Of a stretch of DNA of 34,077 nucleotides, positions 1 to 34,077 are shown one piece after another. Under the pieces are notes generated by a model, which was not told the origin of the DNA, did no database searches, and saw nothing but the letters and a program-made list of their open reading frames with translations. The translations under genes and the position numbers were made by a program. The stretch comes from [Clostridium] clostridioforme AGR2157 (GTDB taxonomy: Bacteria; Bacillota; Clostridia; Lachnospirales; Lachnospiraceae): NCBI RefSeq assembly GCF_000424325.1, contig NZ_AUJR01000049.1:1-34077 (forward strand), given 5' to 3'. The first letter of the stretch is position 1. Each line of letters opens with the position of its first letter.

Positions 1-314
1 CACATGGCTCCTGGCTGAATATGGTGGAAGGCTTTTTCAGCAAAATGACCCGCCAGATGTTGTCCGGGATTCGTGTAGGCTCGAAAGAGGAACTAAAGGA
101 ACGGATTTTGAAATACTTTGAAGAAATCAATGAGGTTCCCGTCCCCTACAAATGGAAATACCGCTTGGACACGATTGATCTTTCGGAAGAGGATGTGGGC
201 ACAATCGTCTATGAAGTTGTAAATGCGAAAGCAGCAAGTCCTGAAAACCAAGGGAAACGTGCGCCCAAAGCACGGACACGTAAGCCAAGAAATCAGATTA
301 CTACCAATGCTTAA
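1..314 (+). pseudogene. IS630-family transposase, C-terminal part (cut by window edge)
   Basis: The reading frame is open from position 3 and enters with HGSWLNMVEGFFSK, the conserved block around the last acidic residue of the DDE catalytic triad in IS630/Tc1-type transposases; the glutamate of MVEGFF is the likely third catalytic residue. About 104 residues are visible, ending in a basic Lys/Arg/Pro-rich tail before the stop at 312-314. The rest lies outside the window, so it cannot be told whether the element is intact; the pseudogene label only means partial here. The ATG at 21 is internal to the domain and is not the true start. The family call is firm; activity is unknown. Confidence 0.8.
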
Positions 315-673
315 ATTGTAAGCTTATTTAAATCGAGTTGTACTAATATTAAATTAGTATAGCACAATCTTGATTTTCTATCAACTAATCAAGAAATACT
401 TTGTCCTGCTTTTGGCATTTTTAAAATTTCCCCGTATTTAGAAGTGAAGAAAGGAATTTTAAAAATTCCTCTCAAAACTTCGTCAAATCTGCCATGCGTG
501 GTGTTGTAGGTAGTGAGAGGATTTTCAGAGGGTTTGGGATACCTCCCAACAAGCTAAAATGCGGCGCATTTTATCGGCAGATAAAGTCTCCCGCTTAAAA
601 TGCATGACAATTGTGCCGGGGCCAATTCCTGTGTGTTCGTTCTGCTTATTCATCCTTGTTCTCCTGTCATGTA
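315..673. other. Gene-free AT-rich stretch with small inverted repeats
   Basis: I see no convincing coding region. Two short perfect dyads are present: TACTAAT/ATTAGTA at 341-347 and 353-359, and AAAATGC/GCATTTT at 556-562 and 566-572 with a 3-base loop. The first lies just past the IS630 stop and could belong to the element's right end, but no matching left end is in the window. The composition is clearly more AT-rich than the flanking genes, as expected for element-associated DNA. Confidence 0.5.
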
Positions 674-1015
674 TTATTGTTCCTTACGGTCCCTTGTCAA
701 ATCATAGCTTTCGCCTATCATCCGTTTGATATCCGCATCCGGAACACTCCCATCCAGAATCACTGTATTCCAGTGCTTCTTATTCAAATGATATCCCGGA
801 CGCACACCGGAATAGGCCTTGCGCCAGAACTCAATCCACTCAGGCGCACATTTCAGATTAATGCAGACCTGTCCCTCCCGCCGGTATATCCAGGCAAATA
901 CCCGTTTGTTGGCCCGGTGGCGTATAACAGCCCATTCATGGTCCCTGAAGGGGTAGTCTTCATATACATCTTTATAGGTAAGACAATATGTAATCAAATC
1001 TTTTTTTGTCCTCAT
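674..1015 (-). CDS. MmcQ/YjbR family protein
   Basis: This 113-residue protein has the length and pattern of the MmcQ/YjbR family: small alpha/beta proteins with a CyaY-like (frataxin-like) fold, often labelled DNA-binding without proof. Visible hallmarks are an N-terminal helix with LITYCLTYKD and YEDYPF, then a WAVIRH strand, AWIYRREGQVCINLKC, GYHLNKKHWNTVILDG and a C-terminal helix ending SYDLTRDRK. The start is supported by an AGGAGTGAGAGG stretch just before the ATG. It stands alone between an IS remnant gap and the cfa terminator. Its cellular role is not established; I assign only the family. Confidence 0.85.
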   Translation of the reverse strand: MRTKKDLITYCLTYKDVYEDYPFRDHEWAVIRHRANKRVFAWIYRREGQVCINLKCAPEWIEFWRKAYSGVRPGYHLNKKHWNTVILDGSVPDADIKRMIGESYDLTRDRKEQ

Positions 1016-1218
1016 TTCCTCTCACTCCTTAGCCAATCATCCTATGGCCGACTTCATTGCCCGCTTCACCGGCCCTTTTCCCTGGCCCTTTCCCTCATCC
1101 AGTCTCAACCTCCCCCGGTCTCATATTCCTAGATTATATCAGATTTAGCTCTATAAAACCATACTATAAAACACTGACCGGAAAATATTTGGAATCATCT
1201 ATGAAATAACACCTGTAT

Positions 1219-1266
1219 AAAACATGGAGCGTGGAAATGGCCTCCTTCCACCATTTCCATACTCCA
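1219..1266 (-). terminator. Rho-independent terminator of the cfa-like gene
   Basis: On the minus strand, directly after the stop of the cyclopropane synthase gene, GGAAATGG pairs with CCATTTCC, extended outward by TGGAG/CTCCA across a small internal loop. The hairpin is followed by TGTTTTATAC. Confidence 0.7.
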
Positions 1267-1283
1267 CACCACATGTCCCGAGC

Positions 1284-2462
1284 CTAATACCACCGTACCA
1301 TAGGCAGCTCATTATTCGCACCCTTGCTCACCAGTATCTGGTGAAGGTCAATGACTCCATTGTGGAATGTAGCCGCGCAGGAGCACAGGTACAAATCCCA
1401 CATCCGGACAAATTCCTCATCAAACATGTCCTTTATTTCCTCTTCATGTTCCTTGAAATTCTTTTCCCAGCACAGCAATGTCTTGTTGTAATGGTTTCTC
1501 AGGTTCTCCACGTCCAAAATATGGAAATCGTGTTCTGCCATCAGGGATATGATTTCCCTGAGACTGGGGATGACACCGCCCGGAAATATATACTTCTTAA
1601 TCCAGGGATCTCCTGCGTGTTCCTTCTGGCTGCTGATGAAATGGAGAAGGAATACGCCGCCTGGATTCAGCACCTTGTCCACGCAGTCCATGAACCTGCC
1701 GTAGTTTTCCCTGCCCACGTGCTCCACCATTCCCACGCTGACCACACGGTCAAATTTCATGCCGCTTTTCGGCAAATCCCTGTAATCCATGAGCTGAACG
1801 TTCAGTAGATGTTCCAGCCCTTCCTCCTCTATGCGCTTTTTAAAGCCGTCATACTGCTCCGAACTCAGGGTGATGCCGGTTCCTCTGACTCCGTATTCCC
1901 TGGCTGCCCTGATTAACAGAAATCCCCAGCCGCAGCCCACATCCAGAAGGCTCATTCCCTCTTTCAGTGCCAGCTTCTTCAGAATATAATCTGTTTTATT
2001 TACCTGGGCCTTATGGAGGGTATCATTTTCTGTCTTAAAATATCCGCAGGAATAGTTCATGGTTTCGTCCAGCCACAGCTTATAAAAATCATTACCGATA
2101 TCATAATGGGAGGACACCTCCATCTTCTGGTTTTTCCTTGAATTAGAGGGATAAAGGAGCTTCCTCAGATGCAGACGGTTGACAGAAAAACGGTCCATCT
2201 GCCCCAGGAAATGGTCCAGAGCCTCATACAGACTCCCCTCCACCTCCAGTTTGCCCTTCATGTAGGCTTCCCCCAATGCCAGGGAGGTGCTGTCCATCAG
2301 CTTCCTCACCGGTATGGTTTCCCTGATGTCAACAGCAAACATGGGATTGCCATGACCTACCCGGTCTTCGTGGTCCTTCCATTTTACCAGAAAGGGATAA
2401 TCTGTAAATCGGTTCAGAAATTGAACCATTGCCTTCTCTTCTAACATACTGGTATCACACAT
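1284..2462 (-). CDS. cfa: Cyclopropane-fatty-acyl-phospholipid synthase
   Basis: The enzyme transfers a methylene group from S-adenosylmethionine to the double bond of unsaturated acyl chains in membrane phospholipids. At 392 residues it matches the family. SSHYDIGNDFY (about 117-127) is the lipid-side signature, LLDVGCGWG (172-180) is SAM motif I, and the C-terminal half holds VGMVEHVGRENY and the late LCSCAATFHNG block. The start is uncertain: the ATG at 2462 has an AGAAAGG directly against it, while the ATG six codons in (2447) has the same purine stretch about 14 bases upstream. A possible promoter (TTGAAT, 18 bases, GATAAT at 2476-2481) lies straight after the nifJ terminator, so the gene is probably transcribed separately. 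Such enzymes usually help acid or stationary-phase survival. Confidence 0.93.
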   Translation of the reverse strand: MCDTSMLEEKAMVQFLNRFTDYPFLVKWKDHEDRVGHGNPMFAVDIRETIPVRKLMDSTSLALGEAYMKGKLEVEGSLYEALDHFLGQMDRFSVNRLHLRKLLYPSNSRKNQKMEVSSHYDIGNDFYKLWLDETMNYSCGYFKTENDTLHKAQVNKTDYILKKLALKEGMSLLDVGCGWGFLLIRAAREYGVRGTGITLSSEQYDGFKKRIEEEGLEHLLNVQLMDYRDLPKSGMKFDRVVSVGMVEHVGRENYGRFMDCVDKVLNPGGVFLLHFISSQKEHAGDPWIKKYIFPGGVIPSLREIISLMAEHDFHILDVENLRNHYNKTLLCWEKNFKEHEEEIKDMFDEEFVRMWDLYLCSCAATFHNGVIDLHQILVSKGANNELPMVRWY

Positions 2463-2503
2463 CCTTTCTTCCAGTATTATCCCCTTCTGGAAACAGAATA
2501 TTC

Positions 2504-2534
2504 AAAAACCCCGGAGAGCCTAAGCCCTCCGGGG
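2504..2534 (-). terminator. Rho-independent terminator of nifJ
   Basis: Minus-strand hairpin with CCCCGGAG paired to CTCCGGGG (2509-2516 and 2527-2534), followed by TTTTTGAATATT, 37 bases after the nifJ stop. Confidence 0.88.
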
Positions 2535-2570
2535 TCCGTAATTCATAAAATATTCAAATCTGACGTAAGA

Positions 2571-5500
2571 TTAGTCGTTGCCGTACAGTGTAACCAGCTT
2601 CTCTAAGTAAGCGTAACGCTCCTTAGCCTCTGCCTCGTTACGTGCGAACAGCTCGGCTGCTCTCTCAGGATTCTTCATAGCCAGGGACATATAACGAACC
2701 TCGCCCTTTAAGAAGTCCTGATAGGTCTCAAGCTTAGGAGCCTTGGAATCCAGGGAGAACTTCTTCTCAGCTGCCGGGTTGTAACGGAAGTTGTTCCAGT
2801 AACCGCACTCTACAGCCAGCTTCTCCTCTGTCTGAGCCTTGTCCATACCCTTCTTAATACCATGGTTGATACATGGAGCGTATGCAATAATCAGGGATGG
2901 TCCCGGATAAGCCTCTGCCTCGGCAATCGCCTTAACAGTCTGAGCCATATCAGCGCCCATACAAATCTGTGCAACGTACACATAACCATAGCTCATGGCA
3001 ATGCTGGCCAGGTCTTTCTTCTTAACGTCCTTGCCGCCTGCAGCGAACTGTGCAACAGCACCTGTCTTGGTAGCCTTGGAGGACTGGCCTCCTGTATTGG
3101 AGTAAACCTCAGTATCGTATACCATGATGTTGATGTCCTTACCGGATGCCAGTACGTGGTCAACGCCGCCGAAACCGATATCGTAAGCCCATCCGTCACC
3201 ACCGAATACCCACTGGGACTTCTTAGCCAGGAAATCTTTATTCTTAACAATGTCTCTGCAGACATCGCAGTCAACGCCGTCCAGAACCGCAACCAGCTTA
3301 TCGGTAGCAGTGCCGTTCAGAGCGCCGATGCCAAAGGTATCAAGCCACTCCTTGCAGGCTGCCTTCATCTCGTCAGTAGCCTTTTCGTTAGCCATTACGC
3401 TCTCAACCTTAGCCTTTAAGCCGTCTCTGATTGCGTTCTGAGCCAGTAACATACCGTAACCAAACTCAGCGTTATCCTCGAACAGGGAGTTGTCCCATGC
3501 AGGACCCTGTCCCTTGGCATTCACGGTGTAAGGTGTGGATGGTGAGGAGTTGCCCCAGATGGAGGAGCATCCTGTTGCGTTGGCAATGTACATCCTGTCA
3601 CCAAACAGCTGGGTAATCAATTTTGCATAAGGAGTCTCGCCGCATCCTGCGCAAGCGCCGGAGAATTCAAGCAGAGGCTGTCTGAACTGGCTGCCCTTAA
3701 CAGTATTCTCTTTGAACTTAGCCAGAACCTCTTCCTTGATAGGCAGGGACCGACCAAAGTCAAAGATGGCCTGCTCGCCAAGGTTAGCCTCAAGGCTTTC
3801 CATAACCAGAGCCTTGTTGCCCTTCATGCCTGGGCACACATTTGCACAGGAACCGCATCCCGTACAATCCAGAGCGGAGATGGTTATGGCAAACTTGTAG
3901 TCGGCCATACCTGTCATATCCTTCATCTTCATGTCTGCAGGTGCCTTAGCAGCCTCGTCAGCGGTCATGGCAACCGGACGGATTACCGCGTGAGGACATA
4001 CATATGAACAGAAGTTACACTGGATACAGTTGTCCGGATTCCATACAGGAACCTTAACAGCGATACCGCGCTTCTCGTATGCGGAGGAACCGGATGGTGT
4101 GGAACCATCTGCGTACTCTGTAAATGCGGATACGGGCAGGGAGTTTCCTTCCTGAGCGCTTACCTTTATCTGAATGTTGTTAACAAAGTCAACTACATCC
4201 TTTCTTCCCTGGGTTACAACTGCATAGTCAAGACCTTCGTCTTCACAGTTCTTCCAGCTGTCCGGAACCTCTACCTTGTGCATGCCCTTAGCGCCTGCGT
4301 CGATAGCAGCCCAGTTCTTCTGAACAACATCCTCGCCCTTGCGGCCGTAGGTTGCCTTTGCAGCGGCCTTCATCAGCTCGTTTGCCTTCTCAGCAGGAAT
4401 GATGCCGGTCAGCTCGAAGAATGCGGACTGAAGAATGGTGTTGATACGTGTTGGGCCCATGCCTGTCTCAATACCAATCTTTACGCCGTCGATGGTGTAG
4501 AAGTTGATGTTGTGGTCTGCGATGAACTTCTTAACCTGTCCCGGAAGATGCTTCTCAAGTCCTTCCATATCCCATGGGCAGTTTAACAGGAACGTACCGC
4601 CGTCAACCAGCTCCTGAACCATGTTGTACTTGCGTACATATGCAGGATTGTGGCAGGCAACGAAGTTAGCTGTACGGATTAAATAGGTAGACTTGATTGG
4701 GCTGTGTCCGAAGCGCAGGTGGGACATGGTAACGCCGCCTGACTTCTTGGAGTCATAATCAAAGTATGCCTGTGCATACATGTCTGTATTGTCACCGATG
4801 ATCTTGATGGAGTTCTTGTTTGCACCAACTGTACCGTCAGCGCCCAGACCCCAGAACTTACAGTTTGTGGTTCCCTCAGGAGTGGTAACTAAAGGAGCGC
4901 CAATCTCTAAGGACAGGTTTGTAACGTCGTCCACGATACCTACGGTAAATGGAGACTTGGTTGTGTTCTCGTAAACTGCTACAATCTGAGCAGGTGTGGT
5001 ATCCTTGGAGCCTAAGCCGTAACGTCCGGTTAAAACCTTAACCTGGTCAAACTTGCTTCCCTTAAGAGCAGCCACAACATCCAGGTACAGAGGCTCGCCG
5101 ATGGCGCCTGGCTCTTTTGTTCTGTCTAATACGGAGATAACCTTAACGGTATCAGGAATGGCGTCAATCAGGGCCTGTACGCAGAATGGTCTGTACAGAC
5201 GAACCTTAACAACACCAACCTTCTGTCCCTGCTTCACCATGTAGTCGATAGTCTCTTCGATGGTGTCATTGACAGAACCCATGGAGATGATGATGTGCTC
5301 AGCGTCAGCAGCGCCGTAGTAGTTGAACAGCTTATAGTCAGTGCCAATCTTGGCATTAACCTTGTCCATATATTCCTGAACGATTGCAGGAAGAGCGTCG
5401 TAGTATGGGTTGCAGGCTTCTCTTGCCTGGAAGAAGATGTCAGGGTTCTGAGCGGAGCCTCTCTGGCATGGATGATTTGGATTCAGTGCATGCTTACGGA

Positions 5501-6107
5501 AAGCATCTACAGCGTCCATGTCAACCATTTCCTTTAAGTCCTCGTAATCCCAGGTCTCAATCTTCTGAATCTCATGGGATGTACGGAAACCGTCGAAGAA
5601 GTTGATGAATGGAACCTTGCCCTTGATGGATGCCATATGTGCAACAACAGTCAGGTCCATTACCTCCTGGACGCTGGACTCGCACAGCATAGCGCATCCG
5701 GTCTGGCGGCATGCGTAAACGTCGGAGTGGTCACCGAAAATAGATAATGCATGGCTTGCAAGAGCACGTGCAGATACGTTGAATACGCCTGGCAGCTGCT
5801 CACCTGCAATTTTATAAAGATTAGGGATCATCAGTAAAAGACCCTGTGATGCTGTGTAGGTGGTGGTCAGAGCACCTGCTGCCAGAGAACCATGTACAGC
5901 GCCTGCTGCACCAGCCTCAGACTGCATCTCTGTAATCTGTACTTTACGACCGAAGATATTGGTTCTTCCGTCTGTTGCCCATTCGTCTGTGGCTTCAGCC
6001 ATAGGTGAGGATGGGGTAATCGGATAGATAGCCGCTACATCAGTAAATGCATATGACGCATGTGCTGCTGCATGGTTACCATCCATGGTTTTCATTTTTC
6101 TTGCCAT
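2571..6107 (-). CDS. nifJ: Pyruvate:ferredoxin (flavodoxin) oxidoreductase
   Basis: A single-chain PFOR of 1178 residues, the standard length for the homodimeric type. It oxidises pyruvate with CoA to acetyl-CoA and CO2, passing electrons to ferredoxin, the central step of clostridial fermentation in the cytoplasm. The N-terminal domain has AAIYPITPSSPMAE. A two-cluster ferredoxin-like domain near the middle carries CIQCNFCSYVCP and CTGCGSCANVCPG. The thiamine-diphosphate domain shows CAGCGETPYAKL, NATGCSSIWG and a GGDGWAYDIG block, and a late YSNTGGQSSKAT binding region. The start is fixed by AGGAGGAAA before the ATG. It has its own promoter (6218-6245), a roughly 100-base leader and its own terminator, so it is probably monocistronic and highly expressed. 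Confidence 0.97.
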   Translation of the reverse strand: MARKMKTMDGNHAAAHASYAFTDVAAIYPITPSSPMAEATDEWATDGRTNIFGRKVQITEMQSEAGAAGAVHGSLAAGALTTTYTASQGLLLMIPNLYKIAGEQLPGVFNVSARALASHALSIFGDHSDVYACRQTGCAMLCESSVQEVMDLTVVAHMASIKGKVPFINFFDGFRTSHEIQKIETWDYEDLKEMVDMDAVDAFRKHALNPNHPCQRGSAQNPDIFFQAREACNPYYDALPAIVQEYMDKVNAKIGTDYKLFNYYGAADAEHIIISMGSVNDTIEETIDYMVKQGQKVGVVKVRLYRPFCVQALIDAIPDTVKVISVLDRTKEPGAIGEPLYLDVVAALKGSKFDQVKVLTGRYGLGSKDTTPAQIVAVYENTTKSPFTVGIVDDVTNLSLEIGAPLVTTPEGTTNCKFWGLGADGTVGANKNSIKIIGDNTDMYAQAYFDYDSKKSGGVTMSHLRFGHSPIKSTYLIRTANFVACHNPAYVRKYNMVQELVDGGTFLLNCPWDMEGLEKHLPGQVKKFIADHNINFYTIDGVKIGIETGMGPTRINTILQSAFFELTGIIPAEKANELMKAAAKATYGRKGEDVVQKNWAAIDAGAKGMHKVEVPDSWKNCEDEGLDYAVVTQGRKDVVDFVNNIQIKVSAQEGNSLPVSAFTEYADGSTPSGSSAYEKRGIAVKVPVWNPDNCIQCNFCSYVCPHAVIRPVAMTADEAAKAPADMKMKDMTGMADYKFAITISALDCTGCGSCANVCPGMKGNKALVMESLEANLGEQAIFDFGRSLPIKEEVLAKFKENTVKGSQFRQPLLEFSGACAGCGETPYAKLITQLFGDRMYIANATGCSSIWGNSSPSTPYTVNAKGQGPAWDNSLFEDNAEFGYGMLLAQNAIRDGLKAKVESVMANEKATDEMKAACKEWLDTFGIGALNGTATDKLVAVLDGVDCDVCRDIVKNKDFLAKKSQWVFGGDGWAYDIGFGGVDHVLASGKDINIMVYDTEVYSNTGGQSSKATKTGAVAQFAAGGKDVKKKDLASIAMSYGYVYVAQICMGADMAQTVKAIAEAEAYPGPSLIIAYAPCINHGIKKGMDKAQTEEKLAVECGYWNNFRYNPAAEKKFSLDSKAPKLETYQDFLKGEVRYMSLAMKNPERAAELFARNEAEAKERYAYLEKLVTLYGND

Positions 6108-6217
6108 TTTGATTTCCTCCTACAAATAGTGAATATGTAATGGTATACATGTGAGTCTGACCCGGACCCAGGCATGTATGAACATGCTTCGACCCTATGC
6201 AGACTGACCTGTTTACT
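6108..6217 (-). promoter_or_regulatory. Structured 5' leader of nifJ
   Basis: Between the -10 box and the nifJ start lie about 110 bases that can fold. On the minus strand GCATGT-TCAT-ACATGC forms a compact hairpin, and it is enclosed by a longer-range AGTCTG/CAGACT pairing. There is no terminator-like U run and it matches no riboswitch class I recognise. It may affect mRNA stability or translation. Confidence 0.4.
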
Positions 6218-6245
6218 ATTATAGCAATTATTTAACAAATTGCAA
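6218..6245 (-). promoter_or_regulatory. Sigma-A-type promoter of nifJ
   Basis: On the minus strand, TTGCAA (6240-6245), a 16-base spacer and a perfect TATAAT (6218-6223) stand upstream of the nifJ leader. Confidence 0.75.
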
Positions 6246-6300
6246 ATGCTTAATCGAAATTACGCCAAAAAAAACAATGTCAATTCTTTGTCTGCTCCTT

Positions 6301-8130
6301 TTATTCCGGTTTCAGCGGTGCAATCACCGGGTTAGCCCCGCCCGGCCCTGCTGCCGCGGTCTCAGACGGCTGCGGCGCCTGGGTGGGATTAGGTGACGCT
6401 GCGGGCGCCGTGGTGGGCGCTGCCGGCTGGGTCACTGTGCCGGGTCCACTCACCTGGGAACCGTTCCCGGAAGGTAAGGAGGTTGTCTCATCACCCGGAA
6501 TATAGCCGTCCGGCATTCCGTCAATGATTGGCCGTGTCGTCTCTGTGGAAAGGGTGGTTTCCTCAGGCGCCAGCACCACGCCGGTTGTGTTGCGGCGGAT
6601 AACAGGGGCATGGCCCTTGTATGTGGTCTTATGGTCCTGTTCCCTGGATATTTCCTTTCCGTCTTTATATACCACCTTGTAGGTAATCCATCTGCTTCCC
6701 TTGCTGCCTGCGCTCTTCTGAATCTCCACTCCCGGCTCAAGTGTCTGGTCCTCCTCATAGGTAGGTGCGGGCGGGTCCAGCTCCTCCACTTTCTCGGATA
6801 CCAAATCCAGCTTTGTCCCCTCCTCCAGAATGGGAATTCCATAAATGGAAACCGTTATCTTCTGATCCGCGTAGCCGGCCTTGATACCGATGGATGTGCT
6901 GGATGTGTTCTTGAAGCGGAAATCCGGCTGTTCCCAGCTCACCGTGGCATCCTGGCCCGGTGTAATATAGTTGGGTTCAAAGGTATGAGAACGCCTGAAG
7001 GTAATGCTCTCCTCTCCCAGCCCTGACCTGTATACTGCATTGTACAGGGTGGTGGATACCTGGCATACGCCTCCGCCGATTTCCTGTACCACCTCTCCGT
7101 TGTTATAGGCGGCTGCTCCCTGGTAGCCCTTTGCCTCTGTCCTCTGACCCACTGCCCTGTTAAAGGAGAATTCCTCTCCCGGATGCACCACGGTTCCGTT
7201 CAGTGCCTCTGCAGCCAGCCTGATGTTGGTGTTTCGGGCCTTATTGGCTGTTGTCTTTGTGGTAAATGTGCTGATGGTCTTATATTTTTCCTTGGCAGCA
7301 GCCGCGCTGATATCCGGTGCTGTCTCGCTTCCCGTAGCTGTGATGGTAGCGTCGAACTTCTTGTCCTGCAGTGCCTTCAGTATGTCTGCCGCCAGCTTCT
7401 CCTGGTCAATGGCAAAACCATTCTCTTCCCCGGCAAACACAAAGGCGCCCTTTTCCTTGTCATAGCTGTCAATGGAACCGTTTTTGGCTTTTTTATTCCA
7501 TTTGGCCGCACAGCTTTCCGCCTCCTTTGCAGCAGCTTCCTCCAGCCCGTCCATGCTCAGTGTATAACTTTCGGCCGGCTCTCCGCTGTAGATTTCATCC
7601 AGCAGCGCATCCACCTTTTCCGCCGCAAAATTCGTCACATTATGTGTATCCCCGTCATGGGTAACTGTCATGCTCCAGGGATATTCCTTCAGAATTGCAT
7701 TCCTGGCCTGGTTCTTGGACATGCCGGTAATGGTGATTCCATCCACCTTGACTTCCTTCATCATCTCTGTCTCGGTTGTCTCTTCCGTGATATCATCCGG
7801 TTCTCTTCCTCCGGTACCCTTGAACTTCATGGCCAGTGATATGCACGCAATGAGGATAATAAGGATGACTCCGGCTATGGCAATCTTCTTATAATCCGGT
7901 CCCTTCTTTCTCCTGTGAGGGCTGTTGCGCCTGGCTGTCTGGGCCGCATTCATCCTGCCGGCCTGTCCTCCGGAACGGTAGGAATAGGAACCCCTTGAAC
8001 CGCTGCCTGACGAACTGCTTCTGCCCGTGTTCCTGGACGCTGCGCGTCCCGTTCCTTTATCCGAACCCCTGCTGCGGCTTCTGCCTGCTGAGGAACTTCT
8101 TCTGCTATGATTATTCTCTAACTGATTCAT
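6301..8130 (-). CDS. VanW-family membrane-anchored wall protein with G5 domain
   Basis: Residue numbers follow the longer GTG start at 8139; I prefer the ATG at 8130, three codons in, because AGGTG precedes it at good spacing. The first 80 residues are a disordered Ser/Arg/Gly cytoplasmic tail, followed by one membrane helix (about 86-104) and an extracellular part. A domain resembling the peptidoglycan-binding-4/YoaR type spans about 130-280, the VanW domain about 295-435 with the signature GGGVCQVSTTLYNA (355-368), and a G5 domain about 452-515. The last 95 residues are low-complexity Pro/Thr/Ala/Gly. VanW proteins accompany some vancomycin-resistance operons but are widespread in clostridia without them; G5 domains are thought to bind wall sugars. 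A general cell-envelope role is inferred. Confidence 0.9.
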   Translation of the reverse strand: MNQLENNHSRRSSSAGRSRSRGSDKGTGRAASRNTGRSSSSGSGSRGSYSYRSGGQAGRMNAAQTARRNSPHRRKKGPDYKKIAIAGVILIILIACISLAMKFKGTGGREPDDITEETTETEMMKEVKVDGITITGMSKNQARNAILKEYPWSMTVTHDGDTHNVTNFAAEKVDALLDEIYSGEPAESYTLSMDGLEEAAAKEAESCAAKWNKKAKNGSIDSYDKEKGAFVFAGEENGFAIDQEKLAADILKALQDKKFDATITATGSETAPDISAAAAKEKYKTISTFTTKTTANKARNTNIRLAAEALNGTVVHPGEEFSFNRAVGQRTEAKGYQGAAAYNNGEVVQEIGGGVCQVSTTLYNAVYRSGLGEESITFRRSHTFEPNYITPGQDATVSWEQPDFRFKNTSSTSIGIKAGYADQKITVSIYGIPILEEGTKLDLVSEKVEELDPPAPTYEEDQTLEPGVEIQKSAGSKGSRWITYKVVYKDGKEISREQDHKTTYKGHAPVIRRNTTGVVLAPEETTLSTETTRPIIDGMPDGYIPGDETTSLPSGNGSQVSGPGTVTQPAAPTTAPAASPNPTQAPQPSETAAAGPGGANPVIAPLKPE

Positions 8131-8239
8131 ACTGTTCACCTGTCATCTCTGCCTATGGATTTATTCACAAATTGTAGTATAACATACTTTATGTAAAATG
8201 GAACCGTCTTTTTTGTTTTTTTCAGCCCAATTTTACTTA

Positions 8240-8267
8240 TTGTGAATTTCATGTTAATATATATAAA
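8240..8267 (+). promoter_or_regulatory. Possible promoter of the PHP phosphoesterase gene
   Basis: TTGTGA (8240-8245), a 16-base spacer and TATAAA (8262-8267) lie about 80 bases before the PHP gene start, in an AT-rich divergent intergenic region shared with the VanW gene. The match is moderate. Confidence 0.4.
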
Positions 8268-8345
8268 GTAAGTATTATTAAATTATTAAAAATCAATTAC
8301 AAGCCTTTTCAAGGTCTTTACATCTTATGATTCGGAGGTCACATC

Positions 8346-9185
8346 ATGTCTTACGTTGATTTACACGTCCACTCAAACGCATCCGATGGCACCCTGTCAC
8401 CTGAGCAGGTGGTGCACCTGGCCCATGAGGCCGGACTTTCAGCCATCGCGCTTACAGACCACGATACCACGGCCGGAGTTGCCAGGGCCATGGGTGCCGG
8501 GGCAAAGCTGGGACTGGAGGTGGTGCCCGGCATCGAGGTGTCCAGCAGTTATAAGAACCACGAAATCCATATACTGGGACTTTTCGTGGACACAGGTTCA
8601 CCCTCCCTTCAGGCCGCGCTGAAGGAATTCCGCCAGCACAGAGACCAGCGCAACCAGGAGATGCTGGAACGTTTTGATGCCCACGGCATCCACCTTACTG
8701 CCGAAGAACTGTGTGCCGGAAACCCTGACACGGTCATCACCAGGGCTCATGTGGCAAGAGCCCTTCTGGCAAGGGGTCTTGGGCCTGATTTGGACCATAT
8801 TTTTAAGAAGTATCTGAAATACGGAGGCACATACTGCCCGCCCAAGGAATTCCTGCCCCCGGAGGAAGTCATGGAGGCCCTCTTAGACAGCCATGCCTTT
8901 GTGGCCCTGTCCCATCCCTTTCAGTATAAGCTGGGGGACAAGGTCACGGAGGAGCTCATCGCCTATCTGGCCGGCCTGGGCATGAAAGGCCTGGAGGTAT
9001 ATCACTCCTCCCACAACCGCCCGGAAAGCGCCAGGCTCCAGGAAATGGCTGCACGCCACCATCTTCTGCCCACAGGCGGCTCCGACTTTCACGGCAGCAA
9101 TAAACCAGATATTTCCATAGGGACGGGGCGGGGCGGCCTGCGGGTATCCTCCCTGCTGTTAGATGCGATAAAAAACACCCTTTAA
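8346..9185 (+). CDS. PHP-domain metal-dependent phosphoesterase (nucleoside bisphosphate phosphatase / RNase AM type)
   Basis: A 279-residue stand-alone PHP protein. Metal ligands appear in the usual order: DLHVHSNASDG (5-15), TDHD (about 37-40), the glutamate of GIEVSS, the histidine in EIHILGLF, the histidine of ALSHPFQY and GGSDFHG near the C terminus. Length and motifs match the family of E. coli YciV/TrpH (RNase AM), which removes phosphate from 3',5'-nucleoside bisphosphates and trims short RNA 5' ends. GGAGGT stands before the ATG. It is followed 130 bases on by a small conserved gene with its own promoter, so no operon is implied. The family is secure; the exact substrate is inferred. 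Confidence 0.88.
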   Translation: MSYVDLHVHSNASDGTLSPEQVVHLAHEAGLSAIALTDHDTTAGVARAMGAGAKLGLEVVPGIEVSSSYKNHEIHILGLFVDTGSPSLQAALKEFRQHRDQRNQEMLERFDAHGIHLTAEELCAGNPDTVITRAHVARALLARGLGPDLDHIFKKYLKYGGTYCPPKEFLPPEEVMEALLDSHAFVALSHPFQYKLGDKVTEELIAYLAGLGMKGLEVYHSSHNRPESARLQEMAARHHLLPTGGSDFHGSNKPDISIGTGRGGLRVSSLLLDAIKNTL

Positions 9186-9212
9186 TCCCTGTATTTTTAT
9201 GAAAATTCATAA

Positions 9213-9242
9213 TTGCCCTTTTCCCTGCCCTTCTGCTATAAT
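9213..9242 (+). promoter_or_regulatory. Promoter of the 78-residue small protein gene
   Basis: TTGCCC (9213-9218), an 18-base spacer and a perfect TATAAT (9237-9242), about 70 bases before the ATG at 9313. Confidence 0.6.
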
Positions 9243-9312
9243 CATATATGTTAAAAAATTAACCATCCTTTTCCATTTCAGGAAAATGCATACAAACACA
9301 GGAGGATATGCC

Positions 9313-9549
9313 ATGAAGGTTCAGAATATCACAGACGTAGAAAAGTTTTTCTCTGTCATTGACCAGTGCAAGGGAACCGTGGAGCTTGTATCTCCGGAAG
9401 GTGACCGCATCAATCTGAAATCCAAATTAGCCCAGTATCTGTCTATGGCCACCATCTTCTCCAACGGATATATCAAGGAATTAGACCTGGTTGCTCATGA
9501 GAAGGAAGACATTGAGCGTTTAATCAAATATATGTATCAGGGAGAATAA
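9313..9549 (+). CDS. Conserved small protein of unknown function (78 residues)
   Basis: The frame is open from further upstream, but the real start is the ATG at 9313, preceded by AGGAGG at 9301-9306. The product is a compact, soluble 78-residue protein starting MKVQNITDVEKFF with a central VELVSPEGDRINLKSK strand-turn-strand and a C-terminal helical half ending IERLIKYMYQGE. I recall similar short proteins in Lachnospiraceae carried under the probably misleading label polyA polymerase; nothing in the sequence (no nucleotidyltransferase motif) supports that. It has its own promoter and a strong terminator, so it is a stand-alone gene. Function unknown. Confidence 0.82.
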   Translation: MKVQNITDVEKFFSVIDQCKGTVELVSPEGDRINLKSKLAQYLSMATIFSNGYIKELDLVAHEKEDIERLIKYMYQGE

Positions 9550-9599
9550 GCCTAAGATAAAAAGCATGGAATAACAGGCAGGAATACAGGCAAAGGCAA

Positions 9600-9638
9600 A
9601 GCCCGGAACCATTTGACAGGTTCCGGGCTGTTTTGTTT
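9600..9638 (+). terminator. Rho-independent terminator
   Basis: A perfect 11-bp stem, AGCCCGGAACC with GGTTCCGGGCT (9600-9610, 9619-9629), is followed by GTTTTGTTT on the plus strand. It ends the small gene and, lying downstream of the leftward permease gene as well, may work weakly in both directions. Confidence 0.85.
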
Positions 9639-9690
9639 ATCTTAGCTTTGTTATCTTCACTTGATATTCTCTTTTTATTATTCTCAGTCT

Positions 9691-10884
9691 TTATTCCTGA
9701 TGCCCCTGGTCCGCATCTTCCTCACAAACCGGCCCGCATACAGTCTCACAGACAACCGCTCCCCTGCCCTTCCTTCCCAGACGCGCATTGACCCCATCCC
9801 TTAAAAGGGCATACAGTACGGAACACAGCGGAATGAATATGAGCATTCCCACAATTCCCATCATGCTTCCGCCCACAGTCACGGCCACCAGCACCCATAT
9901 GGATGGAAGCCCCACGGAATTCCCCACCACATAGGGGTATATCAGGTTTCCCTCTATCTGCTGCAATACAAAGAAGGTAATCGTAAAAACCAGGGCATCC
10001 ATGGAATTTACCATGAGCATCAGGAACACGCCCACTGCCAGTCCCACAAACGCGCCGAAAATAGGAATCAGGGCCGTAAATGCAATCAGCACCCCAATCA
10101 GCAGCGCATAGGGCAGACGTATGACGGTCAGCGCCACAAAAAACATGGTTCCCAGGATCACGGCCTCCACGCACTGTCCTGTAAGGAAATTGGAGAAGGT
10201 GCGCTCCGTAAGGGCCGTGATATCCAGAATCCGCCCTACAGCCGGTTCCGGCAGAAATGCCTCCAGCACCTTCTTCATCTGCCGTCCCAGCGTCTCCTTC
10301 TGCAAAAGGATATAGATGGCAAAGATAAATCCAATCAGGAATGAGGACACGCCGCTGACAATGGAGACAGCTGCCGAGAAGGTGGTGTTCAGCATGGTTC
10401 CCGCCCCGCTCTTTAAAAACGCGGCCATGTTCTGAAACACTTCCTGCCAGTCCACTTCCATCTGGTTCATATATTCCAGTATCTGGGGATTGCTGGCAAA
10501 TATGCGTTCCGCCTCATCACGCACCCCTGCAAAAAACACAGGGATACTGCTTTGAAGATTCAAAAAAGTCTTTACCAGCTGAGGTGCCACCACAAAGATG
10601 ACCAGAAACAGGCCGCCTGTAACCAGGAGGATGGTCACCACCAGGCTGACAGGCCGTCTCAGCCTGCCGCTCTCCCCAAACACGGTCAAATGCCTCTCGA
10701 TATTGCGCATAGGCACGTTCAGTATGAAAGCTATGGCTGCCCCCAGAATAAAGGGCCAGGCAATGTGCATCAATCCGGCCGCCACATCCACCAGACGTCT
10801 GTAATTGAATCCCGCAACCACAACCACCACGGTAAAGACAATAAGTCCTCTGATTTTTTTAATTGTATCGCTATTTAATTCCAT
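9691..10884 (-). CDS. AI-2E family transporter (PerM/YdbI-type permease)
   Basis: A 397-residue polytopic membrane protein of the AI-2E transporter family (formerly UPF0118). The N-terminal hairpin of two membrane segments (residues about 12-55, with GAAIAFILNVPM) is followed by a segment near 75-100, a soluble region (about 105-160), then four or more further segments including the family-typical IAFTALIPIFGAFVG and LIYPYVVGNSVGLP blocks. Members have been linked to autoinducer-2 export or Na+/H+ antiport; substrate cannot be read from sequence. The start lies 11 bases after the stop of the upstream alanyl-tRNA editing gene, so the two are almost certainly one operon from the promoter at 12157-12186. 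The last 25 residues are a Cys-containing cytoplasmic tail. Confidence 0.9.
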   Translation of the reverse strand: MELNSDTIKKIRGLIVFTVVVVVAGFNYRRLVDVAAGLMHIAWPFILGAAIAFILNVPMRNIERHLTVFGESGRLRRPVSLVVTILLVTGGLFLVIFVVAPQLVKTFLNLQSSIPVFFAGVRDEAERIFASNPQILEYMNQMEVDWQEVFQNMAAFLKSGAGTMLNTTFSAAVSIVSGVSSFLIGFIFAIYILLQKETLGRQMKKVLEAFLPEPAVGRILDITALTERTFSNFLTGQCVEAVILGTMFFVALTVIRLPYALLIGVLIAFTALIPIFGAFVGLAVGVFLMLMVNSMDALVFTITFFVLQQIEGNLIYPYVVGNSVGLPSIWVLVAVTVGGSMMGIVGMLIFIPLCSVLYALLRDGVNARLGRKGRGAVVCETVCGPVCEEDADQGHQE

Positions 10885-10895
10885 CGTATCATCCT

Positions 10896-12068
10896 TTATA
10901 ATTCTGTCTCTTCCCGGAACGCTGCCTCAATGGCTTCCCGTCCCGCCCGGAAGGTCCCCTGAGCCATGAGGCTGCTGCCCCCGCCCCTGCCGCTCAGACG
11001 GCTGTTCAGGGCTTTGCTGAGAGCGCGCATGTCCATCCGGCTGCTGCCCAGGGCATAGTGATATTCGCCGTCCCTGTCATTTCCGGAACACACGGCAGCC
11101 ACTCCGGCCTTGTTTTCTTCATAGAGAATAGTCGCATACTGTCGAACCTGAACTGGGGTTAAATCCTCCTCAAATACAATGAGGGGGGCTGTGCTTTCCG
11201 GGAACTGTCCTGCCTTCAGGGCCAACAGGCTGCTTCCCAGCTTTCCAATCAGGAAATCCCTGTCCTGGCTGTCATTTTTAAGCTTTTCCACTGCATCCGG
11301 CACCTGGATGAGCTTGGCTGACAGCAGGTTGGATATCCTGATTTCATCCTTCAGCCTGTCCCTGTAATCCAACAGGGCCCTGCGGCCGCATAACATGGAC
11401 AAACGAACGCCGCCCTTGTAATGAATCATGCTTCTTATCTTAATGATACCCACTTCACCGGTGTTTTCTACATGTGTGCCGCAGCATGCGCACACATCCC
11501 CGCCAGGCACCTCCACAATGCGTACCAGACCGGACAGTTCCTTTTTGCTTCTGTACTCCATAGTCCTGAGTTCTTCCTCAGCGGGATAAAGCACCTTCAC
11601 GGGGACATTGGCATAGACCAGCTGATTGGCCTCGTCCTCCAGCCAGTCCAGGTCCTCCGGCTCAATGATGCCGTTAAAGTCCACCGTCACTTCCTCGGTC
11701 CCCATGTGAAAGCCGACATTATCGTATCCAAAGTGTCTGTGCACCAGACCGGACAGAATATGCTCCCCGGTGTGCAGCTGCATGTTGTCATACCGCCTCT
11801 GCCAGTCTATGATTCCCTCTGCCAGGGTCCCCTCCTCTATGGGCTGCGCCAGTTCATGGATCACCTGCTCCCCCTTCTCATGGACGGACAGCACGTGAAT
11901 CCCGTTTAAGGTTCCTGTATCATAGGGCTGTCCCCCTCCTTCAGGGTAAAAACCAGTCTGGTTCAGAGTCACCAGCCAGGTTCCTTTCCCGCTCTCCTCA
12001 CAGTGCTCCACCGTGCACATGAACGACTTTACATAGGGGGTCTGGTAATATAATCTGCTTCTGTCCAT
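10896..12068 (-). CDS. Alanyl-tRNA editing protein (AlaX-long, with DHHA1 domain)
   Basis: A stand-alone relative of the AlaRS editing region, which hydrolyses mischarged Ser-tRNA(Ala) or Gly-tRNA(Ala) in the cytoplasm. The N-terminal beta-barrel has GFYPEGGGQPYD. The zinc-binding editing core has HTGEHILSG (first His at 99 from the preferred start) and the downstream CACCGTHV block. The C-terminal third, ending SLMAQGTFRAG, is a DHHA1 domain with the GGGSS glycine run. The frame extends to a TTG at 12074, but I choose the ATG at 12068 (390 residues) because GAGG lies 8 bases upstream. It heads an operon with the AI-2E-family permease; no functional link between the two is obvious. Confidence 0.92.
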   Translation of the reverse strand: MDRSRLYYQTPYVKSFMCTVEHCEESGKGTWLVTLNQTGFYPEGGGQPYDTGTLNGIHVLSVHEKGEQVIHELAQPIEEGTLAEGIIDWQRRYDNMQLHTGEHILSGLVHRHFGYDNVGFHMGTEEVTVDFNGIIEPEDLDWLEDEANQLVYANVPVKVLYPAEEELRTMEYRSKKELSGLVRIVEVPGGDVCACCGTHVENTGEVGIIKIRSMIHYKGGVRLSMLCGRRALLDYRDRLKDEIRISNLLSAKLIQVPDAVEKLKNDSQDRDFLIGKLGSSLLALKAGQFPESTAPLIVFEEDLTPVQVRQYATILYEENKAGVAAVCSGNDRDGEYHYALGSSRMDMRALSKALNSRLSGRGGGSSLMAQGTFRAGREAIEAAFREETEL

Positions 12069-12156
12069 TCTCAAAGCCTCTTTTCTTTTTCATCTGACGG
12101 ACCATCTTTTCCTTCCTTTGTCAGAAAACGATCCGCACAGTATCATGCCTGCCGAC

Positions 12157-12186
12157 ATTATACTATATATCCCGGCCTTGTACCAA
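12157..12186 (-). promoter_or_regulatory. Promoter of the alanyl-tRNA editing / permease operon
   Basis: On the minus strand, TTGGTA (12181-12186), an 18-base spacer and TATAAT (12157-12162), followed by a leader of about 80 bases. Confidence 0.6.
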
Positions 12187-12218
12187 CAAAAATTTTCTAA
12201 ATTTTATCAAATTGTGGA

Positions 12219-12247
12219 AACATGAGCAAGCAGGGCTTCATATGATA
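12219..12247 (+). promoter_or_regulatory. Sigma-K-like (late mother-cell) promoter of the Cys/Gly-rich gene
   Basis: AACA (12219-12222), exactly 16 bases, then CATATGATA (12239-12247). This fits the Bacillus sigma-K consensus mACm-N16-CATAnnnTA at every specified base. The expected start of transcription is about 27 bases before the ATG. No acceptable sigma-A -35 sits at 16-18 bases from the overlapping TATGAT. Confidence 0.55.
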
Positions 12248-12280
12248 CAGTGTAATTAAACTTTATATGGAGGAATTAAC

Positions 12281-12532
12281 ATGAGTGATGTAGCAGCAAC
12301 AAACTGCAGTTGTGACTGTGGATGCGGATGTGGAACAGGAGGCAGCGGATGCGGATGCAATATCATCTGGCTTATCCTGATTCTGTGCTGCTGTGGAGGC
12401 GGCAGCGGCTTCGGACATAGCGACTGCGGTAGCGGTTGTGGCTGTGGGTGCAGCTTTGGAGGCGGATGCGGAGATATTATCTGGCTCATCTTAATCCTGT
12501 GCTGCTGTGGCGGCGGTGGCTTCTGCTGCTAA
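12281..12532 (+). CDS. Cys/Gly-rich two-repeat small protein, possible spore-layer protein
   Basis: An 83-residue protein with 20 cysteines and about 24 glycines, over half its length. It consists of two diverged copies of one unit: a CGCGCG-type segment, a hydrophobic IIWLILIL core and a CCCGGG end (units at about 9-41 and 49-80). The nucleotide sequence repeats as well, with mostly silent differences. GGAGGAA precedes the ATG, and a strong terminator follows, so it is monocistronic. No catalytic motif or classical signal peptide is visible. The sigma-K-like promoter and extreme Cys content suggest a late sporulation structural protein cross-linked by disulfides, by analogy to Cys-rich exosporium proteins such as C. 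difficile CdeC. Alternatives are a metal-binding or a membrane-inserted peptide. Gene reality is strong; function is inference. Confidence 0.78.
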   Translation: MSDVAATNCSCDCGCGCGTGGSGCGCNIIWLILILCCCGGGSGFGHSDCGSGCGCGCSFGGGCGDIIWLILILCCCGGGGFCC

Positions 12533-12571
12533 TTCCCACCTCTAAAAAATCCTTCACCAAAGAATCAAAGG

Positions 12572-12604
12572 AACAGGGAGTGCTTCACCACTCCCTGTTT
12601 TTTC
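12572..12604 (+). terminator. Rho-independent terminator after the Cys/Gly-rich gene
   Basis: An 11-bp stem, AACAGGGAGTG with CACTCCCTGTT (12572-12582, 12589-12599), with loop CTTCAC and a T-rich tail. Confidence 0.88.
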
Positions 12605-12621
12605 TTGCAGGGAAGCCGGGC

Positions 12622-12852
12622 TTATTTGCCGGCCTCACCTGTCTCCCCGGGCGAAAAAGGGCTTTTTGTGCCTCGGTTCTTACCCCCATACCCCTTTCTT
12701 CCCTGTCTCTGCTTTAAGCATTCCTCATCTATTTCATATACTGCATTTCCATCTATAATCAAACGGCTGTACATGGATTTCACTCTCCTTCCATACTTAT
12801 AATATATGCAGTGTCCAGGCTTTGGCTCATTGTGCCGGAAAATAAGTGGCAT
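12622..12852 (-). CDS. Small hypothetical protein
   Basis: A 76-residue reading frame that I keep because its start has a good ribosome binding site: GGGAGGGG, then 8 bases, then the ATG at 12852. A longer version from 12912 lacks one and would overlap the divergent gene start. The N-terminal two thirds look like a folded small protein (MPLIFRHNEPKPGHCIYYKY, a strand-like SRLIIDGNAVYEID and a basic helix), while the last 20 residues are polar and Gly/Lys-rich. It lies convergent to the Cys/Gly-rich gene and divergent from the gene at 12911. I recognise no family. It could still be spurious. Confidence 0.5.
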   Translation of the reverse strand: MPLIFRHNEPKPGHCIYYKYGRRVKSMYSRLIIDGNAVYEIDEECLKQRQGRKGYGGKNRGTKSPFSPGETGEAGK

Positions 12853-12910
12853 GTAACAAGCCCCTCCCGCATAAATTGGAAGCAAAGAAAGAAAAGGCTG
12901 GTGGAAATAC

Positions 12911-13327
12911 ATGAATCCATCTGATGACTATAAACTAACCGACCTGGACTATCTCATAGGCGACCACCATCTGCAGATGATTAAGGCCTCCCTCCCCTAC
13001 CTGGGCGTTCCCGAACAAAAGGCCATCTCCCTGTTTGTCAAGGCTCAGGAACTGCGAAAAACAATGGAGCTCTTTGAGACTGAGGAGGTAGCAACCATGG
13101 GCATCTGCTCCCTGGACCGTCCCCAGGGAAACGGGTCCCTGCGCGACATGCTGAAGGCCATACGTCCATATGGGAATCCCATGGAGCAGGATATAATTGA
13201 CATGGCCGAAACCCTGATGGAGGGCCAGACTCCCATGGAACAGCTGCGCAGGTTCCTGACACCGGAGCAGCAATCCCGTTTTGAGACCATGGAAATGATA
13301 TTCACAGCCATGCAGGCCATGGCCTGA
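12911..13327 (+). CDS. Conserved hypothetical protein (138 residues)
   Basis: A mostly helical, soluble 138-residue protein beginning MNPSDDYKLTDLDYLIGDHH. The N-terminal part contains LQMIKASLPYLGVPEQKAI followed by a long helix with KAQELRKTMELF; the C-terminal part is Met/Glu-rich (SRFETMEMIFTAMQAM). A GGTGG-type site lies before the ATG. It is followed after 44 bases by a second small helical gene on the same strand, and the two probably form an operon. Both look like regulatory or structural proteins rather than enzymes: no catalytic motif, signal peptide or membrane segment is visible. I do not recognise a named family. Confidence 0.72.
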   Translation: MNPSDDYKLTDLDYLIGDHHLQMIKASLPYLGVPEQKAISLFVKAQELRKTMELFETEEVATMGICSLDRPQGNGSLRDMLKAIRPYGNPMEQDIIDMAETLMEGQTPMEQLRRFLTPEQQSRFETMEMIFTAMQAMA

Positions 13328-13371
13328 TACGGCCAATCACTGAACTCCATTACAGAAAGGACTACATAATT

Positions 13372-13653
13372 ATGGATAACAGCTGGAAACAAGACCCCAG
13401 GCTCAAGGCCATGAACAAAGATAAACTGGCCATGCTCACTGAATTTGCGGAGCGGATTGAACATTCAGACAAAAATAACCTGATGGAGGCATTCATGACC
13501 ATCAACATGGAAGCCAGGCAAAAGGGCGTACATTTTAACGACAGGGAGACAGACCTTCTGGTCAACATCCTCAGTTCCAGGATGCCTCCCTCTGAGAAAA
13601 AGAAAATTGATTTATTAAAAATGCTTTCAAAAAAAATGGCAGGGCCGCGCTGA
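13372..13653 (+). CDS. Conserved hypothetical protein (93 residues)
   Basis: A 93-residue, highly charged helical protein starting MDNSWKQDPRLKAMNKDKL, with AMLTEFAERIEHSDKNNLM, METs spaced through the middle, and a basic end (SEKKKIDLLKMLSKKM). AAAGGA lies before the ATG. It follows the 138-residue gene by 44 bases and both resemble each other in style (helix-rich, Met-rich, no motif). The stop lies inside a GC-rich dyad (GGCAGGG/CCCTGCC, about 13638-13667) without a T-run, so transcription end is unclear. Function unknown. Confidence 0.72.
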   Translation: MDNSWKQDPRLKAMNKDKLAMLTEFAERIEHSDKNNLMEAFMTINMEARQKGVHFNDRETDLLVNILSSRMPPSEKKKIDLLKMLSKKMAGPR

Positions 13654-13710
13654 TGGCGCCCCTGCCTCTGCCTTATGAAATCATTTTAACCTGAAGCATT
13701 TTACCCGGAA

Positions 13711-14595
13711 TTATTTTAACCGTTCCAAATCCGGTGCAATCACAATCTTAGTGTGCTCTGTGGCTGACTGTACCAGCTCCTTTGCCCTTTCCTGAGGCAG
13801 GCGGATACAGCCCGCGGAGCCATTATCCCTGGATGCGGTAAAGCAGTGAAGAAAGATGGCAGATCCCTTTCCGGGCTCACATGCTTCATTATAATCCAAT
13901 GCCAAGGCGTAATTATAGTACGGTGAAGCAGCCGCCATGTTCTCTGCGGAGTTCCAGTTCTTTACAGCCTGTGATGTATTGACCAGCTTGTTATAATAGG
14001 GACTGGCTGAATCATCCACCCAGTAATCGCCTTTTGTAATCTTATGGTAGGGAAGGATGCTGCCTGGATTTTCCTTGAGCCCAAAAGCCATGGTAAATCC
14101 ATATGTACCGGAAGGCGTGCTTCCGTCTCCCTCTGCCTTCTGGTCCGTAATGCCGTTTCTGCCTACAATGCCTGCTTCCTTCCAGGCCATCTCCCAGGCT
14201 TCCCCTGACTTCTTATAATAATATACATCTGCGCCGCAGCCGCCGGTGCCCACTACTACCACCAGCTGGTCCGCATCCTTTGCTCCTTCCAGATTCTGGG
14301 GCTGTATGACACCGTTCTCCACTGCCGCCTTCTTTTCCTGAGGTTCTGCTTCCGAAACAGCCAGAACCCCCGGCCCCTGGTCCGTCAAGTTCATGGCTTT
14401 CCCTGCGCCTGTCCTGCCGGCAGCCATAGCCGTAAGACTTCCCGCTGCCATCATGACTCCTGCCAGAACCAGTGCTGCCGCTGCCCTGCCTATTTTACGG
14501 CCCGCCCCGCTCTTTCCGTATATTCCGCTTTTTCCATACATTTCGTTCTTTCCGTACATTTCGTTCTTTCCGCATGCTCTTCTCTCATGTCTCAT
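13711..14595 (-). CDS. L,D-transpeptidase-like (YkuD-family) secreted protein
   Basis: I choose the ATG at 14595 (294 residues), which follows GAGGTGACGGCG; the frame stays open 49 codons further but without support. The N terminus has short tandem units (GKNEMY, GKNEMY, GKSGIY, GKSG) ahead of a membrane/signal segment, about RAAAALVLAGVMMAAGSLTA, then a low-complexity linker and the catalytic domain from about 110. The active-site block reads AIFLHC then DNGSAGCIRLP: the nucleophile cysteine and following arginine are kept, but the usual His of SHGC is Ala. L,D-transpeptidases make 3-3 peptidoglycan cross-links or attach proteins outside the membrane. The domain is shared with uncharacterised YkuD-like proteins, so the reaction is inferred. 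Confidence 0.82.
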   Translation of the reverse strand: MRHERRACGKNEMYGKNEMYGKSGIYGKSGAGRKIGRAAAALVLAGVMMAAGSLTAMAAGRTGAGKAMNLTDQGPGVLAVSEAEPQEKKAAVENGVIQPQNLEGAKDADQLVVVVGTGGCGADVYYYKKSGEAWEMAWKEAGIVGRNGITDQKAEGDGSTPSGTYGFTMAFGLKENPGSILPYHKITKGDYWVDDSASPYYNKLVNTSQAVKNWNSAENMAAASPYYNYALALDYNEACEPGKGSAIFLHCFTASRDNGSAGCIRLPQERAKELVQSATEHTKIVIAPDLERLK

Positions 14596-14623
14596 CGCCG
14601 TCACCTCAATATCATGTTTTGCC

Positions 14624-14657
14624 CATTTCCTATTATAACCTGCAATAACAGGAAATG
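14624..14657 (-). promoter_or_regulatory. -10 element flanked by an inverted repeat, upstream of the YkuD-like gene
   Basis: A minus-strand TATAAT (14632-14637) sits between the arms CATTTCCT (14624-14631) and AGGAAATG (14650-14657), a perfect 8-bp inverted repeat with an 18-base interval. The -35 region is poor, which could mean dependence on an activator or another sigma factor. The arms could be an operator. Confidence 0.4.
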
Positions 14658-14699
14658 TTATTTCTTTTTTCTTACATTTCCCGCCGGAAACCCCTACAT

Positions 14700-14742
14700 A
14701 AAAATGCCTGCCCAGTCCATGTGTTACCGGCTGCGCAGGCAT
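14700..14742 (-). terminator. Rho-independent terminator of leuS
   Basis: On the minus strand ATGCCTGC (14735-14742) pairs with GCAGGCAT (14704-14711), followed by TTTTTA, about 30 bases past the leuS stop. Confidence 0.75.
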
Positions 14743-14773
14743 TCAGTCTCCCGCGGATATACGGGATTCTGAT

Positions 14774-17188
14774 TTATTTACACACAATATTGATAATCTT
14801 TCCAGGCACGTAGATTTCCTTCACAACATTGCCGGTCAGCTTTTCCTTCACTGCTTCCCTGCCTGCGGCAATGGTATCTTCCTTGGAGCTGTCAGCACTG
14901 ATGCTGATGACGGCGCGTGTCTTTCCGTTAATCTGGACAGCCACTTCGATCTCATCGTCCTTCATGGCCTCCTCATCGCATTCCGGCCACTGTGCATGGA
15001 ATACGCTGTCGGTACCGCCTAACTGCTGCCACAGCTCCTCTCCGATATGGGGAGCAAAGGGCGCCAGAAGAATTACAAAGGTCTTAAGGGTCTCCTTGTC
15101 AATTCCGCCTTCCTTCCTTGCCAGCTCTATGAGCTTATTGTTGTACTCCATGAAACCGGAAATCACGGTGTTGAGGCTGAACTGGTTGAAGCGGTATTCA
15201 ATGTCATATACCAGCTTATGGCGCAGCTTTATCATTTCCTTGGACGCCTTCACATCCTTATCCTTGTTGTCCATCACCAAATTCCAGAAACGGTTCAGGA
15301 AGCGGGATACGCCCTCGATGCCCCGGTCATCCCACTCTGCATCCAGCTCCGGCGGTCCCACAAACAGCTCGTAAAGCCTTAAGGAGTCGCAGCCGTAATC
15401 CCTTACCAAATCGTCGGGAGAAACAACGTTGCCCTTGGATTTGCTCATTTTGATGCCGTTCTTGCCGGTAATCATACCCTGGTTGAACAGCTTCTTGAAA
15501 GGCTCGTCAAAGTCAATAGCGCCTATATCGCACAGAAACTTGGTGTAGAAACGTGAATACAGCAGATGGAGCACCGCATGTTCCACGCCGCCGATATACA
15601 TATCCACCGGAAGATACTTGTCTGCCTTTTCCCTGGATACCAGCTCTTCCTTGTTGTGGCTGTCCACATAGCGCAGGAAGTACCAGGAGGAACCAGCCCA
15701 CTGGGGCATGGTGTTTGTCTCTCTCTTGGCAGGAGCGCCGCAGACAGGACAGGTGGTGTTGACCCATTCGTCAATGGCAGCCAGAGGTGACTCGCCGGTT
15801 CCTGTTGGCTGGTAGCTCTCCACCTCGGGAAGCTTTAACGGCAGCTGGTCCTCAGGCACAGGCACGCAGCCGCACTTGGGGCAGTGGATGATGGGGATGG
15901 GCTCGCCCCAGTAACGCTGGCGTGAGAATACCCAGTCCCTCAGCTTGTAGTTGACCGTCTTATGGCCAAAGCCCTTTTCCTCTATCATATGAGGCGCTTC
16001 CTTTTTAAGGACAGCAGACTCCATGCCGTTCCAATCACCGGAATTAATCATGATGCCGTTTGCCTCGGTATACGCCTCGGTCATGTCCTCGATTTCCTTG
16101 CCGTCCTTTGCGATTACCTGTACAATGGGCAGGCCGAACTTTTTGGCAAACTCAAAGTCCCTGTCGTCGTGGGCAGGCACGCACATGATGGCGCCGGTAC
16201 CGTAATCAGCCAGTACATAATCAGACAGCCAGATAGGCGTCCTTGCGCCGTTCAGCGGATTAATTGCATAACTTCCGGTAAACACGCCTGTCTTTTCCTT
16301 TGCCTGCATACGGTCCACATTGGAACGCATGGAAGAATCGAAAATATATTTTTCCACTGCTTCCCTTGTCTCATCGGTGGCCAGGCTCTTAGCCAGGGCA
16401 TGCTCCGGCGCCAGTACCATGAAGGTGGCTCCGTAAAGGGTGTCCGGCCTGGTGGTGTACACGGTAATCTTCTCCTCACGCCCGTCAATGGGGAAATCCA
16501 CCTCTGCGCCGTATGACTTGCCGATCCAGTCAGTCTGCATCTTCTTGACCTTCTCAGGCCAGTCCAGCTTATCCAGATCATTTAACAGACGCTCTGCGTA
16601 AGCAGTAATCTTAAGCATCCACTGGCGCAGATTCTTCTTGGTAACCGTGGTGCCGCAGCGCTCGCAGCATCCGTTGACCACTTCCTCGTTTGCCAGTCCG
16701 GTCTTACAGGAAGGACACCAGTTAATGGGGAATTCCTTTTCATAGGCCAGGCCCTTCTTGAACATCTGGACAAAAATCCACTGGGTCCATTTGTAGAAAT
16801 CCGGATCCGTGGTGTTCACTTCCATATCCCAGTCATAAATTGCCGCAATCTGCTTGATCTGGCGCTTGATATTCCTTATGTTTGCCTCTGTGGACTTAGC
16901 CGGATGGACGCCCATCTTAATAGCGTAGTTCTCAGCAGGAAGGCCGAAGGCATCCCATCCCATGGGATGAATGACATACTTTCCCTTTAACAGCTGATAC
17001 CGGCTCCAGACATCTGAAATCACATATCCTCTCCAGTGTCCTACGTGAAGGCCGCTGCCTGAGGGGTATGGGAACATATCCAGACAGTAATACTTTTCCT
17101 TCCTGCCATCGTTCACATTGATGGGCTTCTCTTTCCAGTTCTCACGCCACTTTTTCTCAATGGCGCTGTGGTTGTACTGTGTTGCCAT
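14774..17188 (-). CDS. leuS: Leucyl-tRNA synthetase
   Basis: This 804-residue class I synthetase charges tRNA(Leu) in the cytoplasm and has the standard bacterial LeuRS length. The HIGH motif appears as HVGH (48-51) in YPSGSGLHVGHWRGY. A zinc-ribbon-like pair follows (CPSCKTG and CCERCG, about 158-180). The large CP1 editing domain includes TTRPDTLYGATFMV and the DYGTGAIMCVPAHDDRD editing block. The KMSKS loop is KMSKSKGNVV near residue 580, and the C-terminal anticodon-binding part ends with NGKTRAVIS. It is alone in its transcript: T-box leader upstream, terminator downstream. Nothing abnormal was seen in the protein. Confidence 0.97.
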   Translation of the reverse strand: MATQYNHSAIEKKWRENWKEKPINVNDGRKEKYYCLDMFPYPSGSGLHVGHWRGYVISDVWSRYQLLKGKYVIHPMGWDAFGLPAENYAIKMGVHPAKSTEANIRNIKRQIKQIAAIYDWDMEVNTTDPDFYKWTQWIFVQMFKKGLAYEKEFPINWCPSCKTGLANEEVVNGCCERCGTTVTKKNLRQWMLKITAYAERLLNDLDKLDWPEKVKKMQTDWIGKSYGAEVDFPIDGREEKITVYTTRPDTLYGATFMVLAPEHALAKSLATDETREAVEKYIFDSSMRSNVDRMQAKEKTGVFTGSYAINPLNGARTPIWLSDYVLADYGTGAIMCVPAHDDRDFEFAKKFGLPIVQVIAKDGKEIEDMTEAYTEANGIMINSGDWNGMESAVLKKEAPHMIEEKGFGHKTVNYKLRDWVFSRQRYWGEPIPIIHCPKCGCVPVPEDQLPLKLPEVESYQPTGTGESPLAAIDEWVNTTCPVCGAPAKRETNTMPQWAGSSWYFLRYVDSHNKEELVSREKADKYLPVDMYIGGVEHAVLHLLYSRFYTKFLCDIGAIDFDEPFKKLFNQGMITGKNGIKMSKSKGNVVSPDDLVRDYGCDSLRLYELFVGPPELDAEWDDRGIEGVSRFLNRFWNLVMDNKDKDVKASKEMIKLRHKLVYDIEYRFNQFSLNTVISGFMEYNNKLIELARKEGGIDKETLKTFVILLAPFAPHIGEELWQQLGGTDSVFHAQWPECDEEAMKDDEIEVAVQINGKTRAVISISADSSKEDTIAAGREAVKEKLTGNVVKEIYVPGKIINIVCK

Positions 17189-17269
17189 AATCTCATTCCT
17201 CCATTGGTTATCTAAGGGGATGATTCCCCTTTATCCAGACAGCATACCGGCTCCGCATAGTTTTTTGTC

Positions 17270-17561
17270 AAATATAAAAGCCCTGCGCCTCTATTGCTAG
17301 AGACGCAGGGCTGAAAATCCCCGCGCGGTACCACTCTGGTTCATGCTGTCTGACGCATGCGCTTAATCCTCTTATAACGGTAAGGTCTCCGTCCTGTCCT
17401 ACTGGTTCCCGATCCCCCGTTTCCGGCGGTCCTTCCTCGTTGGGGCAGGCTACTCCAGGGCCAGTTCAACAACCATCCGTCACCGGCTCTCACCAGCCGC
17501 CGGCTCTCTGCATCCATCCGGTTATCTACTCTTCCCTATCTGCGTATTTGCACTGACTCTT
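17270..17561 (-). ncRNA. T-box leader of leuS (leucine-specific riboswitch)
   Basis: The minus-strand leader senses uncharged tRNA(Leu). The conserved T-box AGAGTGGTACCGCG is at 17324-17337. Its UGGU can pair with the ACCA end of a tRNA whose discriminator base is A, as in tRNA(Leu). Stem I starts near GAAGAGTAGATAACC (around 17535). The likely specifier is CUG (17456-17458), a leucine codon, directly before GAGTAG. The intrinsic terminator that competes with the antiterminator is the hairpin of AGCCCTGCG with CGCAGGGCT (17280-17311) followed by TTTTATATTT. Uncharged tRNA(Leu) should stabilise the antiterminator and turn leuS on. Confidence 0.93.
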
Positions 17562-17590
17562 AATTTAACATATTTCCCAAACAGTGTCAA
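17562..17590 (-). promoter_or_regulatory. Promoter of the leuS T-box transcript
   Basis: A perfect TTGACA (17585-17590), 17-base spacer, then TAAATT (17562-17567) on the minus strand, immediately upstream of the T-box leader. Confidence 0.75.
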
Positions 17591-17707
17591 CTGTTACCAG
17601 ACAAAAAATTCCCTGCCGCGGTCTATGACCAGGCTGCCTTATAGGCTGTCTTGGAGCGCTTTGTGGATTCATTATACTACTGCGCTGTCCTGGATTCAAT
17701 GAGTTTC

Positions 17708-17785
17708 TTAACATAATTCTAACGGTCCCTTCTCTTGCCTTTCCGTTTGTCCTTATGTTAAGCTAAAATATATATGTTAACATAA
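17708..17785 (+). promoter_or_regulatory. Promoter with three TTAACATAA operator-like repeats before the DUF1538 gene
   Basis: Three copies of a 9-base word occur: TTAACATAA at 17708-17716, its complement TTATGTTAA at 17753-17761, and TTAACATAA at 17777-17785, the last forming the perfect 12-base palindrome TATGTTAACATA (17773-17784). A likely promoter is TTGTCC (17747-17752), 16 bases, TATATA (17769-17774). The second copy then fills the spacer and the third covers the -10 and start region, the layout expected of a repressor site. The regulator is unknown. Confidence 0.5.
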
Positions 17786-17810
17786 ACAACGGACAACAGG
17801 AGGTAATTTA

Positions 17811-19343
17811 TTGAATCAGAAGCTAAAAGAAAAAATCACAGAATCCTTATCATCTGTGCTGCCCGTTACCTGCATTGTATTAATCCTTGGGATCACCATC
17901 ACCCCCATTCCCCTGGACCCGCTGATGCTGTTTCTGGCAGGGGCAGCCTTCCTTATTATAGGAATGGGATTCTTCACCCTGGGAGTGGATATGTCCATGA
18001 TGCCCATTGGAGAAAAGGTAGGTGCGCAGCTGGCCAAGGCAAAGAAGCTTCCGGTCATCGTCATTGCATGTATCATCATAGGCGCCATGGTAACAGTGGC
18101 CGAACCGGACCTGCAGGTCCTGGCCAGACAGACACCGGCAGTGCCGGACATGGTGCTCATCCTCGCAGTAGCTGCAGGAGTCGGCTTCTTCCTGGCACTT
18201 GCATTCCTCCGCTCCCTCTTCGGCTGGAGCCTTTCCCACATCCTTCTGGTCTGCTACATCATTATCTTCATCCTGGCCTTCTATATTCCAGGTGATTTTC
18301 TGGCTGTAGCCTTTGATTCCGGCGGTGTGACAACAGGTCCTATTACGGTTCCCTTTATCATGGCCCTGGGCGTGGGGCTTTCTTTCATCGGCCAGGGAAA
18401 AAATGCGGACAGCGACAGCTTTGGACTGGTGTCCCTTTGTTCCATAGGTCCCATCCTCTCTGTCATGATACTGGGACTTCTGTTCCGGTCATCTTCCGGC
18501 TCCTATGAACCCATGACCATTCCTTTCATCAGCAATTCCCAGGACCTGTGGCTGGCATTCCAGAGTGAACTTCCCCACTATGCGGCGGAGGTATTCACAG
18601 CCCTGTTCCCCATCCTGGCATTTTTCCTGCTCTTTCAGATATTTTTCCTGAAAATGCGCAAACGCCAGGTGGTGAAGATTCTGGTGGGAATGCTGTATTC
18701 CTACATCGGGCTGACGCTGTTCCTTACGGGCGTAAATGTGGGCTTCATGCCCGCCGGAAGCTATCTTGGAAAACAGATGGCATCCCTTCCCTATCGCTGG
18801 ATTCTGGTGCCCGTAGCCATGCTCATCGGTTATTACATCGTCAAGGCAGAGCCTGCCGTACAGGTACTGAACAAGCAGGTGGCGGACGTGACCGGCGGAA
18901 GCATATCCGAAAAGACCATGATGACCGGTCTTTCCATCGGCATGGCCCTGTCACTGGGCCTCTCCATGTTCCGGGTCATCACAGGACTGCCTCTCATGGC
19001 CTTCCTGCTGCCGGGCTATGCCCTGGCTCTGGGACTTTCCTTTGTGGTACCCCCGGTCTTTACATCCATTGCCTTTGACTCAGGAGGAGTCGCATCCGGC
19101 CCCATGACAGCCACCTTTCTTCTTCCACTGTGCATGGGCGCCTGCGAGGCCCTGGGCGGCAATATCCTGACCGACGCCTTTGGCATCGTGGCCATGGTAG
19201 CCATGACCCCTCTCATCATCATCCAGCTCATCGGACTGTCCTATGAGCTGAAAACCCGCAGGGAGAAAGCTGTTTCCAGACATCCTGTGGTGGATATGAA
19301 CCAGGAATTCATTAATTTAGAGGAGGAGCCTTATGAGCCATAA
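17811..19343 (+). CDS. DUF1538 multi-pass membrane protein (predicted transporter)
   Basis: A 510-residue integral membrane protein of the DUF1538 family. The start is a TTG at 17811, 8 bases after AGGAGG. It is an internal duplication of about 250 residues: AFDSGG occurs at 167-172 and 421-426, each followed by GP (VTTGP, VASGP); AEPDLQVL at 97-104 matches AEPAVQVL at 346-353; GVDMSMMP matches GVNVGFMP. Roughly 12-14 membrane helices are expected. The duplicated Gly-rich motifs between helices suggest a pseudo-symmetric transporter or channel with substrate contacts at FDSGG. Its stop overlaps the next gene, a tandem P-II-like protein, which recalls AmtB-GlnK pairing. Substrate unknown; transport is inferred. 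Confidence 0.9.
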   Translation: MNQKLKEKITESLSSVLPVTCIVLILGITITPIPLDPLMLFLAGAAFLIIGMGFFTLGVDMSMMPIGEKVGAQLAKAKKLPVIVIACIIIGAMVTVAEPDLQVLARQTPAVPDMVLILAVAAGVGFFLALAFLRSLFGWSLSHILLVCYIIIFILAFYIPGDFLAVAFDSGGVTTGPITVPFIMALGVGLSFIGQGKNADSDSFGLVSLCSIGPILSVMILGLLFRSSSGSYEPMTIPFISNSQDLWLAFQSELPHYAAEVFTALFPILAFFLLFQIFFLKMRKRQVVKILVGMLYSYIGLTLFLTGVNVGFMPAGSYLGKQMASLPYRWILVPVAMLIGYYIVKAEPAVQVLNKQVADVTGGSISEKTMMTGLSIGMALSLGLSMFRVITGLPLMAFLLPGYALALGLSFVVPPVFTSIAFDSGGVASGPMTATFLLPLCMGACEALGGNILTDAFGIVAMVAMTPLIIIQLIGLSYELKTRREKAVSRHPVVDMNQEFINLEEEPYEP

Positions 19344-20031
19344 AAGCATAAAGCTGGCAGCCGCCATCGTAAACCGGGGAGCCGGAAACAGGGCAGCTTC
19401 CATATTCCATACATACAACCATGAAATACTGCTTGCAGTCAGGGGACACGGCACAGCCAGCTCGGCTGTCATGGACTGTCTGGGACTGGATGAGCCTGAG
19501 AAGGACCTGGTTCTGGGCCTTTCAACCAAAGCCGACGCAGACCGCCTGCTCCATGCCCTTGGCAGGGAAATGGAATTTTACAAGCCGGGCCACGGCATCG
19601 CTTTCACCCTGTCTCTTACAGGCATCAGTCTCGCTGCCATGGACATTTTAAGCCGGCACGAAGACCAGACAGCCCCAAACAGCCACACCGCAGAACACAA
19701 GGAGGATATTCCCATGACAAATTCCCATTCCTATGAATTAATTGCTTCCGTCATCCACACCGACCTGTCCGCGCCGGTTATGGAGGCTGCCAGAAAGGCC
19801 GGCTGTCAGGGCGGCACCCTGATAAAGGCCAGGGAAATAGGTACCGATGCCGGCAAAAAGCTGTTCGGCATGACTCTTTCCCAGGAAAAAGCCATACTGC
19901 TGATCCTGACCCCTGCAGACTTAAGGCTTCCCATACTGAAGGCCATATGCGAGACCGTGATGAAGGAAACCGGAGAACATGCAGTGGCAATTTCCCTGCC
20001 CGTGGATGCGGTGGAGGGACTGGCCGGTTGA
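19333..20031 (+). CDS. Tandem P-II-like regulatory protein
   Basis: The ATG at 19333 overlaps the DUF1538 stop by 11 bases and follows GAGGAGGAG, so the two are translationally coupled. At 232 residues it is about twice a GlnB/GlnK subunit. It appears to hold two ferredoxin-like P-II-type domains: residues about 6-110 (KLAAAIVNRGAGNRAASIF through AFTLSLTGIS) and about 132-225 (YELIASVIHTDLSAPVMEAARKA through AISLPVDAV), joined by a polar linker. The second has the KAREIGTDAGKKLFG stretch where the P-II T-loop begins, but no T-loop uridylylation tyrosine is evident. P-II proteins sense ATP/ADP and 2-oxoglutarate and gate transporters by plugging them; gating of the DUF1538 protein is the inferred role. 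Confidence 0.82.
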   Translation: MSHKSIKLAAAIVNRGAGNRAASIFHTYNHEILLAVRGHGTASSAVMDCLGLDEPEKDLVLGLSTKADADRLLHALGREMEFYKPGHGIAFTLSLTGISLAAMDILSRHEDQTAPNSHTAEHKEDIPMTNSHSYELIASVIHTDLSAPVMEAARKAGCQGGTLIKAREIGTDAGKKLFGMTLSQEKAILLILTPADLRLPILKAICETVMKETGEHAVAISLPVDAVEGLAG

Positions 20032-20110
20032 TGCTGGCAGAAAAAACCGCTTTCTTTTTAGGATGAATCCTTTATAATAAATACTATCAAAGGAAAGCAG
20101 GTGCATCGCA

Positions 20111-23100
20111 ATGTACATTGGTGATTTACATATCCACTCCCGCTACTCCAGGGCCACCAGCAAGGAGCTTACGCCGGAGCACCTGGACTTATGGGCGGGA
20201 AAAAAGGGAATTAACATTGTAGGTACGGGAGACTTTACCCATCCGGCCTGGAGATCGGAGCTGGCTGAAAAGCTGGAGCCCGCCGAGCAGGGTCTTTACA
20301 TGCTTAAAAAGGAATATTCCTTACAGCGCCCGTCCGTACTGGGCCAAAGCAGCCCCCGTTTTGTTATCAGCGGGGAAATCAGCTCCATTTACAAGAAAAA
20401 CGGCCGTGTGCGCAAGGTACACAGCCTTATCCTCCTGCCCAGCCTGGAAGCGGCCGAAGTCCTTTCCAGGCGGCTGGAAGCCATCGGCAACATACATTCG
20501 GACGGACGCCCCATCCTGGGTTTGGACTGTCACGACCTTTTGGCCATAACACTGGAGGCATGCCCGGATGCCATCTATGTTCCGGCTCATATCTGGACCC
20601 CGCATTTTTCACTGTTCGGGGCATTTTCCGGTTTTGATACCATTGAAGAGTGCTATGAGGAGCTGACTCCCCAGATTCATGCCCTGGAGACAGGACTGTC
20701 CTCTGATCCTGCCATGAACTGGAGGCTGTCAGCCCTTGATTCCTTCCAGCTCATCTCCAACTCTGACGCCCACTCTCCCTCCAAACTGGGCAGGGAGGCA
20801 AGCCTATTTGACATCCCCATGTCCTATGCAGGGCTCTACGGCGCCATACAGAGGGGCGAGGGCCTTAAGGGCACCATTGAATTCTTTCCTGAAGAGGGCA
20901 AATATCATTTTGACGGCCACCGGAAATGCCATCTCTGCCTCAGTCCCTCCCAGGCCAGAAAATATAACGGCATATGTCCTGTCTGCGGCAGAAAACTGAC
21001 CACAGGCGTACTTCACCGAATTGAACAGCTGGCCGACCGGGACGAGGATTTCCTGCTGCCCCAGGGACGTCCATTTGAAAACCTGGTGCCCCTGGGCGAG
21101 GTCATTGCCACCTCTGTGGGTTCCTCCCCGTCCAGCGTAAAGGTTTCCAGGCAGTATGAGCACCTGCTGGAGGAACTGGGCAATGAATTTTATATTCTGC
21201 GCCAGGCCCCGCTGGAGGATATCAGCCATGTGGCCGGATCCCTGACAGCAGAGGGTATACGCCATCTCAGGGACGGCAGGGTCCAGTGGAGGCCCGGCTA
21301 TGACGGCGAGTACGGGGCCATGCGTCTGTTCCAGTCAGCAGAGCTTGACAATGTGGAGGGGCAGCTGTGCATGACGTTTGATACAGCGGAAGCGGACCTG
21401 CACGAAACGATGAGCCCAGCGATTCCGGGAGCAGCTGACCTGCCGGCTTCCCACAGTACACCAGTTTCCCACAGCATACCGGTTCCCCACGGCACACCGG
21501 CTTCCCGCGAAACAGCCGTCTCAAATATACTGACAGTTTCCATGCCCTCATCTGCCCTGAATCAGGACCAGCAGCAGGCCGTGGAATCCGTGTTCCCGGT
21601 GACAGCCGTAATAGCCGGTCCTGGTACAGGCAAAACAAAGACACTGGTGTCGCGCATCGAACACCTTATAGGGGAGCGGGGCGTAAGACCTTCTGAGATT
21701 ACGGCCGTCACCTTTACAAACAAGGCCGCGAAGGAGCTGACCCAGAGAATCCGCCAGGCACTGCCCGGCAAGCGCAGCCTGAACCAGATGCAGGTCGGGA
21801 CCTTCCATTCCCTCTGCTACCGGCTGTTAGCCCAGGCCGGAATAGAGCTGTCCCTGGCAGACCAGGGACAGGCGGAAGAATGCGCCGGAGAAACCATAGC
21901 AGCCCTGGAACTTGCCTGCACTGTCAAGCAGTTTCTCACTGCCGTCTCTCTGCATAAGGCAGGGCTGACCACCGCAGAAGGCATTGCAGCCGATATGACC
22001 GATGGTTCTGCAGGGGAAACCAACTTCTCCCTGACACCGGAAGCAGCAGCCCGGTACCAACAGGCACTGGACAGCAGGAAGCTTATGGACTTCGACGACC
22101 TGCTTCTCAACATGCTGCGCCTTCTTGAGCAGGAACAGAAAACAGAATACAGGAAGCAGCATTTTTCCTATCTGCTGGTGGATGAATTCCAGGACATCAA
22201 CCCGGTCCAGTACCAGCTCATCAAGGCATGGAACAAGGGCGGACGGGAACTCTTTGTCATCGGTGACCCGGACCAGTCCATCTACGGCTTCCGGGGTTCT
22301 GACAGCCGGTGCTTCGACCTGCTGGAACAGGATTTTCCGGGAACCAGCACCATACGGCTTACCACCGGCTACCGCTCCACCCCGGAGATACTCTCCGCCT
22401 CTCTTCCTCTCATCTCCCGCAATCCGGGCGGTGAGCGCAGGCTTTCGGCCGCCCGTCCCCATGGCGAGCCGGTGCGTCTGGTGACAGCGGAAACCAGTCT
22501 GCCGGAGTCCATCTTCATTGCCAAGGAAATCAACCGCATGGTCGGCGGCATCGACATGCTGGACGCCCACAGCCACACTCCCGGCCTGTGGGATACTGCC
22601 AGGAGCTTTGCCGACATTGCCGTCCTCTACCGCACCAATCATCAGGCCCGCCTGCTGGAACAATGCCTGCAAAAGGAGGGAATCCCTTACATGGTAGCAG
22701 GAAGGGAGGATTATCTGGATAATCCGGCTGTCCAGGGTACCATCTCCTTCTTCGGAGCCCTGCTTAAACAGTCCGGGATAACTGGAGACACGCTGGAGCT
22801 CTGCAGAAAACGCATTTCCCCTTCCGCTGATTACAGCGGCCTGGAAGAACGTTTCCTGCCAAGACTAAAAAAAGACAGGCCCTGGAAGCTTCTGGAGGAC
22901 TGGATTTCATGCCTGGGACTGGGCGCAGACAAGTCCATGGACACCTTTGTCCGCATGTCCTATTTCCACAAGACCATGGAGGATATGCTGAACACACTGG
23001 CCTTTGGACAGGCCCACGACCTGAAACGAAGCGGCCAGAACTCCTGCCCCTCCGATGCAGTGACACTCATGACCCTGCATGCCTCAAAGGGCCTGGAATT

Positions 23101-23353
23101 CCCGGTGGTCTTTCTCTATGGCTTAAAACAGGGAATCCTTCCCCTTAAAACAGGAAAGGGACCTGTGGAGCTGGATGAGGAACGCCGCCTTATGTATGTG
23201 GGCATGACAAGGGCCAGGGACGAATTAATTCTCACCACCTCAGAGGAACCCTCCTCGTTCTTAGGGGAGCTTCCCAAAGATGCCTGCCGCGTTGAAAAGG
23301 CCCAGTCTTCCGGCAGTGAGATAAAGCAGCTGAGTCTCTTTGATTTCATGTAA
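20111..23353 (+). CDS. EndoQ-type PHP nuclease fused to UvrD/PcrA-like helicase, with clamp-binding tail
   Basis: A 1080-residue two-part DNA repair protein. Residues 1-400 resemble endonuclease Q, a PHP enzyme that nicks 5' of deaminated bases: DLHIHSRYS (5-13), GTGDF (38-42), E89, VHSL (103-106), PAHIWTPHF (158-166), SNSDAH (216-221), and a zinc site CHLC...CPVC (273-292). After a variable linker (about 410-478) comes a complete superfamily 1A helicase: GPGTGKTKT (503-511), TFTNKAAKEL, LLVDEFQD (about 688-695), IGDPDQSIYGFRGS, GYRST, LHASKGLEFP (about 989) and RRLMYVGMTRARDEL (about 1025). It ends QLSLFDFM; QLSLF (1073-1077) equals the bacterial beta-clamp-binding consensus. All catalytic motifs look intact. 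Nicking followed by strand unwinding at the clamp is inferred. Confidence 0.9.
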   Translation: MYIGDLHIHSRYSRATSKELTPEHLDLWAGKKGINIVGTGDFTHPAWRSELAEKLEPAEQGLYMLKKEYSLQRPSVLGQSSPRFVISGEISSIYKKNGRVRKVHSLILLPSLEAAEVLSRRLEAIGNIHSDGRPILGLDCHDLLAITLEACPDAIYVPAHIWTPHFSLFGAFSGFDTIEECYEELTPQIHALETGLSSDPAMNWRLSALDSFQLISNSDAHSPSKLGREASLFDIPMSYAGLYGAIQRGEGLKGTIEFFPEEGKYHFDGHRKCHLCLSPSQARKYNGICPVCGRKLTTGVLHRIEQLADRDEDFLLPQGRPFENLVPLGEVIATSVGSSPSSVKVSRQYEHLLEELGNEFYILRQAPLEDISHVAGSLTAEGIRHLRDGRVQWRPGYDGEYGAMRLFQSAELDNVEGQLCMTFDTAEADLHETMSPAIPGAADLPASHSTPVSHSIPVPHGTPASRETAVSNILTVSMPSSALNQDQQQAVESVFPVTAVIAGPGTGKTKTLVSRIEHLIGERGVRPSEITAVTFTNKAAKELTQRIRQALPGKRSLNQMQVGTFHSLCYRLLAQAGIELSLADQGQAEECAGETIAALELACTVKQFLTAVSLHKAGLTTAEGIAADMTDGSAGETNFSLTPEAAARYQQALDSRKLMDFDDLLLNMLRLLEQEQKTEYRKQHFSYLLVDEFQDINPVQYQLIKAWNKGGRELFVIGDPDQSIYGFRGSDSRCFDLLEQDFPGTSTIRLTTGYRSTPEILSASLPLISRNPGGERRLSAARPHGEPVRLVTAETSLPESIFIAKEINRMVGGIDMLDAHSHTPGLWDTARSFADIAVLYRTNHQARLLEQCLQKEGIPYMVAGREDYLDNPAVQGTISFFGALLKQSGITGDTLELCRKRISPSADYSGLEERFLPRLKKDRPWKLLEDWISCLGLGADKSMDTFVRMSYFHKTMEDMLNTLAFGQAHDLKRSGQNSCPSDAVTLMTLHASKGLEFPVVFLYGLKQGILPLKTGKGPVELDEERRLMYVGMTRARDELILTTSEEPSSFLGELPKDACRVEKAQSSGSEIKQLSLFDFM
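21443..21514 (+). repeat. Four 18-bp tandem repeats inside the nuclease-helicase linker
   Basis: Four imperfect 18-bp units, beginning CCGGCTTCCCACAGTACA, encode the hexapeptides PASHST, PVSHSI, PVPHGT and PASRET (residues 445-468) in the linker between nuclease and helicase. Copy number could vary between strains without breaking the frame. Confidence 0.85.
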
Positions 23354-23400
23354 GATTTTGAGGACCGGGGCTCCTCCGCCGGCTTTCCCCCCTCAATGCC

Positions 23401-23445
23401 AAAAGACCTGACGCATACCACATAGATGGCTGCATCAGGTCTTTT
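23401..23445. terminator. Bidirectional terminator between convergent genes
   Basis: AAAAGACCTGA (23401-23411) pairs perfectly with TCAGGTCTTTT (23435-23445), giving A-tract and U-tract on both strands between the rightward helicase gene and the leftward citrate synthase gene. Confidence 0.82.
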
Positions 23446-23492
23446 CACATATTCACATATATCAGGAAACCGGAATGGCAATACCGGGCATC

Positions 23493-24833
23493 CTATCTCT
23501 CAGACATAGGCACATAATCCATGTTGTCGCCCACATACTTGGTTGCCGGACGCATAATACGGCCGTCATACAACTTATTCTCGATATTATGGGCCACCCA
23601 GCCCACAACGCGGCTGCACACGAACAGAGGTGTGTATAAATCCCTTGGAATCCGCAGCATGCCATATGCAAACCCGCTGTAGAAATCCACATTGGTGGGA
23701 AGGGCCTTGCCCTTGGTTTCCTCCATGACTTCCCTGGCAATGCGCTCGAAACGCATGTAGAAGTCCAGCTCCCTGGTATGCTTCTGCTCCTTGGCCACCT
23801 CCATACAGCAGGCCTTTAAGACCTCCGCACGGGGATCGGACACCGTGTAAACAGCATGGCCGAAGCCGTATACAAGGCCGGAACGGTCATAGAGCTCTCC
23901 TGCCATCAGCTTCTCTACTGCCTGGCGGATTTTCTTATCGTCTGCATCATAGCCGCCTGTTTCAGAAAGCACGGCATCCATCATCTCTGCCACCTTGATA
24001 TTGGCGCCGCCGTGGCGCGGTCCCTTAAGAGAACCGATGCCGCCGCATACCGTGGAATAGATGTCAGTGCCGGTGGATGCAATCACCACATTGGTAAAGG
24101 TGGAGTTGTTGCCGCCGCCGTGATCCGCATGAAGCATGAGTATGGTATCCAGCAGATTAGCCTCCTTGGACGTGAATTTCTGGTCCTTTCTCAGAAGACT
24201 TAAGAAATTCTCGGCAATGGAATATTCCGGATTTGCATAATGAATGAAAAGGCTTTCCCTGTCATAATAATGCACCTTGCTCTGATACGCGTAGCAGGCA
24301 ATGGAGGGAAGCTTTGCCAAAAGGTTGACGCCCTTGACCAGGGTCTGGTATACATCAATATTATCCGGGTCATCATCGTAATTATACAGGGTAAGGACCG
24401 CGTCCTGAAGCTTATTCATCAGATTCTTACCGGGAAGGCGCAGCAGGTTCATTTCCACGAACTCATCCGGAATGGTGTAGCATTGTCTCACCACATTGCA
24501 GAACTTCTCCAGTTCGGCTTTCTTTGGCAGATATCCAAACAGTAAAAGGAAACAGGTTTCCTCATATCCGAAATGGCTCTCCTTTTTCCCCTTTACCAGG
24601 TCCAGTACATCCACGCCGCGGTAGAGAAGCCGTCCGGGAACGGCCTTGATTGCGCCGTCTGCCTCCTCATATCCCACGACGTCGGCCACCCTGGTAAGGC
24701 CTATCCGCACGCCGGTTCCGTCCTCATTCCTGAGGCCCTTCTTTACATTGTACTCTTTATACCATTTATTAGGAATATCCGTATAATTCTGCGACTTCCC
24801 ATAGAACTGTGCGAGAAAACTTTCCTTAACCAT
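23493..24833 (-). CDS. gltA: Citrate synthase
   Basis: This 446-residue enzyme condenses oxaloacetate with acetyl-CoA to citrate in the cytoplasm. Visible motifs are HADHGGG (235-241), GPRHGGAN (271-278), GHAVYTVSDPR (325-335) with the catalytic histidine, and NVDFYSG (381-387) with the catalytic aspartate. The length is typical of the clostridial form with an extended N terminus. It starts 30 bases after the aconitase stop and lies in the same operon. A related 2-methylcitrate synthase cannot be fully excluded by eye, but the aconitase partner and lack of methylcitrate-cycle genes favour citrate. In a fermenting anaerobe this arm mainly supplies 2-oxoglutarate for glutamate. No isocitrate dehydrogenase is in the window. 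Confidence 0.93.
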   Translation of the reverse strand: MVKESFLAQFYGKSQNYTDIPNKWYKEYNVKKGLRNEDGTGVRIGLTRVADVVGYEEADGAIKAVPGRLLYRGVDVLDLVKGKKESHFGYEETCFLLLFGYLPKKAELEKFCNVVRQCYTIPDEFVEMNLLRLPGKNLMNKLQDAVLTLYNYDDDPDNIDVYQTLVKGVNLLAKLPSIACYAYQSKVHYYDRESLFIHYANPEYSIAENFLSLLRKDQKFTSKEANLLDTILMLHADHGGGNNSTFTNVVIASTGTDIYSTVCGGIGSLKGPRHGGANIKVAEMMDAVLSETGGYDADDKKIRQAVEKLMAGELYDRSGLVYGFGHAVYTVSDPRAEVLKACCMEVAKEQKHTRELDFYMRFERIAREVMEETKGKALPTNVDFYSGFAYGMLRIPRDLYTPLFVCSRVVGWVAHNIENKLYDGRIMRPATKYVGDNMDYVPMSER

Positions 24834-24863
24834 GTGCCCATACTCCTTTCACAAATATCCCTA

Positions 24864-27167
24864 TCAATGTCTGCCCCTGTTATAGTTAATCAGACAACCG
24901 GCCTTGACGATTTCCCGCTCCTCTGCCGTCATATCCGCAATATATAAATCCAGAGTTCTTATGCTGCTGCCCTCTTTTCCCAGCACATAAGCCTTAATAT
25001 CCTTTAAATCCCCGTCCAGGGCTTTCCTTACGCCCGGAACATAAATATAATCTCCTACCTCAAAGCAAGGATCCTCCTCCATCTGGAAAGGAACCATGCC
25101 CCAGTTCATCACATTGGAACGGTAACGCTTGGTGGCGTACTCCTTACAGATATTGGCCAGGCCGCCGATAACTCTCTGGCAGCTGGCTGCCTGCTCCCTG
25201 GCAGAACCGTCGCCGGGTTTTACAGCATAAATCATGCTGCCCACTTCCGTGTCCTGAACCGTCACATTCTCATTGCCTTCAATGACGCGGATGGCGTCAA
25301 AGAGCTTCTCCAAAACAGGCTCCAGCTCCAGTTCCTTTGCCGCGCCCTCCTTTGTCCTGGCCTTTTCCAGCTTATCTACTTCCTTGGCTCTTCCCACATA
25401 TTCCGGGTCCCTTCTGAATAAGGTGAATTCTGCCAATCCCAGCGGATTGGACCGGTAGGATGAGGTCTCGCCGGAAGGAATCAACTCATCGGTGGTGGTC
25501 ACAGGGTCCATGATTTTGGAACATACCTTCAGGAGAATATTGTCTGCCAGAGGGCTCATCTCCGGCCAGTCCTTGATATTCGGTCCATAGACCAGTTCCT
25601 TTTCCCCATCGCCTTTGTTGTATCCCATGTATACCCGGTTCTTATAGGAAATGTTATCAAATTCATACTCGGGCACATTGCCCCAGCCCTCCAGCTCCCA
25701 TGCGGAGGTAAGCCTTCCTCCGCTGGCTGCCGTGGCTGCAATGGAGCGCGCATCCATCAGAGCAACCGCAGCCATCTGGCCGCTGCCCGGTTTGGAGCCT
25801 TCCCTGTTCGGGAAATTTCTGGTAGTATGGCGGATGCTCAGACCGTTGTTGCAGGGCGTATCGCCTGCACCGAAGCAGGGGCCGCAGAACGCAGTCCGTA
25901 TGATGGCGCCTGCGTCCATCAGGTCGGACACGGCACCCTTCTTCACCAGGTCCGCAAAGACAGGCTGTGAAGACGGATATACAGCCAGGGAGAACTCGTC
26001 GCAGCCGCAGTTCTTTCCCTTTAATACACGGGCAGCTTCCATCACGTTGGAATAGGTGCCTCCTGCACAGCCTGCAATGACTGCCTGCTGAACCATAAGC
26101 TGGCCCCCTTGAATCTTATCCCTCAGGGTAAAGGATGCCTTACCGCCCGATACCCTGGCTGCTTCTGCCTCCACCATGCCCAGTATGTCGTCAAGGTTGG
26201 CCTTCAGCTCGTCAATCTCGTATGTATTGCTGGGGTGGAAGGGCAGGGCAATCATGGGCTTTACCGTGGACAGGTCCACGTATACGCAGCCGTCATAGTA
26301 TGCCACATCCGCGGGAGCCAGTTCCTTATAATCTTCCTCCCTGTGGTGCTTGGCCAGATATGCCTTCGTGTCATCGTCCGTCCTCCATATGGATGAAAGG
26401 CAGGTGGTCTCTGTGGTCATGACATCCACGCCATTGCGGTAATCTGTTGTCATGGAAGCCACGCCCGGTCCCACGAACTCCATCACCTTATTCTTTACAT
26501 ATCCGTTCTTAAACACGGCTCCGATAATAGCCAGGGCAATATCCTGGGGACCGGTTCCCGGCTGCGGCGCACCGTCCAGATAAACTGCTATGACGCCCGG
26601 ATATGCCACATCATATGTATCCTTAAGAAGCTGCTTTACCAGCTCTCCGCCGCCTTCACCTATGGCCATGGTTCCCAGCGCCCCGTAACGGGTATGGCTG
26701 TCGGAACCAAGTATCATTCTGCCGCATCCTGCCATCATCTCCCTCATGTACTGATGAATGACCGCAATATGTGGAGGAACATAGATGCCCCCGTATTTCT
26801 TCGCCGCGGACAGGCCGAACATGTGGTCATCCTCGTTGATGGTCCCTCCTACCGCGCAAAGGGTATTGTGGCAATTTGTCAATACATAAGGAATCGGGAA
26901 CTTTTCCATGCCGGAAGCCTTGGCTGTCTGTACAATACCCACGAAGGTGATGTCATGGGATGCCATGCTGTCAAACCGCAGCTTCAGATGTTCCATGTCA
27001 CCGGATGTGTTGTGGGCCTCCAGAATGGAGTAGGCAATGGTCCCTTTCCTGGCGGATGCCTGGTCTGCGTCCTTGCCGGTCAGTTTCTTTACCTTTCCGT
27101 TCTCTGATTCCGGTACGATTTCAGTGCCGTTAACCAGATAAATACCGCTGTCATACAATGATACCAT
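24864..27167 (-). CDS. acn: Aconitate hydratase (aconitase family)
   Basis: This 767-residue [4Fe-4S] enzyme converts citrate to isocitrate via cis-aconitate. [12 protein letters not shown] (about 152-163) is the family substrate and cluster region, and cluster cysteines are expected in GCAGGTYSN (about 366) and in [10 protein letters not shown] (about 427-436). The C-terminal swivel domain carries [13 protein letters not shown], with the arginine that binds substrate carboxylate. The size is between classic AcnA (about 890) and homoaconitase-type two-subunit forms. AGGAGG stands before the ATG. It leads an operon with citrate synthase from a promoter at 27247-27275. Some annotation pipelines call such proteins only hydratase; the citrate synthase partner makes aconitase the best call. 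Confidence 0.92.
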
Positions 27168-27246
27168 TTCATTACCTCCTGTGTCTGATTTTATGAAAAA
27201 GGGCTGGCTTGGATTACCGCCTGCCCCCTTACATTCGTTGGTTATT

Positions 27247-27275
27247 ACTATAAAACAAAATATTCGATTTGTCCA
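27247..27275 (-). promoter_or_regulatory. Promoter of the acn-gltA operon
   Basis: On the minus strand TGGACA (27270-27275), 17-base spacer, TATAGT (27247-27252). The 75-base leader contains an imperfect GC-rich dyad (AAGGG with CCCTT plus a GGC/GCC pair) followed by TTTTTC, which could act as a weak attenuator. Confidence 0.65.
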
Positions 27276-27384
27276 GTTTTTTTATTGTAGTTATCACAGC
27301 TTTTACATTGTGTATCATGTTAACTCTGACATACCCGCCGCTGTCACATGCTAATACTTTATCGCATCAAAGCGCCTGTGTAAA

Positions 27385-28440
27385 TCACCAATTTAATATA
27401 AACAAGCCGCAGCATATGACAAAATAGACAAGCATCCCCACATTCAGAAATGCCGTCTTAAATGCTCTTCCCTTTCTCAGGGGCCATTGTCCCGGCTGGA
27501 AGGTAATCTGGCGCCGGTACATGATGATAAGGGTAAGGGCTGCAATGAGGCAGGCCAGCATGAAAAACAGATATGCCAGTATCATGATGGAGGAAAACGC
27601 AGTCACCAGCCACCCCATGTCAACTCCCAGAATATATTCAATCTGCCGGATAATCCAAGGCCCCTTTGCCAGTCCCTGGGCACCCTTTGACAGTTCCACG
27701 GTGATGACGCCACCTAACAGGTTAAACAGCATATGGAACCCAATGGTGTATCCCACCTTCCCTGTCTTTGCGTACACGTAAGCCCAAAGAATTCCAATGC
27801 CAAAGGCATAAAAGAACTGTGAAAAATTGCCGTGGGCCATGCCGAACATAATTCCTGACATGATGATTGCTGCTTTCTGTCCATATCCCAGCAGACGGTC
27901 CATGACCAGCTTCCTGAAAAAAAGCTCCTCCACCACAGGTGCCATGATGACCGTTGTCAGCAGATTGACCCACAGGCTGGAATTTCTGATAAGCTGGTCC
28001 AATAAAACGGAATCAGGTCCCGATGGCTGTAAAAGCCCTACCAGCCTGCCCAGAATATTTCCTGCCAGCCCGATTCCCACTGAAATGACAAAGAAGGACG
28101 CAAATTTACAGAATCCCCACTGCTCCTTCTGGGGCGAACCGCACTTCGGCACAAGCTGGAGCAGTCCTGCCACCGCCGGAAAGGCCACCAGGTACATGGG
28201 CAGGGACGACATCAGCATACGCCCCGTAAATCCGTAGAAATCAATGAAATCACCCAGCAGAGCATCCAACAGCCCCACCAGGACCATGACCACCACCTGG
28301 GCAGCCAGGGTAATAAGTATGAACGCTGCCGCCGCCAGCCCCACATGTGAGAACTGTTTCCTCTGGCGCCGCTCCATGGCAGCTGCCTGCCGCAGGTCCG
28401 GCTCCCAGGCCGTACCCTGGTTTTCATTATCGTATATCAT
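27385..28440 (-). CDS. CPBP-family intramembrane metalloprotease
   Basis: A 351-residue polytopic membrane protein with the CPBP (Abi/CAAX-protease-like) core: EELFFR (about 170-175), the histidine of GMAHGN (about 200), and GFHMLFNLLGG after a further segment. These acidic and histidine residues form the intramembrane metal site. About eight hydrophobic segments are visible, and the first 30 residues are polar and cytoplasmic. Bacterial members are linked to peptide processing, bacteriocin immunity or surface protein anchoring; the substrate here is unknown. AAGGAG lies 14 bases before the ATG, a rather long spacing. It is divergent from the Crp/Fnr gene, with 174 bases between them. Confidence 0.9.
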   Translation of the reverse strand: MIYDNENQGTAWEPDLRQAAAMERRQRKQFSHVGLAAAAFILITLAAQVVVMVLVGLLDALLGDFIDFYGFTGRMLMSSLPMYLVAFPAVAGLLQLVPKCGSPQKEQWGFCKFASFFVISVGIGLAGNILGRLVGLLQPSGPDSVLLDQLIRNSSLWVNLLTTVIMAPVVEELFFRKLVMDRLLGYGQKAAIIMSGIMFGMAHGNFSQFFYAFGIGILWAYVYAKTGKVGYTIGFHMLFNLLGGVITVELSKGAQGLAKGPWIIRQIEYILGVDMGWLVTAFSSIMILAYLFFMLACLIAALTLIIMYRRQITFQPGQWPLRKGRAFKTAFLNVGMLVYFVICCGLFILNW

Positions 28441-28515
28441 AGGCCATAACCAGTCTCCTTCATCAGAACTTATACAGCGCGGCTCTGGTTCTATATGTCA
28501 CACCGCTCTGTGTAG

Positions 28516-28540
28516 GGACTGCCAAAAGACAGTCCTTTTT
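28516..28540 (+). terminator. Small terminator-like hairpin in a divergent intergenic region
   Basis: GGACTG (28516-28521) pairs with CAGTCC (28530-28535), followed by TTTTT. It sits upstream of the Crp/Fnr promoter in plus orientation with no obvious gene to end, so it may guard that promoter from antisense read-through out of the CPBP region. Confidence 0.45.
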
Positions 28541-28543
28541 AGT

Positions 28544-28586
28544 GTTGCAATTGCAACAGAAAAGTATTATGATATTAAATATCATA
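28544..28586 (+). promoter_or_regulatory. Crp/Fnr gene promoter overlapped by two palindromes
   Basis: TTGCAA (28545-28550), 17 bases, TATGAT (28568-28573). The -35 is embedded in the perfect 14-base palindrome GTTGCAATTGCAAC (28544-28557), and the -10 in the 19-base palindrome of TATGATATT and AATATCATA around one A (28568-28586). Both are good candidates for self-regulation by the Crp/Fnr protein or for another dimeric regulator. Confidence 0.65.
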
Positions 28587-28614
28587 CCATAAAAGATAGC
28601 AGGGTAAAAGAAAT

Positions 28615-29265
28615 ATGACAGAATATTTTCAGAAAAACCTATTTAAAGACATTTCCATTGACGAGTATAAAAAACTGCTCTCCTGCCTGGACGGAAGGAC
28701 AAAACAGTTTAAGACAGGCGAGACCATATGCGATTACGATGAGGGCTTTCATGAAATCGGCATCATAGGGAAAGGCACCGCCTCCGTTGTCCGCTATGAA
28801 TACAACGGAGCCAGAACCATCCTGGAGCGCCTGGGCCCCCAGGACATCTTCGGCCATCTGCTGTCCTACGAGGGCAGCGAGCATGCCGGTATCAGCGTTG
28901 TCTGCGACAGCCCCTGTGACATTCTCTTCATCCGCTATGCCACCATCGGCTCTCCCTGTACCAAGTCCTGTGCCCACCACCACCAGCTGACCCAGAATCT
29001 GCTGGACCTGATTTCGGAGCGGGCCTTAAACTTAAGCCGCAGGGTGGAGGTCCTGTCCCAGCGCACCATCCGTGAGAAGCTCATATGTTACTTCATGCAG
29101 CTGGCCGCCCAGGCCAAAGCCTCCTCCTTCAGCCTCCCCTTTACCATGGTGGACCTGGCCGATTACCTTTCCATTGACCGCAGCGCCATGACAAGGGAGC
29201 TGAAGCGCATGAAAGAGGAAGGACTGATTGAGATGGACAAGCGCTGTGTCCGCCTATTCCTTTAA
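28615..29265 (+). CDS. Crp/Fnr-family transcriptional regulator
   Basis: A 216-residue regulator of the Crp/Fnr family. The N-terminal cyclic-nucleotide-binding-like beta barrel (about 10-115) contains ETICDYDEGFHEIGIIGKG and LGPQDIFGHL; a dimerisation helix follows (about 125-150, LLDLISERALNLSRRVEVLS), then a winged helix-turn-helix with LADYLSIDRSAMTRELKRMK (about 178-197) for DNA binding. Four cysteines around 99-122 (CDSPC, CTKSC) could bind a metal or sense redox state, but the spacing is not that of FNR. The residues that bind cAMP in Crp are not evident. Only a weak AGGG site precedes the ATG. The palindromic promoter suggests autoregulation. Confidence 0.9.
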   Translation: MTEYFQKNLFKDISIDEYKKLLSCLDGRTKQFKTGETICDYDEGFHEIGIIGKGTASVVRYEYNGARTILERLGPQDIFGHLLSYEGSEHAGISVVCDSPCDILFIRYATIGSPCTKSCAHHHQLTQNLLDLISERALNLSRRVEVLSQRTIREKLICYFMQLAAQAKASSFSLPFTMVDLADYLSIDRSAMTRELKRMKEEGLIEMDKRCVRLFL

Positions 29266-29397
29266 CCTGTCTTCAAACTGCCGGGCGCTCATAGGGCGCC
29301 CAAAATAATATCCCTGTATATATTCCATTCCCAATACCCTTACAGCCTCATATTCCTCTTTTGTCTCCACTCCCTCCAGGCATACCTTCTCCCAAAA
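29254..29397 (-). pseudogene. Remnant of an EAL-domain (c-di-GMP phosphodiesterase) protein, C-terminal end
   Basis: The minus strand encodes about 47 codons with the unmistakable end of an EAL domain: KVCLEGVETKEEYEAV, then GMEYIQGYYFGRPM and a short tail ending FEDRLKE. The frame is closed upstream by a TAA and has no start, and the bulk of the domain is missing. Its stop lies 10 bases inside the 3' end of the Crp/Fnr gene on the other strand. EAL domains hydrolyse cyclic di-GMP; this piece cannot. It marks an old deletion at this site. Confidence 0.8.
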
Positions 29398-29476
29398 TCC
29401 TCTTTACTGTATTTGAAGGCTTTTCTCTATTGTAAACTCTTTCCAGATTATGCACAAGGGGAAAATCAAATAAAGA

Positions 29477-29511
29477 GGCGCCCCTCCAGGTTTTATCCGG
29501 GAATGGGCGCC
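29477..29511 (-). terminator. Rho-independent terminator of the rubredoxin gene
   Basis: On the minus strand GGCGCCC (29505-29511) pairs with GGGCGCC (29477-29483), followed by TCTTTATTTGATTTT. Confidence 0.72.
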
Positions 29512-29521
29512 AGCGCACACC

Positions 29522-29686
29522 TTATTCTTCAACAACAGAGAACATATCTTTTCCAACTCCGCAGATAGGACATACCCAATCATCCGGAATATCCTCAAAC
29601 GCAGTTCCCGGCTCAATTCCCCCGTCCGGATCGCCTACCTCAGGGTCATATATCCATCCACATGGATCACATACATATTTTTTCAT
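29522..29686 (-). CDS. Rubredoxin
   Basis: A small one-iron electron carrier of 54 residues. The two iron-binding knuckles are CDPCGWIYD (CxxC, residues 6-9) and CPICG (39-42), with the typical [15 protein letters not shown] block between. I choose the ATG at 29686, preceded by AGGAGG at good spacing; an in-frame ATG eight codons upstream would put the ribosome site inside the gene. In clostridia rubredoxin commonly donates electrons to peroxide and oxygen reductases or to rubrerythrin; no partner is next to it here. It has its own terminator. Confidence 0.95.
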
Positions 29687-29844
29687 TATCATTTCCTCCT
29701 TAATTATCATATCATTTACCTTGGTTTTGAATCATTTCCTTTGATGTCATTACTATATCATAAGTATTCCTGTTTTTCTGTGACATTTGCAACATTTAAA
29801 TCATTTTTTGATATAATTTGCCACATATTGCGGAAAAGATGCAT

Positions 29845-29881
29845 GGAAAAACAGCTGCCCAAACTTACTCCGGGCAGCTGT
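29845..29881 (-). terminator. Rho-independent terminator of the EF-G-like gene
   Basis: On the minus strand ACAGCTGCCC pairs perfectly with GGGCAGCTGT (29851-29860, 29872-29881), followed by TTTTTCC, directly after the EF-G stop. Confidence 0.92.
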
Positions 29882-29892
29882 GGCATTTACTT

Positions 29893-31989
29893 TTATTCGC
29901 CGTCCTTAGCTGCAGCCCTGGCTTCTATCTCACGTTTCTGTACATCACCGGGAGCCTGCTCATAGCGGCTGAATTCATAGGAATAATCGCCCAGACCGCC
30001 TGTCATGGAGCGGAGGTCCGTATTATATCCAAAGAGCTCAGACATAGGAATATCCGCCTCAATGACCTGCTTGCCGTTGTGATTGGAATTCATGCCCAGC
30101 ACGCGTCCTCTTCTGCGGTTTAAATCGCCCATGACGTCGCCTGTAAACTTATCCGGAACAGTGACCTTAAGGGAGGCAATCGGTTCAAGGAGCACTGGAT
30201 TTGCTTCCATAAAGCCCTGCTTAAAGGCAAGAATGGTCGCCATCTTAAATGCCATCTCCGAGGAATCCACCGGGTGATAAGAACCATCCAGAAGGGTTGC
30301 CTTTAAGCCCACAACCGGATAACCTGCCAATGGTCCCTTTAATACGCATTCCTGCAGTCCCTTCTCAACAGCCGGGAAGTAGTTCCTCGGTACGGAACCG
30401 CCGAATACCTTTTCCTCAAATACATACGGTGTCTCCAAATCGCCGGATGGCTCAAACTCCATGATGACATCGCCATACTGTCCGTGTCCGCCGGACTGTT
30501 TCTTATGCTTGCCCTGTACCTTTACTTTCTTGCGCAGGGTCTCGCGGAATGCAAACTTAGGCTGGCTTAAGGTCACATCAACCTTATAGCGGCTCTGCAG
30601 CTTGCTGATTACCACATCCAGCTGCTGATCGCCTATGCCGTATAACAGGGCCTGACGGTTCTCAGCGTCGTTGACCACCTTAAGGGTTAAGTCTTCTTCC
30701 ATCATCTTAGCCAGAGCTGTGGATACCTTGTCATCCTCGCCCTTGTTCACAGCCTTATATGCCATGTATGTGTATGGTGTGGAGGTCTGGGGCTTATGGT
30801 ATACAATGGGTGCTGTGCGCACAGCCATAGTATCGCCGGTCTGGGTCACGGTCAGCTTTGCAACGGCTCCGATGTCGCCTGCTCTCAGCTCCTGCACCTC
30901 AATCTGGTCCTTGCCCCGCAGGGTATAGAGCTTGCCAATCTTTTCCTCGGTATCCTTATTCACATTATACACAATCGTGTCACCCTTAAGGGTACCTGTA
31001 CAAATTTTCATCAGTGAGTACTTGCCGATGAATGGGTCCACGATGGTCTTGAACACTCTTGCGGACAGGGATACATCGTCATTGTACTTGGCGGTAAAGC
31101 GCTCGCCTGTGGAAACATCCACGCCGATACACTCAAAATGGTCAGGTGACGGGAAGTATTTGTCAATGGCCTGCAGCAGGACCTTAAAGCCCTGGCAGTT
31201 AATGCCGGAACCCATCATGACAGGAACGATGTCTCCTTCAATAACATGGGTTCTCAGTGCGGTGGAAATCTCCTCCTGGGTAAACTCTTCTCCAAGGAAG
31301 TAACGCTCCATATATTCTTCACTGGTCTCGGCAACAGCTTCAATGAGGGCATCTCTGGCAATGGTCAGGTTTTTCCGGACATAATCCGGAATCTCACACT
31401 CTTCATAATCACTTAAGTTAGTGAAACGGCGTCCGCCCATCTTTACCACATTGACGAAACCTACGAACTTTTCATTTTCACGGATTGGCAGCTGGAACGG
31501 AGCAATCTTACGTCCGAACTTAGTCTCCAGCTTAACTACAAGCTCACGATAGCTGGCATGGTCATCGTCCATATTTGTGACGAAAATCAGCCTGGGCAGG
31601 TTGTACTTCTCGCACATCTCCCATGCCCTCTCTGTACCAGGCTCAATACCTGCCTTACAGTTGACAACGATAATGGCTGCATCGGCAACACTGATTGCCT
31701 CCTCAACCTCTCCTACAAAATCAAAAAATCCCGGCGTATCCAGAAGGTTAATCTTAATTGGCCCGTCCTCTCCCTCATATTCCAAAGGAATCAGGGTGGC
31801 GGAGATAGAAAACTGTCTCTTGATTTCTTCCTTGTCATAATCGCTGATGGTGTTTCCGTCCGGCACCTTGCCCATACGTTTTGTAACACCAGTCAGCAGC
31901 GCCAATGCTTCCGCAACTGTTGTCTTACCAGCGCCTCCATGTCCAAGTAATACAACGTTGCGGATTTGTTCAGTTCCATATACGTTCAT
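29893..31989 (-). CDS. Elongation factor G paralogue (EF-G-like GTPase)
   Basis: At 698 residues it has all five EF-G domains and is not a truncated copy. The GTPase motifs differ from canonical EF-G: G1 is GHGGAGKTT (16-24) where the housekeeping form has GHIDAGKTT; G3 is DTPGFFDF (84-91), lacking the catalytic His of DTPGH; G4 is TNMD (138-141) in place of NKMD. The C-terminal half is well conserved, with the domain IV SGGHGQYGDV and GGSVPRNYFPAVEKG blocks, so ribosome binding is likely kept. It stands alone with a strong promoter and terminator, away from rpsL-rpsG-tuf, where housekeeping fusA usually lies. It is best called an EF-G-like paralogue; possible roles are specialised translation or ribosome recycling. 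AGGAGG precedes the ATG. Confidence 0.9.
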   Translation of the reverse strand: MNVYGTEQIRNVVLLGHGGAGKTTVAEALALLTGVTKRMGKVPDGNTISDYDKEEIKRQFSISATLIPLEYEGEDGPIKINLLDTPGFFDFVGEVEEAISVADAAIIVVNCKAGIEPGTERAWEMCEKYNLPRLIFVTNMDDDHASYRELVVKLETKFGRKIAPFQLPIRENEKFVGFVNVVKMGGRRFTNLSDYEECEIPDYVRKNLTIARDALIEAVAETSEEYMERYFLGEEFTQEEISTALRTHVIEGDIVPVMMGSGINCQGFKVLLQAIDKYFPSPDHFECIGVDVSTGERFTAKYNDDVSLSARVFKTIVDPFIGKYSLMKICTGTLKGDTIVYNVNKDTEEKIGKLYTLRGKDQIEVQELRAGDIGAVAKLTVTQTGDTMAVRTAPIVYHKPQTSTPYTYMAYKAVNKGEDDKVSTALAKMMEEDLTLKVVNDAENRQALLYGIGDQQLDVVISKLQSRYKVDVTLSQPKFAFRETLRKKVKVQGKHKKQSGGHGQYGDVIMEFEPSGDLETPYVFEEKVFGGSVPRNYFPAVEKGLQECVLKGPLAGYPVVGLKATLLDGSYHPVDSSEMAFKMATILAFKQGFMEANPVLLEPIASLKVTVPDKFTGDVMGDLNRRRGRVLGMNSNHNGKQVIEADIPMSELFGYNTDLRSMTGGLGDYSYEFSRYEQAPGDVQKREIEARAAAKDGE

Positions 31990-32029
31990 AAACTTCCCTC
32001 CTGTTCATTAAATTTAAGCCTATGCGTAT

Positions 32030-32058
32030 ATTTTACTAAATTTTTCAGAATTTTTCAA
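32030..32058 (-). promoter_or_regulatory. Promoter of the EF-G-like gene
   Basis: On the minus strand TTGAAA (32053-32058), 17-base spacer, TAAAAT (32030-32035), with a leader of about 35 bases and AGGAGGGAAG before the ATG. Confidence 0.72.
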
Positions 32059-32167
32059 GCATTTTATATGATTTGCACAACATTCTTTTGAGGTTGCATG
32101 TCCAGTCGCGGGAAACAACGTAAAATCAAGGCAAAATGGTCGCATATCGTTTCATCTTATCCATACC

Positions 32168-32378
32168 TTTGCTTGTTGTCATACCAATGGGGCAAAAAGT
32201 TCTGCAATCATCTACAGTATTGCAGAAACAGCAAAAGCAAACAATCTGAAACCTTAACTTTGAATATCTCCTGACAGAGATTCCTAAGCATGTGGATGAC
32301 AAGGACAGATCTTTTCTGGAAGATTTGCTGCCGTGGTCAGACAAACTGCCAGAGAATATCCGAAAACCACAAAAATAA
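32168..32378 (+). pseudogene. IS66-family transposase, C-terminal remnant with frameshift
   Basis: Two plus-strand frames together spell the end of an IS66 transposase: NGAKSSAIIYSIAETAKANN in one frame up to NNLKP, then NFEYLLTEIPKHVDDKD and FLEDLLPWSDKLPENIRK in another, to the TAA at 32376-32378. The join near 32250 needs one lost base. Everything upstream of the last 70 or so codons is missing. The right terminal repeat survives just downstream, so this is the decayed right end of an IS66 element that no longer moves by itself. Confidence 0.78.
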
Positions 32379-32409
32379 GGATCAACGGGCCATGCAAAAT
32401 GGCCCGAAA

Positions 32410-32440
32410 CTTGTCAAGGTACCGGCTTTGGTGCGTTTAC
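32410..32440. repeat. Likely IS66 right terminal inverted repeat
   Basis: Read on the minus strand from 32440 it begins GTAAACGCACCAAAGC and continues with CGGTACCTTGACAAG, in keeping with IS66-type ends that open with GTAA-C-G and contain CGGTACC-TTGAC. It lies 32 bases beyond the IS66 transposase remnant stop. A small GGGCCAT/ATGGCCC hairpin (about 32387-32405) sits between them. Confidence 0.6.
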
Positions 32441-32446
32441 AGTACA

Positions 32447-32490
32447 AAAGCCTTCAAACCATGCTTAAATTTCTTAGGTTTGAAGGCTTT
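32447..32490 (-). terminator. Terminator-like perfect 14-bp inverted repeat after the RHS gene end
   Basis: AAAGCCTTCAAACC (32447-32460) and GGTTTGAAGGCTTT (32477-32490) are perfect complements with a 16-base loop. On the minus strand the hairpin lies just past the RHS stop and runs into TTTTG, so it was probably the RHS gene's terminator. Confidence 0.6.
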
Positions 32491-32503
32491 AATGTCTGGA
32501 GCA

Positions 32504-33343
32504 TTACTCATATAATTTTTTACAATAACTCATCCGGTACTTTGGGCTGAAATCCCGGACCCCATGATGCCAATCCAGCTCCCGCCACCGCAAATCTCTC
32601 AATAAAAGCTGCAACCAATTCTTATTGTCGTTTCCATTGCCGTTGTTGCCGCTTCCGGTGTTGTCCTTGTTGTTACCATTCCCATTACCGGAATTCCCCT
32701 TCCAGTCATCATCGGTATGCAGGTTGTAGTTCAGCTGGAATATGCGGTTCCCGTCGCCGTCATAGGCCATGGCCACCAGCAGGTCGTGGGCATCACGCAC
32801 TGCCTTAAGACGGTTCTCCACGCTGTACTCATAGCTCTTCTCCACCTTGCGGTTCCCATCCGTTCGGTTTCCATCGGCATCATAGGTGTATTCCACGTTC
32901 TTGTAATGCTTCCCGTCGTATTCCCGGACCTTTACCATCTGGTTCGATGCATTGTAGGTGTACTCCGCGCTTTCCTGCACGCTTCCGTCCGGGCTTTGCT
33001 GCAGAAGATACGGTTTCCCATATCATCATACTTGAACACATAGTCATAACGGCCCTGGCGGTCCTCATTCTCAGTTGCGGTCAGGAGCTTGCCGTCTTCA
33101 TCGTATGTGAAGGCTCGTTTCGTCTCTATGATCTGGAAGTTGTAGATAACGTCCTTGTCATGCTTGTTGATATGCTTGTTGCCGTGCGGGAACAGGTCAT
33201 CGTGCCAGCTCTCATGCTTCCCGTCATGCTTGTCATCCCAGGCATACGCATACAGGCTTTCAACCGCATCCTCCGCCACGATGAACCCGCGGTCATCATA
33301 GGTGTAATCATACCGGCTGACAATCCATCCGCATTCATCGCAC
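32504..33343 (-). pseudogene. RHS/YD-repeat protein, C-terminal part, frameshifted
   Basis: Two overlapping minus-strand frames encode a YD-repeat region. The upstream frame reads CDECGWIVSRYDYTYDDRGF, AFTYDEDGKLLTATENEDRQ and KYDDMGNR; after a one-base shift at 33010/33011 it continues YLLQQSPDGSVQESAEYTYN, VEYTYDADGNRTDGNRKVEK and AYDGDGNRIFQLNYN. It then enters a Gly/Asn-rich linker and ends FSPKYRMSYCKKLYE at 32504. RHS proteins form a shell around a C-terminal toxin in contact-dependent or secreted competition systems. Neither a start nor the N-terminal part is present, and an unrelated tail remnant abuts its upstream edge at about 33344, so this is a decayed fragment. Confidence 0.82.
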
Positions 33344-33497
33344 CTATTGAGTTTGTATATCTTTTACATTTGATGGGTTTAGTGCATTAAAATCTTCAAG
33401 TGTTTTCTCAAATCCACCGGACTTTTCAAAGTTACGAGCCACACCTGCATTATTTGTTGTTTCTTCAGCACCTTCAAGTATATCTTCTATTTTTTTA
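33344..33497 (-). pseudogene. Remnant of a polymorphic-toxin C-terminal region
   Basis: About 50 minus-strand codons, AT-rich compared with the RHS piece, end with ARNFEKSGGFEKTLEDFNAL then NPSNVKDIQTQ and a TAG at 33344-33346. The DF-AL-NPSNV-IQTQ run resembles tails of RHS/LXG/CDI-type polymorphic toxins, which usually go on to a YGPGK-like and glycine-rich end; here it stops at IQTQ exactly at the junction with the RHS core. There is no start. The family likeness is from memory of the motif and remains tentative. Confidence 0.5.
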
Positions 33498-33639
33498 GAA
33501 TTAGAATCCCCCTTGGCACTGAGTCATCCAGCTTATAACTTTTGCACCTTTTTCTCTGTTCTTTTGGAAAAGGTGGTAAACCAATCGCTGTGTTTCTTCT
33601 GGTTCTATCTTAGCACAAACTGTTTGGGAGCGACAACAG
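33498..33639. other. Unassigned junction between the toxin-tail remnant and IS110
   Basis: No supported gene. One minus-strand frame (stop at 33501-33503) reads plausibly, with QRLVYHLFQKNREKGAKV, but has no start and no family I recognise. A near-perfect ACCTTTT/AAAAGGT dyad (about 33548-33575) is present. The stretch probably contains the right end of the IS110 element and the insertion junction. Confidence 0.4.
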
Positions 33640-33999
33640 TTATCGCTCCGGCTCCCGATATTCCGTATGGTTCTTCAGCATCCCATATACGATATTTACC
33701 AAGCGCCGGGATACACAGATTAATGCCTGCTGTTTATTCTTTCCGTCCGCAACCCGTTTCAGATAATACTCCCGAAATACCTTATTTCTTGGTGTCCCGT
33801 TTGTTGAAACCTGTATCATCTGAATCGCCATAAAATAGAAGATGGCTTGCAACCGCCTGTTTCCCTGCTTCGGACACATGTCCTTCCCTTTTCCCGCTGA
33901 TGAAAAATTGACTGGCGCTATCCCGGCGAATTTCGCCATGTGCCGGTTTACGCCCAGGGCACGGCCATCGCAAGGGGGAATAAGCCTATCCATCTCCAC
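33640..33999 (-). pseudogene. IS110-family transposase, C-terminal part
   Basis: The 119-residue frame contains the C-terminal (transposase-20-like) part of an IS110-family recombinase: HMAKFAGIAPVNFSSAGKGK, KQGNRRLQAIFYFMAIQMIQ, FREYYLKRVADGKNKQQALI and a closing VSRRLVNIVYGMLKNHTEY. IS110 enzymes of about 400 residues have an N-terminal RuvC-like DEDD domain, absent here; an in-frame TAG lies just before the GTG at 33999. Whether the N-terminal part continues beyond the window in another frame cannot be seen. Recent work shows IS110 elements use a bridge RNA, normally from the non-coding ends; none can be judged from this fragment. Confidence 0.8.
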
Positions 34000-34077
34000 A
34001 ACCTACGAACTTTACAGGTTATTCCTTCCGGAGAGAAACCTCTCTGGAAGTGTGTCGTATGTTACCTCTGGTGACAG

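Follow-up and report, generated by a model that had tools for sequence, protein, structure and literature searches.

An 83-residue Cys/Gly-rich peptide of [Clostridium] clostridioforme AGR2157 probably serves as a structural protein in the spore envelope of Lachnospiraceae, made late in the mother cell under sigma-K and cross-linked by disulfides. Comparative genomics supports its linkage to spores, its promoter type, its place in a protein family and its association with a second small gene; we infer its location in the spore, the packing of its hydrophobic cores and its disulfide cross-linking. The gene lies in a stretch of 34,077 nucleotides, called the window here. Among the spore-forming commensals of the gut, Lachnospiraceae are a major group, and a Cys-rich peptide with a sigma-K-type promoter in 123 of the 134 SpoIVA-positive genomes sampled offers a concrete gene target in this family. 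With its spore-type promoter and its occurrence mainly among spore formers of this family, the peptide has the look of a so far undescribed component that cross-links their spore envelope.

Gene and protein at the locus

The gene and its control elements occupy the following positions of the window.

12219..12222, + strand: sigma-K-type -35 element AACA (AC = 12220-12221); AC in 117/133 anchored family promoters
12227..12231, + strand: CAWGC box (here CAAGC), between -35 and -10; CA[AT]GC-N6..9-CATA in 77/144 upstream regions
12239..12247, + strand: sigma-K-type -10 element CATATGATA; CATANN[AT]T in 133/144 upstream regions
12251..12255, + strand: TGTAA, just past the -10 and close to where transcription is expected to begin; anchored logo, columns 12-16
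12269..12273, + strand: ribosome-binding site GGAGG, from the sequence
12281..12532, + strand: two-core Cys/Gly protein, 83 aa, from the ORF list and family comparison
12362..12394, + strand: core 1, IIWLILIL + CCC, residues 28-38 (alignment A1)
12476..12508, + strand: core 2, IIWLILIL + CCC, residues 66-76 (alignment A1)
12568..12604, + strand: intrinsic terminator, 15-bp stem and T run (-21.5 kcal/mol)

A sequence-only reading of this DNA had described a two-repeat Cys/Gly peptide closed off by a strong terminator, and both descriptions hold. The ORF encodes 83 residues with 20 Cys and 24 Gly, and CCCGGG directly follows each of its two IIWLILIL cores; the layout runs from MSDVAATNCSC through NIIWLILILCCCGGG, a Cys-Gly linker and DIIWLILILCCCGGGG to FCC. 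The terminator combines a 15-bp hairpin and a run of T. Terminator-like hairpins occur within 100 nt past the stop codon in 99 of 145 family members; one mononucleotide shuffle produced them in 3 of 145. Two Rfam matches, far below the gathering score, fell on this hairpin, and an RNA element was rejected.

The same reading had seen a duplication in the DNA. The copies are indeed visible (12360-12402 and 12474-12516, 86% identity over 43 nt), but a recent local duplication was rejected because both cores are present throughout the family. Compared with each other, the two core DNAs have an identity of 0.83 in the window, the median over 143 family members being 0.60; given that two cores occur family-wide, we read the visible repeat as constraint or homogenisation. 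An AlphaFold2 model of the window peptide contains two short helices at a mean pLDDT of 39, which we judged meaningless and which give no structural support.

A family of small two-core proteins in Lachnospiraceae

To estimate the spread of the peptide, we searched a sample of 200 Lachnospiraceae genomes covering 199 genera. With the window protein as a single query, relatives were found in 103 genomes; with profile A2 at E <= 0.001, in 127, a count that is partly circular since 24 of the 41 rows of A2 come from the very sample searched. Because A2 demands two cores, single-core members may escape it, and a diverged copy in genome G102 did escape, so that these genome counts are lower bounds. 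The peptide is mostly single-copy: 120 of the 127 positive genomes have one profile match and seven have two, which in four cases are two pieces of one place. In a sample of the class, the profile matched 24 of 291 genomes, three of them Lachnospiraceae (one being the window's own genome), and in a sample of the phylum 1 of 299, again the window's own. A contig scan of named genomes gave at least 19 loci, including Enterocloster, Brotaphodocola, Clostridium porci and Lachnospiraceae metagenome bins. The protein of Enterocloster alcoholdehydrogenati (L019) is identical to one (L024) from a genome of the window's genus, G119; as this species is classed in Lachnospiraceae, we assign the 200 sampled genomes to that family.

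The family set, from which seven weak non-family relatives were excluded, holds 145 distinct proteins with a median length of 77 aa and a median of 14 Cys. Their composition is dominated by Gly (23.9%), Cys (18.8%), Leu (11.4%), Asn (11.4%) and Ile (8.1%), with Lys and Pro at 0.1% each. The N-terminal signature is MSDxxATxCGC (MSDVAATNCSC in the window), mostly MSD[LV][AST]ATNCGC; an MSD-type start is present in 138 of the 145, all of which have Cys 9. A regular expression recognised two hydrophobic cores, usually 8-9 residues long, in 143 proteins, and the two proteins that it missed (L134 and L177) have both cores on reading, interrupted by Pro and by Cys. Among 289 core matches, Cys comes right after the core in 97% and in second place in 74%. 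Cys number varies from 7 to 22 per protein and is odd in 69 of 145; in alignment A2 only C9, C38 and C76 are invariant. Between the window peptide and locus L012, dN is 0.026 and dS 0.164, and in the 4/5 close-relative pairs that differ, dN is 0.010-0.026 and dS 0.099-0.397. Such low dN relative to dS indicates purifying selection.

The class sample also yielded 21 matches outside Lachnospiraceae (best E 7.8e-8). We read seven of these from Clostridia (L102-L108; E 7.8e-8 to 3.3e-5), whose homology to the family is uncertain. They resemble it in their aliphatic core, in having mostly Cys after the core and in their Gly- or Asn-rich arms, and L102-L105 have two cores; they differ in that the MSDxxAT start is absent from the matched proteins and that L106, L107 and L108 are single-core. 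L105, matched by the same profile at E 1.5e-5, is Cys-poor, with two aliphatic cores and Lys/Glu/Asp in its arms. L106, L107 and L108 encode Cys/Gly/Asn proteins of other Clostridia, and at L107 and L108 a second single-core gene adjoins the first. These adjacent pairs look as if each of the two Lachnospiraceae cores had a gene of its own there; the relationship is uncertain.

The peptide follows sporulation

We used SpoIVA (PF09547), present in 134 of the 200 Lachnospiraceae genomes, as a proxy for the ability to sporulate. Peptide and SpoIVA occurred together in 123 genomes, the peptide without SpoIVA in 4, SpoIVA without the peptide in 11 and neither in 62 (Fisher P 5e-35); with the window protein alone as query, the same table read 99, 4, 35 and 62 (P 2e-21), both P values ignoring phylogeny. 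Among 16 genomes searched for SpoIIID (PF12116), it was present in three of the four peptide-positive, SpoIVA-negative genomes (G092, G121 and G163); in the fourth, G030 (86% complete), SpoIVA and SpoIIID are both absent. The sequence-only reading had stated that homologues common in non-sporulating species would count against it. This pattern was not seen, 123 of the 127 positive genomes carrying SpoIVA and 3 more SpoIIID; with SpoIVA as the proxy, the peptide is nearly confined to sporulators. As for the 11 of 134 SpoIVA-positive genomes without a profile match, one is G102, which has the diverged copy. Since the other ten SpoIVA genomes gave no match, six of them being at least 90% complete, the peptide may not be essential to sporulation.

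A conserved promoter of the sigma-K type

The window promoter is an exact AACA-N16-CATATGATA, as the sequence-only reading had it about 30 bases before the gene; the ATG lies 33 nt downstream of the -10. Its remark that no sigma-A -35 fits was borne out by a consensus scan of 11400-13400, which gave zero sigma-70-type sites overlapping the promoter. The features of a sigma-K regulon promoter (AC at -35, CATANNNT(A) at -10, spacing of about 15-18) are matched exactly in the window.

The elements are conserved across the family. Within 18-75 nt upstream, CATA occurs in 144 of 144 distinct regions (mean of 41.6 in 100 dinucleotide shuffles) and CATANN[A/T]T in 133 (mean 10.1, maximum 18 in 100 shuffles). 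The strict -10 CATANNNTA is found in 70 of 144 members (shuffle mean 4.0), CATANNATR being the commoner form. Of the 144 upstream regions, 77 contain CA[AT]GC-N6..9-CATA (shuffle mean 0.2) and 132 have CATA followed by a TGTA-like block (shuffle mean 0.6). The full pair AC-N15..18-CATANN[A/T]T precedes 117 of 144 members. Among 217 control ORFs from these loci, each 120 aa or longer and having a motif that resembles a ribosome site, it precedes 8. Conversely, 11 of 144 members are without CATANN[AT]T and 27 without the full pair. The promoter logo was anchored on CATANN[AT]T, so that those columns are circular and the remaining ones independent.

Sigma-E and sigma-K have near-alike -10 elements and differ at -35, which is ATA for sigma-E and AC for sigma-K, as described in PMC3789822. 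This similarity leaves room for sigma-E control, under which the peptide would be an earlier mother-cell protein. We consider that improbable, because AC stands at -35 in 117 of the 133 anchored peptide promoters (background ~20%) and ATA in 8 (background ~19%), whereas Lachnospiraceae promoters of SpoIVA, listed as a sigma-E gene in C. difficile (PMC3789822, Table 2), show the reverse, with AC in 1 and ATA in 7 of 12. These 12, the ones with a -10, come from 20 upstream regions recovered at 30 SpoIVA loci. A further control for sigma-K, dpaA (TIGR02853), matched in 22 of 60 genomes, none above the curated cut-off, and was left unused. The sigma-K assignment stands, and the promoter element, whose lack of conservation would have told against the sequence-only reading, is conserved with a -35 of the sigma-K rather than the sigma-E type. 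Together with SpoIVA co-occurrence, this supports the spore and sigma-K part of that interpretation.

Two further blocks accompany the -35 and -10. The CAWGC box resembles SpoIIID sites and is possibly one. The TGTAA block is conserved across the family about as well as the -35. The signature AC..CAWGC..CATANNAT..TGTAA can serve as a search pattern. With zero mismatches, CATANNATNNAGTGTAA has one occurrence in its own genome, at this gene, and thus marks the peptide gene and no regulon. With up to 3 mismatches, the long motif gave 79 matches in its own genome against 57 for the reversed control, a weak test of a shared regulon motif, as the GAAAC-CAWGC gap in the pattern was 6 and not 5; its one perfect own-genome match, at C30:61890 (L063), is within a longer ORF.

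What the protein may do

Under the reading that we prefer, a cross-linked structural protein of the spore envelope, mother-cell RNA polymerase would transcribe the gene late in sporulation and the mother cell would deposit the peptide around the forespore. Its two aliphatic cores of 8-9 residues would let neighbouring molecules pack together on the coat or exosporium as it forms; being mostly of this length, the cores would as helices fall short of spanning a bilayer. The CC(C) runs and Cys-Gly arms would then form disulfides within and between molecules, giving an insoluble cross-linked layer. A Cys number that varies from 7 to 22 and is so often odd suits intermolecular cross-links better than a fixed metal site. 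A self-assembling, disulfide-linked role at the surface is plausible.

Searches of known families returned nothing that fits. The window protein has no fitting model in Pfam, NCBIfam or PHROGs, YjcZ/SscA models included, and 41 members compared with NCBIfam gave only single-member matches to unrelated families; within these searches, the sequence-only statement that no described family has this layout holds. Solved structures gave one match, at E 0.35. Plasmids and phages gave no match at E 1e-5, and a mobile-element origin was rejected. Among the open-licence papers listed by literature searches, none describes such a protein in its title or the opening of its abstract. In some public annotations such proteins are presumably the ones named 'chorion class high-cysteine HCB protein 13', which suggests that these ORFs have already been predicted in databases without a function; among open-licence papers, those listed for this name included nothing relevant, the one match being on a silkworm drug.

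Comparable materials are known from other spore formers. CdeC and CdeM of the Clostridioides difficile exosporium are likewise Cys-rich and clostridial, lie at the spore surface and are thought to cross-link its outer layer. They are described as proteins of 405 aa with 9% Cys and 161 aa with 8.7% Cys, with NPC, CCRQGKGK and RREA repeats, and as not found in Lachnospiraceae (PMC6101409). The peptide differs from them in its median of 77 aa, its 18.8% Cys and its two hydrophobic cores, and the 145 members have neither their repeats nor their lengths. CsxA of Clostridium sporogenes and ExsY/CotY of Bacillus form Cys-rich, self-assembled, disulfide-linked spore layers (PMC7333573). We propose the same mode of action for the peptide, whose Cys content over the 145 members is in keeping with such self-assembling surface proteins, and claim no homology. 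Spore formers have many Cys-rich proteins in coat and exosporium, for which structural roles have been proposed (PMC7333573). The peptide bears on the proposal in that source that unrelated Cys-rich proteins share a tiling job across spore formers; here the median length for that role would be 77 residues.

Some tiny Bacillus proteins of the YjcZ/SscA type are made under sigma-K and consist of a Gly-rich arm and one short aliphatic stretch, with little Cys. The peptide shares the arm and the short stretch, and differs in being two-core and Cys-rich. It could on this basis be a small hydrophobic assembly factor that helps coat proteins assemble rather than bulk cross-linked material. Its small size, mostly single copy and co-conserved partner gene (see below) fit such a role, and the sigma-K regulon of B. 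subtilis includes yjcZ (PMC517825). We nevertheless regard an assembly factor as unlikely, and likewise its action at the mother-cell or outer forespore membrane: Pfam and NCBIfam are blank for the window protein, the 41 members have only stray unrelated NCBIfam matches, and Cys at nearly a fifth of all residues is above what the role seems to require.

The very high Cys content and the CxC runs of the N-terminal arm would also suit a metallothionein-like, thiol-rich metal or redox buffer in the mother cell or coat. Metallothioneins have a fixed Cys number and spacing, whereas the family keeps just three Cys invariant over its wide range of Cys number, its hydrophobic cores are more constant than its Cys, and the window protein has no Pfam match; a buffer is thus quite improbable. 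Least probable is a membrane-active or modified peptide released in sporulation (a bacteriocin or signal precursor), for although the protein is small, with hydrophobic cores and a conserved MSDLAATNCGC N-terminus readable as a leader, every member read retains the two cores, which at 8-9 residues are short for membrane insertion, and the nearest genes, AlaX and three small ORFs (none of the ORFs above the Pfam cut-off), recur beside it in a survey limited to these four genes.

A convergent partner gene and other neighbours

Beyond the terminator of the peptide gene, the window contains the following features.

12622..12774, - strand: convergent small gene, 50 aa, motif LIIDGNAVYEIDEEC; homologues in family loci
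12800..12808, - strand: mother-cell-type -10 CATATATTA of the convergent gene, from the sequence
12911..13327, + strand: 138-aa ORF, recurring in 68/145 family loci
13372..13653, + strand: 93-aa ORF, recurring in 49/145 family loci

The convergent gene lies just past the terminator and encodes LIIDGNAVYEIDEEC followed by a charged variable tail; its 50-aa product has no Pfam or PHROGs match. Homologues are present in 60-89 of the 145 family loci, and all 89 run opposite to the peptide gene. Profile A3 (25 members) of this gene matched 89 of the 200 genomes, and the peptide is present in 87 of these: in 78 the two genes share a contig and lie no more than 7 kb apart (in 67 no more than 1 kb), and in 9 they are on different contigs. 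As for the two exceptions, G102 (99% complete) has its diverged peptide, MSDITATNCGC..., about 3 kb from the convergent gene, with AC-N17-CATAAGAT..GTGTAA upstream, and in G170 the contig ends beside the convergent gene. Among the 60 convergent-gene promoters with a -10, the -35 is AC in 31 and ATA in 1; 29 of 89 have no -10 by pattern. The window's own copy has the -10 CATATATTA, but by reading AC is absent at a spacer of 15-18.

We tentatively suggest that the two genes might form a sigma-K cassette in which the peptide, polymerising by way of short aliphatic zippers fixed by CC disulfides, and its dedicated small charged LIIDGNAVYEIDEEC partner would make up a cross-linked scaffold that replaces CdeC, CsxA or ExsY in Lachnospiraceae spores, a possibility to which we give less than even weight. 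At L122, the minus-strand partner homologue ends in a core-like C-terminus, FCLWLILLLFCCNER, as if a peptide core had been fused on.

Among the other neighbours, AlaX lies beside the peptide in 17 of 145 family loci; this count and those of the 138-aa and 93-aa ORFs refer to flanks of mostly 1.5-3 kb. Both ORFs (12911-13327 and 13372-13653) have weak Pfam matches, all below the cut-off. Farther along the window, at about 32504-33390 on the minus strand, overlapping ORFs in more than one frame carry YD-repeat-like text (EYTYDADGNRT) and, by reading, have a decayed RHS-type look.
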